This document shows, piece by piece, positions 1 through 64,000 of a stretch of 64,000 bases of DNA. This stretch comes from Thermoplasma acidophilum DSM 1728 (lineage in GTDB: Archaea; Thermoplasmatota; Thermoplasmata; Thermoplasmatales; Thermoplasmataceae): the NCBI RefSeq assembly GCF_000195915.1, contig NC_002578.1:1483644-1547643 (forward strand). Reading direction: 5' to 3'. The position numbers and the translations under genes were made by a program. How positions within the stretch are numbered: position 1 is the stretch's first letter; the number at the start of each line of letters is the position of its first letter. The notes beneath the pieces were generated by a model. It saw only the letters and a list, made by a program, of their open reading frames with translations. It had not been told where the DNA came from and made no database searches.

Positions 1-416
1 GATACGCACTGGTGCTGAGCAGATGGGACGATATCAGGAACGATCTTTTCAGGATACAGAACGATCTCTTCGTTTTGGGTGAGGATGTATCAACCGGCGG
101 AAAGGGTAGGACAGTAACGAGGGAGATGATAGACTATCTCGAAGCCCGCGTGAAGGAGATGAAGGCAGAGATCGGAAAGATAGAGCTTTTCGTTGTGCCT
201 GGCGGTTCGATAGAATCCGCCTCGCTCCACATGGCACGTGCTGTTTCGAGGAGGCTTGAGAGGAGGATAGTTGCGGCGTCTAAACTCACGGAGATCAACA
301 AGAACGTTCTGATATATGCCAACAGGCTCTCATCGATACTATTCATGCACGCATTGCTTTCCAACAAGAGGCTGAACATACCAGAGAAGATATGGAGCAT
401 ACACCGCGTCTCATAA
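1..416 (+). CDS. Cob(I)alamin adenosyltransferase, PduO type (5' end cut by window)
   Basis: Only the C-terminal part of about 137 residues is present; the reading frame is already open at the left edge and no true start lies in the window. The stretch has the all-helical PduO-type signatures: an IQNDLFVLG motif near the left end, a helix with ARAVSRRLERR, and a later YANRLSSILF motif that in this family packs around ATP and the corrinoid. The enzyme transfers the adenosyl group of ATP to cob(I)alamin, making adenosylcobalamin in the cytosol. The family is usually about 175 to 190 residues, so about 40 to 50 are missing upstream. A useful consumer is encoded in the same window: the B12-dependent ribonucleotide reductase at 38746-41052. 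The gene runs towards the dihydrolipoamide dehydrogenase gene. Confidence 0.88.
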   Translation, partial: YALVLSRWDDIRNDLFRIQNDLFVLGEDVSTGGKGRTVTREMIDYLEARVKEMKAEIGKIELFVVPGGSIESASLHMARAVSRRLERRIVAASKLTEINKNVLIYANRLSSILFMHALLSNKRLNIPEKIWSIHRVS

Positions 417-473
417 TCCAGACTTTTCAGTAAAATGATGTATTATTCAGGAAATGAAAGTTATGATCTTCTC

Positions 474-482
474 AGATTTTTT
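474..482 (+). terminator. T-run after the adenosyltransferase gene
   Basis: A T6 run in the 90-base gap between two convergent genes. Archaeal termination commonly uses T-rich stretches, so it could end the rightward transcript. The neighbouring A-run makes it usable from the other side as well. Inferred from base composition only. Confidence 0.35.
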
Positions 483-506
483 AAAAATGGAATAAAATGA
501 GATGGT

Positions 507-1817
507 TCAAATTTTGAAGTGCAGGGGCTTTCCGTAGGCTTCTTCTGCAGTCTCCTTGACGCCCTCGCTGACGGTCGGATGCGGGTGTATGGTCAGCCCT
601 ATGTCCATTGCCATCAGCCCGGATTCAACCGCAAGGGACAGTTCGCTTATCAGCTCGCTTGCGTGAGGTGCGGCAAGGCCGGCACCTGTTACGATGCCCT
701 TCTCATCGTAGTATATATTGAATGTTCCGATGCTCTCGTTCATGGTAAGCGATCTCCCGTTTGCTGCAACCGGAAATCTGGTTGACTTCGCTGACTTCGA
801 TCCGGTGTACGCTATCTCAGGATCAGAGTATATGACGTATGGCATGGCCCTGTATTCTACTACGCTGTCCATGCCGCATATGTTGTCCGCAGCAATATCC
901 GCGTCGTAATATGCCTTGTGCGCAAGCATGGGCTGCCCGGACACGTCGCCTATGGCGTAAACGTTCGGCACGCTTGTGCGCTTGTGCGCGTCCGTCTTTA
1001 TGAAGCGCCCGTCCATCTCCAGCTTCAAGTTCTCGAGGCCGAATCCCTCCGTATTGGGTACCCTTCCAACGGTCATGAGGACCTTCTCGGCCTCTACGTA
1101 CTCTCCGCCCTCCATGTTCACCCTTATCTTATCGCCGTGCTGCGTGTTCAGAACCTTCTTGCCGGTCATAACTCGGACGCCGAGCTGGGACAGCCTCCTC
1201 TCAACATGCCTTACAAGCTCCTGATCCGTGCCGGGAAGTATGCTGGGCATCATCTCAATTATTGTCACCTTGGATCCGAGCTTCGCAAGCGCCGTCCCAA
1301 TCTCAACCCCTATGTAGCCGCCGCCTATTATGGCCGTTGACTCCGGTATGTGATCGAGATCGAGCACTTCCCTGTTGTACATCACATCGTCGATGCCCTT
1401 TATCCTGACCGGCTTGGAACCGGTGGCTATGACCAGGTTCTTTCCCTCGATCACCTTCTCCCCTATTTTAACATGGGTTGCGTCAACGATGTAAGCTTCG
1501 CCCCTTATGACGTCGACGCCATAACCCTTGCAGAGCGTTTCCACGCCGCCGGTCAGCCTGTTGATCATGGACCACTTCCATTCCTGCCATTTCTTCATGT
1601 CTATGGAATAGTTCAGGGATACGCCTGGCATCTCCCTGAGGTAGTTTATCGAGTTTGCGAGTTCTATCAGTGCTTTTGATGGTATGCAGCCGTAGTTAAG
1701 GCATTCACCGCCAATCTTGTCCTTTTCGATGAGAGCGACCTTCTTCTGCCTCTGGCCCAGGCGTATGGCCGCTGCATAGCCTCCCGGGCCGGAACCTATT
1801 ATTATTGCATCGTACAT
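507..1817 (-). CDS. lpdA: Dihydrolipoamide dehydrogenase (E3)
   Basis: A 436-residue flavoprotein that reoxidises the dihydrolipoyl group of E2 with NAD. The N-terminal FAD-binding GSGPGG motif starts near residue 9. The redox disulfide pair is Cys39 and Cys44 in GGECLNYGC. A second Rossmann motif (GGGYIG) for NAD lies near residue 165, and the C-terminal interface domain carries the HPHPTVSE motif, giving the His413/Glu418 pair expected for the family. Length is slightly short of the usual 460 to 475. It is the last gene of a four-gene operon, starting 1 base after the E2 stop codon, so it should be co-transcribed and translated with the complex. Confidence 0.96.
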   Translation of the reverse strand: MYDAIIIGSGPGGYAAAIRLGQRQKKVALIEKDKIGGECLNYGCIPSKALIELANSINYLREMPGVSLNYSIDMKKWQEWKWSMINRLTGGVETLCKGYGVDVIRGEAYIVDATHVKIGEKVIEGKNLVIATGSKPVRIKGIDDVMYNREVLDLDHIPESTAIIGGGYIGVEIGTALAKLGSKVTIIEMMPSILPGTDQELVRHVERRLSQLGVRVMTGKKVLNTQHGDKIRVNMEGGEYVEAEKVLMTVGRVPNTEGFGLENLKLEMDGRFIKTDAHKRTSVPNVYAIGDVSGQPMLAHKAYYDADIAADNICGMDSVVEYRAMPYVIYSDPEIAYTGSKSAKSTRFPVAANGRSLTMNESIGTFNIYYDEKGIVTGAGLAAPHASELISELSLAVESGLMAMDIGLTIHPHPTVSEGVKETAEEAYGKPLHFKI

Positions 1818-1818
1818 A

Positions 1819-3021
1819 TCAGATCTCGTAGATTATAGCGTTCGGATCCTCAATAACCTTTTTCAGATCCACGATGAACCTGGTTGCAACCGCTCCGTCT
1901 ATGAGCCTGTGGTCACAGGACAGCGATAGGTACATGTATTTCCGCCCCTCTCTTTCCAGGATCCGGTGCACACCCAGTATTGCGACCTCAGGATAGTTGA
2001 TTATTGGCGTGGACATTATGCCCCCTATTGTGCCAACGTTGGTTATGGTGAACGTTGAATCCTGGACTTCATCCAGCTGCAGCTTGTTCTCGCGTGCCCT
2101 GCTTGCCTTGTCCGATATCTCTGCAGATATCTCCACCATGCTCTTTCTATCAGCATCCTTTATGACGAAGACGTTCAGGCCGTCCGGCGTGTCAACCGCT
2201 ATGCCTATGTTGTAGTATTTCTTCAGTATGTAAACTCTGCGCGTTTCATCGTAAATTGCGTTGAGGTATGGATACTGCTTCAGGATAGATGGCACGATCC
2301 TTGCCAGAAAGCCCGTGACGGTGACCTTCCTGTTCCTGGCCTTCGCGGAATCCAGAATCGAAACCATGGATGTGACGTCGACTTCCTCCATCACCGTGAA
2401 ATGGGGCATGATCTGCTTTGCCTTCGTCATCTTGTCGAATATTATCCGCCTCAGGCCATGCATCTCCAGGATCTCTTCTCTCCCAGGTGCAGGCTTCTGG
2501 GCCGGGATCTGCGGCGCCGTGTGCACGGCCTCCGCTTTTCCAGCGGATGGGGCTGGCGATGGTGCAGGCGACTTCATGTACCTCTCCAGATCGTCAAGCG
2601 TCACGCGCCCACCCTCTCCGGTGCCTCCCACCTTCGAGAGGTCTATTCCGTTCTCCCTCGCTATTCTCCTAACTGCAGGGCTTGCAAGCACATGCCCGGA
2701 TACCTCCGGCAGGGGCACCTGCTTGACCTCTGCAACCTGAACCGTGCTTTCGGCACGGCCGGCAGGCTGCTGTACCGGAGCCTCTTCACCGGTATCGATC
2801 TGCAGGAGGGTAGAACCCACAGGGACAACCTGGCCCTCCCTGTAGAGTATCTTCACTATCTTTCCCCTGACGGGCGACGGTATCTTCACTGTGACCTTGT
2901 CCGTCATAACCTCAACAAGGTCCTGATCCTTCTCCACCATGTCGCCTTCCTTGACATCCCATCTGACTATCTCGCCCTCTGTTACCCCCTCACCTATGTC
3001 TGGCAGTTTGAATTCGTACAT
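1819..3021 (-). CDS. 2-oxoacid dehydrogenase complex E2, dihydrolipoyl acyltransferase
   Basis: A 400-residue core enzyme that transfers the acyl group from E1-bound thiamine diphosphate to CoA. Domain order is visible: one lipoyl domain (about residues 1-78, lipoyl lysine Lys42 in VMTDKVTVK), a proline/alanine linker, a peripheral-subunit-binding domain (about 110-150, ASPAVRRIARENG), a second proline/alanine-rich linker, then the acyltransferase domain with the DHRLIDG motif (His371, Asp375). It has a single lipoyl domain, as in branched-chain 2-oxoacid E2s. The start lies 4 bases after the E1beta stop codon. Published work on the T. acidophilum complex reported activity on branched-chain 2-oxoacids and, less, pyruvate; substrate choice cannot be read from the sequence alone. 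Confidence 0.96.
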   Translation of the reverse strand: MYEFKLPDIGEGVTEGEIVRWDVKEGDMVEKDQDLVEVMTDKVTVKIPSPVRGKIVKILYREGQVVPVGSTLLQIDTGEEAPVQQPAGRAESTVQVAEVKQVPLPEVSGHVLASPAVRRIARENGIDLSKVGGTGEGGRVTLDDLERYMKSPAPSPAPSAGKAEAVHTAPQIPAQKPAPGREEILEMHGLRRIIFDKMTKAKQIMPHFTVMEEVDVTSMVSILDSAKARNRKVTVTGFLARIVPSILKQYPYLNAIYDETRRVYILKKYYNIGIAVDTPDGLNVFVIKDADRKSMVEISAEISDKASRARENKLQLDEVQDSTFTITNVGTIGGIMSTPIINYPEVAILGVHRILEREGRKYMYLSLSCDHRLIDGAVATRFIVDLKKVIEDPNAIIYEI

Positions 3022-3025
3022 ACGA

Positions 3026-3985
3026 TCACCTGAATGACATAACCCTATCTAGAGCTGCATTTATCCTCCCTTCATTGGGCAGATAGTACTCCTCGAGCCT
3101 GTAGGGGAATGGCGTGTCCGGGCCAGTTACCCTGACGATCGGAGCGTAAAGGTACTCTATTGCGCGCTCCGATATCATTGCGGATATCTCTGCGCCAACC
3201 CCCAGCGTCCTTGGAGCCTCGTGGACTATGACCACTCTGCCCGTCTTCTTGACGGAAGATATGATCGTATCCCTGTCCATCGGCGCTATAGTGCGCAGAT
3301 CTATGACCTCAACATCGTACTTTGACTTGGACGCAACGGACATGACGGTCGGAACCATCGAACCGTAGGTCACTATTGTAACGTCATTTCCCTGCTTCAG
3401 GACGTTTGCCTTCCTGAGCGGGATGGTGTATTTCTCGTCCGGAACCTCAACCTTCTGCGCCCTGTAAAGCCTCTTTGGCTCCAGGAATATGACCGGATCT
3501 GGAGATTCTATCGCTGATATGAGGAGCCCCTTTGCATCATATGGATTTGACGGGCTTACAACTGTAAGGCCTGCCGTATGTGCGAAGTAGGCTTCGCCGC
3601 TCTGCGAGTGGTAGAGGCCACCCTTTATGCCGCCACCGACTGGAGTGCGCAGAACCAGCGGGACGGTGTAATCGCCTCCTGACCTGTAGCGAATCTTCGC
3701 CATCTGGTTTATTATCTGGTCCATGGAAGTGTATATGAAATCCTGGAACTGTATCTCCGGAATCGGCTTGAGACCGTTAACGGCCATTCCAATAGCCATT
3801 CCGACGATTCCCAGCTCAGAAAGCGGAGTGTCTATCACACGCTGTGGCCCGTACTTCGCCTGTAGGCCATCCGTGACCCTGAAGACACCTCCATCCCTGC
3901 CTACGTCCTCTCCGAGTATTATTACGCTGTCATCCTCGGACATCTTGAGATCCATTGCACTGTTCAGTGCCTGAACCATGTTCAT
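3026..3985 (-). CDS. 2-oxoacid dehydrogenase E1 beta subunit
   Basis: A 319-residue subunit of the thiamine-diphosphate-dependent decarboxylase (alpha2beta2 E1). It shows the family start (ALNSAMDLKMSEDDSVIILGEDVG), the conserved EIQFQDFIY segment and a C-terminal transketolase-type domain with HEAPRTLGVGAEI. It overlaps the E1alpha stop codon by 4 bases (ATGA), so the two subunits are probably made by coupled translation in equal amounts. Family: BkdB/PdhB type. Confidence 0.95.
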   Translation of the reverse strand: MNMVQALNSAMDLKMSEDDSVIILGEDVGRDGGVFRVTDGLQAKYGPQRVIDTPLSELGIVGMAIGMAVNGLKPIPEIQFQDFIYTSMDQIINQMAKIRYRSGGDYTVPLVLRTPVGGGIKGGLYHSQSGEAYFAHTAGLTVVSPSNPYDAKGLLISAIESPDPVIFLEPKRLYRAQKVEVPDEKYTIPLRKANVLKQGNDVTIVTYGSMVPTVMSVASKSKYDVEVIDLRTIAPMDRDTIISSVKKTGRVVIVHEAPRTLGVGAEISAMISERAIEYLYAPIVRVTGPDTPFPYRLEEYYLPNEGRINAALDRVMSFR

Positions 3986-4995
3986 CTGCGTAGTATCTCA
4001 CCCCTCTCCTCTTCAATTGCCCATGTGATCTCGGAATAGACGTCATCAAACATCGTCTCAGGATCTGGAGCAGGTATCTTGAGGCGCTCCTCGAACTTCT
4101 CATCGATCATCTTCTTTGATTCGTCCTTGATCTTGTCGATCTCCGCCTGGTTGAGGTATCCTCCGCTGATCATCAGCTTCTCCGCTATGACAAGCGGATC
4201 AAGATCGCTGTTCTCCTGCACCTCGTTCTTGCGGTACTTGCTGGGATCGTCCGATGTTGAATGCGGCCCCATCCTGTAGCTTCTCGCCTCCACCAGAATC
4301 GGATTTCCAGATCTGGCGTACTCGACCGCGTCCTTGACCGTCCTGTAGGTCTTTATGAAATCGTTTCCGTCCACGTAGACGCCCTTCATGCCATATGCTT
4401 CGGCCTTCTTGTATATTTCAGCCTTGGTCTGCTTCTCAACGGGCAGGGATATGGCCCATCCGTTGTTCTCGCAGAGGAATACCACCGGAAGGTCGAAGAC
4501 GGCTGCAAAGTTCATGGCCGCATGGAAATCCGGGGTCGAAGTACCGCCATCTCCGAACGTTGTTATCACGATGCCTTCCTGCTTTCTGTATTTCTTGGCA
4601 TAGGCTGCGCCAACGGCAAGCGGCAGGTTGGTGGCTACCGGGCTGGGAACTGACATGAAGTTTATCTCCTTCGCACTGTAGTGGCTGGGCATCTGCCTGC
4701 CCTTGGCACTGTCCTCGGCGTTTCCCATTATCTGATCGAATATCTTCTCTATTGGATGCCCCAGGTAAATGAGCATCGTCACGTCGCGGTAATAGCCGTA
4801 GACACTGTCCTCCTTTGACAGCGCCATGGCAGCTCCGGCCTGCGTGGCTTCCTGCCCCATCATGGGCGTGTAGAAACCGACCAGGCCCTGCCTCTGGGCC
4901 GTTATGATCTTCTTGTCAAAATACCTCCCAAGCACCATGGATGTAAAACCTCTTACGATGAGGTTTTTCTCATCCTGATCCAGAACTTCCGTCAT
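3982..4995 (-). CDS. 2-oxoacid dehydrogenase E1 alpha subunit
   Basis: First gene of the E1alpha-E1beta-E2-E3 operon, 337 residues from the ATG at 4995. It carries the thiamine-diphosphate motif GDGGTSTPDFHAAMNF ending in the double asparagine of CENNGWAI, and the HSTSDDPSKYR loop that is the regulatory phosphorylation loop in animal enzymes. The frame stays open to a further start at 5031, but the 4995 ATG is chosen because it has a GAGGGTG Shine-Dalgarno-like sequence just upstream and matches the family's N-terminal length. E1 decarboxylates the 2-oxoacid and reductively acylates the lipoyl group of E2. A 234-base upstream gap with AT-rich boxes provides the promoter. Confidence 0.95.
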   Translation of the reverse strand: MTEVLDQDEKNLIVRGFTSMVLGRYFDKKIITAQRQGLVGFYTPMMGQEATQAGAAMALSKEDSVYGYYRDVTMLIYLGHPIEKIFDQIMGNAEDSAKGRQMPSHYSAKEINFMSVPSPVATNLPLAVGAAYAKKYRKQEGIVITTFGDGGTSTPDFHAAMNFAAVFDLPVVFLCENNGWAISLPVEKQTKAEIYKKAEAYGMKGVYVDGNDFIKTYRTVKDAVEYARSGNPILVEARSYRMGPHSTSDDPSKYRKNEVQENSDLDPLVIAEKLMISGGYLNQAEIDKIKDESKKMIDEKFEERLKIPAPDPETMFDDVYSEITWAIEEERGEILRR

Positions 4996-5100
4996 ACAAA
5001 CACCCTCATGAAACCATGCAGAGCATGACAATTGCTAACGCGATGGTGAAAAATTTTCGAAGGGCTAATGTGACTCTTTGCTTTGCTCTGCACGGGTAAT

Positions 5101-5165
5101 AATGATTATTAAGTATTTATTACTATTCATTTTAAATCCCACATATATGAATGAAATTAAAAATA
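5101..5165 (-). promoter_or_regulatory. AT-rich promoter region of the 2-oxoacid dehydrogenase operon
   Basis: The E1alpha/map gap holds several TATA-like runs on the minus strand (for example AATAAATACTTAAT at about 5107-5121). A box there would give a leader of about 90 bases before the ATG, long for this genome, where many genes look leaderless. Inferred from base composition and position. Confidence 0.45.
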
Positions 5166-5191
5166 AATAAATGATATCATCGAATACGATC

Positions 5192-5208
5192 AAGAATTTG
5201 AAATTCTT
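5192..5208. promoter_or_regulatory. Perfect 17-bp palindrome between map and the dehydrogenase operon
   Basis: AAGAATTT at 5192-5199 and AAATTCTT at 5201-5208 form an 8-bp inverted repeat around a single G. It lies about 85 bp upstream of the proposed TATA run of the dehydrogenase operon and just after the map stop codon. It may be an operator or part of the end of the map transcript. Confidence 0.35.
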
Positions 5209-5229
5209 AACACGAATTGAAGAATAGTT

Positions 5230-6102
5230 TCATCTGGTCGTAACGATGACCTCGTCGTTCAGCACGATCATCGTGTGCTCAAACTGCGCTATGAATGCAC
5301 CGTTGTGTTCCTTCAGCACCGGGAATGAGTAGAGTTCCTTAGAAGCCATCATCCTCTTTATGTAAGACTTTGGATCCTCAACTAGGCCCTCAAGCCACCT
5401 CTCCGCGAACGGAAGTTTGTTGAAGTTCCTGTATATGATCTCATCCTCACGCGGCTTTGGCCTGTCGATCATGTAAATGTTTCCTGGCTGGCCCTCGTGG
5501 ATCATGCCGATGCCCGTCGATGCGAACGGTTCTATGGCTATTGCATGATCCGGTTGGAGCCTGACAACATTTCCGTCATCGTAATTCGGTATGAATATGG
5601 ATGCATGCAGGTCGTAGCGTTCCACGCCATGCCCACCCAGGTTCCGCACTGGCTTGAAACCATATGAACTTATCACCTCGGCTATTCTGCGCCCTATTTC
5701 ATTGACGCTCTTCATCGGCCTTACCAACTCGATCGCGGCATTGAGGGCCTGCCTGGCCGCATCTATAAGATCAGAATGCTTACCCTGCTCGCCAACCTCC
5801 ACCGTGATCGCAGTATCTGACATGTAGCCATCTATATGGGCACCGAAGTCCACCTTAACAACATCCCCTGTTTTAAACGTCTTCTTGTCATTTATTGCAG
5901 GGGTGTAGTGCGCTGCGTCGTTGTTTATGGACAGGTTGACGGGAAACGCGGGCAGCGCACCCTCATCTTTTACAAACTTTTCCATCGCATTTGCCACGTC
6001 AAGGAGCCTGGCCCCTGGTTCTATCATGCTGGCCCCAATTTCAAGGGCTTTCTTTCCAATCCTCCCAGCTTCAAGGTACTTTCGTTTAATTTCAGCATCC
6101 AT
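5230..6102 (-). CDS. map: Methionine aminopeptidase, type II
   Basis: A 290-residue cytosolic metallopeptidase that removes the initiator methionine. Metal ligands fit the pita-bread fold: KVDFGAHIDGYMSDTA (two Asp), GGHGVERYDLH (His), AIEPFAS (Glu) and a C-terminal QFEHTMIV (Glu). Length and the long insertion between the His and Glu motifs match archaeal type II enzymes. The ATG at 6102 is preferred to the GTG at 6111 because a GGGTGA ribosome-binding sequence sits 5 bases upstream of it. That ribosome site overlaps the stop codon of the upstream gene, so the two genes are probably co-transcribed and translationally coupled. Confidence 0.96.
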   Translation of the reverse strand: MDAEIKRKYLEAGRIGKKALEIGASMIEPGARLLDVANAMEKFVKDEGALPAFPVNLSINNDAAHYTPAINDKKTFKTGDVVKVDFGAHIDGYMSDTAITVEVGEQGKHSDLIDAARQALNAAIELVRPMKSVNEIGRRIAEVISSYGFKPVRNLGGHGVERYDLHASIFIPNYDDGNVVRLQPDHAIAIEPFASTGIGMIHEGQPGNIYMIDRPKPREDEIIYRNFNKLPFAERWLEGLVEDPKSYIKRMMASKELYSFPVLKEHNGAFIAQFEHTMIVLNDEVIVTTR

Positions 6103-6107
6103 GATAT

Positions 6108-6788
6108 TCACCCAAGTATTTTCAGCCTGTACACGGATGGCTCGACGGCAGAGTATACGCTGATGGATCTTTCTAAATCCGATCGCAGCGTTGTGAGCCT
6201 GTGCCTGTATATGCCTATTATCCTCTTCATCGTTTTCTCATCATAGTAATTGCTTTTCCGGGATATTATCTCTGCAGATACTTCTGGATTTCTGGCTATG
6301 AATTCTATGCCCTTCTGGTATTGATCTAGAACCGATCTGAATGACTGATCACGGGCAGCTATTAAACAGGAAGCTGCATATATCCCGAGGCGTTCAGCAA
6401 ATTCCGCATAGCTTATACCAACCTGCACCTCATTCCCGACGAGGCCCATATGGCCCTCTTCTGCCATTTTAACCACGGTGTCGGGATCGGTGTTTATGAC
6501 CTGCCCGGATATCGATCTGGCTATGATCCTGGCATTGTAGTCGGCCAGCGTGCCCTTTCTCACTGTGTATATAGTCTTCGAATCGGTATTCCCTATTATG
6601 GAATACATGTCGATGAAGACCCCTGCAATGATCCCCATGCCGTATTTAGCGATGTTGGTTATCGAATCCAGGACGACGTCAAAACTGCCATCTTCCGAAC
6701 ATGTATTGTGAAGGCCTATATCCTCGTATTCTGATATCACCAGAAGCGGAAATGATACAGGTCCAGCAAATGGTGCACCGATTTTCAT
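6108..6788 (-). CDS. Uncharacterised protein, resembles DUF3834 / binding-protein fold
   Basis: A 226-residue protein from the ATG at 6788. The sequence from MKIGAPFAGPVSFPLLV onward resembles a small substrate-binding-protein-like family (I recall DUF3834, restricted to Thermoplasmata and relatives), with no signal peptide or membrane segment visible. The ATG at 6788 is chosen because a TTTATAAATA box lies 27 bp upstream, which fits a leaderless transcript; the frame remains open to 6881. It ends within the ribosome-binding site of map. No enzyme motif could be identified; the family name is from memory and a role in amine or ligand sensing is only a guess. Confidence 0.7.
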   Translation of the reverse strand: MKIGAPFAGPVSFPLLVISEYEDIGLHNTCSEDGSFDVVLDSITNIAKYGMGIIAGVFIDMYSIIGNTDSKTIYTVRKGTLADYNARIIARSISGQVINTDPDTVVKMAEEGHMGLVGNEVQVGISYAEFAERLGIYAASCLIAARDQSFRSVLDQYQKGIEFIARNPEVSAEIISRKSNYYDEKTMKRIIGIYRHRLTTLRSDLERSISVYSAVEPSVYRLKILG

Positions 6789-6809
6789 ATGGCAGTCAAT
6801 TGCAATATC

Positions 6810-6822
6810 ATTTATAAATAAG
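6810..6822 (-). promoter_or_regulatory. TATA box of the DUF3834-like/map operon
   Basis: TTTATAAATA on either strand, centred about 27 bp from the ATG at 6788; spacing predicts a leaderless or nearly leaderless mRNA and decides the start choice. Confidence 0.55.
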
Positions 6823-7044
6823 TTACATGCTTTGTGTATCCAGCATTTGGCGTAACATCTGCGTTTCTGCGGGCTGCGCATCTGTGATTAGCATTCATGC
6901 ATGCAATTGCAGCGAAAACGCTGGATCATCAATGTTCTGCTACGGACCAGTGACATCTCAATAAATATGTTCACTGGAGAAGCCCTTTTATCACATCACT
7001 AAAGCATTTGAGTTTTCCGGCTTCCCCAACCCCACAACTTTGCC

Positions 7045-7058
7045 ATAAATATAAATAC
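7045..7058 (+). promoter_or_regulatory. TATA box of the PAC2/ubiquitin-like operon
   Basis: ATAAATATAAATAC, 22 bp before the ATG at 7073 and 28 bp before the ATG at 7079. Consistent with a leaderless mRNA from one of these two starts. Confidence 0.55.
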
Positions 7059-7072
7059 AGATATTGCCTAAA

Positions 7073-7822
7073 ATGATCATGGTCAACAAAAAGGCTTCAG
7101 AGAGCCAGGTAATGGAACTTGAGAAGCGCAACTACAATAACCCCGTTGTTCTGTGCGGGTTTGCAGGATCAACTCCAACCGGTGTCCTTGCAGCGAGTTA
7201 CATAGTTGAAACACTCGGAATGCACCAGGTTGCGCACCTGATATCGCAGCACATTCCGCCAGTGGCCGTATTTGTTGGCGGAAAACTGAGGCATCCATTC
7301 AGGATCTACGCTAACAATTCAAACACCGTTCTGGTTGCCATGTGCGAGGTGCCCATATCCAGCGCACATATTTATGAGATATCGAATACACTCATGAACT
7401 GGATAGACCAGGTTGGTGCAAGCGAAATCGTCATAATGGAGGGTAGCCCAGCAAATGGCATCCCCGAGGAAAGGCCTGTCTTTGCCGTTGCTGAAAAGCC
7501 AAAGCTGGACAAGTTCAAGAAGGCCGGCATACAGCCCGCTGATTCGGCCATCATTGCGGGAATGGGCGGTGGCATACTAAACGAATGCCTTGTGAGAAAG
7601 ATAACGGGCCTCTCCTTCATAACGCCGACATCGGTCGATATACCTGACCCGGGCGCAGTATTGTCGATCATCGAGGCAATCAACAAGGCGTACAATCTGA
7701 AGATAAAGACCGATCTACTCGAGGAGCAGGTAAAGGCGCTTGACGAACAGATAAAGAAGATAGAGGAGCAGTACAAGGAGCTTCAGGAAAAGCAGAAGGA
7801 ACCTCAGTCCATGTATGGATGA
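7073..7822 (+). CDS. PAC2-family proteasome-assembly-chaperone-like protein with HbYX-type tail
   Basis: A 249-residue protein of the PAC2 superfamily (archaeal PbaA/PbaB type). The core, about residues 20-205, has the GFAGSTPTGVLAA and SPANGIPEERPV segments typical of the family. It is followed by a coiled coil at about 205-243 rich in Leu, Glu and Lys. The last three residues are Met-Tyr-Gly, which fits the hydrophobic-Tyr-any (HbYX) rule used by proteasome activators such as PAN and archaeal PbaA to dock onto the 20S alpha ring. Thermoplasma is known to have a 20S proteasome but no PAN, so this protein is a candidate activator or adaptor. The gene adjoins a ubiquitin-like gene. The start may be 7073 or 7079; both fit the TATA box. 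Confidence 0.8.
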   Translation: MIMVNKKASESQVMELEKRNYNNPVVLCGFAGSTPTGVLAASYIVETLGMHQVAHLISQHIPPVAVFVGGKLRHPFRIYANNSNTVLVAMCEVPISSAHIYEISNTLMNWIDQVGASEIVIMEGSPANGIPEERPVFAVAEKPKLDKFKKAGIQPADSAIIAGMGGGILNECLVRKITGLSFITPTSVDIPDPGAVLSIIEAINKAYNLKIKTDLLEEQVKALDEQIKKIEEQYKELQEKQKEPQSMYG

Positions 7823-7827
7823 TCGCC

Positions 7828-8022
7828 ATGATCAAGGTAAGAGGCCACATCAGAAAGGAGCTAACGATAGAATCAGAAAGAAAGGTATCCGATCTGATGA
7901 AAGATCTTGGCCTGAACGAGGATGAATACGTGGTCATAGTTAACGGATCTCCCGTTCTGGGAGACCACATTGTGAAGAAAGAAGACGACGTCACCATACT
8001 CGAGGTTTTCTCTGGGGGATGA
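7828..8022 (+). CDS. Ubiquitin-like small archaeal modifier / MoaD-ThiS family protein
   Basis: A 64-residue beta-grasp protein ending in Gly-Gly (VFSGG), the tail that E1-like enzymes adenylate in MoaD, ThiS and the archaeal SAMP/Urm1 modifiers. The body (LTIESERKVSDLMKDLGL, then EYVVIVNGSPV, then VTILEVFSGG) follows the beta-grasp pattern. A start at 7819 overlaps the upstream stop (ATGA), but the ATG at 7828 has TGATC placed 3 bases ahead and fits better. It could serve in sulfur transfer for tRNA thiolation or molybdopterin, or as a protein modifier. Pairing with a proteasome-related gene favours a link with protein degradation, but this is an inference. A molybdopterin synthase large subunit (moaE) is 41 kb away, with no moaD beside it. 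Confidence 0.82.
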   Translation: MIKVRGHIRKELTIESERKVSDLMKDLGLNEDEYVVIVNGSPVLGDHIVKKEDDVTILEVFSGG

Positions 8023-8130
8023 TCAGATCGGTAATGATATGAACCTGTATATTGGTAAATACTCTGGATGATATATTATATGCAACCATTTAATTTCAGT
8101 ATGTGTTCTTTAGGGCATTGACCATCAAGG

Positions 8131-8805
8131 TTATCCGAAGAATTTCGAAAGTTCAATTTTCACCTTTAATATTCTTGATCCTTCTATTCTTTCCACATAT
8201 CCGCGAGCTTCAAGCACTTTCAAAATGGATGATCCGAGGAATCCGCCTAAATGAAACCTCTTTACAGTCCAGTCCTTGCAACCATAAGCGAACATTCTCT
8301 TGCCATTAGCCCTTGGAGGTAAAGAGACACCCCTCACTGTTAGTTCCTCAGCACCTGCAGTGGTAAGCCTATACGTAGGCTTCTCTGGATCGTCCAAAAT
8401 AATCCATTTTCTTTTCAGCAATTCTTCAAGAAGGTATACTCCCATCTCACCTGCAAGGTGATCGTAACAGGTACGGGCATAATTTAAATCATTTACCGGA
8501 GATAGGCCGTAGTTTGCTGATCCGCCTGAGCTTTTTGAATGCAAAATGGAATCAAGCCAATCAACCATGTCCTCAAATTTTTCTGGTGCTATCCTGTAAA
8601 TTTTCTCTCTTCCCATCTGAATGGAATCCACAAGCCTAGCTTCAGAAAGAATTGCCAGATTTGAGGACACCTTTGGCTGATCTGCCTGTGTTTGCATTGT
8701 TATCTCGTTCACAGAAGATGGTTTTTTAGCAATTATTTCTATTATTTTCCGTCTTAGTGGACTTGAAATGGCCTTCGCAAACCGAGTCTTTTCTATTTCG
8801 TCCAT
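8131..8805 (-). CDS. ArsR-family transcriptional regulator
   Basis: A 224-residue protein with an N-terminal winged helix of ArsR type (about residues 10-85: ISSPLRRKIIEIIAK, then DQPKVSSNLAILSEARLV) followed by a C-terminal domain with the RTCYDHLAGEMG signature seen in many two-domain ArsR regulators. The Cys and His of that motif may sense metal or redox state. It is divergently transcribed from a flavin-reductase-like gene across a 77-base gap with two CATATATG sites, so it likely regulates itself and that neighbour. Its position and the closeness of an oxidoreductase hint at a redox or metal stress role; the ligand is unknown. Confidence 0.85.
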   Translation of the reverse strand: MDEIEKTRFAKAISSPLRRKIIEIIAKKPSSVNEITMQTQADQPKVSSNLAILSEARLVDSIQMGREKIYRIAPEKFEDMVDWLDSILHSKSSGGSANYGLSPVNDLNYARTCYDHLAGEMGVYLLEELLKRKWIILDDPEKPTYRLTTAGAEELTVRGVSLPPRANGKRMFAYGCKDWTVKRFHLGGFLGSSILKVLEARGYVERIEGSRILKVKIELSKFFG

Positions 8806-8824
8806 TTTTGGTGAACGGCGCTAA

Positions 8825-8848
8825 CATATATGATTTTTCGCATATATG
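8825..8848. promoter_or_regulatory. Paired CATATATG sites in the ArsR/flavin reductase intergenic region
   Basis: Two identical self-complementary octamers at 8825-8832 and 8841-8848, spaced 16 bp centre to centre. This gives dyad symmetry with helical phasing near 1.5 turns. They may act as ArsR binding sites, or as the TATA elements of the two divergent genes, or as both. Confidence 0.5.
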
Positions 8849-8882
8849 GCAAGGATTATTACGGCCACAAGAATGGACAAAT

Positions 8883-9527
8883 ATGGAAAATAATACGAAC
8901 CAAGAAAACTCTGATGCATTGGAAAATGTATCGTTTGCATGCATCAGACCGGAAATCCTTTATTTCGGTACCCCAGTAGTTCTTATATCGACAATAGATA
9001 GAGAAGGGAAGGTTAACCTCGCACCCATATCTTCCGCCTGGGCCCTAGGATATTCTGTCGTTATGGGAATCGGTACAGAGAGCAAGACAATGGAAAATCT
9101 TAGAGAAACTGGAGAATGCACACTGAATTTTCCAGAGGGGGCTCTCTGGGAGTCCGTAGAAAGACTTGCCCCACTCACTGGAAAATACCCTGTCCCCCAA
9201 GATAAAGCGGATAAATTCAGATTTGAAAGCAATAAATTCGGTGTGGCAGGTCTCACACCCTGTGATTCTGAAGTCGTCAAACCTCCAAGAGTCCTTGAAT
9301 GTAGGTTGCAGATGGAGGCCTGCGTCAAAAGCGTACGCCGTATTTCAGAACCAGATGTACAGGCAGGCATAGTAGAGGTAAAAGTTGTTCGGGTACATGC
9401 AAGGAACGACCTGATCATCGATGGCAAATACATTGATCCAAAGCAATGGAAACCGTTGATTTACTCGTTCCGCCACTATTTTACGCTGGGCTGCGATCTT
9501 GGAAAGACCTTTCGCTCAAAAATTTAG
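8883..9527 (+). CDS. Flavin reductase-like FMN-binding domain protein
   Basis: A 214-residue protein starting at the ATG at 8883. It has the split-barrel flavin reductase pattern: VLISTIDREGKVNLAPISSAW near residues 25-45, then a typical FMN-phosphate binding strand, an ECTLNFP segment, and a conserved EVKVVRVHARNDL strand. Such proteins bind FMN and either transfer hydride from NAD(P)H or act as flavin-dependent oxidoreductases. It faces the ArsR regulator across a short shared promoter and is followed, 40 bases downstream, by a Rossmann-fold gene on the same strand that may be in the same transcript. A longer open frame upstream to 8757 overlaps the divergent gene and is unlikely. Confidence 0.82.
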   Translation: MENNTNQENSDALENVSFACIRPEILYFGTPVVLISTIDREGKVNLAPISSAWALGYSVVMGIGTESKTMENLRETGECTLNFPEGALWESVERLAPLTGKYPVPQDKADKFRFESNKFGVAGLTPCDSEVVKPPRVLECRLQMEACVKSVRRISEPDVQAGIVEVKVVRVHARNDLIIDGKYIDPKQWKPLIYSFRHYFTLGCDLGKTFRSKI

Positions 9528-9567
9528 GAAACCCATAAATATGGATGGGGAATAGAAATTGAAATAT

Positions 9568-10149
9568 ATGCGCATTTTTATCGCAGGTGCCACCGGAATA
9601 ATCGGGATGAAACTCTTGCCGTTACTCCTGGCAGGCGGATACTTCGTTGCCGGAATGACCAGATCGCCTGAAAAGGTCAGAATATTGGAAAATGTGGGAG
9701 CAAAGCCGATACTATGTGACGTCTACGATCCCGAAGACCTCGAAGCTTCGATAGTGAGCTTCGATCCAGATATCATCATTAGCCTGTTGACAGATTTGCC
9801 TGACCATGCCAGATATGTGAGGGATTATTCGGAAAGAAATAACCGGATGAGAACAGAAGGTGTAAGGAATTTGTTAAGTGCCGCAAGGGCAGCGGATTCG
9901 CCCAAACTGATCGTGGAGAGTGTGGCCTGGACTCTTGAAAGAGAAAGTGCCGAAGCAGTTGATATCATGGAGAAGATGGTGTGGGAATACGGTGGTATAG
10001 TGATAAGATATGGAAGGCTGTATGGTCCGGGTACATACTACCAGAATGATCTGCCTGCCAAGCCACGCATACATGTGGACAGGGCGGCGATCCTAACTGC
10101 AGAAAGTATATTGTCTGAGGAAAAAATAATAGTAATTGCGGACGAGTAA
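9568..10149 (+). CDS. Short NAD(P)-binding Rossmann protein, epimerase-like
   Basis: A 193-residue protein with an N-terminal dinucleotide-binding motif (FIAGATGIIGMKLL) as in extended short-chain dehydrogenases and NAD-dependent epimerases. It includes a DVYDPEDLE segment and a later IVIRYGRLYGPGTYY segment that matches the YGP motif after the catalytic helix. The catalytic Tyr-x3-Lys is not seen and the usual C-terminal substrate domain is truncated, since homologues are about 300 residues. It may therefore bind nucleotide without canonical chemistry. Start: the ATG at 9568 gives the normal family N-terminus; a TTG at 9559 is also possible. It probably follows the flavin reductase gene in one transcript. 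Confidence 0.7.
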   Translation: MRIFIAGATGIIGMKLLPLLLAGGYFVAGMTRSPEKVRILENVGAKPILCDVYDPEDLEASIVSFDPDIIISLLTDLPDHARYVRDYSERNNRMRTEGVRNLLSAARAADSPKLIVESVAWTLERESAEAVDIMEKMVWEYGGIVIRYGRLYGPGTYYQNDLPAKPRIHVDRAAILTAESILSEEKIIVIADE

Positions 10150-10273
10150 ATCGATGGATTCAGCGGATATCTGACATGTTAAGATTCAGATAGAAATGGA
10201 GTTCAAATCCTTCGTATCAAAAAAAGTTTCCAGCATCCACCCTAAAAAACTATTCCTTTATTAACATATTCGG

Positions 10274-11569
10274 CTATTTTCTGAATACATCTGCACCGAA
10301 GAATTTATCGAGTACTGGCAAAGATTTCATGCCGACATTGAATTTCATTATCTCCATTGACTTTTTAAAACGATCCAGGTTCTTTCCTATGGAATAGTTG
10401 AAAATTTCCTGCCTGACTATATCCTCTATGCTCCGCTGCCCGGTGAATACGTCCACATACAGCCTGTCAGCCACAATATAAGGCCCGCGCGATCTGTCCC
10501 TTGCCTTCCAGCTGTTGACAAAGTCTACTGCATTATCCGTATCCACCGGAGGGCCAGTGTGAACCCGTATTCTTTCCTCGGCGCATGCTGGTGTTTCAAT
10601 CAACACATATATTCTGTCGCTTACGTCAATTTCTGAGGATATGACACGAATTTCATGGGATTCCATTATCTTCTGCAGGACGGATCTGAAACGGTACACC
10701 TGAGGATAGATAACGTCGTCCGTAAGATCTGGCTTCGGCAGCGAGTATATCATGATACAGGTACCCCTATCATGATACTGCACGTTCTTTCCATTGTGTT
10801 CGATCTGGAAAAAACCCTCGTCTGGCGATGACAGGAACATTTTGCTTGCAATCTTCATTCTGGAAAGGCTTTCAAGGCTCACCGGCGATGCAACGTTTCT
10901 GTCAGGATCCACGGGATCTATTAGCACCATCGGATCACGGAAGCGTTCATCAAGGTCTATGAGAACTCTCCCCTTGGCCTTTGAAAAGTACCTTATGACG
11001 TTTTCAAAGCTTCCGAACCTGATCACCAGAAGCTCGCACAGGTATCCGGAAAAACCAAATGTCCTGGCCTCAGCTCCGTATACCCCTATTGATTTTGTGA
11101 ATATCTTCAGAAGCCTGACTTCATCCCTGCCCTTTTCGTCTAGATGCCCATTCACGTATTCTGTATGAAGCAGCGTCCTGTCAACTGCGCTTATCTTTTT
11201 GTCGCCGAAGCTCATCTTGTAGCAGGGAACAACATCGATCTTCACACCGCCAATCTCGCCGCTGACATAGGGATGCTCCGCGTATTTCTCCCTTCCATTG
11301 GGGATCACGGCGTGACCTATGTGAAGCCCCTCCGTATTGATTATTTCCTCGGGATAATCGCGATCAAATGCTATGAATATATCCAGATCCCCGTCCCTGA
11401 GATTAGTGCCCTTTGCATATGATCCTACTATAACGGCTTCGGCCCTGAGTCCTCTTGATCTGCAGATGCTGTTTATCTTTCGGATAATATCATCTGATAT
11501 GATCTTCAGCTTATTTTCTTCTTCCTGCGTTGGCCTGTATCTGCTGAGTACTTCCTGATAATCTATCAT
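10274..11569 (-). CDS. cca: CCA-adding tRNA nucleotidyltransferase, archaeal class I
   Basis: A 431-residue enzyme that adds or repairs the 3' CCA of tRNAs. The polymerase signature GSYAKGTNLRDGDLDIF, with the two catalytic Asp, sits near residues 48-65, followed by a third Asp in GGVKIDVVPCYK. Total length fits archaeal class I enzymes (about 430-450). None of the three tRNA genes in this window encodes CCA, so this activity is required. The start overlaps the stop of the NAC gene by 4 bases (ATGA), showing an operon that couples tRNA maturation to nascent-chain handling. Confidence 0.96.
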   Translation of the reverse strand: MIDYQEVLSRYRPTQEEENKLKIISDDIIRKINSICRSRGLRAEAVIVGSYAKGTNLRDGDLDIFIAFDRDYPEEIINTEGLHIGHAVIPNGREKYAEHPYVSGEIGGVKIDVVPCYKMSFGDKKISAVDRTLLHTEYVNGHLDEKGRDEVRLLKIFTKSIGVYGAEARTFGFSGYLCELLVIRFGSFENVIRYFSKAKGRVLIDLDERFRDPMVLIDPVDPDRNVASPVSLESLSRMKIASKMFLSSPDEGFFQIEHNGKNVQYHDRGTCIMIYSLPKPDLTDDVIYPQVYRFRSVLQKIMESHEIRVISSEIDVSDRIYVLIETPACAEERIRVHTGPPVDTDNAVDFVNSWKARDRSRGPYIVADRLYVDVFTGQRSIEDIVRQEIFNYSIGKNLDRFKKSMEIMKFNVGMKSLPVLDKFFGADVFRK

Positions 11570-11925
11570 TTCTGCATCAGGTTCATTATGGCCTGAGCAG
11601 GCTCTCCGCCAGACGCTTTCAGAGCCTCTATCGCCTTCTCCCTGGAAACGCTCGCCTGTTCCATAACAAGCTTTATGTCATCCTCTGGGAAGGACTCTTC
11701 CTTCTTCTCTTCGGGCTCCTTGGGGACTTCCCTCATTGTACCGACAACCTGAAAGGTCTTCACGCCCTGTGCTTCGATCATCGTAACCTGGGCGTTGTCG
11801 ATAACGTAATCCTTCGTCTTTCCCTTGAATATAACCTTCGTAACATCGTCCATCTCTGTGGACTTTATGCCCATCTGCGCCATCAGCCGGCGCATCTCCC
11901 TTGAGTTCATCCTGCCAGGTATCAT
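11566..11925 (-). CDS. nac: Nascent polypeptide-associated complex protein (archaeal NAC)
   Basis: A ribosome-associated chaperone subunit of 119 residues from the ATG at 11925. The N-terminus (MIPGRMNSREMRRLMAQMG) is typical of archaeal NAC alpha. The NAC beta-barrel core follows (KVIFKGKTKDYVIDNAQVT), then an acidic linker, and a C-terminal UBA domain (DDIKLVMEQASVSREKAIEAL). The start at 11940 is open too, but 11925 begins exactly at the family N-terminus. The gene leads the NAC-cca operon, with an ATATAT box about 40 bp upstream on the minus strand. Confidence 0.93.
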   Translation of the reverse strand: MIPGRMNSREMRRLMAQMGIKSTEMDDVTKVIFKGKTKDYVIDNAQVTMIEAQGVKTFQVVGTMREVPKEPEEKKEESFPEDDIKLVMEQASVSREKAIEALKASGGEPAQAIMNLMQK

Positions 11926-12036
11926 TTTAGCACTGATCATTAAATCGTAAATAAAGTTGAGTTTTTATTGTGCAAAAATATATCAAAAGCCATGAGTACG
12001 AATGAACAGATATATAAAATAAAATGGATTTGATAT

Positions 12037-12468
12037 TTACGGAGTTATCTTTATTGCTCTCACAGGGCAGACGCTCTCGCAAGCCATGCAGAATATGCAA
12101 TCCGATTCACGGACAGGATCACATTTGTCTGTCCTGTACTTGTTCCACTCCTCGCTGCCCTTCTGTATCTTGTGGTCGTTTCCCGTACCTGATTTTCCGG
12201 GATTAAGATTCCACTCATAGAGATTGACAGGGCAGACATCCATGCATGCACCATCTGCAATGCAGCAGTCCCAGTCAACTGCAACATGGGTACCATGTAT
12301 GCCCAGCTTTGTGGGATAGGGCTTTCCGTCGGCATCCAGCCTCTGCATTCCCTCGGCCCTTACATCATGGCCATTGTGCTGACCGGTCACGGGATAGTCC
12401 TTGTCGTTCTCAAGAAAATGCTCATCTATGGGCTTTGGCTTGAAATCAAGCTCCTCTAGCTTAACCAA
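12037..12468 (-). CDS. Zinc-containing dicluster ferredoxin (Thermoplasma type)
   Basis: A 143-codon gene whose product matches, from memory, the protein-sequenced ferredoxin of T. acidophilum (142 residues beginning Val-Lys-Leu). Two cysteine clusters (CCIADGACMDVCP and CIFCMACESVCP) bind Fe-S clusters; an N-terminal extension with several His residues binds zinc in this family. It is the likely electron acceptor of 2-oxoacid ferredoxin oxidoreductases. The true start is probably the TTG at 12468, not the GTG at 12474: GGTGA lies 7 bases upstream of the TTG, and removal of the initiator Met would leave Val, matching the mature protein. Confidence 0.95.
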   Translation of the reverse strand: MVKLEELDFKPKPIDEHFLENDKDYPVTGQHNGHDVRAEGMQRLDADGKPYPTKLGIHGTHVAVDWDCCIADGACMDVCPVNLYEWNLNPGKSGTGNDHKIQKGSEEWNKYRTDKCDPVRESDCIFCMACESVCPVRAIKITP

Positions 12469-12500
12469 ATACACTCACCGACAAGATATTTTATATTTTT

Positions 12501-12508
12501 ATTTAAAC
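12501..12508 (-). promoter_or_regulatory. TATA box of the ferredoxin gene
   Basis: GTTTAAAT on the minus strand, inside a long AT run, placed about 25-30 bp before the ribosome-binding GGTGA at 12476-12480. A short leader is predicted. Confidence 0.45.
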
Positions 12509-12516
12509 TATACGCA

Positions 12517-12780
12517 ACTCCTTCAGAAAATTTTTTGAAAATTCCCTATTAAGATGGAACATTTACATATTCTTCTATTGGAGACTCGCTGAATGACGAA
12601 TTCTGAACTTTAATAGACGCATTTGATCTCGCTTGTCCGAGCATACAAGAATTGATGAATTGGAACGATAGATCAATCTGAATTGGCCGAACCAGATATC
12701 ATCTTAACCTGATCAAGCGCAGCTCAGCTCTGCGTTGCGGTCACTAGGCTTAAATTCATAAGCCTTCCCTGTTCAAATTC
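12517..12780 (-). other. Gene-free stretch with two hairpins, possible small RNA
   Basis: No convincing coding region lies between the ferredoxin promoter and tRNA-Phe. On the minus strand a strong TATA-like element (12794-12803) would start a transcript near 12773. It would first form a hairpin (AGGCTT at 12746-12751 with AAGCCT at 12760-12765), then a second (CGCAG/CTGCG near 12718-12734), and would end in the T-rich region near 12530. This arrangement suggests a roughly 240-nt non-coding RNA, but no known RNA family was recognised and it may simply be decayed spacer. Confidence 0.3.
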
Positions 12781-12859
12781 ATTGAGTATATTCATACCCT
12801 TATATAAATATTCTCACTTCTATAATATTAAGACTGAAAATAGATCAATTTTGGAAGTA

Positions 12860-12932
12860 TGCCGTGGGCCGGGATCGAACCAGCGACCTCCAGATCTTCA
12901 GTCTGGCGCTCTCCCAACTGAGCTACCACGGC
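12860..12932 (-). tRNA. tRNA-Phe (GAA)
   Basis: The minus strand folds as a cloverleaf: acceptor GCCGTGG paired with CCACGGC, D arm with AGCTCAGTTGGGAGAGC, anticodon stem CCAGA/TCTGG around CTGAAGA (anticodon GAA), T arm CTGGTTCGATCCCGG. The discriminator base is A and CCA is not encoded. No intron. Confidence 0.96.
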
Positions 12933-13116
12933 TCCAGAAACTATGCGGCAGGATCTGGGCTTTACGGACAGGCCAGAGCTTTCTAAACATACCTCATTTG
13001 AGGCTCATCCTGCAGCCATCATTCTGGCGATTCCGGTGTGAGCGTATGGTATATATCTTTATCAATTTTTCCGATCCCATGCCTGTCCGCAGATTCATCA
13101 GACGCGGAATAAGAAA

Positions 13117-14637
13117 TCAGGTACTGGCAGAAACCTTCTGTTCGCCCTGCTTGCCGGCATCCACGATCTGATCGCGGATCACCTTGCCAGCCGGGCTCCT
13201 GGGTATCTTCCTGACCTGAACGTATTTTGAGGGACGAAGGTACGGCGGCACCTTTGTACTGAAAAATCTCTTGATTCCGTTGAGGTCATCTGCGACAACG
13301 TAAGCCACCAGAGCCGGAAGGCCGGAATCGTACTGCATCCCCATGGCCATGTCCCTGACACCTGGCACCTTCAGTGCTTCCGCTTCTATCGGTTCCGGAT
13401 CTATCAGCGTCCCGTTTATGATCATCCGCCTTGACCTTTCCAGATGGAGCCTCCCGTCAGCATCCATGAAGCCCAGATCGCCTGTGCTGTAATAGCTGTT
13501 CTCAGATCCGCCGGCGAAATGCATGGAAGAAACTTCAATCAATCCTATTTCACCTGGCTGCACATCCCTGCCGGATCTGTCCGTGATCCGTATTTTAACC
13601 CCTGAAAGGGGCTTGCCGATGCTTCCATCATAATCGGAGTCAATCGGCGTCAGGGTGGCACACCCTCCGATGGCTGTCAAATCGTATCCCACCTTTATGG
13701 TACGCCCTGTCTGGTTTTGGAAGCTGGACATGAAGTCTGCCGTGAAGTCTTCGCCAAGGAGGAAAAGAAATCTTATGGATTTCGGAATTCCGATCTTCTT
13801 TCTGATGATCTGCCCGTAAAGGTTGGAATTTCCAAGCACCATATTGCTTTCGAGCTTTTCTGCAAGCTTCATGGTTGTGCTTGCATCGATGTAATCAGGA
13901 ACAAGGTTTACTGTGCCTCCATTGAGGAGGGCCGTGAAGATGAACTGTAGCGTTGAAAGATGGTATAGCGAAGAAGAAACAACAATGTTCTTTCTGAAGC
14001 CCTCCAGATAATTCGATATATCCTGAATGGATGACAGAATATCACTGTTCTTCAAAAGGATCTGTGACTGAGCCTTCTGTGTTCTCTTGATTATGGCCAC
14101 GCCATCTGCATTCCGCTGTCTCTCCGGTGAGGAAACCCTGTCGAAGACCAGGTCCGATATCCTGTGCACTCCCGGTCTTGACATAAGATCGGGCCTTTCT
14201 CCCAGGTATTCCCTGAAATAATATTTGAGTGAAGTTCCGTACGGCGCAAAATCCTCGTCCCTTATCAGGAAAAGATCCCTGAAGTTGAATTCCCTGTAAT
14301 TCATCATGTAATCGCTTGCTATCACATACTCTGCACCGTACTCCTCTGGCGATTCTCCAGGCCTGAGGAGGGCTGCGCCAAGGCCTAGTGAATTCAGGGC
14401 AAGAATCGACACTATGAATTGCGGCGAATTTCCTGCCAAGATCGCCGCACTCTTGTCCACGCCCATCTCATCAAGGTTGTGGGCAAGAGAATCAGACATT
14501 GAAATTAAAGCATGATACGTCAGCGGTTTTCCCAGAAAGTAGAGGGCAACCCTGCTTTCGTTTTCTCTTGCAACGGTTGCAAATGCATCGTAGAGGCTCG
14601 ATCCTGCGCCCGTATCCATGGATGTATTAGCTTTCAT
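13117..14637 (-). CDS. Acyl-CoA synthetase-like (AMP-binding) protein with degenerate active site
   Basis: A 506-residue member of the ANL superfamily. Late core motifs are recognisable: STGDLGFMDADGRL (A7 region), the hinge-like RSRRMIINGTLIDPEPIEAE, and the C-terminal RSPAGKVIRD with the catalytic Lys. The central motifs are altered: the Ser/Thr/Gly-rich P-loop (A3) is replaced by an unrelated segment around residues 178-195, and the YGxTE motif (A5) reads YDLTAI, so the metal-binding Glu is gone. Normal adenylation is therefore doubtful. It begins right at the stop of the NAD(P)HX repair gene and is probably co-transcribed with it. The true substrate, if any, is unknown. Confidence 0.82.
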   Translation of the reverse strand: MKANTSMDTGAGSSLYDAFATVARENESRVALYFLGKPLTYHALISMSDSLAHNLDEMGVDKSAAILAGNSPQFIVSILALNSLGLGAALLRPGESPEEYGAEYVIASDYMMNYREFNFRDLFLIRDEDFAPYGTSLKYYFREYLGERPDLMSRPGVHRISDLVFDRVSSPERQRNADGVAIIKRTQKAQSQILLKNSDILSSIQDISNYLEGFRKNIVVSSSLYHLSTLQFIFTALLNGGTVNLVPDYIDASTTMKLAEKLESNMVLGNSNLYGQIIRKKIGIPKSIRFLFLLGEDFTADFMSSFQNQTGRTIKVGYDLTAIGGCATLTPIDSDYDGSIGKPLSGVKIRITDRSGRDVQPGEIGLIEVSSMHFAGGSENSYYSTGDLGFMDADGRLHLERSRRMIINGTLIDPEPIEAEALKVPGVRDMAMGMQYDSGLPALVAYVVADDLNGIKRFFSTKVPPYLRPSKYVQVRKIPRSPAGKVIRDQIVDAGKQGEQKVSAST

Positions 14638-16023
14638 CTATATTTTAATGTATTTCCCCATGACACCGGGTATCTCCGATATCATATCGGTCACCGTGTA
14701 CCAGTAGCCGTGTTTGGAATAGGCTGCCTCACCCAGGGCCTTATTCAGGTAGGTGCCCATGAGGCATGCCCTCATCGGATCGACGGACCTTGCCAGAAAC
14801 GCTGAGATTATGCCGGCCAGCAGGTCTCCCGTGCCTCCCATCGTCATCCTTGCATTGCCGCCCTTTGCATAGTGCACCTCCTCGCCGTTTGTTATCACAT
14901 CGACCTGGCCCTTGAGAACGACTATAAGCCCCTTCTTTCTTGCATATGATATTGCATTTTCTTCGGTCGGTTCAAACCCGGATATGCGCCTGAATTCGCC
15001 TTTATGTGGCGTTATGATAATCTTGCGACCGGCAAAGCTCCCGGAATACGCTCCAACGGCATCAAGCGCATCGGCATCAACAACCATTGGCACTCTGGAA
15101 TCCGATACGATTTTCCGTGCTGCTTCCATGGCATCATCGCCCTTCCCCATGCCCGGCCCCAGCAGTATGGCTGAATTTCCATAGATCTCTGATAGTTTCT
15201 TTTCGTCCAGCTTTTCGACCTGCCGCACGATTATTCCCGGATCGTATCCTGAAACTATCTGGTAGTTTCTCGGGGATACGAACACCCTGACGAGATCAAG
15301 GCCGATCCTTTCAGCGGCGAGAGCGGCTATGACGGATGATCCGTGGAACTCCCAGCCGCCCACTATTGCGAGGGTGCCGTTCATGCCTTTGTGAGAGGAT
15401 GGATCTGGCTTTGGATAGTACAGTAGATCCCCCGGGCCGGCATATTTCCTAACATCCGGAGGTATCCCTATATCCGCAACGATTATTTTCCCGCTGTTAT
15501 CCTGATTCATTCCGTATTTCTCCATCGTGAACGTTACGGTTATTTCCGGCTTCACCGCGTACCTGGTTCCCAGGCCGGATGGTATGTCCACAGAAACCAC
15601 ATGAGAACAGGATCTGTTTATATTCTCTATCACGCTCCTGTATGGATCTTTTGGATCTCCCGATATCCCCACTCCGAATATACCGTCGATTATGACATCG
15701 CATTTCATGCACTCCTCCATGCCATCTAGGCCGATCACCCTGCCGCCGTATTCGGATAGTGCACGCCTTGCCAGTTCGGATCTAACTTCGGTGACGATAA
15801 GAACCCTGACATCGTACTTCGCACTTAGTATCGATCCGGCAACTATGGCATCTCCACCGTTGTTTCCGGTACCTGCAACAACACACACTGTCCTTGCGTC
15901 AGGGTAGTTCTTCATCACGGCGTCGGCCACCGCCTTACCGGCATTCTTCATCAGCGGGTATGTGGTTCCGTAGAGATATTCGTAGTTTAGATCATCATGC
16001 TGCATGTCCACGTAATAATTCAT
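14638..16023 (-). CDS. nnr: Bifunctional NAD(P)H-hydrate epimerase / ADP-dependent dehydratase
   Basis: A 461-residue repair enzyme for hydrated NAD(P)H, from the ATG at 16023. The N-terminal YjeF_N epimerase domain (about 1-205) carries VVAGTGNNGGDAIVAG and the DVIIDGIFG segment. The C-terminal ribokinase-like domain (about 220-455) carries GMGKGDDAM, the VVDADAL motif, ITPHKGEF and the catalytic GGTGDLLAG. Length matches the fused form. The frame remains open to 16038, but 16023 gives a normal start and a gap of 69 bases to the divergent aldo-keto reductase gene. It is followed without spacing by the acyl-CoA-synthetase-like gene. Confidence 0.95.
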   Translation of the reverse strand: MNYYVDMQHDDLNYEYLYGTTYPLMKNAGKAVADAVMKNYPDARTVCVVAGTGNNGGDAIVAGSILSAKYDVRVLIVTEVRSELARRALSEYGGRVIGLDGMEECMKCDVIIDGIFGVGISGDPKDPYRSVIENINRSCSHVVSVDIPSGLGTRYAVKPEITVTFTMEKYGMNQDNSGKIIVADIGIPPDVRKYAGPGDLLYYPKPDPSSHKGMNGTLAIVGGWEFHGSSVIAALAAERIGLDLVRVFVSPRNYQIVSGYDPGIIVRQVEKLDEKKLSEIYGNSAILLGPGMGKGDDAMEAARKIVSDSRVPMVVDADALDAVGAYSGSFAGRKIIITPHKGEFRRISGFEPTEENAISYARKKGLIVVLKGQVDVITNGEEVHYAKGGNARMTMGGTGDLLAGIISAFLARSVDPMRACLMGTYLNKALGEAAYSKHGYWYTVTDMISEIPGVMGKYIKI

Positions 16024-16092
16024 AATAAAACATGGCAACTTAGGACAAAAAAGTAAGCATGTGCAATCAAAAACGTGAAATAGGATCGAAAC

Positions 16093-17124
16093 ATGGGAAC
16101 GATCATGAAATATGTCAGATACGGCAAAACTGCATCATTTGTATCGGTCCTGGCATTCGGAGCGATGACGCTGGGTGAGAAGAACAGGTGGAAGCTTGGA
16201 GGCGTCACGCAGGAACTATCGGATAAAATGGTAAAGGCGGCGTTTGATGCTGGCATAAACCTATACGATACTGCCGATGTCTACGATGAGGGGGATTCCG
16301 AAATAATGCTGGGAAAATCCCTGAAACCGTACAGAGATCAGGTCATGATAGCTACAAAGGTGAGGGGTAGAACCGGAAATGGAATCAATGAAAGCGGGCT
16401 TTCCCGGCATCACATGTCCATAGCGATCAGGAAGAGCCTTGAGAGACTGGACACGAAATGGATCGACATATACCAGTACCATGGCTGGGATCTGCACGGT
16501 GAATTCGATGAGTTTCTATCGACCATGGAACATTTCGTTGATTCCGGATACGTGATATACCCCGCAGTTTCCAATTTCACAGCGTGGCAGATGGCTACGC
16601 TCCAGGCCATGGCCGTTGAACGCGGCTATGCAAGATACGAGAGCGCACAGATGAATTACAGCCTGCTCAACAGGGATATAGAGCACGAGGTTCTCCCGCT
16701 CATGAAGTACTGGTCCATGACGCTTCTTTCCTGGAGCCCTCTGCACGGAGGAGTTCTAACGGGCAAATACAGGAGAGGAGAAAAGCCTGCTTCAGGAACG
16801 AGGATGGGTGACCGCGGATTCTTCTTCCCCTACTTCGACGAGGTCCATGGATGGGACATAGTTGACGAGGTCAGGAACATAGCACAGGAGCAGGGCTGCA
16901 CCATGTCACAGGCTGCGCTTGCCTGGATCGTGTCCAAGGGGCATGTTGCGATCATAGGCGCAAGGAATATGGAGCAGCTGCAGGAGAATCTGGAAAGCAT
17001 AAATGTTAACCTGAAAAAGGAACAGATTGAAAGGCTGGACAAAATTTCAGAGAACAGGGAGATATATCCAAACTGGATGGTCAAGAGGCAGAACGGAGAC
17101 CGCAACTTCGAAATACTTTCTTAA
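16093..17124 (+). CDS. Aldo-keto reductase
   Basis: A 343-residue (beta/alpha)8 NADPH-dependent oxidoreductase. The tetrad is present: Asp and Tyr in NLYDTADVYDEGDSE, Lys in MIATKVRG, His in IDIYQYHGWD. The C-terminal part (AIIGARNMEQLQENL) matches the cofactor phosphate-binding segment of this family, close to the Gcy/YghZ-like branch. The substrate cannot be told. The start is at 16093 or 16105; the latter begins at MKYVRYG, the usual family N-terminus. It ends 2 bases before the convergent SRPBCC gene. Confidence 0.92.
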   Translation: MGTIMKYVRYGKTASFVSVLAFGAMTLGEKNRWKLGGVTQELSDKMVKAAFDAGINLYDTADVYDEGDSEIMLGKSLKPYRDQVMIATKVRGRTGNGINESGLSRHHMSIAIRKSLERLDTKWIDIYQYHGWDLHGEFDEFLSTMEHFVDSGYVIYPAVSNFTAWQMATLQAMAVERGYARYESAQMNYSLLNRDIEHEVLPLMKYWSMTLLSWSPLHGGVLTGKYRRGEKPASGTRMGDRGFFFPYFDEVHGWDIVDEVRNIAQEQGCTMSQAALAWIVSKGHVAIIGARNMEQLQENLESINVNLKKEQIERLDKISENREIYPNWMVKRQNGDRNFEILS

Positions 17125-17126
17125 AT

Positions 17127-17537
17127 CTACTTTTTATCCTTTTCCACCGATTCCTTTATCCTATTTATTGCATGATCCGCACCGGATTCGAAGTGCGATG
17201 CTATTCTTCGCTCAAATGGGCGCAGATAGAATGAAAGCCTCACATTCCATTCCGTCTGCAGAACAGTTTTCCCTGAACTGACGAGCACCGCGTCAACCTT
17301 TGAACCACGAACAGGCCCCTTTAGATAGGATGTCAGCACCGTCATCCTTTCAGCATCTGGATGAAAGGACATGAGGCCCCATGCGGGGAAGGCGAATCTT
17401 ATTCTGTAGAAATCGCCGTCTTCAATAACCTGCCTGGTTCCCTTCCAGAACTCCGTTATTCTCCAGGGATCGGATATCACCCTAAATACCTCGGCTGGAT
17501 CTGCTTCGATCTCAACCCTCTTCCTGAACGTTATCAC
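17127..17537 (-). CDS. SRPBCC (START-like) small domain protein
   Basis: A 136-residue protein of the helix-grip fold. It opens with KRVEIEADPAEVFRVISDPWRITEFW, the hallmark of polyketide cyclase/CoxG-like SRPBCC domains that bind hydrophobic ligands, followed by alternating strands and a long C-terminal helix. No catalytic residue set can be named. It is convergent with the aldo-keto reductase gene with only 2 bases between stops, and divergent from a small conserved-looking gene at 17646. Confidence 0.78.
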   Translation of the reverse strand: MITFRKRVEIEADPAEVFRVISDPWRITEFWKGTRQVIEDGDFYRIRFAFPAWGLMSFHPDAERMTVLTSYLKGPVRGSKVDAVLVSSGKTVLQTEWNVRLSFYLRPFERRIASHFESGADHAINRIKESVEKDKK

Positions 17538-17645
17538 AGCAGATCATGCAATCGCCGGTAAAAAGCGATCGGTTTGAGCATGCGCACTGTAACGACTAGC
17601 TTTCGCAGTAGCATGTATTTTTAAGCCGCAGATCATGATGCATGC

Positions 17646-17921
17646 ATGAAGGAGTACGAGACCGAAACGAAGGGAGGCAAGATTGAGAAGAGGGTTTTCA
17701 TCGATTCAGGATCCTTCGTGATATACGGCTATGAAACGGACGGAAAGATGGACAAGAAGGTGAGGCTGGTTCTGAATGGCAGGAACGGCAAGAGATCTTA
17801 CTTCATAATACCGACCGGCAACAGGAGAAGCCTGGCCATAGATGCAGATTACGAAGATGATGTTTTCGTGCTCAAGGATGGCCAGGCTGTAAAGGTCAGG
17901 GATCTGTTCGGCGAACGTTGA
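17646..17921 (+). CDS. Small protein of unknown function
   Basis: A 91-residue charged protein with alternating strands and no Cys, no membrane segment and no recognised family. The gene is supported by a TTTTTAAGCC box about 25 bp upstream of the ATG (a leaderless arrangement), good codon pattern and an intact short frame. It is followed by the HMG-CoA synthase operon, which has its own promoter, so functional linkage is unproven. Confidence 0.65.
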   Translation: MKEYETETKGGKIEKRVFIDSGSFVIYGYETDGKMDKKVRLVLNGRNGKRSYFIIPTGNRRSLAIDADYEDDVFVLKDGQAVKVRDLFGER

Positions 17922-17935
17922 AGTTGAGTTCGCCA

Positions 17936-17948
17936 ATTTTTAAATACA
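17936..17948 (+). promoter_or_regulatory. TATA box of the HMG-CoA synthase operon
   Basis: TTTTTAAATACA centred 25 bp before the ATG at 17968; predicts a leaderless mRNA. Confidence 0.55.
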
Positions 17949-17967
17949 TCAAGCAATTCCATAATCT

Positions 17968-19023
17968 ATGTCAGGTATTGTAACCTACGGTTCATACATA
18001 CCCAGGTATCGCATAAAGCCGGATGAGATAGCCAGGGTATGGGGAGAGAACCCGGATCATATAAAGAATGGCATATACATACTCAGCAAATCCGTGCCAG
18101 CACCGGACGAGGATGTCGCCACGATATCCGTTGAGGCTGCTCGGAATGCACTGAAGAGAAAGAAGATAGATCCCAAGGAGATCGGAGCCATATACGTCGG
18201 TTCTGAATCACACCCTTATGCTGTAAAGCCAACGGCGACAATTGTTGGATCGGCCATAGGCGTTGACTTCTCACTGTTCGCTGCAGATTACGAATTTGCG
18301 TGCAAGGCAGGCACCGCTGGAATGCAGAACGTAAAGGCCATGGTTGACTCCGGCATGATAAAATACGGGCTTGCCATCGGTGCGGATACCTCACAGGGAG
18401 CTCCCGGCGATGCCCTCGAGTATTCTGCATCTGCCGGAGGTACAGCTTTCATCATAGGAAAGGATGATACCATAGCCGAGATAAATTCGACACTTTCCGT
18501 AGCGTCCGATACGCCAGACTTCTGGAGGAGAGAGGGCCAGCCCTATCCGAGCCATGGAGAGAGGTTCACGGGCGAGCCTGCATACTTCAGGCACGTCATC
18601 ACGGCGGCAAAGATGATGATGGAACGCATGGAAACGCAGCCCAAGGACTATGATTACGTTGTGTTCCACCAGCCAAATGGGAAGTTCCCGACCAGGGCCG
18701 CAAAGATGCTGGGCTTCGAGGAGAAGCAGTACAAGGACGGCCTTCTCACTCCGTACATAGGCAATACCTATTCAGGATCGATGATGACCGGCCTCTCCTC
18801 CATACTGGATGTGTCAAAGCCCGGTGACCACATACTGGCAGTTTCATTCGGATCCGGCGCAGGATCTGATGCATTCGACATAACTGTGACTGACAGGATC
18901 GAGGAGATGGACAGGAACAGGGCGCCGACCATAAAGAAGATGCTTGAGAATGTGAAGTGGGTTGATTACGCAATCTACGCGAAGTACAAGAAGAAGATAA
19001 TAGTGGGTGATGGCATTGAGTGA
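17968..19023 (+). CDS. hmgS: Hydroxymethylglutaryl-CoA synthase (archaeal type)
   Basis: A 351-residue condensing enzyme that joins acetyl-CoA and acetoacetyl-CoA to HMG-CoA for isoprenoid lipid synthesis by the mevalonate route. Active-site elements appear intact: Glu in [14 protein letters not shown] (about residue 80), the nucleophile Cys112 in YEFACKAGT, and His in [11 protein letters not shown]. Length matches the archaeal family (about 345-350). It opens a three-gene operon with a thiolase-fold protein and a DUF35 protein. In methanogens these three form a complex that channels acetoacetyl-CoA. The thiolase start overlaps this gene's end. Confidence 0.95.
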
Positions 19024-20173
19024 TGTGTACATCATTGGGGCAGGAGAAACAAAATTCGGTGAGCTCTGGGATAAGTCGCTCAGGGATCTGGCCGTTGAGG
19101 CCGGACTTGAGGCGATTAAGGATGCAAACATCTATTCCAGGGATCTGCAGATGCTCTATGCCAGCAACAGCCTTGCAGGCACTATAAACGAGCAGAGCAA
19201 CATCGCTGCCCTTGCGGCGGATTTCTCCGGAATAGCGGAAACGCACGTGCCGGCAGTAAGGGTCGAGGCATCGACTGCGTCCGGAGGCGCGGCGGTGCGT
19301 GAGGCCTATCTGGCCATAAAGTCCGGCGAATACGACGTGGTCATGGTTGGCGGTGTGGAGAAGATGACCGACATATACGGATCTGAGATAATAGACGTGC
19401 AGTCCTCCATACTCGACAGGGAGTGGGAGAGCTTCAATGGCGCTACCCCGGCTGCGTTAGCGGCAATAACGGCACGCAGATACATGCACGACTTCAAGGT
19501 GCCCAGGGAGGATATTGCGATGATCGCTGTTAACGATCATGCCAACGCCTCCATGAACCCGGATGCCCAGTACAGAAACAAGATAACTGTGGAACAGGTT
19601 ATCAACAGCGATCCGGTTGCAGAGCCGCTGAACGTCTTCGACTGCTCTCCGATCTCTGATGGGGCCTCAGCAATCATTCTTGCATCTGATGAGTACAGAA
19701 AGAAGAACAGGCTGGACGGAATAAGGATAGTTAGCTCCGCCATGTCGGAGGATTACCTTGCACTGCACAGCAGGAAATCAATATACACGCTGGAATCTGC
19801 GCGGATCGCCTCGAAGCAGGCCCTCGAAAGGGCAGGGATCAAGAAGAATGACATATCCTTCCTTGAACTCAACGATTCATACAGCATATACGGGCTCCTT
19901 GAACTTGAGGATCTTGGCTTTGCGGAGAAGGGCAAGGGCAGGGAACTTCTCGGAGAAATAAAGATAAACGGGAGCCTGCCTGTCAACCCGTCTGGAGGCC
20001 TAAAGGCCAAGGGAAACCCGCTCGGTGCAACGGGAGTATCGCAATTCTATGAGGCATATCTGCAGTTAAAGGGAAAGGCCGGGCAGAGGCAGGTCAAGGG
20101 TGCCAGGTATGGAATGCTTCACAACATGGCAGGAACTGGGGCGACGTCCGTCGTCCATATAGTGGGTGAGTGA
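19016..20173 (+). CDS. Thiolase-fold protein lacking catalytic residues, partner of HMG-CoA synthase
   Basis: A 385-residue member of the archaeal acetyl-CoA acetyltransferase family by overall sequence ([19 protein letters not shown] at the N-terminus, [16 protein letters not shown], and the C-terminal [18 protein letters not shown]). Catalytic positions are changed: the nucleophile Cys of EAxCASG is Thr (ASTASGG, codon 19274-19276), the HDxF motif reads NDSY (19871), and GHP reads GNP (20015). It is therefore probably unable to make acetoacetyl-CoA and may be a structural or channelling subunit. The start is likely the TTG at 19016, which has GGGTGAT properly spaced; the ATG at 19010 has almost no spacing. 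The gene overlaps hmgS by 8 bases. Confidence 0.9.
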
Positions 20174-20175
20174 TC

Positions 20176-20577
20176 ATGGGACAGCTATCAAGATTCTGGA
20201 GGGAAAGCGAGCACAGGTACAGGCTGATGGGAACCAGGTGCGAGAACTGCGGGCGCGTATACTTTCCGCCAAGGGAGGTATGCCCAACATGCCACAGGGA
20301 GTCCATAGGCAAGATGAAGGATCTGGAGCTCTCTGGAGAAGGCGTGATAGAGAGCTTCACCATAGTGCATGAGGCTCCGCCGAGGTTCTCCAGGCAGAAG
20401 CCATACGTTCTCGCCCTGATAAAGACTGAGGAGGGCCCGATGATCACGGGCCAGATCGTTGACTGCGATCCCTCAGAGGTTGAAATAGGAAAACGCGTCC
20501 ATGCCGTTTTCAGGCGCATGGGTGAGGACGGAGATACCGGAGTGATCGTCTACGGATACAAGTTCGCTCTGGATTAA
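20176..20577 (+). CDS. DUF35 zinc-ribbon/OB-fold protein of the HMGS-thiolase complex
   Basis: A 133-residue protein with an N-terminal helix, a rubredoxin-like zinc ribbon (Cys22, Cys25, Cys36, Cys39 in CENCGR and CPTC), and a C-terminal OB fold. In the structurally characterised methanogen complex the DUF35 protein joins thiolase to HMG-CoA synthase and forms a shared CoA-binding site. The start at 20176 is set by GGGTGA 6 bases upstream, in the end of the thiolase gene. It ends in a 4-base overlap with the convergent RNase HII gene. Confidence 0.93.
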
Positions 20578-21212
20578 AATAATTTTTTCTGATTTTTTTC
20601 TGAATGCAGCAAACGCTGAACCGTAGACCAGTGAATCCTCACAATTTCGGATGGATCCTGGTTCTCCTTTAGGTATTTTTTCAGGAAATCTATCGTCCTT
20701 GGATCGGATGGGTATCCGGATCCGAAGTCACCGAATCTATCGTGAAGCCTGTCTATCTCCGCATCCCTTATGACCTTCGATACTATGGAAGCGGCAGAAA
20801 CTGCAGGAAATATGGCATCTGCCTTATGTTTGCAGACAACCTGCCTGCCTGATCTCATCTGGATTATTTCCTGTGCCCGCTCCTCTATCACGTCGTAGCA
20901 ATCTATGTATACCAGGTCATCGGCGTAACGAAGCAGATCCACTATCTCGTCCTCCTCGATCTTGTTCAGAGATTCGGCAGCCATCATCCTATTGAGATCC
21001 TTTGGATGGAGTATCCTGTACCTAACAGAGCATCTTCCCATGATCTTTTCAAACAGTTCTGATCTTCTCTTCCTGGTCAGGGCCTTGGAGTCCTTTACCC
21101 TTATTTCCTTAAGAAATGAAAGATCACAACACACCAGCGATATAACCATTGGTCCTATAACTGGGCCACGACCGGCCTCATCTATTCCACACTGCCTTTC
21201 TGATTCTGTCAA
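20574..21212 (-). CDS. rnhB: Ribonuclease HII
   Basis: A 212-residue nuclease cleaving RNA in RNA-DNA hybrids, with the catalytic DEAGRG motif (Asp11, Glu12), the [12 protein letters not shown] segment, a YIDCYDV Asp, and the [14 protein letters not shown] segment with the last acidic residue. Length and motifs match archaeal RNase HII. It converges with the HMGS operon. Confidence 0.95.
20578..20600 (+). terminator. T-runs ending the HMGS operon inside the rnhB 3' end
   Basis: T6 and T7 runs directly after the DUF35 stop codon. They also encode the Lys-rich C-terminus of RNase HII on the other strand (KNQKKLF), so one sequence serves as terminator and coding DNA. Confidence 0.45.
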
Positions 21213-21266
21213 CAGAGGGCTATAGCATCGATAATTTTAAAGCCTTGTTGAAATTCCCTTAATCAG

Positions 21267-21338
21267 GGGCCGGTAGATCAGCGGTAGATCGCCTGCTTTG
21301 CAAGCAGGAGGCCTCGGGTTCAAACCCCGACCGGTCCA
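21267..21338 (+). tRNA. tRNA-Ala (TGC)
   Basis: Cloverleaf: acceptor GGGCCGG with CCGGTCC (one G-T pair), D arm GATCAGCGGTAGATC, anticodon stem CCTGC/GCAGG around TTTGCAA (anticodon TGC), T arm TCGGGTTCAAACCCCGA. Discriminator A; CCA not encoded; no intron. The decayed AT-rich region begins right after it. Confidence 0.96.
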
Positions 21339-21340
21339 CT

Positions 21341-21352
21341 AGTTTTTATTTT
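21341..21352 (+). terminator. T-run after tRNA-Ala
   Basis: A T5-A-T4 run starting 5 bases past the tRNA 3' end; typical for archaeal tRNA termination. Confidence 0.45.
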
Positions 21353-21359
21353 GAATTCT

Positions 21360-21420
21360 TATCACTGATAGATATCTGAAATATCTCCTAACAGTGATAG
21401 CCATCAGTGATATATTAATA
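21360..21420 (+). promoter_or_regulatory. Inverted repeat and TATA box before the nuclease-like gene
   Basis: TATCACTGAT at 21360-21369 and ATCAGTGATA at 21403-21412 form a perfect 10-bp inverted repeat; a third CAGTGATAG lies at 21392-21400. The last copy runs into TATATTAATAAA (21411-21422), a strong TATA-like box whose expected start point is near 21443. This looks like an operator overlapping a promoter. Confidence 0.5.
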
Positions 21421-21445
21421 AAACATCGTTAAATACGCATACATC

Positions 21446-22102
21446 TTGAATTAAAACCTAGAACCAATCTATCAGTTTATACTTGAGAAACTCAAGATCT
21501 CACCTGATGCAAAAATAACCCAATCTTATCCGATATCTGTAGGAGAAATAGAATTGCTTATAGATTTAGCCATTGACTCTAAAGGTACTTTGACGCTTGT
21601 AGAAATTAAGTCTAAAATTGAAGATGTCCTATACATAATATATGCCATTTCACACTTAATAAATAATCAAGCGGTGGGTACGAAAGAGTTAAAACTGGTT
21701 TGTGCTGGAAAAACGATAGAGTACAGCATTCATCAGCTTGCCAAAAAGCTTGGTGTAGAAACTTTGCTTATCCCTCCAAAATTGTATCAGTATTTGTCCG
21801 TATTGCTCGCTGAGTCTGGGGTAGATGCTTATTACCAACACGTAAAAACTAGCCAATTGAAGATTACTTCAGAAAAGGCTTGGAAAATTATCTGTTCCTC
21901 AATGGCTGACAAACCATCCAGTATACTTTCTATTTCCAGAAAAACCAATGTTTCATTTGGGTGGGCAAATTACGTAATCCATAGGTTAAAAAATGCCAGA
22001 ATAATCAGTATGGCTTGCGGTTTGAGATTAAAAGACCTGGACAGACCCTTCAACGTGGTCTCGTGGAAAGAGCTCTTAATGGTCTGCTCAGGGAGACCAT
22101 AG
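21446..22102 (+). pseudogene. Nuclease-like winged-helix protein gene with stop at codon 3
   Basis: From a TTG at 21446, exactly where the TATA box predicts transcription start, the frame reads Met-Asn-stop (TAA at 21452-21454) and then runs open for 216 codons to 22102. If the first internal start (TTG at 21554) is used, 182 residues are made, but the part upstream of it (IYQFILEKLKIS) looks like the genuine N-terminus. The segment with IELLIDLAI and then LVEIKSK has the Asp...Glu-x-Lys pattern of PD-(D/E)XK nucleases. The C-terminal 70 residues look like a winged helix. The DNA is clearly richer in A+T than its neighbours, suggesting transfer. No family was recognised. It may be a pseudogene, or may start by an unusual codon. 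Confidence 0.5.
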
Positions 22103-22103
22103 A

Positions 22104-22967
22104 GACGGATTTCAATACAGCAATCCAGTGTATTTATCCAGATGGGATGAATACAGGAAAATTCTATTCGACAGTATGGGAGAACAGGCTTACGAATTTA
22201 CCAAGCGGCAGGGTGAGGCGACAGAAATAGCCAGGGAATTTCAAAAGCAGAATTTGATGCGGTGGTTTCCTGTGGCGGCGACGGAACCCTGAACGAGGTA
22301 GTCAATGGCATAGTAAATACGGATCTGGCCATTGCAGTACTGCCCATGGGTACCGGTTCCGATTTCGGCAAGACGATCGGAATTAGAAACATTTCAGATT
22401 TTTTAAAAGCAATAAAGAGCGGAAGGACAAGAGAGGTCGATCTCGTCGCAGCCCAATTCGCCAACCAGAGCAGGAGGTACTTCATAAACATACTCGAAAT
22501 AGGATTCGGTGCAGAGGTTATGAATTATGTCAATTCGCACAAATACCTCGGAAGGGGATCTTTCAAGTTCGGCGCCTTCTATATGCTCTCGAAGATGCAC
22601 CCGTTTAACCTGAGGCTGATCATGGATGGAAAGGAATATGAATTTCCAACCATAGAGGCAATTTTCGCCAACGGAAGGTATTTTGGAGGGGGAATGTTAG
22701 CTTCTCCATATTCAGAAATAGACGACGGCCTGTTGGATGTGCATGTGTTGAAGCCGTTTTCCAGGATCAGATCAGCAATGAACTTTCGTACGATCTATGA
22801 TGGCAGTTACCTGAATAGGAGGATATGCGCATAGTTTTAGAACGGTGAGCGTCAGCGTAACCAGCAAAGGCCAGCTCGTAGAAATGGACGGGGAAGTTGT
22901 GGAGAAAACTCCAATTGATATATATGTTGATGGCCGAATTAAATTTATTGAAAGCCCGTCTGGATAG
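22104..22967 (+). pseudogene. Diacylglycerol/sphingosine kinase-family lipid kinase, broken
   Basis: Three pieces in three frames together make a nearly complete DAGK catalytic domain. Piece 1 (to about 22240) holds NPVYLSRWDEYRKIL and FTKRQGEATEIAREF; piece 2 (about 22240-22834) holds the nucleotide-binding GGDGTLNEV and PMGTGSDFG, then ANGRYFGGGM and PYSEIDDGLLDV; piece 3 (about 22830-22967) holds RTVSVSVTSKGQ and MDGEVVE. The family is about 290-310 residues. A start codon and the first few residues before NP are missing, and at least two frameshifts are needed to link the pieces. Activity is improbable. The gene's 5' end abuts the AT-rich nuclease-like gene, which suggests truncation at that junction. 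Sequencing error cannot be excluded. Confidence 0.75.
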
Positions 22968-23094
22968 GAAAGGATCGAAAATCTCGCTGAAAGGCACTTT
23001 CAAGAAGATCATCAAAGACGAAAATCGTATTTTCATTGACATTGCAGCGACCGAGAATCAAATAATTAAGATATCCAGCACCACTTTTGGCTAA
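22968..23094 (+). pseudogene. Orphan C-terminal gene fragment
   Basis: A frame ending at 23094 encodes about 40 residues (KGSKISLKGTFKKII, then NRIFIDIAATENQII) with a beta-rich look, resembling the C-terminal end of some larger domain. It has no start of its own after the lipid kinase remnant and is probably another relic. The parent family was not recognised. Confidence 0.3.
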
Positions 23095-23144
23095 GTGAAT
23101 GGAAGTGTTCATCAGAATAAATCGCAGGATAAAAAAAATATGTG

Positions 23145-23510
23145 TTATTGGGTCTTTTCAGGAAAGAATGATGATACGGCTGCCATGGGAAGCATAGCGA
23201 ACAGGTACGACATAGCGATGAGTATTATCAGTGGAAAGGCCGGCCCTCCTGGTATCCCAGCTACCGCGGAGAATAAGGAGGCCTGCTTGATTCCGTATGC
23301 CAGGTGAGGAGACATGGCAACAAGAACGCCTACTGGAGACAGTAGAGAATAGGCTGCTATTCTGCCGAGTTTCGAAACAAAGAGGCCGGCCACCGCTGAA
23401 GGTACGATGATCATGTACCAGTATCCGGCATATGCCAGTATAAGTGAGAAAAGGAATACTATCACCACCGAGATTATTGCACCGTATCCCTTGGATCTGG
23501 CGGCCATCAT
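23145..23510 (-). CDS. Small membrane protein, four predicted segments
   Basis: A 121-residue hydrophobic protein with about four membrane segments (about 10-30, 31-50, 60-80, 88-110), no known motif. Its start overlaps the stop of the penicillin-acylase-family gene by 4 bases, so it is its operon partner and may assist its membrane attachment or act on the same substrate. Function unknown. Confidence 0.7.
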   Translation of the reverse strand: MMAARSKGYGAIISVVIVFLFSLILAYAGYWYMIIVPSAVAGLFVSKLGRIAAYSLLSPVGVLVAMSPHLAYGIKQASLFSAVAGIPGGPAFPLIILIAMSYLFAMLPMAAVSSFFPEKTQ

Positions 23511-26080
23511 GGTGAATCACCTGCCCTGTAGAGGTAGAAGAATGCGGATGGCGCCTCAGTATTTATGAGCGTGAAGTAAACACCGTTATTCCAGTCAATG
23601 AATGTATTATCATAGTACTGGGAGAGTGGGTTTTCCGATATCCCTCCGGGGTAAATGCCTATGCCGGAAGCAGGATCGCTCATATTCACGATCATGCGCC
23701 ATGAAGGCCCGAAGTCAGAAATGGTGCCATAGGCAGCATTCACAGTATTTCCGTCTCCTGCAGCCGGTACTTCCTGGGTGTTCATTGCAGAGATCCCGAA
23801 AAAGCTTGACAGATATCTCTTGTGTATGTTCCCCCATTCCCACGCCGATGAGTACTGGCCGTATTTATCGGTCAGATAACTGATGGCCTGGCTGTAAGCA
23901 CTTAACATGTCCGCGGTCTCATTTTTCTTATGTCCCGTCACGGGATTGCTGAAGAACGAAGCGTTCTGATCCGTCATCGTCCAGTTGACAAGATCCTCTA
24001 TGAGCGGCCCGTGGTAGTAGTCGTCTGTGCCAAGGAAAAACGATGTCTGGCCCATGCCGTCGGTTGCGTTTATTCCATAGTAGGAAAACCATGGGGCAAA
24101 CACAGTGCTGACAAAGTCCCTTATGAAGAAATAGTATATGGTGGCCGCAGTTGAATTGATGTCCATGTTGCCGTTCCAAGAGCTGAGGGCAGAGTATTCG
24201 GGTGTGTCGCTCAGGCCATCTGAATTCAGGGCCTTCACCAGCGGCTTTAAGAATATGTCTGTTGTGAAATCATGCACCGTCAGCTGTATCTTTTCCATCT
24301 TCGAATAGTTGAAGCCGTAGGTTGAGTTCAGCATTGTGTATATCTGGTCTGCCCTGTAACCGGACTCGTAATCCCATCCGATATAATAGGGATAATTAGG
24401 CGAAACGGTAATCTGATTTGCCGAGAACACGAAACCTCTGGACGGATCGTAGAGGTACGGGAGATCGCTGTATGGAACGAATCCCGTCCAGTCGTACGAT
24501 CCGTTCCCAGGTAGAATGCCCCTTGGGTTGCCCCTCTCGATGACTGGGTAGAGGCCATAGGGGAATATGCCTATGTTTCCTGAACTATCCGCCACTGCCC
24601 AGTTCTGTATGGCCACCTTGAAGTACTCTGTGAGGTTCTGGACAAACTGCATCACTGAATGCGATCTGTCAATATTCAGAAAGAATGTTATCTCGTATGT
24701 TGGAATGTAGCCGGTCCAGTCCATTGCAACTGGCACGCCCAAGCTGTCATTTATAACAACCCCGTTCTTCGCAACCTCTATTTCAATGTGTACCGGTTTT
24801 TCCCCTTTAACGAGCACGGTTTCATTCTCAACCTTGAAAGGCACCCAGGAACCGTTGAAAAGGTAATCGCCCGGATGATCTGGCGATGTCTGTTCCGCGT
24901 AAAAATAGGTCTCCTGAATCTGTCCATTGGTGGCGCCCCATGCCACATATGGGTTGTGGCCCAGTATTATACCGGGGAAGCCCGGGAATGTTACACCGAT
25001 GACGTTCATGCCGGGAGATACAAGCTGGAATCCCATCCATATCGACGGGACGCTTGTGGTTAGGTGAGGATCGTTCGCCAGGATGGCAGATGCGTTTGAC
25101 GTCCTTATCCCGTTCACAGCCCAGTCATTGCTCCCAAAGTCGTGGAAGACAGTGTAGTTAATGCTGAGCTGGTCTGTTGCATATGATCCCGTGAACAGCG
25201 ATGACACCTCTGCAAGCCCAGACATTGCCGACGTGTAGAAGGAATTTATGGTTGCATAAGCCGAATCTGAAAGGTTGACGTAGGGCACGTTGAGGTTCAG
25301 ATTGGCTATGTCGCCCGTTTCATCGTATACCTTCGGGTTCAGCGAATACGGAACTATTGGGTTCTGAACTCCAGCAGGATATGCAGGGTATATTGCCTTT
25401 ATGACAGATTCAGGCATCTTCTGCAGTGCGAAGTTAAAGTATATTGGATCAAGGCCGCCGGCACTGTTCTCCCACAGGAAGAGCTGTTGGACAGCCAGCA
25501 CATCCGTGACGTTCCATCTGTGAGGTTCCACGTTGAGTATCTTGAAAAGAAGGGGCAGCTTCGAATACGTCAAATTGCCTATGTATGCGTTGATGCCCAG
25601 AACAAACGATTTAAGATAAATGTACGTCATATTGTCAGCGCTCAGGTTCTGCCTTTCCATAATTGCTGTGTTGTAGAGCTGCAGCTCTCTCATGAATATG
25701 TCTGTCTGCAGGGTGGACGGGCCAGCTATGGCCGATAGATTGCCCAGTGCAGTCCGCTTCAGGAAATCAAGCTGTGCTAGCCTGTATTCGGCTTCCAGAT
25801 AGCCCTGTTCGTAATAAACGGCACGGGTACTGTTGCTTGCGATGCCTATGAAGCCGTCGGCCTGCCTGTAAACAAGAACCGTGGCTGAAACGTTTGAAAA
25901 TTCAACCTGCACCTTCTGGCTTCCTGGAGCGTAGAAGTATGCCGGAGGCGAGAATACCCCACTTGAAGGGTTTGCCAGGCGAATTAGGGGAGGAAGAGGG
26001 CCTATGGAGGAAAAACCTGCAAAAAGCAGTATCGCAAGTAATATGACGGATACGAAAAGCCGTGCGTATCTTATTTTCAT
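23507..26080 (-). CDS. Penicillin acylase family protein (secreted or membrane-anchored Ntn hydrolase)
   Basis: An 857-residue protein with an N-terminal hydrophobic signal or anchor (about residues 7-27). The alpha-chain part precedes a short linker and the beta-chain start at GSND, where Ser317 would become the N-terminal nucleophile after self-cleavage; the following WAVNG and ILANDPHL segments are family hallmarks. Later motifs (the PGIILGHNPYVAWGATN segment) also match. Substrates could be amides, acyl-homoserine lactones or peptides; the sequence does not tell. Many Asn-X-Ser/Thr sites suit an extracytoplasmic, glycosylated protein. A TATA-like run (26093-26109) ends about 20 bp before the ATG, so the mRNA is probably leaderless. 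Confidence 0.93.
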   Translation of the reverse strand: MKIRYARLFVSVILLAILLFAGFSSIGPLPPLIRLANPSSGVFSPPAYFYAPGSQKVQVEFSNVSATVLVYRQADGFIGIASNSTRAVYYEQGYLEAEYRLAQLDFLKRTALGNLSAIAGPSTLQTDIFMRELQLYNTAIMERQNLSADNMTYIYLKSFVLGINAYIGNLTYSKLPLLFKILNVEPHRWNVTDVLAVQQLFLWENSAGGLDPIYFNFALQKMPESVIKAIYPAYPAGVQNPIVPYSLNPKVYDETGDIANLNLNVPYVNLSDSAYATINSFYTSAMSGLAEVSSLFTGSYATDQLSINYTVFHDFGSNDWAVNGIRTSNASAILANDPHLTTSVPSIWMGFQLVSPGMNVIGVTFPGFPGIILGHNPYVAWGATNGQIQETYFYAEQTSPDHPGDYLFNGSWVPFKVENETVLVKGEKPVHIEIEVAKNGVVINDSLGVPVAMDWTGYIPTYEITFFLNIDRSHSVMQFVQNLTEYFKVAIQNWAVADSSGNIGIFPYGLYPVIERGNPRGILPGNGSYDWTGFVPYSDLPYLYDPSRGFVFSANQITVSPNYPYYIGWDYESGYRADQIYTMLNSTYGFNYSKMEKIQLTVHDFTTDIFLKPLVKALNSDGLSDTPEYSALSSWNGNMDINSTAATIYYFFIRDFVSTVFAPWFSYYGINATDGMGQTSFFLGTDDYYHGPLIEDLVNWTMTDQNASFFSNPVTGHKKNETADMLSAYSQAISYLTDKYGQYSSAWEWGNIHKRYLSSFFGISAMNTQEVPAAGDGNTVNAAYGTISDFGPSWRMIVNMSDPASGIGIYPGGISENPLSQYYDNTFIDWNNGVYFTLINTEAPSAFFYLYRAGDSP

Positions 26081-26092
26081 ATATGTTTTACG

Positions 26093-26109
26093 AAATTTAA
26101 ATATTTAAT
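26093..26109 (-). promoter_or_regulatory. TATA box of the penicillin-acylase-family operon
   Basis: ATTTAAATATTT centred about 22 bp before the ATG at 26080; leaderless arrangement. Confidence 0.5.
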
Positions 26110-26295
26110 GCTTCTTATTCAATTGGAGACAAACATCAATTATATACGATCCGAATATTTTGAAATGGAAAACTTTCAGGGCTCCGCATTGATCGTTTGG
26201 TTATCAAAACAATTTCGGTGCGCAACTGATTCGTTTCTCCATTGCCATTGATCCTGATTCGATAAGGTATATCCAGAACGTGATGATAACTTCTC

Positions 26296-27024
26296 ATGTG
26301 CAGGATGTTCCTGTGCCATGGAAATTTCGGAGAAGACGCTGGCAGATTGTTCCTGGCCCTCAGTGAAACCGCAAAGAATGATCCCCTTCTTGTGAAGGCC
26401 GGTTCCACATGGACAAGCCACTCCGACGGTTGGGGCATGGCTATGCTGAGCGATGGTTCCATAAGATTCGAAAAACACAGCAGGCCAGTATACGAAGACA
26501 GCGTACCAACCATCATTTCTTCCGGAACTGTTCTGGCACATGCAAGAAAGGCCTCTCCTGGAGAACCATTGGGGAACGCATTCTCCCACCCGTTCTATGC
26601 GGAGGACGAAAGGTATATAGTGCTGCTCGCCCACAATGGATCGCTGGACAAACACAGAATAGCGAATTGCGATCCGAAATGCTATGATCGCAACACAGAC
26701 AGCGGCCTGTTTCTCTCATATATCATGACGTTCCCCGGAACGGTGAAGGAAAGGTTCGAAAGAGCCATTTTCGAATCTTTAAAAAATGGCGTATTCGGAA
26801 AATTGACGAACCTCCTCGTTGTTGCCCTTGATAAATTCACGATGATCGAAGAACGCCTCTATTTCTCCCATAACGCATCCCGTTCCGAATACGGTGATCT
26901 GTATCTTGTCAATGGCAGAGGCTGGACCGGAGTGTTTTCGTCCAGCATCCTCATGTCAGCGCACTTTCCAGCATACGTTTCAAAGAGCAAGGTAGAAAAC
27001 GATACGGTAATGGATCTTCCGTAG
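26296..27024 (+). CDS. Class II glutamine amidotransferase-like protein
   Basis: A 242-residue Ntn-type amidotransferase domain. The start codon is followed by Cys2 (MCRMF), the nucleophile once Met is removed. HSDGWGMAM, VLAHARKAS and LLAHNGSLD match the glutamine-binding residues of the YafJ/EgtC-like group. There is no synthase partner domain, so it may release ammonia or act as a gamma-glutamyl hydrolase. It lies alone between divergent penicillin-acylase and ClC genes. Length is typical for the YafJ group. Confidence 0.85.
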   Translation: MCRMFLCHGNFGEDAGRLFLALSETAKNDPLLVKAGSTWTSHSDGWGMAMLSDGSIRFEKHSRPVYEDSVPTIISSGTVLAHARKASPGEPLGNAFSHPFYAEDERYIVLLAHNGSLDKHRIANCDPKCYDRNTDSGLFLSYIMTFPGTVKERFERAIFESLKNGVFGKLTNLLVVALDKFTMIEERLYFSHNASRSEYGDLYLVNGRGWTGVFSSSILMSAHFPAYVSKSKVENDTVMDLP

Positions 27025-27168
27025 CATGGCCGTGTATTTCTCAGTATCCACTAAACCGTTTCGGCCCTCTATAAATTCAGTGATCCGGATCCTGACCGTT
27101 TCAATGCAATACTTCCTACCGCAGGATGAACGAGATTGATTATTGTTATCGAAAAGAATGCGCAAAAT

Positions 27169-27180
27169 CCTTAATATTTC
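27169..27180 (+). promoter_or_regulatory. TATA box of the ClC gene
   Basis: CCTTAATATTTC about 24 bp before the ATG at 27199; leaderless arrangement. Confidence 0.45.
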
Positions 27181-27198
27181 AACATAATATCTAAGCAA

Positions 27199-28968
27199 AT
27201 GCGCTTCAGATTTCATCTTTCTTCGCTTCCCTATTTCGAAAAATGGTTTATAATGGGCATAATAATAGGCATAATATCCGGCCTCGGCGCTCTTGCATTC
27301 TATTACGCCATCAGGCTCTTCGAATACCTTTTTCTGACAAGGATGGTCGGAATAGCCCTCCCGAGGCCGTTAGGGGAAGGCGGATCCCTTGTATACCTTT
27401 ACAGTGTGCGGTACTTTTACCTCATACCTGTTTCGGTGGCCCTTGGTGGGCTCTTTTCCGGCTTGATCGTTTATACATTTGCACCTGAGGCTGAGGGCCA
27501 CGGTACCGATGCCGCCATAAGGGCCTTTCACAACAATCAGGGGAAGATAAGGCGCAGGATACCTGTTGTGAAGACCATAGCATCAGCCATAACCATAGGG
27601 TCTGGCGGAAGCGCGGGAAGAGAGGGCCCAACAGCACAGATATCTGCTGGCCTAGGATCCATGGTTGCGGATCTGTTGGGCCTTAGCGATTCAGACAGGC
27701 GCATAGCGGTAGCCGTAGGAATCGGATCAGGTATAGGAACGATATTCAAGACTCCGATAGGCGGTACCATGCTTGGGGCTGAGATACTATACAAGAGGGA
27801 TCTCGAGACCCAGGCAATATATCCATCACTGGTGGCAAATGCCATAGGATACTCGATCTTCGCTTCGGTTGTTGGCTTTGAGCCCATATTCGGATACTAC
27901 ACCGGATCGTTTAACGTTGAAAGAATACCGTACTATGCCATACTCGGCGTCATTTCTGGGCTCTTCGCAATATTCTATGTCCGCTTTTTCTATTTCATGG
28001 TCTCTGTTTTCAAGAGGATGCGCATAAGCAACTACTATAAGCCGGTCATAGGTGGTGCTGTCACCGGATTGATAGCTCTTGCTTTTCCCGAAATAATGTC
28101 CACGGGGTATGGCTGGGTTGACCTGTTGATGTTCCAGAAATTCCAGTACTTTCCAACCTTCGGCATCCCCATACTCATAATACTGATCGCGCTGCCCTTC
28201 GTCAAGGTATTTGCAACCTCCTTCACCGTTGGTTCCGGTGGAAGCGGAGGAGTTTATGCTCCTGGAATATTCATAGGCGCATCACTTGGAGCTGTGGCTG
28301 GCCTCGCCTTCCACTACGCAACGCCATCTCTTGTTCCGATCATAACGCCCTTCGTCATAGTAGGAATGATATCGTTCTTCGGTGCCGCCGGAAAGGTCCC
28401 ACTTTCTGTGATACTCATGGTCGTCGAGATGACTGGAAGCCTGCAGTTGCTTCCTGCGGCGATGATAGCGGTTTTCATATCATATCTGGTTTCTGGCAAG
28501 TACTCAATATACCACAATCAGGTCGATGACAGGAGGAGCTCTCCGGCACACTTCGGCGAATTCAACACGCCGGTCTTGCTTGACATAAAACTCAAGGAAG
28601 TGACTTGCAAGGATGTCAGCATAAGAGATGACACAGACGTAGAAGAGGCAAAGAGGATCATGGAGGAAAATGATATTGCGGCTGTACCTGTGGTGCTCTA
28701 CAAGCGCCTGATCGGTGCGGTATACCTATTCGATATCGCAGAGGCAACAAGCGGACCAGTAAGCCCATACATAAAAAGAGGCATAACGTACCTGAGATCC
28801 ACTAACAACGCCGAGGAGGCCTGGGAAGTCATGATGAGAAATAAGACAACCTGGTGCCCCATAGTGGATGACGGCGAGTTCAAGGGCATAGTCACGCTCA
28901 GATCGATACTGGACGCTTATCATGAAAAGGTTACCATGGCCAAGGATACGGCCAGCGTTTTCGAGTAA
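27199..28968 (+). CDS. ClC-family chloride channel/transporter with CBS pair
   Basis: A 589-residue membrane protein with about ten or more hydrophobic segments through residue 440 and two C-terminal CBS domains (about 460-585), which often bind adenine nucleotides. The anion filter motifs are recognisable: GSGGSAGREGP with the gating-type Glu142, and GSGGSGGVYAPGIF later in the chain. The GSGIP motif is not seen in its usual form. It may be an H+/Cl- exchanger, useful for an organism living at very low pH, but transport mode cannot be read. It lies downstream of the glutamine amidotransferase with its own promoter. Confidence 0.92.
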   Translation: MRFRFHLSSLPYFEKWFIMGIIIGIISGLGALAFYYAIRLFEYLFLTRMVGIALPRPLGEGGSLVYLYSVRYFYLIPVSVALGGLFSGLIVYTFAPEAEGHGTDAAIRAFHNNQGKIRRRIPVVKTIASAITIGSGGSAGREGPTAQISAGLGSMVADLLGLSDSDRRIAVAVGIGSGIGTIFKTPIGGTMLGAEILYKRDLETQAIYPSLVANAIGYSIFASVVGFEPIFGYYTGSFNVERIPYYAILGVISGLFAIFYVRFFYFMVSVFKRMRISNYYKPVIGGAVTGLIALAFPEIMSTGYGWVDLLMFQKFQYFPTFGIPILIILIALPFVKVFATSFTVGSGGSGGVYAPGIFIGASLGAVAGLAFHYATPSLVPIITPFVIVGMISFFGAAGKVPLSVILMVVEMTGSLQLLPAAMIAVFISYLVSGKYSIYHNQVDDRRSSPAHFGEFNTPVLLDIKLKEVTCKDVSIRDDTDVEEAKRIMEENDIAAVPVVLYKRLIGAVYLFDIAEATSGPVSPYIKRGITYLRSTNNAEEAWEVMMRNKTTWCPIVDDGEFKGIVTLRSILDAYHEKVTMAKDTASVFE

Positions 28969-29158
28969 AGAGAAGCCTATTTCCGAATTATCCAAACGTT
29001 ATCATAATTTCTAACAAATTCCGCTGTGCGTATTCTGATTATGTTGTAGTAAGCGTTGGTGGCAATTATTCACATATATGACGATAATTCATATTATGGA
29101 AAAGTAATAAATACTTCGTTTCGATTATCCATTAATAATAATTCAAAAGTGATGCAAG

Positions 29159-30253
29159 ATGATGTGCCTTTCAGAAGAACAGCAGATTCTGAGAACAAGC
29201 ATAAAGGATTTTGTGAAAAGGTATGTGGTACCAGGGCTGAATGAAATCAAGAATGATAGATTTCCAAGGGATATCCTGAGAGAACTGGGAAAGAATGGCT
29301 TCTTCAACGTTATGATACCTGGCTTTGGAGTCCAGGACAGCTACTCGTATTCCCTCATCGTTGAAGAGCTTGCATCGGCATCACCGTCCCTGGCGTGGCT
29401 ATATGTGACGCATGTGGCTGCGGCCTATGCCCTTTCAAGGATGGGCAGCGAAGATCAGAAATCGCAGTACATAGAGAAGATGGCCGATGGAAGGCTGTTG
29501 GCAACGATAGCAATAACCGAGCCTGCATCCGGGGCAACGGCTTCTGCAGTGCAGACAAAGGCTGAATTCGATGGGAAGGCCTGGGTCATCAACGGATCGA
29601 AGACATTCATAACCATGGCTTCGGATGCAGATGCGTTCATCATAATGGCAAGATCCGATTCAGAAAAACCGGCATTCACCGATTTCATCCTAAGATCCGA
29701 TGACAGAGGCGTATCAAGATCGGCGTCCCTGAAAGGCAGCGGAATGCCGGGGATAGGATGGGGAGAGATCTTCCTCGAAAACGTGGAAACCGGACAGGAT
29801 AGGGTACTCGGGAACAGAAACGAGGGCATAAAGATAATACCGACGATAGCCAAGGTTTTCACCATAGGTGCGGCATCAATATCGCTGGGCATCATGGATG
29901 TGCTGAATGCAAATGCCCTGGAACACATAAGGGAAAGGAAGATCAACGGCTCGTCGCTTTCTTCATTTCAGGTCGTCCAGGACAGGTACCTGCACATGTA
30001 CACGAACGGCCAGGCAGCAAGCGCTCTAATATACCGTGCAGCCATCAACGATGACATAAAACTGGCGTACGCCGCAAAGGTGTTTGCAACAGAAAAGGCA
30101 ATAGAGAATGCTGTGACCGCATCAAGGCTTTTCGGCGCAAACGGGTATGAAAGATCCGTCGGCATAGCCTCTTACATCGACGATGCGCTGGCTGTGCCCC
30201 TGCACTTCATAAACAATGACGTACTCACAGGCCTCTTCATGAATTCGGTTTAA
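29159..30253 (+). CDS. Acyl-CoA dehydrogenase-like flavoprotein with atypical C-terminus
   Basis: A 364-residue protein with an acyl-CoA dehydrogenase N-terminal helical domain, a middle barrel (ITEPASGATASAVQT and the NGSKTFIT segment), and a shortened C-terminal helical domain with LFGANGYERS. The usual catalytic YEGT motif after RDA is absent: DDALAVPLHFINN sits there, so the base in the common position is missing. It may use a Glu elsewhere, as in isovaleryl-CoA type enzymes, or carry out another flavin reaction. A TAATAAATAC box lies about 50 bp before the start. The 3' end overlaps the convergent radical SAM gene by 17 bases. Confidence 0.85.
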   Translation: MMCLSEEQQILRTSIKDFVKRYVVPGLNEIKNDRFPRDILRELGKNGFFNVMIPGFGVQDSYSYSLIVEELASASPSLAWLYVTHVAAAYALSRMGSEDQKSQYIEKMADGRLLATIAITEPASGATASAVQTKAEFDGKAWVINGSKTFITMASDADAFIIMARSDSEKPAFTDFILRSDDRGVSRSASLKGSGMPGIGWGEIFLENVETGQDRVLGNRNEGIKIIPTIAKVFTIGAASISLGIMDVLNANALEHIRERKINGSSLSSFQVVQDRYLHMYTNGQAASALIYRAAINDDIKLAYAAKVFATEKAIENAVTASRLFGANGYERSVGIASYIDDALAVPLHFINNDVLTGLFMNSV

Positions 30254-31214
30254 TTCTTTCAATTTTTGGCGGCAGTATGTAAAAGAATTTACCCATGTAT
30301 GGAACCTTTGATATTTTTCCGTATTTGACCATATGATCCACAAATTCGGCCGATTCGCCAGATCTTTCGATAACCTCCAGCAGCGCGTCCTCACGCATGG
30401 GATGGACGGCAAGTATGTTCAGGATCTCATCCTCCAAGCTCTCGCCTGTGAAGAATTCTGAACCTTCATATCCTGTTAACAGTGAAACCTTTGTATTGCC
30501 AAGATGATTGTTGAATACCTGGAATGCGGCATTGATCAGTTCATCCGACGGTGGTTTCACATATTCCTCGGCAGGCGGCCTAGTTGGAACGGATATGTAC
30601 GCCAGATCCAGCTTTCGCAGGGATGAGAGGTATTCAGCGATGATATGGATTTCGCCAAGATCCTGAATTCCGTCGACAAGCATGGTCTCCGTGGCCAGAA
30701 TGCCGTGATACTTCTCTGAGAACTTCCGTATGCCGTCAAGTATGATCGAATGGTTCAAGCTGCCATGGGGTCTGTCTATGATCTTCCACTTCACATCGTC
30801 TATGGCGTCCACTTTCAGCGAGACCCAGTCAGCGTCCATCAGATCTGAAGCAACATCTTCATTGTCGATCAGAGAAGCGTTGGAGATGACTGCGACTTTC
30901 ATCCCTGTTGATTTTATCGCTTCTATGTGCTTTCCGAGGTTAACGTCAAGCGTGGGCTCTCCATCCGGTACAAAAGTTACGTAGTCTATGCGGCCGCCAC
31001 CCGTCCGGACTTCTTCAATCTTCCTAGTCAGTGCATCAAGTATATCATCAGTGGAATAGAACTCCTGCCTTTTTATTGAGAAATTGATGGTGCGTCCGAT
31101 CTGGCAGTACACGCAGGAATACGAACATATTTTTCTCGGTATATTGTTGACGCCAAGGCTGAAACCCAGCCTGCGTGAAGGTACGGGCCCAAAAAGGAGT
31201 CCTTCAAAATTCAT
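30237..31214 (-). CDS. Radical SAM protein of the COG0731 type
   Basis: A 325-residue protein with the CxxxCxxC cluster motif in CSYSCVYCQIG (about residues 30-38) next to the GPVPSRRLGFSLGV opening that marks this group. FVPDGEPTLD, then SNASLI, fit the radical SAM barrel. The C-terminal 80 residues look like a small winged-helix-like domain (ILAVHPMREDALLEV). Homologues are annotated as Fe-S oxidoreductases distantly related to wybutosine enzymes; the substrate is not known. Confidence 0.88.
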   Translation of the reverse strand: MNFEGLLFGPVPSRRLGFSLGVNNIPRKICSYSCVYCQIGRTINFSIKRQEFYSTDDILDALTRKIEEVRTGGGRIDYVTFVPDGEPTLDVNLGKHIEAIKSTGMKVAVISNASLIDNEDVASDLMDADWVSLKVDAIDDVKWKIIDRPHGSLNHSIILDGIRKFSEKYHGILATETMLVDGIQDLGEIHIIAEYLSSLRKLDLAYISVPTRPPAEEYVKPPSDELINAAFQVFNNHLGNTKVSLLTGYEGSEFFTGESLEDEILNILAVHPMREDALLEVIERSGESAEFVDHMVKYGKISKVPYMGKFFYILPPKIERIKPNS

Positions 31215-31313
31215 GCTTTTACGATCAGGACATGATCGATAAAGTTATGCTTTCAAATTCAATTCGCCTGTACTTTTCACAATTATGATTAAATAATCAT
31301 TATAAGGTGAAAA

Positions 31314-32495
31314 ATGATAATGAATCATATGCCTAAAAAGATAGTCATAATTGGTGCAGGCGCCGGAGGCGGCATATCACTTAGCCAGCTCAGAAGAGCA
31401 CTCAGCAATGAAGATGTTGAGATCACGATCATAGATCAGACCGGAAGAACGGACTTCCAGCCCTCATACGTATTCCTTGCACTGGGAGAAAAGAAACCGG
31501 AGGAGATATCCAGAGACATTTCACAGCTGAATGACAGTCGTGTCAGGGCAGTAAAGGACACTGTCATATCTGTGGATGCCGCCAACAGGGTCGTAAAAAC
31601 GTCCGGTGGCAGCTATCAGTACGATTATCTGATCATGTCCCCAGGTCCGAGCATCGATCCTTCATCCCTCAAAGGACACGAGGCAACACACAGTGTGTGG
31701 ACAATGGAGGATTCGCTGAGGCTTAGGGATGCTGTGAAGAACTTCAAAGGTGGAAACGTACTCATCAGCGTATCGACCCAATGGTACAAATGCCCGCCTG
31801 TGCCATGGGAGATGGCTCTGCTTCTTGACGATTATTTCAGGAGGAAGAACATCCGGGACAAGGTGAAGATAACGGTTGCGCATCCCGTTTCCAGACCCAT
31901 GGAGATGTATGGCCCAGGCCTTTCTGAACCATTCTCGAAGATGCTTGATGACAGGAACATCGAAGGAATTTACGGGCGCAGGGTATCATCCGTTGATGCT
32001 GAAAAGAAGCGTGCAATAATGGACAACGGAGAAACCGTTGGCTTCGACCTTTCAATCGTGGCTCCGCCGCATCTGCCGCCGGATTTCATCAAAAATAATG
32101 ATGATCTGCGATCGCCTAGAGGATGGGCTGCGACCAACATCAGGGACTTCAGGAATCCCAAGTACGAGGATGTTTTCGCCATAGGCGATGTGATCGCGCC
32201 GACGATACAGATAGGAATGGCAGGGGTACTGGCGCATTTCCAGGCCGATACGGTTTCATCTGCAATTGCAGAGGAGATTGCCGGGTATCCATTCATGGAA
32301 TACAACAAGGTAGCCGTGTGCATCATAGCCACGGGCGGATCCGGTGTATTCTCCTACTGCGATCTTGCCGGAAAGCTTACGGACCCAAAGGTCAAATTCC
32401 CGGAGTGCAGAATGATAGGGAATGATCCTCTGTTCCGCTTTGCCCACGATCTTTACGAAGTCAACTTCCTCTCTTCAATATACGGTAGCAGGTGA
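31314..32495 (+). CDS. Sulfide:quinone oxidoreductase-like flavoprotein
   Basis: A 393-residue FAD protein of the NDH-2/SQR superfamily. FAD motif GAGAGGG is near residue 14, the second FAD motif VFAIGDV near 280. Two Cys (YKCPPVPWE, near 160, and FSYCDL, near 344) fit the redox disulfide of sulfide:quinone oxidoreductases. It would feed electrons from sulfide into quinone at the membrane. An AGGTGA site precedes the starts at 31314 and 31320. It is translationally coupled to a DUF1641 gene. Function as SQR is inferred from the Cys pair; a flavocytochrome-like role remains possible. Confidence 0.87.
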   Translation: MIMNHMPKKIVIIGAGAGGGISLSQLRRALSNEDVEITIIDQTGRTDFQPSYVFLALGEKKPEEISRDISQLNDSRVRAVKDTVISVDAANRVVKTSGGSYQYDYLIMSPGPSIDPSSLKGHEATHSVWTMEDSLRLRDAVKNFKGGNVLISVSTQWYKCPPVPWEMALLLDDYFRRKNIRDKVKITVAHPVSRPMEMYGPGLSEPFSKMLDDRNIEGIYGRRVSSVDAEKKRAIMDNGETVGFDLSIVAPPHLPPDFIKNNDDLRSPRGWAATNIRDFRNPKYEDVFAIGDVIAPTIQIGMAGVLAHFQADTVSSAIAEEIAGYPFMEYNKVAVCIIATGGSGVFSYCDLAGKLTDPKVKFPECRMIGNDPLFRFAHDLYEVNFLSSIYGSR

Positions 32496-32500
32496 TGGAG

Positions 32501-32917
32501 ATGGATCAGAACGGTGAGGATGTGAAGAAACTTCTGGATGTTATGGATGAACTCAGGCCGACGCTTAACCTGCTGAAGGAAATGCAGGACAGTGGGTTAA
32601 CGGAAACGCTGTCCTATCTTGTCAGCAACTTCGACAGGATATTCAACTACACTACGAAGATGGAATTCTACGATCTTCTAACAGCGCTGAAGAAGCTTTC
32701 AGTTCTCCTGCAGCCCATATCCGCCATGAGCGATGAGGACATAGAATCGGTTGCGAAGATGCTGGGGCCTCTGCCGTCAGCGATCAAAGAGGCAAAGTCA
32801 CGGTCAGAATCGGCCAAGCCTGTTAAAACTATGGATCTCATAAGGATCCTGAGATCAGATGACATGGCGTTTCTGATCTTTCTGGCCATGGCCGTATCCG
32901 AAAGGATGAGAAAATAG
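32501..32917 (+). CDS. DUF1641 family protein, partner of the SQR-like flavoprotein
   Basis: A 138-residue helical protein with the spacing and sequence of DUF1641 (MDELRPTLNLLKEMQDSGL and LLQPISAMSDEDIESVA). DUF1641 genes commonly sit beside SQR or formate dehydrogenase-like flavoproteins. The ATG at 32501 is chosen because GGTGAT, formed across the SQR stop codon, sits 4 bases upstream; a GTG at 32492 overlaps SQR. No enzyme motif or membrane segment seen; a role in membrane docking or assembly is a guess. Confidence 0.85.
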   Translation: MDQNGEDVKKLLDVMDELRPTLNLLKEMQDSGLTETLSYLVSNFDRIFNYTTKMEFYDLLTALKKLSVLLQPISAMSDEDIESVAKMLGPLPSAIKEAKSRSESAKPVKTMDLIRILRSDDMAFLIFLAMAVSERMRK

Positions 32918-33055
32918 ATGGAAAATCCCTAAAATATCCACTTTTAATATTTTGTTTATGGTTATGATCACTGAAAATCCGCAATCTATCCGGTGCTGAC
33001 ACTTAAGATCCCCTGAGAGTACATGATATTGTCTAGAATTAAACGCACCTGGTTT

Positions 33056-33115
33056 CAGATGATGCGCCTTTTCATGACGCATGATCATTGCATGAATGCG
33101 CTGTGCGTTCATCTG
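33056..33115. repeat. Long imperfect palindrome between convergent genes
   Basis: Nested inverted arms: CAGAT (33056) / ATCTG (33111), GCGC (33064) / GCGC (33098), TTCATG (33071) / CATGAA (33091), around a self-complementary ATGATCAT (33081-33088). It overlaps the last codons of the MFS transporter gene. It may terminate both convergent transcripts, or bind a dimeric protein. Confidence 0.45.
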
Positions 33116-34377
33116 AATCTCATCGTACCTCCTGACGGGCTTCCCGGCTGCTTGAACCTCAGTATCAGGGAATACAGGCTAAGTGGAGCCCTGCCCCTCT
33201 GATCCGGCTCCTTCAGCCCAATGAAAAGAAATGCCGACAAGAATCTTCCAAGAAATACGACCATGTATGAATACATGAGCGCTATTCTGATGGGAAACAG
33301 TGCTTCCATGAATGCCAGAACGTAACCGCCGGAAAGAGCACCTACCAGGTATATGAGGCCATTGAAGCCGTTTATTATCGATATGTATTCTGCCCTGTGC
33401 CCTTCCGGAACGATGTCAAGAAGATACGAGTTCATGACAACGTTCTGAATGGATCCAAGGATGCCGCTGTAAACCTCCAGCACCATGAAATCCCTGAAAT
33501 CGGTGAAAAAAGCGTACATGAGGGGTATTGCACTGAGCAGAAGGCGGTTTCCGAAGATCAGTGGAGGCCTGCTGACATGATCCGTTATCCTGCCAAGGGC
33601 GTACTGAACCAGGACCGAGGTAGAAAGAGAGGCCACGGTGAGTATGGCAACCTGCGATAGATCGAAATGCATCACCAGGACGATCGTCATAGGGAACATC
33701 GGCCACGCCATGGACCAGAAGAAACCCTGAACGTTCATTGCCATGAAATACCTATAGAATAGCCTGTTCTCCCTTCTTGCACTCTTAAGAGTGCTTATGA
33801 GGCTTCCAGCGAATTTTCTGGCCGATCCGGATTCCCGCAGGAACGACATGAGTACTGCAGAAATTATATAGGATCCGGCTGCAGCCGAGAATGGTATGAA
33901 TATGTCCCTCGTGACCGTACCGTGGAAGAGGAATACCATGACGATCAGCGATATTATCGTTCCAGCTGAGCTCAGTATGTTCACTATGGATAGGAAACGG
34001 CCCCTGACAGAGCTATCCACCTGATCAGCTATCAGGGAAAACCAGTTCACGGTTATCAGCGATCCAAACAGCGATATTGCCGCGTAGACTATGATGAGGC
34101 CCACTGGAGTCCTAACTGTTGTCAGAAGATACCAGAGTACGCCGAGCACTATGCTTCCTGAGATCAGGAATGGCTTCCTTCTGCCGAACCTGTCGCTGAT
34201 GCGCCCCCACAACAGCTGGCCCCCATTTGAGATCGCGTTGGCGGTGGACTGGAGCCAGCCCATCTCCACTGCTGTGGCACCGAGAAATACACCGAATACC
34301 CCTATGAAACTGCTCGCTGCAGTTGCGCCTGCTGAAACAATGAATGACCTCAGGGCTATCAGCGTAGAATTCTTCAT
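33109..34377 (-). CDS. Major facilitator superfamily transporter
   Basis: A 422-residue protein with about 12 hydrophobic segments and the MFS loop motif GRISDRFGRRKPFL between segments 2 and 3 and a weaker GRITDHVSRPP after segment 8. Substrate unknown. The ATG at 34377 is slightly better than the one at 34380, since GGAGTGA immediately precedes. It is convergent with SQR/DUF1641 and lies upstream on the same strand of nothing else; the next gene (DMT transporter) is on the same strand 113 bases away and has its own promoter. Confidence 0.92.
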   Translation of the reverse strand: MKNSTLIALRSFIVSAGATAASSFIGVFGVFLGATAVEMGWLQSTANAISNGGQLLWGRISDRFGRRKPFLISGSIVLGVLWYLLTTVRTPVGLIIVYAAISLFGSLITVNWFSLIADQVDSSVRGRFLSIVNILSSAGTIISLIVMVFLFHGTVTRDIFIPFSAAAGSYIISAVLMSFLRESGSARKFAGSLISTLKSARRENRLFYRYFMAMNVQGFFWSMAWPMFPMTIVLVMHFDLSQVAILTVASLSTSVLVQYALGRITDHVSRPPLIFGNRLLLSAIPLMYAFFTDFRDFMVLEVYSGILGSIQNVVMNSYLLDIVPEGHRAEYISIINGFNGLIYLVGALSGGYVLAFMEALFPIRIALMYSYMVVFLGRFLSAFLFIGLKEPDQRGRAPLSLYSLILRFKQPGSPSGGTMRFR

Positions 34378-34492
34378 CATTCACTCCTGTGAAGCGAAAT
34401 CAGGCATCGCTCATATTTATTTGAACATTCCTGCGTACCGTTATATTTCGCAGGATTCAATATAGAAAATGATTCGAATATATATCAGTACA

Positions 34493-35392
34493 TCAGCCTC
34501 TCCTGTTCTTTGAGATGACTATCACAAGTATGGATATGACTATAAGAGCGCCTCCGAGATACTGCATTGCGCTCAGTTTTATTCCAAGGAGCAGGTATGA
34601 TGACATTGCTGCAGCAACTGGCTCAAACGTGCCAGATACGGCAGCCTCCACGGGGCTTATGTACCGCATGCTGTTTATGTAGAGGTAGAATGCCATGGAG
34701 GTCCCGAATACGATAACGAAAATTGTCAGGGCAAGCACGGGGATCACGTCTGCCTGGCCAAGCCCGTGGAAATACGGTACGCCCGAAAAGGAACCGAGCG
34801 GCAGTGATACGAGACCGCCCACCATCATGCCAGAGGCCACGGTCCTGAGACCTCCATACTCCTTCACGATCCTTGCCGATGTCACCGTGTAGAGCGCGGC
34901 CGTTGCCGCGGTTGCCAGCCCTAGGATCAGCGCGGTCAGGCTTATCCTTAGGGCAGTGCCTCCAAGGGGAAATCCAGTGGTGAGTTCATATATGCCCGCT
35001 ACGGAAAAGATCAAAGCGAGGATCAGCGAGGAAACCGTGAGGCTCCTGATGGTTATGTAATCGTAGACGGCCACCATGGGAAAGAACAGGAACTGGAGCA
35101 GTGTGGCCACCGGAGCGTTTGAAAATGATATGGTGGCGAGATACAGTATCTGCACGCCGAAGAGGCCGGGTATGGCAAATACGAGGAACATCGGAAGATC
35201 CTTTTTACCCACGAAGCCTCTGCCTGCGGCTAGGAGTATAAGGCCGGAAAATACCATCCTGATGGTCACAAGCGTTGAGAATGGCATGCCGTATCGGCTG
35301 AACAGGATGGATGATACCGTGCCTGATAAGCCCCAGAGGGCGGATCCCGTTATCGCGTACGCTACCATCTGATATCTCTTTGATCGGAACAA
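34493..35392 (-). CDS. EamA/DMT-superfamily permease
   Basis: A 299-residue protein with ten hydrophobic segments in two repeats of five (EamA domains, about 8-140 and 150-290). The second repeat shows SPVEAAVSGTFEPVAAA, a motif typical of the family (the conserved Pro and Glu-Pro). Likely an exporter of metabolites or amino acids; substrate unknown. A TnpB element ends 66 bases upstream of its start, so its promoter may lie partly in element-derived DNA. Confidence 0.9.
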   Translation of the reverse strand: MFRSKRYQMVAYAITGSALWGLSGTVSSILFSRYGMPFSTLVTIRMVFSGLILLAAGRGFVGKKDLPMFLVFAIPGLFGVQILYLATISFSNAPVATLLQFLFFPMVAVYDYITIRSLTVSSLILALIFSVAGIYELTTGFPLGGTALRISLTALILGLATAATAALYTVTSARIVKEYGGLRTVASGMMVGGLVSLPLGSFSGVPYFHGLGQADVIPVLALTIFVIVFGTSMAFYLYINSMRYISPVEAAVSGTFEPVAAAMSSYLLLGIKLSAMQYLGGALIVISILVIVISKNRRG

Positions 35393-35457
35393 GTGCAGCG
35401 CATGATATACCGGATAGAACGTTATATTTTTTTATGTACATCCGATGAAAGCCCACG

Positions 35458-36792
35458 GTGAGCTACTCCTCAGCTGAAGCTTCGGATCTTCCTGATTCAC
35501 CGACCGACATCTGCCTGTAGGGGTATATGCCGTCCAGGCCCGAAGTAGCGATCTCCACAGGCGTAAATTCGGGCGGCACCAGCCCTACTTTCACCAATCC
35601 TATCTTCCTTATGTCCAGAGATGCGTTGTAATCCCTATCGATTGTTAGACCACATGCATCACAGCTGTACACTCTATCTGAAAGCTTCAGGTCCTTCTTT
35701 ATATTTCCGCACCTTGAACATAACTTCGATGACGGGTCGAACCTGCCTATTTCGATTAAGTTCTTTCCGTATCTATCTGCTTTCCATTTTAATTTTTCCT
35801 TGAAGGAATAGAAAGAAACGTCCGTTATGCTCCTTGCAAGATGGTGATTTCTCTGCATCCCCCTCACGTTCAGGTCTTCGATGAATATGGTATCGTAACG
35901 CTTGGCTATCGCGGTGGATACCTTATCATGAAAATCATCACGCAAATTGCGTAATTTCCTGTACTTCTTCTGTATCCTTATCTTCTGCTTTTCATAGTTC
36001 TTTGATCCCTTCTTCTTTCTTGAAATCTGTTTCTGCAATTTCTTAATTCTCTTCTCCACCCTCTTTATGAATCTTGGGTTTTCAACGGCTATACCATCGG
36101 ACAAAATGGCAAATTTTTCTATGCCAAGATCTATGCCGACTGAATTTTCTGCTGTAACGGGCTTCTTTTCCGGCAAATTGCCTGTCCCTTAGTATATCCA
36201 ACAGAAGTAATCCCCTGCATCCTTTGTTATGATTACCTGATTTACATTCCTTATTTCCGATAGGTTCCTGTTCGATCCCCTGAAGTATATGCCTTCGCTG
36301 AACTTCGGGAAGCATATCCTGTTTCCTTGAATCGATACATGCTGCGGCACCGCGAAGTAGTCGTCCTTGCCTTTCTTCTTAAATTTCGGGTGTTCCGCAT
36401 TCTTATGGAAGAAATTCTTGAATGCATTATCAAGAAAACGCAAAGACATCAGCAATGACTGCGAATTTATTTCGTAGAGCCATGGGTATTCTTTCTTCAA
36501 ACTGGTGATCATGTTCGCAGTATCAATATAGTTCAGCGATTATTTTTTCGCATCATTATGCGTTATATAGTACCTATCACTCTCAGACAGAAAATGATTG
36601 TAGACAAACCTGCAGCTACTAAGGTGTTTTTCGATGAGTTCTCCTTGCTTCTTATCTGGGTATAGCTTTACTTTAGTAGCCGTAAGCATTACTTATAAAT
36701 ATGATACATACACCTATGAGACTTTCTATTTCATTGGGGGAAAGCCCGTGTATCTCATCCCTGAAGGTTCGGGGTTTTACTGCTTCCCCCCA
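35458..36792 (-). mobile_element. IS605/IS1341-type TnpB-only element (degenerate)
   Basis: The right end follows the TnpB stop codon: on the minus strand a GAAGCTTCAGCTGAGGAG-type sequence ending in TAGCTCAC at 35458, resembling the reRNA (omega RNA) scaffold end of IS605-group elements. The left side has a hairpin: GGGGGAAAGC (36736-36745) pairs with GCTTCCCCC (36782-36790), enclosing CATCCCTGAAGGTTCGGGG-like sequence. No TnpA gene is present. Exact borders, especially on the left, are uncertain because such elements leave no target duplication. Confidence 0.6.
35463..36689 (-). pseudogene. tnpB: TnpB (OrfB) RuvC-like nuclease with two in-frame stop codons
   Basis: From the ATG at 36689 a single frame of about 408 codons runs to 35463, broken only by TAA codons at 36540-36542 (codon 50) and 36189-36191 (codon 167). 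The RuvC residues look intact: Asp in VGIDLG, Glu in FIEDLNVRG, Asp in DRDYNASLD, and the zinc knuckle CSRCG...CDAC. The N-terminus (TATKVKLYPDKKQ, then CRFVYNHFL) is normal. Loss of function through point mutations is likely because no frameshift or deletion is needed. A shorter protein from a TTG at 36176 would keep the RuvC domain but lack the N-terminal wedge domains. Confidence 0.85.
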
Positions 36793-37777
36793 AACCCCTA
36801 ACCTCTCTATAAGCGTAATCGTCACCGCATTCAACCGCAGGGAATATCTAAGATATGCCCTTCTTTCTCTCAAGAATCAGGAGGCAGATTCATTTGAAGT
36901 AGTGGTATCCAAGAACTTTTCGGACAGAGTTACGGACAAATTCTGCTCGGAAAACGGTTTCATCAACGTCACAACGGATTCGTCCAGATCCGGGGAAAGA
37001 GTATACGATGCCTTAAGATCGTCGCATGGGGACTTCATCCTGTTCCTAGACGATGATGATATATTCCGAAGGACCAAGATATCAAGGGTATCGGACGTGA
37101 TATCCAAGCGGAACGTTGCCTTCTACAGAAACGCAATTTTTCCGGTGACGGTGGACGGCGTGATCGCAACGCATTACCAGCCCCAGATGCACGATCCTCT
37201 GTACCTCATACTTGAGAGAGTATCAGATGTGCGCCTGCTGCACAGGCATGCCTGCGACTTCAACAGCAGCTCGATGGGCATATCAAGATCCATGCTGGAT
37301 TCGCATGCATCCGATCTGAGGAAGATCAACCTTGCCGTAGACACATTCTATTTCGCCCTCGCGGCTTCATCCAGAATGCCACTTTTCTGTGACAGCATGA
37401 TAGAATCCATATACCGCATAATGCCCAGCAGCACCTCAAGGGATCTCAGGGATTTCTACCTGTTCAGCAGATTTGAGAGATCGTTCCTACGCAGGTATGT
37501 GCCTGATCTGGAGAGGATAGCGGAGATTGTGGAGGGCAGCCCGGCTAAGCCTGTGATCGGCAGGATGCTTTCCCTTTACAAGATACTGCAATACGTATTC
37601 GAAGAGGATCGCGTAAATTTGAAGCCATCACCGCTGGACAGGGTACGCTTTCTCCTGGAGAGGCCGTTTCCATACTCGCTGTTATATTCAAGGATCTTTA
37701 GGGATGCCGCCATGCGCAGTGAATTCAGGAGGGAGAACAGGATCGTTTACGGCAATGCCGATCGGAGGAGAAGGTAG
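36701..37777 (+). CDS. Family 2 glycosyltransferase with element-derived N-terminus
   Basis: A GT-A fold enzyme; the family start ISVIVTAFNRREYL lies near residue 37, and the metal/nucleotide DxD segment is FILFLDDDD. The C-terminal half (about residues 190-358) has no recognised family. The preceding 36 residues, including SLGESPCISSLKV, are encoded by sequence that looks like the left end hairpin of the TnpB element. The original start codon was probably lost on insertion. Usable starts in frame now are ATG 36701 or 36716 or TTG 36734. It may add sugars to glycolipids or glycoproteins; the acceptor is unknown. Confidence 0.8.
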   Translation: MIHTPMRLSISLGESPCISSLKVRGFTASPQTPNLSISVIVTAFNRREYLRYALLSLKNQEADSFEVVVSKNFSDRVTDKFCSENGFINVTTDSSRSGERVYDALRSSHGDFILFLDDDDIFRRTKISRVSDVISKRNVAFYRNAIFPVTVDGVIATHYQPQMHDPLYLILERVSDVRLLHRHACDFNSSSMGISRSMLDSHASDLRKINLAVDTFYFALAASSRMPLFCDSMIESIYRIMPSSTSRDLRDFYLFSRFERSFLRRYVPDLERIAEIVEGSPAKPVIGRMLSLYKILQYVFEEDRVNLKPSPLDRVRFLLERPFPYSLLYSRIFRDAAMRSEFRRENRIVYGNADRRRR

Positions 37778-37862
37778 CGATCCACACGATGTGTGATCCT
37801 ATTCTGCCGCGAGCTACCTAAGATTTATACGCTGAAATGATCTATCTTCTCCAGATGGTCTG

Positions 37863-38657
37863 TTGAGCGCCGGAAAGATCGATGTGCATGGCTTCGAGAA
37901 GGAAACTCTGTTCTTCAAGAACATTGCCAGCGGAAGCAAGGGAAACTGCACACTGATATGGGACAGCACGGATCTTATAGTCATAGACCTGGGCATAACC
38001 ATGAAGAAGTTCAGGGATTCAATAAAGAGCCTCGATCTTGCCGGGAGAAGCATATCGCTGTTCATAAGCCATGAGCATTCGGATCACATCGGAGGCGTGC
38101 CTACAACATCAAAATACGTGGATATGGACGTTTACATGCGCCCGGCACTCAGCGGATCGTTCAGGAGAAAGACGTACGAAATGGATGGGTCCCTTGTCGT
38201 TGGCAACTTCGAGATAAGGGCCTTCGAAATACCTCACGATGCAGCCGATCCCGTCGGTTTTTCCGTCCTGTGGCACAACCGCAAGATATCCGTGGTATCG
38301 GATCTGGGAAAGGTCACCGACCGTGTGATAGAGAGCATAAGGAATTCAGACATTCTCGCATTCGAATCCAACCATGATGTTGAGATGCTCAGGACCGGAA
38401 GCTACCCTGAAGCACTGAAGAGGAGAATACTGAGCGATCACGGGCATCTTTCCAATGAACAGTCTGCGGAAGCCATATCAAGGGTGGCCACGGATGATAT
38501 GCGGATAATACTGACTCACCTCAGCCAGGAGAACAACAGGCCAGAGATAGCGCTCAACGAGGTCAAAAGTTACCTTGAGAACAGAAACGTACGGTACAGG
38601 AGCATAGAGACGGCAGATCAGTACACGGGAAGCAGTTTGTACACCCTTGAAAGGTGA
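37863..38657 (+). CDS. MBL-fold metallo-hydrolase (YycJ/WalJ-like)
   Basis: A 264-residue metallo-beta-lactamase-fold protein. The opening NIASGSKGNCTLI matches the YycJ group; the metal motif is ISHEHSDHIGG, with further ligands in FEIPHDA (His), VVSDLGKV (Asp) and LTHLSQEN (His). Possible substrates include nucleic acids or phosphodiesters; not decidable. The start is taken as TTG 37863, because a TTTATAC box lies about 35 bp upstream and no ATG fits in frame. A GTG at 37884 is an alternative. Confidence 0.85.
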   Translation: MSAGKIDVHGFEKETLFFKNIASGSKGNCTLIWDSTDLIVIDLGITMKKFRDSIKSLDLAGRSISLFISHEHSDHIGGVPTTSKYVDMDVYMRPALSGSFRRKTYEMDGSLVVGNFEIRAFEIPHDAADPVGFSVLWHNRKISVVSDLGKVTDRVIESIRNSDILAFESNHDVEMLRTGSYPEALKRRILSDHGHLSNEQSAEAISRVATDDMRIILTHLSQENNRPEIALNEVKSYLENRNVRYRSIETADQYTGSSLYTLER

Positions 38658-38745
38658 TATTCCCATAGGGGCATTCCGGAAACAAGAACCTACTGCGAAG
38701 ATTATTTTAAAAATGAAAATACAGATATAAATGATCAGGATTTTT

Positions 38746-41052
38746 TCATTTATCGCACTTTCCCGTCGGGCAGGCGGGATCGAATGTTGAATCGATCTTC
38801 AGGTACTTGTCTGGCATCTTCGTGACCAGCTCGATTACCTCCTTCTCTTCCGGCTTCTTTGTCTCGGCCGTCCCTGCCGTCAACACCTGGACGGTCTTGC
38901 TCTTGTCCCTGTAGACTGTTATGCCCTTGCAGTGCAGATCCTTGGCCATCCTGTAAGCCCTGGCAATATCCTCGCGGGTTGCGTCGCTCCTCATGTTGAT
39001 GGTCTTCGATACACCCGAATCGCAGTACCTCTGGAACGTCGCCTGCATCAGCACATGCCACTGCGGATCTATCTCATGGGCCGTGACGAATATCTTCTTG
39101 ACCTCCTCGTTTATCTTCACGTTCTCCAGGTTTCCTGTCTCCGCAACCTGCCTCATGAGCTCCTCGGAGTATATTCCAAGCTCGCGCGTCTTTTCCTCAA
39201 ACAGCGGGTTGACCTCAAGAAGCTCCTGGCCGTTCAGAACGTGCCTGACAAATGCCAGTGCAAATATGGGCTCTATGGACGATGAGCAGCCAGCTATTAT
39301 CGATATGGTTCCCGTGGGTGCTATGGTGGTGGTCGTGGAGTTCCTCATCTTTATGCCCTCCTTCTCCCATTCCGATCCGTACCATGCCGGGAATACGCCG
39401 CGTTCCTCGGCCAGAGCCTGCGATGCCTTGTGGCTCTCATCGTTGATGAAGCTCATAACCTTCTCCCCAATCTCCAGGGCCTCCCAGCTGTTGTACGGTA
39501 TCTCGAGCTTTATGAGCATGTCAGCGAAGCCCATAACACCGAGTCCTATCTTCCTGGTCATCCTCGTGACCTTCTTTATCTGTTCTACCGGGAACTTGTT
39601 TGCATCTATGACATCGTCAAGGAAGCGTGTAGCAGTCCACACAGTCTCCCTGAGCCTGTCAAAATCGATCTTCTTTCCGTCCACCACGTACTTAGACAGG
39701 TTTATGGATCCAAGGTTGCAGGATTCATACGGAAGAAGAGGCTGTTCCCCGCACGGGTTCGTGGATTCTATGTCCCCGACGTTCTTCACAGGGTTCTTCC
39801 TGTTTATTTCGTCCAGGAATATCAGGCCTGGATCAGCGGTCTTCCAAGCCTGGTCTATTATGGCGTCCCATATCTCTCTTGCCTTTATCCTCTTCATTAT
39901 CTTCTTTGTCCTCGGATTCACGAGATCGACGTAATCGTCGTTGTCAAGCTTGTCGAAGAAATCGTCCGTGACACCGACCGAGATGTTGAAATTGCTCAGT
40001 ACCTTGTTTTCAGAGTCCTTGCTCAGTATGAACTCCATTATGTCAGGATGGTTGTAGTTGAGTATACCCATGTTGGCTCCGCGCCTCTTGCCACCCTGCT
40101 TTATCACGTCTGTGGTAACATCGAATATCTTCATGAACGATACCGGCCCTGATGCCACCCCCTTCGTCGATCCCACGATGTCGTCCTTTGGCCTGAGCCT
40201 CGAGAATGAGAAACCGGTCCCACCGCCGGACTTGTGTATAAGTGCGGTGTTCTTCAGGGTCTCGAATATATCCTCTATGCTGTCTCCAACCGGCAGCACA
40301 AAACAGGCAGAGAGCTGCCCCAGCTTTGTTCCGGCATTCATCAGCGTGGGTGAATTCGGAACAAAGTCCAGCGATGACATGACCTCCTCGAACCTGTTTA
40401 TGTAATGGCCGGCCGAGGTTCCCTTGGTCTGTATGAAGTCCATGAATTCCTCGAAGGTTCCCTCGATTATGCCGTCCTCCTTCATGTAGCCGAAGGCCCT
40501 CCTGAGGACCTCCTCCTGCGTCGGTGATACCTTTCCTATGATCTCCGCATTTTCAGGCACTTTGCCCGTCTTCTTGTACTTGATGTAATCGTACAGGGCC
40601 TCCACTATGCCTATGTGCGACGCAACGCGCCTGAACATCTGCCTTGGTGTTTCAATTATCTTTCCATCCTCATCCTTGAGCAGGTATCTGGCCTCGAGAA
40701 CCTTGACCGCGTTAAGTGTGAGCTTAAGATCATCCTTGACGCCCATGAGTTCCTTCTCTTCCCTTATGGCGCGCCTCTTTTCCCTGTACAGTATGTATGA
40801 CTTGGCCACGTCTGTGAATGTCTTTCCGTCTATCTTCGAGGTCATCAGCACGTCTTCAACCACATCCTGTATCTCCTCAACGGAAGGCCTCTCCTTGTCC
40901 TTCAGCCTTGCCACAACCTTGTCAGCAAGCTGCTCGGCATCCTTCATGGTTCCGTTCTTGACAGAGAGCATGGCCTTGTAGATCGCCATCGTGATCTTGT
41001 TCTTTTCAAACGGTACTACCGTTCCATCCCTTTTAACTACTTCCTTGATCAT
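38746..41052 (-). CDS. nrdJ: Adenosylcobalamin-dependent ribonucleotide reductase (class II)
   Basis: A 768-residue enzyme that reduces ribonucleotides to deoxyribonucleotides using a cobalamin-generated thiyl radical. There is an ATP-cone regulatory domain (about 1-90, KEVVKRDGTVVPFEKNKI), a SACFVLPVGDS first redox Cys, the NPCGEQPLLPYESCNLGSINL loop with the radical Cys, and a C-terminal pair CPTGKC for re-reduction. The enzyme has been purified from T. acidophilum. The start is the ATG at 41052; GGTGTGA lies just upstream, which is better than the GTG at 41058. The cofactor can be made by the adenosyltransferase at the left window edge. The 3' Lys-rich tail and promoter repeats are described separately. 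Confidence 0.95.
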   Translation of the reverse strand: MIKEVVKRDGTVVPFEKNKITMAIYKAMLSVKNGTMKDAEQLADKVVARLKDKERPSVEEIQDVVEDVLMTSKIDGKTFTDVAKSYILYREKRRAIREEKELMGVKDDLKLTLNAVKVLEARYLLKDEDGKIIETPRQMFRRVASHIGIVEALYDYIKYKKTGKVPENAEIIGKVSPTQEEVLRRAFGYMKEDGIIEGTFEEFMDFIQTKGTSAGHYINRFEEVMSSLDFVPNSPTLMNAGTKLGQLSACFVLPVGDSIEDIFETLKNTALIHKSGGGTGFSFSRLRPKDDIVGSTKGVASGPVSFMKIFDVTTDVIKQGGKRRGANMGILNYNHPDIMEFILSKDSENKVLSNFNISVGVTDDFFDKLDNDDYVDLVNPRTKKIMKRIKAREIWDAIIDQAWKTADPGLIFLDEINRKNPVKNVGDIESTNPCGEQPLLPYESCNLGSINLSKYVVDGKKIDFDRLRETVWTATRFLDDVIDANKFPVEQIKKVTRMTRKIGLGVMGFADMLIKLEIPYNSWEALEIGEKVMSFINDESHKASQALAEERGVFPAWYGSEWEKEGIKMRNSTTTTIAPTGTISIIAGCSSSIEPIFALAFVRHVLNGQELLEVNPLFEEKTRELGIYSEELMRQVAETGNLENVKINEEVKKIFVTAHEIDPQWHVLMQATFQRYCDSGVSKTINMRSDATREDIARAYRMAKDLHCKGITVYRDKSKTVQVLTAGTAETKKPEEKEVIELVTKMPDKYLKIDSTFDPACPTGKCDK

Positions 41053-41171
41053 CTTCACACCGTGGGTTTTGTTTTATCCTTTGTGTGTTGAATACTTTTT
41101 ATGTTACGTTTACGTTATTTTATCAGTTAATATGATGTGATAGGATGTAGTTTAATCTTTTGTAACAGGTT

Positions 41172-41191
41172 TGATCACATTTATGATCACA
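41172..41191. promoter_or_regulatory. Direct repeat TGATCACA in the nrdJ/ftcD intergenic region
   Basis: TGATCACA at 41172-41179 and at 41184-41191, 12 bp apart. The octamer contains a palindromic TGATCA core. It lies in the 192-bp region between divergent nrdJ and the folate operon, upstream of a TATA-like ACAGTATAG, so may be an operator for one or both. Confidence 0.45.
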
Positions 41192-41209
41192 TGTACAGTA
41201 TAGCGCATA

Positions 41210-41232
41210 GCATTGTTTATTCATAACAATGC
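41210..41232 (+). promoter_or_regulatory. Inverted repeat just before the formiminotransferase gene
   Basis: GCATTGTT (41210-41217) and AACAATGC (41225-41232), an 8-bp perfect inverted repeat with a 7-nt loop, 12 bases before the ATG at 41245. It could be an operator at the start point or a hairpin in a short leader that hinders ribosome entry. Confidence 0.45.
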
Positions 41233-41244
41233 CATGATCCTGGC

Positions 41245-42156
41245 ATGTCTCTTGTTGAATGCGTACCCAACTTCAGCGAGGGTAGGGACCGCGACAGGGT
41301 GAACAGGATAAGGGATGCGATAGCCTCGGTTGACACCGTGAAGATCCTGGACGTGGAGATGGATCCGAACCACAACAGATCCGTCATAACGTTCGTGTGC
41401 GACAGCTCAAAGGCCGTAGATGCTGCATTTGCCGGCATAAAGGCTGCGGCCGAGATCATAGACATGGATGCACACCGCGGAGAGCATCCAAGGTTTGGTG
41501 CTGCAGACGTCATACCCTTCGTGCCGCTGCAGGACACAAAGATGGAAACATGCGTCAGGCTAGCCAGGGATCTTGGAAAGAGAGTTGGAGAGGAACTGGG
41601 CATACCGGTGTATCTGTACGCTGAGGCCGCACAGAGGCCTGACAGGTCCGATCTTGCCGCCATAAGGAACAAGAACTTCCAGTATGAGCAGCTCAAGGAG
41701 GCCATAAAAGAGGAAAAATGGAAGCCGGATTTCGGGCCTTCAGTGGTTGGCAAGGCCGGAGCTTCCATAATAGGGGCCAGGGATTTCCTCATAGCGTACA
41801 ACGTGAATCTTAACACATCGAACATGGAGATAGGGAAGAAGATCGCAAGCGCTATCCGCGCAAAGGACGGAGGCCTGACATTTGTCAAATCCCTCGCTTT
41901 CTTCCTAAAGGACAAGAACATGGTGCAGATATCCATGAACCTGACAAACTACAGGAAGACACCGATATACAGGGCCTATGAACTCGTCAGGCTGGAAGCT
42001 GCAAGGTATGGCGTTTTACCGGTTGAGAGCGAGATAGTTGGCCTTGTTCCAGAACAGGCACTCATAGATGTTGCAAAGTACTATCTTCAGCTCAATGGAT
42101 TCGATGAGGGCAACATACTGGAACGCAAGATGGAGAAGGCAGCAAATATGGAATAA
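41245..42156 (+). CDS. ftcD: Glutamate formimidoyltransferase
   Basis: A 303-residue protein corresponding to the two formiminotransferase subdomains of FTCD. It opens with CVPNFSEGRD and carries the catalytic HRGEHPRFGAADVIPFVP segment (His near residue 75-82). It moves the formimino group from formiminoglutamate to tetrahydrofolate. It heads a cluster with the cyclodeaminase and the formate-THF ligase, forming a folate one-carbon operon; in Thermoplasma this fits histidine breakdown feeding one-carbon units. Confidence 0.93.
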   Translation: MSLVECVPNFSEGRDRDRVNRIRDAIASVDTVKILDVEMDPNHNRSVITFVCDSSKAVDAAFAGIKAAAEIIDMDAHRGEHPRFGAADVIPFVPLQDTKMETCVRLARDLGKRVGEELGIPVYLYAEAAQRPDRSDLAAIRNKNFQYEQLKEAIKEEKWKPDFGPSVVGKAGASIIGARDFLIAYNVNLNTSNMEIGKKIASAIRAKDGGLTFVKSLAFFLKDKNMVQISMNLTNYRKTPIYRAYELVRLEAARYGVLPVESEIVGLVPEQALIDVAKYYLQLNGFDEGNILERKMEKAANME

Positions 42157-42289
42157 AACCGAACATTTTCGCAATAATCTGGCATGTCAAATTGCTTCAT
42201 CAGGGCGGGGCATATATTTGACATGTTCAATCATATCTTTATATTTATGAATGCATAAATTTAAGAATTTTGTACCGTTTAACGTACAT

Positions 42290-42904
42290 ATGGAGGGCAT
42301 AGAAGATTTTCTTGAAAAACTCGCCAGCCCCTCACCTGCACCCGGCGGTGGTGCAGCAAGTGCCTTTGTTTCCATTGTCGGCGGATCGCTCATATCGATG
42401 GTGTCACAGCTGACCATCGGAAAGAAGAACTACGCACAGTACGATGCGGAGATGAAGGGAATACTTGAAAGGGAGAGGCAGATTGAAAAGGATCTGCGAA
42501 GCCTCATAGACGAGGACGAAAGGGCATTCAATGCCATCATGGAAGCGCTGAAGATGCCAAAGGACACAGAATCTCAGAAGAAGGTGAGGGAGGAAAAGCT
42601 TCAGAGTGCCCTCAGAACAGGAATAGACGTCCCTTGGAAGATAGCAAGGAAGGCGTACGATCTGCTTGCGCTCGTGGAACCGCTCGCCGATCACGGAAAC
42701 AAGAACGCTGTGACTGATGCTGGATCTGCGGCACTTTTTCTCCAGGCCGCCATAAAGGCAGCACTCTACAACGTGAAGATAAACCTGAAGATGGTCAAGG
42801 ACGAGGATTACGTCGCCGATCAGCGCATGAAGATCAACGTGTTCCTCGAGAACACGGATGATCTTTTTGAGAGGATAAGGAAGAAGGTGGAGGAGAAACT
42901 ATGA
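42290..42904 (+). CDS. fchA: Formimidoyltetrahydrofolate cyclodeaminase
   Basis: A 204-residue helical enzyme of the FTCD C-terminal family, with the typical SPSPAPGGGAASAFV N-terminal motif. It converts 5-formimino-THF to 5,10-methenyl-THF plus ammonia. In animals this domain is fused to the formiminotransferase; here it is separate. The frame opens at 42251, but the ATG at 42290 gives the family N-terminus. TATA-like runs lie at 42211-42220 and 42236-42247. The stop codon overlaps the start of the formate-THF ligase gene (ATGA). Confidence 0.9.
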   Translation: MEGIEDFLEKLASPSPAPGGGAASAFVSIVGGSLISMVSQLTIGKKNYAQYDAEMKGILERERQIEKDLRSLIDEDERAFNAIMEALKMPKDTESQKKVREEKLQSALRTGIDVPWKIARKAYDLLALVEPLADHGNKNAVTDAGSAALFLQAAIKAALYNVKINLKMVKDEDYVADQRMKINVFLENTDDLFERIRKKVEEKL

Positions 42905-44511
42905 GGGATATAGAGGAAATTATAAAGGAAATTGGCCTTGGAAGAGATGATTATGAACTGTACGGCAGATACATGGCCAAGCTGGATCTTGGCCTGCAGA
43001 ACAGAGGAAGGCCCAGGGCGAAGCTGATACTGGTCACGGCCATGACCCCGACACCAGCTGGAGAAGGCAAGACCACGACAACCATAGGTCTCGGTCAGGC
43101 AATGAAGAAGCTTGGCAAGAATGTGGCCATAGCGATCAGGGAACCATCACTTGGCCCATGCTTTGGCATAAAGGGAGGTGCAACCGGAGGCGGAAAATCA
43201 AAGGTCGAACCTAGCGACAGAATAAACCTGTTCTTCACGGGAGACTTCCCGACGATAACCGCAGCACACAACCTGCTGTCAGCAATGATAAACAACCACA
43301 TGTACCATGGAAACGAACTCAACCTGGATCCCAAGAGGATAACTTTCCCCAGAACGATAGACATGAACGACAGATCCCTGCGCAGCATACTGGTCGGTGT
43401 GGGTCCCAGGGACATGGGCGTCCTTGCAGGCGACAGCTTCGTCATAACGCCTGCGAGCGAGGTCATGGCGATAACCGGCCTCTCACTCAATTACCAGGAT
43501 CTCAAGGCAAGGCTTTCAAGGATACTTGCCGGCTTCACAACCAAGAATAAGCCTGTATTTGCCGGAGATCTCAAAGCCGAGGGATCGATGGCCGCGCTTC
43601 TAAGGGATGCCCTAAAGCCCAATCTCGTCCAGACAACAGAGGGTGTCCCTGCTTTCGTTCACACTGGCCCATTCGGCAACATCGCCCATGGAACCTCAAG
43701 CCTCGTAGCGGACAAGATAGCGCTGAACCTCTTCGATTACGTGATCACGGAGGCGGGCTTCGGGTCCGATCTTGGCGCAGAGAAGTTCTTTAACCTGGCC
43801 TCCAGAATTGGCGATCTCCCCATAAACGCGGTGGTACTTGTGGCAACAATAAGGGCCATAAAGCACCACGGGGGCAGCAAGAAGGAAGGCGAGGACATAG
43901 ACGCCGTAAAGACCGGATCTAAAAACCTCATAAGGCATGTCCAGAACATCAGAAACTTCGGAATAGATCCAGTGGTCGCAGTCAACCGCTTCCCGACGGA
44001 CACGGATGGAGAGATAAGGGCGCTGGGAGAGATCCTCGATTCCAACGGCATCAAATGGGCACTTTCAGAGGTGTTCGCAAAGGGAGGAGAGGGCGGCATT
44101 GACCTGGCAAACAAGGTTCTTGCTTCCCTGGGCAGCCACGAAATAAAGAGGACATACGACCTGAAGGACGACATAAGGACCAAGATCGAGAAGATAGCAA
44201 GGAACGTGTACGGCGCTGATGGAGTCATATTCGAAAAGAAGGCCCTGTCAGATATGAAGAAGGCTGAGGAGATCATGGAGAATCCGTACGTGTGCATGGC
44301 CAAGACGCAGTACTCGTTCAGCGATGATGCCTCCCTTCTCAACGATCCGCATGGCTTCACGATAAAGGTTCAGAGCATCAACATATCCTCCGGTGCGGGC
44401 TTCGTTGTGCCAATACTCGGCGAGATAATGACGATGCCTGGCCTTCCAAAGCACCCGGCCGCGGAGAACATCGATCTTACCGATTCCGGAGAGATCACAG
44501 GCCTGTTCTGA
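42901..44511 (+). CDS. fhs: Formate-tetrahydrofolate ligase
   Basis: A 536-residue ATP-dependent ligase that makes 10-formyl-THF from formate and THF. The P-loop is TPTPAGEGKTTTTIG (about residues 44-59), and SLGPCFGIKGGATGGGKS and FTGDFPTITAAHN match the substrate loops. Length is slightly short of the usual 555. It overlaps the cyclodeaminase by 4 bases, so the three folate enzymes act in sequence: formimino transfer, deamination, and formyl activation. Confidence 0.96.
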   Translation: MRDIEEIIKEIGLGRDDYELYGRYMAKLDLGLQNRGRPRAKLILVTAMTPTPAGEGKTTTTIGLGQAMKKLGKNVAIAIREPSLGPCFGIKGGATGGGKSKVEPSDRINLFFTGDFPTITAAHNLLSAMINNHMYHGNELNLDPKRITFPRTIDMNDRSLRSILVGVGPRDMGVLAGDSFVITPASEVMAITGLSLNYQDLKARLSRILAGFTTKNKPVFAGDLKAEGSMAALLRDALKPNLVQTTEGVPAFVHTGPFGNIAHGTSSLVADKIALNLFDYVITEAGFGSDLGAEKFFNLASRIGDLPINAVVLVATIRAIKHHGGSKKEGEDIDAVKTGSKNLIRHVQNIRNFGIDPVVAVNRFPTDTDGEIRALGEILDSNGIKWALSEVFAKGGEGGIDLANKVLASLGSHEIKRTYDLKDDIRTKIEKIARNVYGADGVIFEKKALSDMKKAEEIMENPYVCMAKTQYSFSDDASLLNDPHGFTIKVQSINISSGAGFVVPILGEIMTMPGLPKHPAAENIDLTDSGEITGLF

Positions 44512-44518
44512 AATATAT

Positions 44519-44528
44519 TATTTTTTAT
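44519..44528 (+). terminator. T-run after fhs
   Basis: TTATTTTTTAT, starting 8 bases after the stop codon, is typical of archaeal T-rich termination. Confidence 0.4.
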
Positions 44529-44726
44529 CAACCATCAATTTTTGGTATAACCTGATGCAGACGCACGGCGGATAGTCGAGATATTTTCCCAGAAATGTGC
44601 TGAAACAAGAATCTTCCATTTGAAGCACGAATCATAAAGTTTTGCATCGATACTCTTGCACAGTATGCTATGTTCGTGATGTGCCTTCATGCCATTCGCC
44701 TTTTTAGGCAAACCGTGTGGAAGAGG

Positions 44727-44735
44727 TATTTATAT
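44727..44735 (+). promoter_or_regulatory. TATA box of the Mrp gene
   Basis: TATTTATAT centred 24 bp before the ATG at 44755; leaderless arrangement. The 243-base gap before it holds no gene that I can support. Confidence 0.55.
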
Positions 44736-44754
44736 CGAGTAAGAATTGTGAATT

Positions 44755-45603
44755 ATGGCAAAGGGAACAATTAAGACCAATACACCACCGCCAGCTCCGG
44801 TTGTAGCACCACCTGGAAAATCAACAAAGTACAAGGTGAAATACACCATAACCGTGATGAGCGGCAAGGGTGGAGTTGGGAAATCTACAGTTGCGGTCAA
44901 CCTGGCCGTTTCACTTGCGAGAAAGGGGCTGAAGGTTGGCCTCATAGATGCTGATATAAATGGGCCAGATGACCCAAAGCTTCTGGGGGTATCCGACCTG
45001 AAGCTTTACGCTGACGAGGAGGGAATAATACCGGCAGAGACAAGATACGGTGTTCGCGTGGTGTCCATGGGTTTCCTCATACCGACAGAGGATACGCCGA
45101 TAATATGGCGTGGTTCGCTGATGCACAAGGCAATACAGCAGTTTCTGGAAGACGTAAACTGGAAGGATACGGATGTTGTTGTGCTTGACATGCCGCCTGG
45201 CACCGGAGACGTTGCACTGAGCGTGGCCCAGCTGATACCAGAATCAAATGGCGTTGTCATAGTCGTAACGCCGCAGGATGTCGCCCTTCTCGATGCAAAG
45301 AAGGCAATAAACTTTGCAAAACAGCTGAAGCTCCCTGTCCTTGGCATAATAGAGAACATGAGCGGTTTTGTGTGCCCGCACTGCGGTAACGTCACATACA
45401 TATTCAAGAACGGCGGCGGGGAGAAATCCGCAAAGGAATACAACCTCCCGTTCCTGGGAAAAATACCTCTAATACCAGAAATAGCAGAAAACGGTGACAA
45501 CGGAATACCTGCCGTCGTTATAAATGATAAGATACGTGAGATTTTCGACAGCATAACCGATCAGATACTGAAAGAGGCTCAGATAGAAAATATAAAGCAG
45601 TGA
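44755..45603 (+). CDS. apbC: Mrp/NBP35-family P-loop ATPase, Fe-S carrier
   Basis: A 282-residue cytosolic ATPase with a deviant Walker A motif MSGKGGVGKSTVAVN (about residues 34-48), the LDMPPGTGDVAL segment, and a C-terminal CPHCG pair that binds a bridging [4Fe-4S] cluster in homologous carriers. A proline-rich N-terminal stretch (about residues 8-22) precedes the core. It probably delivers clusters to enzymes such as the ferredoxins or radical SAM proteins. It ends at a T-rich run. Monocistronic by spacing. Confidence 0.93.
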   Translation: MAKGTIKTNTPPPAPVVAPPGKSTKYKVKYTITVMSGKGGVGKSTVAVNLAVSLARKGLKVGLIDADINGPDDPKLLGVSDLKLYADEEGIIPAETRYGVRVVSMGFLIPTEDTPIIWRGSLMHKAIQQFLEDVNWKDTDVVVLDMPPGTGDVALSVAQLIPESNGVVIVVTPQDVALLDAKKAINFAKQLKLPVLGIIENMSGFVCPHCGNVTYIFKNGGGEKSAKEYNLPFLGKIPLIPEIAENGDNGIPAVVINDKIREIFDSITDQILKEAQIENIKQ

Positions 45604-45628
45604 TCATTTTTTCTATTTCTCTTTTATA
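45604..45628 (+). terminator. T-rich terminator after the Mrp gene
   Basis: A T6 and several T3-T4 runs begin right after the stop codon; it separates this transcript from the opposing 23S rRNA transcript. Confidence 0.5.
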
Positions 45629-45663
45629 TCAATATAATTTTTCATCATAGTTCACACTACAAC

Positions 45664-45692
45664 GGCAAAAACAATAAAAAACAAAAATCAAA
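45664..45692 (-). terminator. T-rich terminator of the 23S rRNA transcript
   Basis: On the minus strand TTTTTGTTTTTT-type runs lie 35-60 nt beyond the 23S 3' end and after the processing stem; a strong candidate for termination. Confidence 0.5.
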
Positions 45693-45726
45693 CACGCTTA
45701 TGACTTCAACTAGACGAGAATTTAGC

Positions 45727-48646
<2,920 letters not shown>

Positions 48647-48656
48647 TGTGCCATCT

Positions 48657-48713
48657 CTCATCTAGTCTCATCAAAATTCGACATCTTCCCTTTTAATGTG
48701 ATGCATTAAAAGG
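48657..48713 (-). promoter_or_regulatory. 23S leader: processing stem arm and hairpin
   Basis: CTCATCTAGT (48657-48666) pairs with ACTAGACGAG (45709-45718) across the 23S gene, with one G-U pair, making the stem expected for archaeal pre-rRNA processing. Farther upstream, CCTTTTAATG (48689-48698) and CATTAAAAGG (48704-48713) form a 10-bp hairpin with a 5-nt loop. Confidence 0.6.
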
Positions 48714-48749
48714 TGCATTGTAAGCGTGTATGGACTATATCATTAAGAG

Positions 48750-48758
48750 GGATATAAG
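48750..48758 (-). promoter_or_regulatory. Likely TATA box of the 23S rRNA gene
   Basis: CTTATATCC on the minus strand, predicting a start near 48727 and a leader of about 80 nt that includes the hairpin at 48689-48713. Confidence 0.5.
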
Positions 48759-48866
48759 CATTTTGATCCGGAAGCCCAATTATCCAATAATTTTATAATA
48801 CTCACTTTTCAGAATTTGAAATATATTTTAATTAACTTTTTCTTGCTGATACCGTAAAAAATGGGT

Positions 48867-49271
48867 TCAGTGCCAGCTCGCAGGAGATCCCTGCACGATG
48901 TCACGTTTCCATATGGGCGCTCTCTCCTTTATCTGGTCGATTATGTATCTGCATGCGTCAAACGCCTGTCCTCTATGAGGCGCAGATACCGCTATAACAA
49001 CGGAGTCCTCTGTGAGATTTACTCTACCTATGCGATGAACAACCGCCGCGTCTGTTATTCCGAATTGCCTTATGCAGTACTCTATCATATCGCGTATCTC
49101 CCTTATGGCCATCTCACGGTAGCTCTCATAGAATAGTGCATCCACCTTAACACCATCGGAATCCTCACGAACAGTACCTTCAAACGTAACAATGGCGCCT
49201 GCTTTTGGATTTCTAATCCGATCGATTAGATCCATTACCGGTATCTCGGATTCGATTATATCCACGTACAT
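48867..49271 (-). CDS. moaE: Molybdopterin synthase catalytic subunit
   Basis: A 134-residue enzyme that inserts sulfur into precursor Z with the thiocarboxylated MoaD partner. Signature segments: GAIVTFEGTVRE, the HRIGRVNL pair near residues 80-87, SAPHRGQAF, and KERAPIWKRDI with the catalytic Lys. Start: the ATG at 49271 has AGGTG 5 bases ahead; the adjacent ATG at 49274 is too close. It follows an alpha/beta-hydrolase-like gene by 5 to 8 bases. No moaD lies nearby; the ubiquitin-like gene at 7828-8022 is a candidate partner. Confidence 0.95.
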   Translation of the reverse strand: MYVDIIESEIPVMDLIDRIRNPKAGAIVTFEGTVREDSDGVKVDALFYESYREMAIREIRDMIEYCIRQFGITDAAVVHRIGRVNLTEDSVVIAVSAPHRGQAFDACRYIIDQIKERAPIWKRDIVQGSPASWH

Positions 49272-49279
49272 CATAACAC

Positions 49280-49876
49280 CTAGTCAACTGCGATGTAATT
49301 CTTCAGCATGGAGAAGAACCTGTCAGTGCTGTCCTCCAGCGGTCTTTTGCTGTTGTCGAAAACTTTGAAAACCGATCCTGCAATGAGGTCATGGTAAGAC
49401 TGGCCTATCATGGTCTCCCTGTAGCCACGGGCACCGCCCCACACCAGGAGGACTGGTTTCTGCACCCTGTATAGCTCCTCAGCATATCCGTCATAACCAG
49501 TACCATCTATCGCGATTACGTTGCTGAATCTTTCCGGATGGATCATAGAACATTTCAGCGCAACATCTGCGTTTATGCCTTCACCCATGAGCATAACATT
49601 CTTCAGGCGCATGGCCTGAACAAAATTGTAGTAGAATTCACCTGCAGAATCCAAGTTACTTGAGGGTTCGGAATCCACAACTTCCTTGCTCCCAGCTATA
49701 AAGTGCGGAATGTAAACATTGATCTTCCACTCATTGATTCTGTCAGCAGCTCTGAGTTTCTGCCAGATCTCATCTCCCTTGATATCTATTATGACGAGGT
49801 TCTTCTTTACGCCTGGCATGGCAGCGTAACTATAGGGAATCCTGTATCCGGAGATCAGGACTTCACCATTTTCCAT
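49280..49876 (-). CDS. Alpha/beta-hydrolase-fold protein lacking the catalytic triad
   Basis: A 198-residue protein whose second half aligns by eye with alpha/beta hydrolases: VMLMGEGINADVAL occupies the nucleophile elbow, HPERFSNVIAID the next strand, VLLVWGGARG the acid strand, and RPLEDSTDRFF the terminal helix. The nucleophile Ser (GxSxG), the acid and the His are all replaced (GEG, Arg region, Lys/Arg). A catalytic role is improbable; it may bind a ligand or scaffold a partner. Co-transcribed with moaE. The N-terminal cap region is shorter than usual (about 250-280 residues for the family). Confidence 0.7.
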   Translation of the reverse strand: MENGEVLISGYRIPYSYAAMPGVKKNLVIIDIKGDEIWQKLRAADRINEWKINVYIPHFIAGSKEVVDSEPSSNLDSAGEFYYNFVQAMRLKNVMLMGEGINADVALKCSMIHPERFSNVIAIDGTGYDGYAEELYRVQKPVLLVWGGARGYRETMIGQSYHDLIAGSVFKVFDNSKRPLEDSTDRFFSMLKNYIAVD

Positions 49877-50065
49877 ACATGATCATTCTATACCGTTATA
49901 TAGAATTTAAACCCATCAACAATTTTCAACGGTATCGCATAGGATATACGATAATGGCTTCCATCGACATCCGGCTTAATCCTGATCTTTAAATATGCTT
50001 TGCAATGGTAGTTAAACGTGCTCCCCTTAGAAAGTTAAATAAGTGCATTTTGCATGATCGTGCAG

Positions 50066-50138
50066 AGCCCTGTGGTGTAGTGGACAAGCATTTTGGACTT
50101 TGGATCCAAAGACGGCAGTTCGAATCTGCCCAGGGCTA
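50066..50138 (+). tRNA. tRNA-Gln (TTG)
   Basis: Acceptor AGCCCTG with CAGGGCT, D arm GGTGTAGTGGACAAGCA, anticodon stem TTGGA/TCCAA around CTTTGGA (anticodon TTG), T arm GGCAGTTCGAATCTGCC, discriminator A. CCA not encoded; no intron. A TTTAAATATG box lies about 70 bp upstream. A protein gene starts only 15 bases after the tRNA. Confidence 0.94.
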
Positions 50139-50153
50139 TACAGTGGTGAAAGG

Positions 50154-50594
50154 ATGCCAGATCCTGTTGAAGTACCGACACAGCCTCCTGTAAAGCGCGC
50201 GAGAAAGATAGCGTCCATAGTGGCTGTGATAATTATAGCCATGTCCTTTGGCTTACTCTACGGCCTTTCAATGAACAGCACAGTCACCGTGAATGTAATG
50301 TACATCAACGTTGTTGTCACAGTCAATGGAGCATCCACCATCATACCTGTGCAGTTTAATCATGAGACGCTGGGTTCTGGCGAAAAGGTTTATTTTTCCG
50401 TGGACCTGAAAGGCGGAACGGACGGCCTGACCGTTAACGCTGTATCATCCGGTACCACCGGGTTCGCCGTTGGATCCGTTACATCAATTCCGGCTAGCAT
50501 TGGCCCTGGCAGTACACTGATCCTTAAGCTGTTCTTCGTCACACCAAATTATGATTATGCAGGCGACCTCACAGTAAATGTATCAGCAAGCTGA
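50154..50594 (+). CDS. Small membrane-anchored extracytoplasmic protein
   Basis: A 146-residue protein with a basic N-terminus, one membrane segment (about residues 20-40, IASIVAVIIIAMSFGLLY) and a Thr/Val/Ser-rich beta-type outer domain with no Cys. No family recognised; probably Thermoplasma-specific. The ATG at 50154 is preceded by GGTGAAAGG; a start further upstream would lie inside the tRNA gene. No separate promoter fits in the 15-base gap, so it is likely made from the tRNA-Gln transcript. It could be a cell-surface component, but that is a guess. Confidence 0.75.
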   Translation: MPDPVEVPTQPPVKRARKIASIVAVIIIAMSFGLLYGLSMNSTVTVNVMYINVVVTVNGASTIIPVQFNHETLGSGEKVYFSVDLKGGTDGLTVNAVSSGTTGFAVGSVTSIPASIGPGSTLILKLFFVTPNYDYAGDLTVNVSAS

Positions 50595-50905
50595 GTTATT
50601 GATCAGATTACGCGGCAGATATCCGATCACCTATTCAATGCTTTATATTTTTTCCATCCTGATATCTATCCTGGCTGTTGGACTTTATGCCTTATAGATT
50701 CATAGTTAATTTCCGTCGGCGGTTTCAGAAATATTCAGATTTCTGCGTTAATACGAAATTATATGCGCTTAAAATTGCTGAGTCTATATTATGCCCCAAT
50801 TCCGTTCCTGTGTATCTTAATGGCATATCCTCATGGTATCGAAGCTTTCACATGCCGGTCTAAGCGATATGCACGGCACTTAAAATTCATGCAAGCAGAA
50901 TCGTT
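50595..50905. other. Gene-free AT-rich stretch
   Basis: Between the small membrane protein and cydB. Two short open frames (about 60 codons) lack homology, a ribosome site and codon pattern, so I see no supported gene here. The final part before cydB is the terminator described next. Confidence 0.6.
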
Positions 50906-50933
50906 AACATTAAAAACAAAATTGTTTAATGTT
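50906..50933 (-). terminator. Hairpin terminator after cydB
   Basis: AACATTAAA (50906-50914) and TTTAATGTT (50925-50933) form a perfect 9-bp stem about 40 bases after the cydB stop, in a T-rich context on the minus strand. Confidence 0.55.
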
Positions 50934-50973
50934 ATTATTTATTAAAAATATTGAATAAAATTTTAATGCCGTT

Positions 50974-51942
50974 TTACTCCTTTGCCTTCGCTGCCGAACC
51001 CATCTGCATCTTGGCGAAATTGTTCGCCACGTAGACCATGTAGATGAGCATAAGTATCAGCAGTATGCCTCCCCCTAGCGTTATGTAGAAGTAAGCAACG
51101 GACATCGCCTTATTTGTAAGGAAATCAGAAACCGGTAGGGTTCCGCCGAAGAATTTTGGATACACGAGCGAATAGAACGGGTATATCGATATCGTGAGCA
51201 GAGTAAGGAACACAACCTTGTTTTCGATGATCTTTCTTGTGGGCCTGTAGTAGAACAGTATCGGAGCTATAACACCGATTATTATTGTGACAGCAAGAAC
51301 AGGCGAGATTGGCACTGCGCTGATCGAAGTGTGTATCCATACAAGGGCAGCAAGCTCCAGAACTATGCCGAGATATGAGGCAACCATCGATATCCTCATG
51401 TAGTTCTCAAGACCGTAGAATATGAAGGAAAAACCGTACATGAGCACAATGGCACCTATCACGAAGAGTACGTCTCCAGGAGCGGATGCCCATTTGCCGG
51501 CATTGAAGGCAAGTTTTGCCAGGACGACACCTCCGCCCGTAACGACTGACGATGCGAAGATCACAAAGACCAGGCAGAAGAGGCATTCGAAGACTGAAAA
51601 TATAGAATACATCGATCTGTCTGAAAATCTGCCCTTTTTTATGAATTCACCGAATATTATGAAGGCGTTTCTGCCTATGAATGCTATGAGCAATATGAGG
51701 AGCGGCACTGCATATATGTAAGCAGCCGGAATGAGGATTGACGGATAGGCAAAGTCGGATGTGACCACCCAGAAGGCTATGAACGTTCCTGTCAGCTCCC
51801 ATATTGGAATCACATAGGGGCTCACACGGCTCTTCGATCCATGGTAATGGAAGAGGAAGAGCATTGCGCCCATTGATTCCGATATGAACAGTGCTAGCAT
51901 TATAGACATTATGAGGAAATTCAGACCAAACACTGCGTTCAT
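50974..51942 (-). CDS. cydB: Cytochrome bd oxidase subunit II
   Basis: A 322-residue membrane protein with about eight to nine hydrophobic segments. Shape and hydrophobic layout match CydB, including the early FLFHYHGSKSRVSPY and WELTGTFIAFWVVTSDFAYP segments. It supports the haem subunit encoded upstream. It follows cydA by 10 bases. No CydX or CydDC genes are nearby. The oxidase reduces O2 to water using quinol, probably serving aerobic respiration in the organism. Confidence 0.9.
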   Translation of the reverse strand: MNAVFGLNFLIMSIMLALFISESMGAMLFLFHYHGSKSRVSPYVIPIWELTGTFIAFWVVTSDFAYPSILIPAAYIYAVPLLILLIAFIGRNAFIIFGEFIKKGRFSDRSMYSIFSVFECLFCLVFVIFASSVVTGGGVVLAKLAFNAGKWASAPGDVLFVIGAIVLMYGFSFIFYGLENYMRISMVASYLGIVLELAALVWIHTSISAVPISPVLAVTIIIGVIAPILFYYRPTRKIIENKVVFLTLLTISIYPFYSLVYPKFFGGTLPVSDFLTNKAMSVAYFYITLGGGILLILMLIYMVYVANNFAKMQMGSAAKAKE

Positions 51943-51952
51943 GTTTCACACC

Positions 51953-53320
51953 TCAGAAATTCACGCCCGTCGCAGAAGGCGATTCGTTTACCTCCTTGCT
52001 TACCTCTTCCCTGTTGAATACCCTGGCCGAGAAGTAGAATGACACTGGAATCAGAATCGTGTAAAATACCATCATAGCTATACCCGGCCCTATCATCGAA
52101 GTCGATGTGTTCGCTGCCTGGTACACATACATCACATTGTAAATGATCCATGGCTGCCTCCCCACTTCATCGACAACCCAGCCATCCTCCATGGTGTACA
52201 TTGCTATGATACCGAATATTGGGAAAAGTATGGCCATCCATTTATTGCTGTATGGCTGCTTCCTGACAGCCCACATGACTAGGTATGCGAGAAGGTATAG
52301 GCCTATGAGTATGCCAAACAGCACCATGAGGTCGAACATCGTGTGCACTATCAGAGGTGGCCAGAGGTTCATGGGATAGTACATGAGGCCTTTTGGAACA
52401 ACGAATGATGCGTTTCCAGTTCCGGCCAGCAGGCTCTGCAGGCCAGGTATGGTTATGGCACCGACGATCTTTCCGTTAACTATCGTGCCGAAGAGCTTCT
52501 CCGGCTCGAATCGACGACCTCCAAGGAGGTTCAGTTCAAGTGCGGAATACTTAAGTGGCTGGTTGACAATGAGCGAACTGGCTGCAAGCGATCCAGATAT
52601 TCCTGCGAGTATGACATAGGCCATCGACAGCGCCGCTGTGATCTTGCTCCCCTTCATGTAGAAGATGCGATCATCCTGATTCTTGGAGATCAGGTATCTG
52701 TATGCGAAGTATCCTCCCATCAGCATCGTTCCCGCAAGCAACGTAACAGGAACAACGTGTGCTATTTCCGAAAGGAAGGACGGCGAATTGACCGCAGCCC
52801 AAGGGTTGACATCGGTTATCTGACCAGTGCTCTCGAATACTGAGATGTTGAAACCATTTGGTGTGTTCATCCATGCGTTTACCATCACTATGAACATCGC
52901 AGAACCGAGTGTTCCCGCACCAATAAAGAATGTGAGGGCCCAGTGCGTCATCCTGTTCTTGAATGCGTCCCAGTAGTAGATGTATATTATCAGGAATATG
53001 GTCTCGGTGAAGAAGGCGAATATCTCGAGATAGAACGGCACCATGGCAACAGCTGCAACCACCGTGAAGAACTTCGGGAACAGTATTACAAGTTCGGCTG
53101 CCATCACTATGCCGCTTGCCGTACCTATCGCGAAGAATATGGTGAAGACCTTCGCAAGGCGTTTGGCAAGAAGATCATAGTACTTGTCCTTGTACCTTAT
53201 GCCCAGGTATTCGGCCACGCTTAGTACAACTATTGTTGATATACTCATGGTGACCAGTATTATATGGACACCGATCGAGTAGGCGAAGAGTAGCCTGTCA
53301 AAAGTCGTTATGAACGCCAT
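51953..53320 (-). CDS. cydA: Cytochrome bd oxidase subunit I
   Basis: A 455-residue, multi-span membrane subunit that binds haems b558, b595 and d. The conserved GRQPW motif appears as VDEVGRQPWIIYN near residue 390, and the early His ligand region (AYSIGVHIILVTMSI) and the SEIAHVVPVTLLAG segment match the family. The quinol loop is short, as in Q-loop-short (Bacillus-like) enzymes. A TTTAAATATG box is about 26 bp before the ATG, so the mRNA is likely leaderless. Confidence 0.94.
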   Translation of the reverse strand: MAFITTFDRLLFAYSIGVHIILVTMSISTIVVLSVAEYLGIRYKDKYYDLLAKRLAKVFTIFFAIGTASGIVMAAELVILFPKFFTVVAAVAMVPFYLEIFAFFTETIFLIIYIYYWDAFKNRMTHWALTFFIGAGTLGSAMFIVMVNAWMNTPNGFNISVFESTGQITDVNPWAAVNSPSFLSEIAHVVPVTLLAGTMLMGGYFAYRYLISKNQDDRIFYMKGSKITAALSMAYVILAGISGSLAASSLIVNQPLKYSALELNLLGGRRFEPEKLFGTIVNGKIVGAITIPGLQSLLAGTGNASFVVPKGLMYYPMNLWPPLIVHTMFDLMVLFGILIGLYLLAYLVMWAVRKQPYSNKWMAILFPIFGIIAMYTMEDGWVVDEVGRQPWIIYNVMYVYQAANTSTSMIGPGIAMMVFYTILIPVSFYFSARVFNREEVSKEVNESPSATGVNF

Positions 53321-53340
53321 ATTCCAATTAATAACTGTTT

Positions 53341-53352
53341 CATATTTAAATC
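53341..53352 (-). promoter_or_regulatory. TATA box of the cydAB operon
   Basis: TTTAAATATG on the minus strand centred about 26 bp before the cydA ATG. Confidence 0.55.
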
Positions 53353-53535
53353 TTATTTTATCATATAATAATTTTTCGTAATTAAATCATGCTACATAAC
53401 AGGGCATATGCTCTAGATATATAACCTTAAATGTTAGGTTATGACATCGCCATAAATAATTGCAGACCCATTTTTCTAAAATACCGGCGCGGAAATTTCA
53501 AAAATAAGAAATACGATGTTTCATTTTATTTCACC

Positions 53536-54153
53536 ATGCTTGCCGAAAATCTGAAATCACTTTATCTGGACGAATGGAACAGATATGTTGGCCATGAATT
53601 CGTAAGGAGGATGGAGCATGGTGATCTTCCGCTGGAGAATTTCAAGTTTTATCTTGTTCAGGATTCCCTCTACGTTGAAGAGATGCTCAGGGCTGTTATG
53701 AGATCCACAGAGTTAATGCCAAATGATATGGCAATACGCATACTTTCATCCGTGGTGCTGGGCAGGGACAAGGGAATGGAGACCCACGCATTTCTTGAGA
53801 AGGAGCTTGGTGTGGAGAAAAGCAGTCGGATGACTATGACAACTTATTCGTATACAAGGCATCTCAGGTATTCTTCAACTATTGGATGGCCGCAGTTCCT
53901 TGCGGCATGGATACCATGCATGTGGGGATACTCCGAGATCGGAAAGACTGTTTTAAATTCTCCAAACAGGTACTACAGAACATGGGCAGAGTTCTATGCC
54001 TCAAAGGAATACGCCGACAGGGTATCGGTCATACTCGAAGCCATGGACAGGTTCAATGGCGACATAACCGAGATAAAGGACTATTTCCTGATCAGCCTTA
54101 AATTTGAACAGATGTTCTGGCAGGCCGCGTTTGATATGGAAAAGCCCATCTGA
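53536..54153 (+). CDS. tenA: TenA-family protein (thiaminase II-like)
   Basis: A 205-residue all-helical protein. LAAWIPCMWGYSEIG contains the catalytic Cys of the family (about residue 135), and the conserved Glu in FEQMFWQAAFD (near the C-terminus) fits. It hydrolyses aminopyrimidine breakdown products of thiamin, or is a related salvage enzyme. The ATG at 53536 follows a AAGAAATACGA box by about 22 bp, so the longer frame starting at 53431 is unlikely. It lies alone. Confidence 0.88.
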   Translation: MLAENLKSLYLDEWNRYVGHEFVRRMEHGDLPLENFKFYLVQDSLYVEEMLRAVMRSTELMPNDMAIRILSSVVLGRDKGMETHAFLEKELGVEKSSRMTMTTYSYTRHLRYSSTIGWPQFLAAWIPCMWGYSEIGKTVLNSPNRYYRTWAEFYASKEYADRVSVILEAMDRFNGDITEIKDYFLISLKFEQMFWQAAFDMEKPI

Positions 54154-54222
54154 TAACTTCGTACACTGTCGATAGATCGTTTGATCATCCAGCCCAGAAA
54201 ATTCATCTAGTTTAACATGCCC

Positions 54223-54240
54223 CTATAAAAATATATTTTA
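54223..54240 (+). promoter_or_regulatory. TATA box of the sugar nucleotidyltransferase gene
   Basis: CTATAAAAATATATTTTA centred about 28 bp before the ATG at 54260; leaderless arrangement. Confidence 0.55.
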
Positions 54241-54259
54241 CCATTCGTTACGATGATAC

Positions 54260-55339
54260 ATGTCCCTGAAAGGAGTTGTGATGGCCGGAGGCAAGGGAAC
54301 GAGGCTGAGGCCAATAACATATTCGATCCCGAAACCGCTCGTTCCAGTGGCTGGAAAGCCCGTGATATCGTACATACTGGATGCGTTTTACAGATCGGGA
54401 ATAAGCGATATAATAATAACAACCGGTTATAAGTTCGAATCCCTCATAAAGGGTGTTCTGGAAAATAAGAACAGCCAACAGAATATACTTTTTTCTGTGG
54501 AAAAGGAGGCCGCTGGAACAGCCGGAGGGGTAAAGATTGCGGAAAACTTTCTTGACGATACCTTCGTGGTGGGGAGTGGGGATATACTCATAGATTTCGA
54601 CATAGGAGACATGATAAAGGAGCACCAGCGCAGGAAGAACAAGATAACGATCGCAGTGACAAAGGTGGACGACCCATCCCAGTTCGGAATAGCGGAGATA
54701 GATGAGGAAGGTTACATCAAGCGATTCCTGGAAAAGCCAGGAAAGAACGAGACCTTCTCGGACACCATAAATGCAGGCGTTTACATCATGGATCGATCGC
54801 TTCTCCGGTACATACCATCCACGGGGCAGTTCGATTTTGCAAAGGATCTGTTTCCAAAGCTGCTCTCGCAGGGCATAAAGATAGGAACATACCTCATAGA
54901 TGGCGTGTGGCTGGATGCCGGAAGGCCGAAGGACGTCATAAAGGCAAACCAGATAATGGTTGAGAAATATGGCGAAAGCTTCAATGGTACCGGCAAGGCA
55001 ATAATAAAATCAAAGGTGCCGCAGGGCTGCTCCATAAAGCCGCCCATATACATAGGCGAGGGTGTGCACGTAGGAAACAACAGCACCATATCAGGATCGG
55101 CCGTTTACGATGGCGTTTCGATAGGCGATGACGTTCAGATCGAGAATTCTGTCATAATGGCATCGTCAAAGATAATGCGGGGAACGAAGGTTGTGAACTC
55201 AGTGATAATGCAGAACACAACTATAGGCGAAGACTGCGAGATACATGACAGCGTACTGTCGCAGAAATTAAACCTACAGAACGGATCGAAGGTATTCCAG
55301 GTTGCCCTGTCATCTGAGATAGTACAGGATGAAAACTAG
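54260..55339 (+). CDS. Sugar-1-phosphate nucleotidyltransferase with left-handed beta-helix
   Basis: A 359-residue protein: an N-terminal nucleotidyltransferase domain (about 1-235) opening with VVMAGGKGTRLRPIT and KPLVPVAGKP, the metal-binding GSGDILIDFD, and FLEKPGK; then hexapeptide repeats (about 255-345, IGDDVQIENSVIMASSKIM) forming a left-handed helix. The pattern matches mannose-1-phosphate guanylyltransferase/GlmU-like enzymes, but the nucleotide and sugar are uncertain. It would supply activated sugars for the glycosylated surface lipids and proteins. The 3' end overlaps the convergent DUF131 gene by 30 bases. Confidence 0.92.
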   Translation: MSLKGVVMAGGKGTRLRPITYSIPKPLVPVAGKPVISYILDAFYRSGISDIIITTGYKFESLIKGVLENKNSQQNILFSVEKEAAGTAGGVKIAENFLDDTFVVGSGDILIDFDIGDMIKEHQRRKNKITIAVTKVDDPSQFGIAEIDEEGYIKRFLEKPGKNETFSDTINAGVYIMDRSLLRYIPSTGQFDFAKDLFPKLLSQGIKIGTYLIDGVWLDAGRPKDVIKANQIMVEKYGESFNGTGKAIIKSKVPQGCSIKPPIYIGEGVHVGNNSTISGSAVYDGVSIGDDVQIENSVIMASSKIMRGTKVVNSVIMQNTTIGEDCEIHDSVLSQKLNLQNGSKVFQVALSSEIVQDEN

Positions 55340-55720
55340 TATTATGAGGATGGCCACGGCGATCGAGATGTAGATAAGGTTTCTGTCGTTTCCGAATATG
55401 ATGGGTATTGGCCCGATCATTATCAGGCCGCCATAATGCTTTTCGGATCTTTTTTCCTTAACCGCTTCCTCCTCATTCATCCATTCGTATTCTGGTGGAA
55501 TGAACACTCTCTCGGAATTGCCGGAGTAACGAAAAGGCGCAAAGAACATAACGACTATTCCAAGGAATATCAGAAGAAACGGTATTATAGAGAGACCTGA
55601 GCCGTAAATTACGGGAAAAATCACAAAAAGAGCAAAATGAGCAATCCCGATTGCAGCCATTGCAATCAGGATCAGGATACCCGCAAGCACAAGCAGGGAG
55701 CCGACACGGAATAGATTCAT
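55310..55720 (-). CDS. DUF131/TIGR00304 membrane protein
   Basis: A 136-residue protein with two or three N-terminal hydrophobic segments, a charged loop, the family motif KHYGGLIMIGPIPIIFGND (about 95-113), and a last membrane segment. Widespread in archaea, function unknown. It starts 1 base after the COG1340 coiled-coil gene's stop codon, so the two are an operon. Confidence 0.85.
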   Translation of the reverse strand: MNLFRVGSLLVLAGILILIAMAAIGIAHFALFVIFPVIYGSGLSIIPFLLIFLGIVVMFFAPFRYSGNSERVFIPPEYEWMNEEEAVKEKRSEKHYGGLIMIGPIPIIFGNDRNLIYISIAVAILIILVFILYYLR

Positions 55721-55721
55721 A

Positions 55722-56609
55722 TCACAGGAAGCCAGCCTTCTGAAGTATCAGCAGATCATCGGTTGTCAGCTCTTCGCCGTTCTTGAATTTCTCGAAGAGT
55801 ACCTCTGCCTTCTGCTGAAGCTCGTCATCCTTCTCCTTCTTCTTTGTGGCTCTCTTCTTTGTCCTGAGTCCAGCTATGACCTTTTCCAGATCCTTAAGGT
55901 CGTTCTTCGCCTGTATGAATGCTTCGTGCTCCTGCTCAGATTCCTTGCCGTATTTGATCGCCATCTCATGCATTTCATCGGCCTTCTTCCTGACCTCATC
56001 AAGCTCCTGCAGGGACTTATTTATGTCATTGCTTATCTCAGAGATCTGATTGGATATCTCTTCTGCTCTCTTCTTGAGATCCCTTGCAAGCGTCTTCTCC
56101 TTGTCGATCTCGGCCAGGAGCGCCTTTACCTTCTCGTTCTCGCTCAGCTGCTTCTCCCTGTCCTCCTTCATCTTCTTGATCTCATTGCTGAGGCGCTTTA
56201 TCTCCTGAACTACCTTGTCCTCCTCTGCCTTGGGTAGCTGCATTGTCTCCTGTTTCTTTATGAGCTTCTGCAGTTCTCTCTCCTTTGCCTTGATGTCCCT
56301 CTGATTGACGCTGGCGTAGTTGGCTTCTTCAGTTATCTTCTTGTATTCCTTCCTGAGCTCTGAGAGCTTTTGGAAATGCTCTTCCTTTTCCGTCCTTATC
56401 TTCTGAACTTCCTCGATGAGGGCGTTCTTCTGTGATATCTTCTGTTTGACTTGGTCCCTCATCTCGTGGGCCTTGGCGTTGAGCTGGTCCCTCTGTTCAG
56501 CATAATTACGGCTCTGCTGTGCAGCTTCATCCCTTTTCTTTATGTGCTCTTCTATTGCTTTTCTCAGAATGTCTCTCTTTTCCTCAAACTCCTGGAGAAG
56601 ATCCGTCAT
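55722..56609 (-). CDS. Archaeal coiled-coil protein (COG1340)
   Basis: A 295-residue protein that is nearly all heptad-repeat coiled coil (residues 1-265), rich in Lys, Glu and Gln, with a short C-terminal domain (ELTTDDLLILQKAGFL). COG1340 proteins are conserved among archaea, with no defined function; structural relation to SMC/kinesin-like rods is only superficial. A TATATAT-like box lies near 56652. It is coupled to the DUF131 membrane protein, suggesting a membrane-tethered rod. Confidence 0.9.
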   Translation of the reverse strand: MTDLLQEFEEKRDILRKAIEEHIKKRDEAAQQSRNYAEQRDQLNAKAHEMRDQVKQKISQKNALIEEVQKIRTEKEEHFQKLSELRKEYKKITEEANYASVNQRDIKAKERELQKLIKKQETMQLPKAEEDKVVQEIKRLSNEIKKMKEDREKQLSENEKVKALLAEIDKEKTLARDLKKRAEEISNQISEISNDINKSLQELDEVRKKADEMHEMAIKYGKESEQEHEAFIQAKNDLKDLEKVIAGLRTKKRATKKKEKDDELQQKAEVLFEKFKNGEELTTDDLLILQKAGFL

Positions 56610-56695
56610 AGTAACACTTCATTGCAGAATTCTATCCTTTATTAATGTGGGGCATATATAGATTTCGCAATCATTCCATTTCGTGATCTAACAGA

Positions 56696-57778
56696 TCAGT
56701 ACCTGCTTATTATCGTAACGATATCCTCGTCCATAAGCGGGTAATCTATTCCAACCCGCTGTTCACCGATCGGCCTGTTCTTTCCCGACACGATAGCGTA
56801 CCTGAATGAATCAATCATGCTCCTGTTGATCTTCCTGCAGACCTCCCTGACGGTCGTACCCTCCCTCACGATGAGCGGTTTCTGGAAATCCACCACTCCA
56901 GCTTTGTTCCTTAGATATATGCGTATGAGGTTAAGGGATCTGAATATCCCTTCCTTCAGTTCCTCTATACCATATCCGGTCTTCGCGGATACCCTGAATA
57001 CCTCGCCGTACTGTGAAACCTGTGATGTATCGAATGAAGGATTCATGTCTATCTTGTTGACGGCCACTATAGACGGTATGTAAACGTATCGTCCCTGTAA
57101 GGTCTCTATTATATCTTCCACGGAAACATTCTCGCGGATGTAGACGTCTGCGTTGACCAGCTTGAACTCCTTCATTATCTCCTTTATATAATCTTCATCA
57201 ATGTCCACGTTCTTTGGCCTGTGCAGCCTTATGCCGCCTGATGTTGTCTTCCTTATCTCCACATTCCTGCGCTTTCTGTTCACGACGATCCCGGCATTGT
57301 AAAGCTCTGTCAGTATCTTGTCTATGCCTCCAGCCTGTACATCCGTGACTATCACGATGAGATCGGCTGCCCTCACCGCACTCAGTATCTCCCTGCCACG
57401 GGCGGAGCCATACGAAGCGTTCTCTATTATGCCTGGAAGATCCAGTATCTGTATCTCTGCGCCCTTGTACTCGAGTATGCCCGGTATGGGTTGGAGCGTG
57501 GTGAATGCATAATCTCCAATCTCACTCTCTGAGTTAGTCAACCTGTTGAGCAGGCTGCTCTTGCCAACGTTTGGAAAACCAACGAGCGCAACCGTTGCGT
57601 CACCGGATTTCGGAACTGCAAATCCACTGTGTGAACCGCCATGGCTTGCGCTGGCCTCCATCTGCAGTTTCGCTATCTTGGCCTTCAGCAGACCGATGTG
57701 ATGCTCTGTCGCCTTGTTGTACTGTGTACGCTTGATCTCGTCCTCAATTTCCTTAATCCGTTCTTCGATCGTTGGCAT
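56696..57778 (-). CDS. Developmentally regulated GTP-binding protein (Drg) homologue
   Basis: A 360-residue translational GTPase of the Obg-HflX group. G1 GFPNVGKSSLLN near residue 70, G3 DLPGIIE, G4 NKID, then a C-terminal TGS domain (about 290-360). The N-terminal helical part (EERIKEIEDEIKRTQYNKATEHHIG) is typical of archaeal Drg. It binds ribosomes or translation factors in eukaryotes. A GATATAAAG box lies about 40 bp upstream. It is divergent from the tricorn gene, 183 bases apart. Confidence 0.95.
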   Translation of the reverse strand: MPTIEERIKEIEDEIKRTQYNKATEHHIGLLKAKIAKLQMEASASHGGSHSGFAVPKSGDATVALVGFPNVGKSSLLNRLTNSESEIGDYAFTTLQPIPGILEYKGAEIQILDLPGIIENASYGSARGREILSAVRAADLIVIVTDVQAGGIDKILTELYNAGIVVNRKRRNVEIRKTTSGGIRLHRPKNVDIDEDYIKEIMKEFKLVNADVYIRENVSVEDIIETLQGRYVYIPSIVAVNKIDMNPSFDTSQVSQYGEVFRVSAKTGYGIEELKEGIFRSLNLIRIYLRNKAGVVDFQKPLIVREGTTVREVCRKINRSMIDSFRYAIVSGKNRPIGEQRVGIDYPLMDEDIVTIISRY

Positions 57779-57929
57779 CTGTTCTACTTTCTTCCCTAAT
57801 TTTCAACCTCTTTATATCTCTTTGCGGTGTCTTTTCATTCATTATGAATGCCATCCCTTATGTCCTTTGGGTCCTGCCAGTGGATCGATCAAGGCAGATT
57901 TTCCCGATCGCTATACCGGAACTTCAAAA

Positions 57930-57937
57930 CCTTTAAG
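57930..57937 (+). promoter_or_regulatory. TATA-like box of the tricorn gene
   Basis: CCTTTAAG about 28 bp before the ATG at 57962, consistent with a leaderless tricorn mRNA starting there. Confidence 0.45.
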
Positions 57938-57961
57938 TTGCACGAAATGCATGGTCTCTGC

Positions 57962-60900
57962 ATGCCCAATCTTTTACTGAACCCGGATATACACGGCGAT
58001 AGGATCATATTCGTTTGCTGCGACGATCTATGGGAACACGATCTGAAGAGCGGATCGACAAGGAAGATCGTATCAAATCTCGGTGTGATAAACAATGCCA
58101 GATTTTTCCCGGATGGCAGGAAAATAGCGATACGTGTCATGAGGGGATCATCCCTCAACACTGCAGATCTGTATTTTTATAACGGAGAGAACGGAGAGAT
58201 AAAACGGATCACGTACTTCTCCGGAAAGAGCACCGGGAGAAGGATGTTCACCGATGTTGCAGGTTTTGACCCGGACGGAAACCTCATAATCTCAACTGAC
58301 GCCATGCAGCCTTTTTCATCCATGACTTGCCTCTACAGGGTAGAAAATGACGGTATAAATTTCGTACCATTGAATCTGGGGCCGGCGACACATATACTCT
58401 TCGCTGATGGAAGAAGAGTTATTGGCAGAAACACGTTTGAGCTCCCCCACTGGAAGGGCTATCGTGGTGGCACGCGTGGTAAGATCTGGATCGAAGTGAA
58501 CAGTGGCGCATTCAAGAAGATAGTGGATATGAGCACACACGTGTCCAGCCCCGTTATAGTTGGGCACCGCATATACTTCATTACCGACATCGATGGCTTC
58601 GGCCAGATATACTCTACAGACCTGGATGGTAAAGACTTACGAAAGCACACCTCCTTCACAGATTATTATCCGCGGCATCTGAACACCGATGGTCGCAGAA
58701 TCCTTTTTTCGAAGGGTGGATCGATATACATTTTCAATCCAGATACGGAAAAGATAGAGAAAATTGAAATAGGCGACCTTGAATCGCCCGAGGACAGGAT
58801 AATCAGCATACCTTCAAAATTTGCAGAGGATTTTTCACCACTTGACGGCGATCTAATCGCCTTCGTCAGCAGAGGCCAGGCGTTCATTCAGGATGTATCC
58901 GGCACATACGTGCTGAAGGTACCGGAACCGCTCAGGATAAGATACGTGAGGAGGGGAGGCGATACAAAGGTGGCTTTCATTCACGGGACACGGGAAGGCG
59001 ATTTCCTAGGGATCTATGACTACAGGACTGGAAAGGCGGAGAAATTTGAAGAGAACCTTGGGAACGTATTTGCAATGGGTGTAGACCGCAATGGCAAATT
59101 CGCAGTTGTTGCCAACGATAGGTTCGAGATCATGACTGTTGACCTCGAAACCGGAAAGCCGACAGTGATTGAACGCAGCAGGGAAGCCATGATAACTGAT
59201 TTCACCATATCCGATAATTCAAGGTTCATAGCTTACGGATTTCCACTGAAGCATGGAGAGACTGACGGCTACGTCATGCAGGCGATACATGTGTACGACA
59301 TGGAAGGTCGCAAAATTTTTGCTGCAACCACGGAAAATTCCCACGATTACGCACCGGCCTTTGACGCAGATTCCAAGAACCTTTACTACCTCTCCTACAG
59401 GAGCCTGGATCCCAGCCCGGACAGGGTGGTTCTGAATTTCAGCTTCGAGGTTGTTTCCAAGCCTTTCGTTATACCGCTTATCCCGGGATCGCCAAATCCA
59501 ACAAAGCTTGTTCCGCGATCAATGACCTCGGAAGCCGGGGAATACGATCTAAATGACATGTATAAGAGATCTAGCCCAATAAACGTGGATCCCGGAGATT
59601 ACAGAATGATCATTCCACTGGAATCGTCAATTCTTATCTACAGCGTTCCAGTACACGGAGAATTCGCTGCGTACTACCAGGGAGCACCAGAAAAGGGTGT
59701 CCTTCTGAAATACGACGTGAAAACCAGAAAGGTAACCGAGGTCAAGAATAACCTGACCGATCTGAGGCTGTCCGCAGACAGGAAGACTGTTATGGTTAGA
59801 AAGGACGATGGAAAGATCTATACATTCCCCTTAGAAAAGCCGGAGGACGAAAGAACTGTGGAAACCGACAAGAGGCCGCTGGTCTCCAGCATTCATGAGG
59901 AGTTCCTTCAGATGTATGACGAAGCGTGGAAGCTTGCCAGGGATAACTACTGGAACGAGGCTGTGGCAAAGGAGATCTCCGAACGGATATACGAAAAGTA
60001 CAGGAATTTGGTACCCCTATGCAAAACCCGGTACGATCTGAGCAATGTGATAGTTGAGATGCAGGGAGAATACCGCACATCGCATTCCTATGAAATGGGC
60101 GGCACGTTCACGGATAAGGACCCATTCAGAAGCGGCAGGATAGCCTGCGATTTCAAGCTAGACGGCGATCACTATGTGGTCGCAAAAGCCTACGCCGGCG
60201 ATTATTCCAACGAGGGCGAGAAATCGCCAATATTCGAGTACGGCATAGATCCGACTGGGTACCTCATCGAAGATATCGACGGCGAAACCGTTGGTGCAGG
60301 CAGCAACATATACCGCGTCCTCTCAGAAAAAGCCGGCACATCGGCAAGGATAAGGCTATCCGGGAAAGGCGGAGATAAAAGGGATCTGATGATCGATATC
60401 TTGGATGATGATCGATTCATAAGATACAGATCATGGGTTGAGGCGAACAGGAGATACGTCCATGAGAGGAGCAAAGGCACCATCGGCTACATTCACATAC
60501 CGGACATGGGAATGATGGGATTGAACGAATTTTACAGGCTCTTCATAAATGAATCATCGTACCAGGGCCTGATAGTGGATGTCAGATTCAACGGTGGAGG
60601 CTTCGTATCCCAGCTGATAATTGAAAAACTGATGAACAAAAGGATCGGATACGATAATCCAAGGAGGGGTACGCTGAGCCCATATCCGACAAACTCTGTG
60701 AGGGGTAAGATAATAGCTATAACAAACGAGTATGCCGGATCTGACGGTGATATCTTCAGTTTTTCGTTCAAAAAGCTGGGGCTAGGCAAGCTCATTGGCA
60801 CCAGGACATGGGGAGGGGTGGTTGGCATAACCCCGAAGCGCAGGCTCATAGACGGCACCGTGCTCACCCAGCCCGAGTTTGCGTTCTGGTTCCGCGATGC

Positions 60901-61063
60901 TGGATTCGGAGTGGAGAACTATGGCGTTGACCCGGATGTTGAGATAGAGTACGCGCCACATGACTATCTTAGCGGGAAAGATCCTCAAATTGATTACGCC
61001 ATTGACGCTTTGATCGAGGAACTCAGAAACTGGAACGAGGAGTTGCCTCAGAGACCCTCTTAA
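57962..61063 (+). CDS. tri: Tricorn protease
   Basis: A 1033-residue core from ATG 57962; the published protein is counted as 1071 from 57848. Domains: six-bladed then seven-bladed beta-propellers (WD-like blades), a PDZ-like domain, and two catalytic domains. In the 1071 numbering the active-site residues are present: Ser745-His746 (GEYRTSHSY), Ser965-Asp966 (EYAGSDGD) and Glu1023. It is a hexamer that assembles into an icosahedral capsid and degrades 6-12-residue peptides released by the proteasome. The ATG at 57962 is preferred because a CCTTTAAG box sits about 28 bp ahead and crystallised protein starts near there; the 38-residue N-terminal extension would lie in what looks like promoter DNA. 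It fits the same pathway as the PAC2 gene. Confidence 0.97.
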   Translation: MPNLLLNPDIHGDRIIFVCCDDLWEHDLKSGSTRKIVSNLGVINNARFFPDGRKIAIRVMRGSSLNTADLYFYNGENGEIKRITYFSGKSTGRRMFTDVAGFDPDGNLIISTDAMQPFSSMTCLYRVENDGINFVPLNLGPATHILFADGRRVIGRNTFELPHWKGYRGGTRGKIWIEVNSGAFKKIVDMSTHVSSPVIVGHRIYFITDIDGFGQIYSTDLDGKDLRKHTSFTDYYPRHLNTDGRRILFSKGGSIYIFNPDTEKIEKIEIGDLESPEDRIISIPSKFAEDFSPLDGDLIAFVSRGQAFIQDVSGTYVLKVPEPLRIRYVRRGGDTKVAFIHGTREGDFLGIYDYRTGKAEKFEENLGNVFAMGVDRNGKFAVVANDRFEIMTVDLETGKPTVIERSREAMITDFTISDNSRFIAYGFPLKHGETDGYVMQAIHVYDMEGRKIFAATTENSHDYAPAFDADSKNLYYLSYRSLDPSPDRVVLNFSFEVVSKPFVIPLIPGSPNPTKLVPRSMTSEAGEYDLNDMYKRSSPINVDPGDYRMIIPLESSILIYSVPVHGEFAAYYQGAPEKGVLLKYDVKTRKVTEVKNNLTDLRLSADRKTVMVRKDDGKIYTFPLEKPEDERTVETDKRPLVSSIHEEFLQMYDEAWKLARDNYWNEAVAKEISERIYEKYRNLVPLCKTRYDLSNVIVEMQGEYRTSHSYEMGGTFTDKDPFRSGRIACDFKLDGDHYVVAKAYAGDYSNEGEKSPIFEYGIDPTGYLIEDIDGETVGAGSNIYRVLSEKAGTSARIRLSGKGGDKRDLMIDILDDDRFIRYRSWVEANRRYVHERSKGTIGYIHIPDMGMMGLNEFYRLFINESSYQGLIVDVRFNGGGFVSQLIIEKLMNKRIGYDNPRRGTLSPYPTNSVRGKIIAITNEYAGSDGDIFSFSFKKLGLGKLIGTRTWGGVVGITPKRRLIDGTVLTQPEFAFWFRDAGFGVENYGVDPDVEIEYAPHDYLSGKDPQIDYAIDALIEELRNWNEELPQRPS

Positions 61064-61197
61064 AAATATATTATAACAGCATCTGATATATAAAATAGGA
61101 TTAAAACTTTTTAGAGATATCCTTATATACGATATTTGGTTAATTTATATGCATAACTCGATAAGCTTAACTATATATTTGCAATCATTAATTTCCT
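61064..61197 (+). promoter_or_regulatory. AT-rich promoter region with TATA box (61169-61180)
   Basis: AACTATATATTT lies 23-24 bp before the ATG at 61198; the gene is probably leaderless. The region before it contains further TATATA-type runs. Confidence 0.45.
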
Positions 61198-61647
61198 ATG
61201 GAAGCTTCAGAAGAGGTTACTATGGTCAATAAGGGTGATGACGGTAAGTCCGGTATTAGATATTACACTACCATCGAGGAACTGTCAAGGGCAATCAACG
61301 CCGGCCTCAGCCTCCAGGACCGGCGGATGAGTGAGGAAGAGGCCATGGAGGCTGCTGAACATATTATAAACTTTTTTGGTTATAATGATCGTGTTATTGA
61401 CAACATGCTTGAGCCTGAAGACAGGGATTCTTTCTACACCATGGAGGATATAGGTATCCTGCAGACTGAGAGGGAAGAAACCACGCTATTCGATGGAAGG
61501 GAGTGGCGGATACATTACTGGATACTCAACATAAACAAGATAATGGAACTTGCAAATATGCAGGTTGATTATAAAAAGAAGATAACAAATGATGAATACA
61601 AGATATACGACGAGATCCCTGATGACTACTGGAAGGTCGTTGAGTAG
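61198..61647 (+). CDS. Thermoplasmata-specific protein of unknown function
   Basis: A 149-residue acidic protein, without Cys, membrane segment or known domain. The C-terminal half (EWRIHYWILNINKIMELAN) is the most conserved-looking part; I recall it from a small family (DUF6015-like) limited to Thermoplasmata, with low certainty. It leads an operon: the ABCE1 gene begins 9 bases after its stop, and archaeosine TGT follows. A ribosome or translation role is guessed from that context. The start is 61198 (leaderless) or ATG 61222. Confidence 0.7.
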   Translation: MEASEEVTMVNKGDDGKSGIRYYTTIEELSRAINAGLSLQDRRMSEEEAMEAAEHIINFFGYNDRVIDNMLEPEDRDSFYTMEDIGILQTEREETTLFDGREWRIHYWILNINKIMELANMQVDYKKKITNDEYKIYDEIPDDYWKVVE

Positions 61648-61656
61648 GGATGCCCG

Positions 61657-63426
61657 ATGCATGTAGCTGTTCTCGATCGGGACAAGTGCCACCCGAAAAA
61701 ATGCCATCATGAGTGCCAGTATTATTGCCCACCTGTCAGAAACCATGTAATGGCCATAGATTTTCCCGACCCGGATGGGCAGCCACTGATATCAGAAACG
61801 CTCTGCATAGGCTGTGGCATATGCATCAGGCGATGCCCGTTCGGTGCCATAAAGATCGTAACGCTTCCTGATGAATTGAACAAGGAGGTCCTGCACAGAT
61901 ACGGTGTTAATGGCTTCAGAATATATTCTATCCCAACCATTTCACCTGGCAGGGTATCCGCAATACTCGGGCAGAATGGCCTTGGAAAGACCACGACGCT
62001 CAACATACTTTCAGGCATAACCGTACCGAATCTGGGATCATACGAGAGGCCGCCATCAAAGGAAGAGGTCATTGAGAAATTCGCAAGAACCGAGATGGGA
62101 GCCTATTTCAGGGGGCTTTACGAGCAGAATAAGAGAGCGGTGCTGAAAAACCAGTACGTGGATTATATTCCCAAGGTGGTTAAGGGCACAATAGGGGAAG
62201 TGCTGAAAAAGAACGATGAGACAGGAAGGTACAGCGATGTCGTAACGCAGCTCAACCTGGAAAATTCTGTCAACAAGAATGTATCTGAATGCTCTGGCGG
62301 CGAGCTCCAGCGGCTGGCAATAGGGACGGTGCTTGAAAAAGACGCAGACATATACTTATTCGATGAGATGACCTCATACCTCGATATAAATGAGAGGCTC
62401 AATGCATCAAGGATAGTGCAGGATCTGGCCAGGAAGAAGACGGTAATAGTGGTGGAACACGATCTGGCCATACTCGACTGGCTGGCGGATTCCGTCAATA
62501 TAGTGTATGGAGATCCGGGCGTCTACGGTATATTCTCTGAACCACTCTCAACTAACAGGGCGATAAATGCATACCTTTCAGGGTTTCTGAAGGAGGAAAA
62601 TGTGCGCATAAGGAGCTATCCGATAGAGTTCGAGGAAAAGACCTCCAGGAGGGACAAATTCACGCAGGATCTCATCTCATGGACCGAACTGAAGAAGACG
62701 CTAGGCGATTTCGCCTTGGAGGTCTCGCCCGGAAAGATACACAGGAGCGAGATCGTGGGCATACTTGGTAAGAATGCACTTGGAAAGAGCACATTTATAA
62801 TGATGCTTGCCGGCGTTCTCAATCCAGATTCCGGATCGATATCGCAGAACGTAAGGGTATCCTACAAGCCGCAGTACATATCGACATCCTTTGACGGATC
62901 TGTATCAGATCTCATAAGAACCTCGCTAGGTGAACGATCGGATGATTCATTCGTCAAGAATGAGATCTTCCACCCACTCAGCATAGAGGATATAATGGAG
63001 AATCCTGTTGATGGCCTTTCTGGGGGCGAGCTCCAGAGGCTTTCCATTGCCATAACGCTGGCAAGGGACGCTGACATATACCTGCTTGATGAACCATCAG
63101 CGCACCTTGATTCCTCATTCAGAATGGTGGTTGCCAAGGTCATAAGGAGAGTCATGGAGAACACGAAGAAGACCGCCATGGTCGTCGATCATGATATCTA
63201 CCTAATAGACCTCATATCCGACAGCCTGATAGTTTTCTCCGGTGTACCAGGGTCCCACGGGCATTCCGAAGGCCCCATGGACATGCGTGAAGGCATGAAC
63301 AGGTTCCTCAAGATCGTCGGTGTAACCTTCAGGAGGGATCAGAACTCGAGGAGACCCAGGATAAACAAGGAGAACAGCAGCCTGGACAGAATGCAGAAGG
63401 AACAGAACAATTATTATTATTCGTGA
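61657..63426 (+). CDS. ABCE1 (Rli1) ribosome recycling ATPase
   Basis: A 589-residue protein. The N-terminal Fe-S domain has CHPKKCHHECQYYCP and CIGCGICIRRCP for two [4Fe-4S] clusters. NBD1 has a Walker A motif ILGQNGLGKTTTLN and the signature SGGELQRLA; the hinge and NBD2 follow, with GKNALGKST and SGGELQRLS. Walker B motifs are LFDEMTSYLD and LLDEPSAHLD. It splits terminated archaeal ribosomes with aRF1/aPelota. The gene sits between an acidic small protein and tgtA, with gaps of 9 and 3 bases. Confidence 0.97.
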   Translation: MHVAVLDRDKCHPKKCHHECQYYCPPVRNHVMAIDFPDPDGQPLISETLCIGCGICIRRCPFGAIKIVTLPDELNKEVLHRYGVNGFRIYSIPTISPGRVSAILGQNGLGKTTTLNILSGITVPNLGSYERPPSKEEVIEKFARTEMGAYFRGLYEQNKRAVLKNQYVDYIPKVVKGTIGEVLKKNDETGRYSDVVTQLNLENSVNKNVSECSGGELQRLAIGTVLEKDADIYLFDEMTSYLDINERLNASRIVQDLARKKTVIVVEHDLAILDWLADSVNIVYGDPGVYGIFSEPLSTNRAINAYLSGFLKEENVRIRSYPIEFEEKTSRRDKFTQDLISWTELKKTLGDFALEVSPGKIHRSEIVGILGKNALGKSTFIMMLAGVLNPDSGSISQNVRVSYKPQYISTSFDGSVSDLIRTSLGERSDDSFVKNEIFHPLSIEDIMENPVDGLSGGELQRLSIAITLARDADIYLLDEPSAHLDSSFRMVVAKVIRRVMENTKKTAMVVDHDIYLIDLISDSLIVFSGVPGSHGHSEGPMDMREGMNRFLKIVGVTFRRDQNSRRPRINKENSSLDRMQKEQNNYYYS

Positions 63427-63429
63427 GTT

Positions 63430-64000
63430 ATGAAGATAGAGGAAAGGGACGGCCTTGCAAGGATAGCCAAGTTCGAAACGCCACACGGACCCATAGAGAC
63501 ACCCACGGTTCTGCCCGTTATAAATCCAAACATAATGAACATAACCCCGCAGGAAATGAAGCCCCTCGGCCTTCAGGGCATAATAACCAACAGCTACATA
63601 ATCCTGAGGACGCCGGAACTTAGGGAAAGGGCACTCAGGGAAGGGCTGCATTCCCTGATAGGATATGACGGGCCAATAATGACCGATTCTGGCACATTCC
63701 AGAGCTACGTTTACGGTTCAATCGAGTTCAACAACAGGGAGGTCGTTGACTTCCAGCGAAGGATAGGGAGCGACATTTCAACCATCCTCGACGTTTTCAC
63801 CACACCCGGGACGCCAAAGCCTGAGGCAGAGAAGGCAGTCATCGAGACATACAACAGGATGCTCGAGGTGAACGACGAAGAGGGCATCATAGCCGGGCCT
63901 GTGCAGGGCGGCGTGTATCCGGATCTGAGGCAGAAATCGGCCGAGCTGATGAATTCGACAAACGCCGGATACCATCCCATAGGCGGCGTTGTCCCCCTCC
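63430..64000 (+). CDS. tgtA: Archaeosine tRNA-guanine transglycosylase, N-terminal part
   Basis: Starts at the ATG at 63430, 3 bases after the ABCE1 stop; an open frame of 190 codons reaches the window edge. N-terminal motifs match tRNA-ribosyltransferases: FETPHGPIETPTVLPVINP, ITNSYIILRTPELRE, and the catalytic MTDSGTFQ with its Asp near residue 88. It exchanges guanine 15 in tRNA for preQ0, the precursor of archaeosine. The rest, and any PUA domain, lie beyond the window. Confidence 0.95.
   Translation, partial: MKIEERDGLARIAKFETPHGPIETPTVLPVINPNIMNITPQEMKPLGLQGIITNSYIILRTPELRERALREGLHSLIGYDGPIMTDSGTFQSYVYGSIEFNNREVVDFQRRIGSDISTILDVFTTPGTPKPEAEKAVIETYNRMLEVNDEEGIIAGPVQGGVYPDLRQKSAELMNSTNAGYHPIGGVVPL

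Follow-up and report, generated by a model that had tools for sequence, protein, structure and literature searches.

The PAC2-family gene Ta1441 of Thermoplasma acidophilum and the ubiquitin-like (Ubl) gene that follows it are, on balance, probably best regarded as a PbaA-type two-gene unit, in which Ta1441 would dock on the 20S proteasome conditionally, the Ubl would serve as a sulfur carrier, and a promoter would couple the expression of both proteins. The unit was analyzed within a 64,000-nucleotide stretch of the T. acidophilum DSM 1728 genome, positions 1,483,644 to 1,547,643 (hereafter, the window), and the features concerned are collected in Table 1. The gene pair itself and the hydrophobic-Tyr-X (HbYX) tail of Ta1441 had both been published already, and the first-pass annotation that pointed to them was correct but not new. 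New here are the selection on the tail, the placement of Ta1441 with PbaA, the tail rule of the PbaB type, the assignment of the Ubl, and the distribution of the pair in a single genus.

Table 1. Features of the Ta1441-Ubl region and related T. acidophilum genes (window positions, except for the PbaB orthologue)
Feature	Position	Strand	Remarks
TATA-box-like element ATAAATATAAATA	7045..7057	+	candidate promoter of the two-gene unit, putative function
PAC2-family gene, PbaA type, Ta1441	7073..7822	+	249 aa; Pfam PAC2 (PF09754) 5.3e-38
C-terminal helix of Ta1441, residues ~215-243	7715..7801	+	from alignment and column entropies; fast-changing linker after it
HbYX tail codons, Met-Tyr-Gly	7811..7819	+	read from sequence; C-terminus of Ta1441
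SAMP2/ThiS-type Ubl gene	7828..8022	+	64 aa with the conserved start, 67 aa with the ATG at 7819
C-terminal Gly-Gly codons of Ubl	8014..8019	+	read from sequence; protein ends Ser-Gly-Gly
CCA tRNA nucleotidyltransferase	10274..11569	-	TIGR03671 2.6e-141; Ubl neighbor across the family, outside the operon
Nascent polypeptide-associated complex (NAC) protein with UBA domain	11566..11940	-	TIGR00264 9.9e-34; Pfam NAC, UBA_HYPK
PbaB orthologue of T. acidophilum	C1:1271769-1272521	-	2.4e-45 to 3VR0; TIGR00162 237 bits, cutoff 200

The junction between the two genes is compact. The Ubl start had been proposed to lie within or just after the PAC2 stop codon, and only the second of these positions stood: the second ATG, at 7828, is common to four Thermoplasma species and lies 5 nt past the PAC2 stop, or 4 nt past it in G075, whereas the ATG at 7819, which overlaps that stop, is probably not the Ubl start and was rejected because in G075 a stop codon follows it after three codons. 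In three species, a GGATAAATATAAATATC-like stretch was found at an equal distance upstream of PAC2, with CTATAAATACG in the fourth; in this four-species comparison, a TATA-like element occurred upstream of PAC2 only. The element in the window is likely to be the promoter of the two-gene unit, and the PAC2 mRNA is probably leaderless or nearly so. The gap of 4-5 nt in four species, together with a TATA-like element upstream of PAC2 only, argues that PAC2 and Ubl are very probably carried on one transcript.

The surroundings of the pair point in the same direction. The gene downstream of Ubl in the window is convergent, three genes separate Ubl from the CCA gene in the window and one other gene does so in G043, and G075 has a different upstream flank, with the CCA-transferase gene directly after Ubl. 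Change on both flanks has left the PAC2-Ubl junction intact, a pattern in keeping with an operon. In the window, genes for an ArsR-type regulator, a flavin reductase and an NAD-epimerase-like protein (8131-10149) occupy the interval from Ubl to the CCA gene; they are absent from that place in G075 and G133, and in G043 a single, different insertion is found. On the other side, a DUF3834 protein (6108-6881, 220 bits) is encoded beside a type II methionine aminopeptidase; three Thermoplasma genomes have its gene in divergent orientation to PAC2, and G075 does not.

Among the loci that were examined, the pair occurs in the genus Thermoplasma only. PAC2 lay beside Ubl in 4 of 85 SAMP2-type Ubl loci in the class Thermoplasmata, all of them in Thermoplasma genomes, and a fifth Thermoplasma assembly (L162) carried the pair too; a recurrent linkage of docking factor and tag was thus not found across these 85 loci, and none of the PAC2 loci examined outside Thermoplasma, within the class, had an adjoining Ubl gene. 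Where sister genera possess an orthologue of Ta1441 (G067, G103, G128, G138 and G143), the PAC2 and Ubl genes lie apart. Half of the family genomes (9/18) lack the PbaA type but possess Ubl, and the job of the PbaA type is for this reason dispensable. A scan of the genome collection with Ta1441 as the single protein gave matches on two Thermoplasma contigs only. The more stable neighbors of Ubl are of another kind: through most of the family, Ubl faces the genes for the CCA tRNA nucleotidyltransferase and the NAC protein in convergent orientation, and this CCA-NAC pair lies 2.25 kb downstream of Ubl in the window and directly adjacent to it in G075 and G133. The UBA-domain NAC protein and the Ubl, as long-term neighbors, may deserve attention in their own right. 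The neighbors of PAC2 vary among sister genera, and the simplest history suggested by these gene orders would place the arrival of PAC2 upstream of Ubl in the ancestor of Thermoplasma.

Whether that arrangement has any functional meaning is a separate matter. The proposal that PAC2 landed by chance upstream of Ubl, an ancestral neighbor of the CCA and NAC genes, and that the junction persists since Ubl needs the PAC2 promoter, is in our estimate about evenly balanced between right and wrong. It agrees with the retention of the Ubl-CCA-NAC order without PAC2 in sister genera, with the continued proximity of CCA-NAC to Ubl in Thermoplasma, and with the differing PAC2 neighbors just described; chance placement alone, however, leaves the retention of a proteasome-linked partner unexplained. 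As it concerns the pairing, this proposal is compatible with a docking role for Ta1441.

Ta1441 itself is a protein of known structure. The PAC2 protein of the window is 100% identical to PDB entry 3GAA, which contains five chains, and Kumoi et al. (2013; PMC3605417) noted that Ta1441 carries an HbYX motif, crystallizes as a homopentamer and keeps its C-terminal helix in contact with the core; its fold, pentamer and HbYX motif are already published (structure 3GAA; PMC3605417, 2013). What the first-pass annotation had called a coiled coil is the C-terminal helix, which in 3GAA packs onto the core (PMC3605417). A domain search of Ta1441 did not find a Ubl-binding domain.

One HbYX tail alone is weak evidence: about 0.93% of archaeal proteins carry such an end (PMC11475706), and composition predicts 1.8% here. 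A penultimate Tyr was present in 2 of the 65 open reading frames of the window, namely in Ta1441 and in an ABCE1/RLI-like protein. The latter, encoded at 61657-63426, ends Tyr-Tyr-Ser and is HbYX-like at chance level; RLI is among the Urm1 targets in Sulfolobus (PMC4569737). For Ta1441, we found that the penultimate column of 23 divergent orthologues within the order held 22 Tyr and a single Phe (entropy, 0.26 bits), and the mean entropy of the 31 columns preceding the tail was 1.56 bits, with single linker columns reaching 2.9. Y248 was present in at least 90% of the rows of the Ta1441 alignment. Across the class, PbaA-type tails were hydrophobic-Tyr-X in 52 of 59 cases and hydrophobic-Phe-X in the other 7. 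A chance origin of the Ta1441 tail was rejected, since the Tyr is kept beside a fast-changing linker. These data indicate, at the level of sequence, that selection acts on the Met-Tyr-Gly tail, and this is a new result. The claim that Ta1441 ends in a hydrophobic-Tyr-X tail was thus upheld and extended to a conserved feature, and it survived the search for homologues without the tail. The pocket that receives HbYX has been mapped on the archaeal T20S (PMC10349882).

The identity of the PAC2 type matters for what such a tail may do. When compared with solved structures other than 3GAA, Ta1441 matched PbaA best (2.5e-22), with PbaB at 3.4e-11. A tree of 53 proteins split a PbaA side, comprising P. 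furiosus PbaA (which sits on a long branch) and Ta1441, from a PbaB side with support of 100/99. NCBIfam TIGR00161 was the top model for Ta1441, yet the score stayed under its cutoff (122.5 of 199 bits), and Ta1441 is therefore a divergent member of the PbaA type. The reading of Ta1441 as a PbaB-type activator was rejected by the tree, and the PbaB orthologue is another T. acidophilum gene, located downstream of L44e-, S27e-, aIF2alpha- and Nop10-like genes (named by eye), whose product ends Gly-Tyr-Phe-Gly. PbaB-type tails in the class had Tyr third from last in all 80 of 80 cases and typically read DLGY[IF]G. Judged by these terminal residues, strict HbYX appears to be kept in the class Thermoplasmata by the PbaA type only, and not by the PbaB type. 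The opposite tail rules (HbYX for the PbaA type, GY[IF]G for the PbaB type) constitute a testable difference, of which no earlier report was found in the literature searched.

Work on other archaea shows that the two types behave differently. P. furiosus PbaB binds and activates the 20S via HbYX, whereas PbaA, despite its HbYX, does not bind the mature 20S (PMC3605417) and builds with PF0014 a 10:10 cage, the tholos complex (PMC6992696). Methanococcus maripaludis PbaA is reported to bind 20S precursors by means of its HbYX motif (reported in PMC3605417). The idea that Ta1441 is an activator did not hold against these findings, in that Ta1441 groups with PbaA in the tree, P. furiosus PbaA lacks binding to the mature 20S, and the demonstrated activator is PbaB, a separate gene in T. 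acidophilum. The tail of Ta1441 may serve a non-proteasome purpose, because P. furiosus PbaA, with HbYX present, builds the PF0014 cage without binding the mature 20S. We nevertheless think it unlikely that Ta1441 has no proteasome role at all and instead assembles into a ring or cage together with some other partner, with a tail used for self-packing or partner contact: the Pyrococcus tholos complex is a precedent for such a ring, but 59 of 59 class tails are hydrophobic-Y/F-X at the very end, which self-packing would not obviously need, and the M. maripaludis protein does contact 20S precursors through HbYX. A conditional HbYX-dependent contact of Ta1441 with the 20S or its precursors is plausible and, we infer, its best-supported role.

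The adjacent gene was confirmed to encode a beta-grasp protein ending in Gly-Gly, as the first-pass annotation had it, by domain matches (Pfam SAMP2 4.9e-18 and ThiS 4.9e-7; NCBIfam PRK06437 6.2e-39), by its Ser-Gly-Gly end and by a fold model. This end was kept in 30 of 30 Ubl homologues of the class, two of which carry a short extension beyond it. The single-sequence AlphaFold model of the 64-aa protein (pLDDT 80) was closest to TtuB (with TtuA), SAMP2 (with JAMM1) and ThiS at TM scores of 0.63-0.73, with E-values that are weak for so short a protein. In the T. acidophilum genome, no protein other than this Ubl matched the SAMP2 family, and the two remaining Ubls are MoaD-type. The genome also contains one ThiF/MoeB-type E1 and an NcsA/TtuA-like PP-loop protein, as well as a JAB/JAMM-like gene with a weak match (Pfam Prok-JAB at 1.1e-8; NCBIfam desampylase under its cutoff). 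About 2.1 kb separate the sole E1-like (ThiF/MoeB) gene from that for VAT (Cdc48) (L092:2895-8082). A literature search under the presumed tag Ta1442 gave no match for the Ubl. Haloferax depends on SAMP2 for tRNA thiolation and also attaches it to NcsA (PMC4048286), and Thermococcus Ubls are both sulfur carriers and protein modifiers (PMC11323500). By analogy, sulfur carriage first and protein modification second is the best inference for the role of this Ubl.

The first-pass annotation had drawn a closer connection, in which the absence of PAN left room for a tagging-and-docking module. According to the literature, a PAN gene is absent from T. acidophilum. The implied gap does not exist, however, as the Cdc48 homologue VAT already serves the T. 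acidophilum 20S; VAT ends Leu-Tyr-Leu and is an ATP-dependent activator of this proteasome (cited in PMC3605417). The module, in which the Ubl would be conjugated to substrates or to Ta1441, and Ta1441 would dock the tagged material and open the 20S gate, was not borne out by the synteny scan of the class, and we regard it as improbable. An HbYX tail and a Gly-Gly Ubl do share an apparent operon kept despite changed flanks, E1 and JAMM-like genes are present in the genome, and in Sulfolobus, PAC2, PAN and 20S beta were all found to carry Urm1 (PMC4569737). Yet the pairing is limited to one genus within the class, nine family genomes keep Ubl without PbaA while sister genera have both genes apart, Pyrococcus PbaA does not bind the mature 20S, Ta1441 has no detected Ubl-binding domain, and an HbYX cap is already supplied by VAT.

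Contact with the Ubl, covalent or not, might instead free the packed helix of the Ta1441 pentamer and convert it to a state that binds the 20S or its precursors. The packed tail of 3GAA, the proposal that the partner PF0014 frees the PbaA tail (PMC3605417), the likely co-expression and the Urm1 conjugates on Sulfolobus PAC2 (PMC4569737) are consistent with such regulation, but the same tail occurs in orthologues that have no neighboring Ubl, and we likewise give this reading little credence. Slightly less probable still is a swap of PAC2 paralogue roles in Thermoplasma, with Ta1441 as an ATP-independent 20S docking factor and Ubl-gated cap whose packed tail is freed by the co-expressed SAMP2-type protein, while the PbaB tail, with one extra residue past Tyr, has moved off strict HbYX.

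Our preferred reading, PbaA-type docking beside a sulfur-carrier Ubl, may be summarized as follows. A two-gene transcription unit of the genus Thermoplasma would couple PAC2 and Ubl expression through a shared promoter. Ta1441 would form a PbaA-type pentameric ring, with HbYX tails selected for conditional docking in the pockets between neighboring subunits of the 20S alpha ring, or in those of an assembly intermediate. At rest, the tail would be packed on the core and would need to be released; with its tail so packed, Ta1441 would most likely be an assembly/quality-control chaperone or a conditional cap, and not a constitutive activator. The Ubl would be charged by E1 as a sulfur carrier for tRNA 2-thiolation with an NcsA/TtuA-like enzyme, and would probably also be a protein modifier, as SAMP2 is in Haloferax. 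Direct cooperation of Ta1441 and the Ubl, physical or enzymatic, is possible. No archaeal proteasome is better studied than the T. acidophilum 20S, and a structure of Ta1441 exists, so that the docking question is simple to test. Forouzan reportedly performed a pull-down study of the T. acidophilum 20S in 2012. An answer on Ta1441 docking would help to settle the function of archaeal PAC2 proteins, and a real link to the Ubl, if true, would bear on how Ubl tagging became tied to the proteasome.

Several known systems resemble parts of this unit. Makarova and Koonin (2010, PMC2948915) described the same gene pair, a ThiS-family gene associated with PAC2 in two Thermoplasma genomes; their main text lists the association only, and the tail, subtype, distribution and ancestral neighborhood are absent from their analysis. 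The Urm1-proteasome pathway of Sulfolobus acidocaldarius is similar in that a Ubl is tied to the proteasome and conjugated to PAC2, but it differs in its distinct Urm1 family and gene neighborhood. P. furiosus PbaA (PF0015, PDB 3WZ2/5Y9N) shares with Ta1441 the PAC2 fold, homopentamer, HbYX-like tail and packed C-terminal helix; it differs in sequence (21% identity), in its partner PF0014 and in its lack of mature 20S binding, and no neighboring Ubl gene has been reported for it in the literature searched. P. furiosus PbaB (PF1142, PDB 3VR0) likewise has the PAC2 fold and an HbYX tail, Gly-Tyr-Leu, which docks on and activates the 20S, but unlike the pentameric Ta1441 it is a homotetramer with protruding tails. 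For the Ubl, the closest counterparts are Haloferax SAMP2, P. furiosus PF1061 and Thermus TtuB, beta-grasp proteins of about 65 aa with a C-terminal Gly-Gly and of the same Pfam family. In the class, SAMP2-type genes adjoin PAC2 in Thermoplasma only, and the partner genes of the SAMP2/TtuB systems (E1, NcsA/TtuA-like and JAMM-like) are also present in the T. acidophilum genome.
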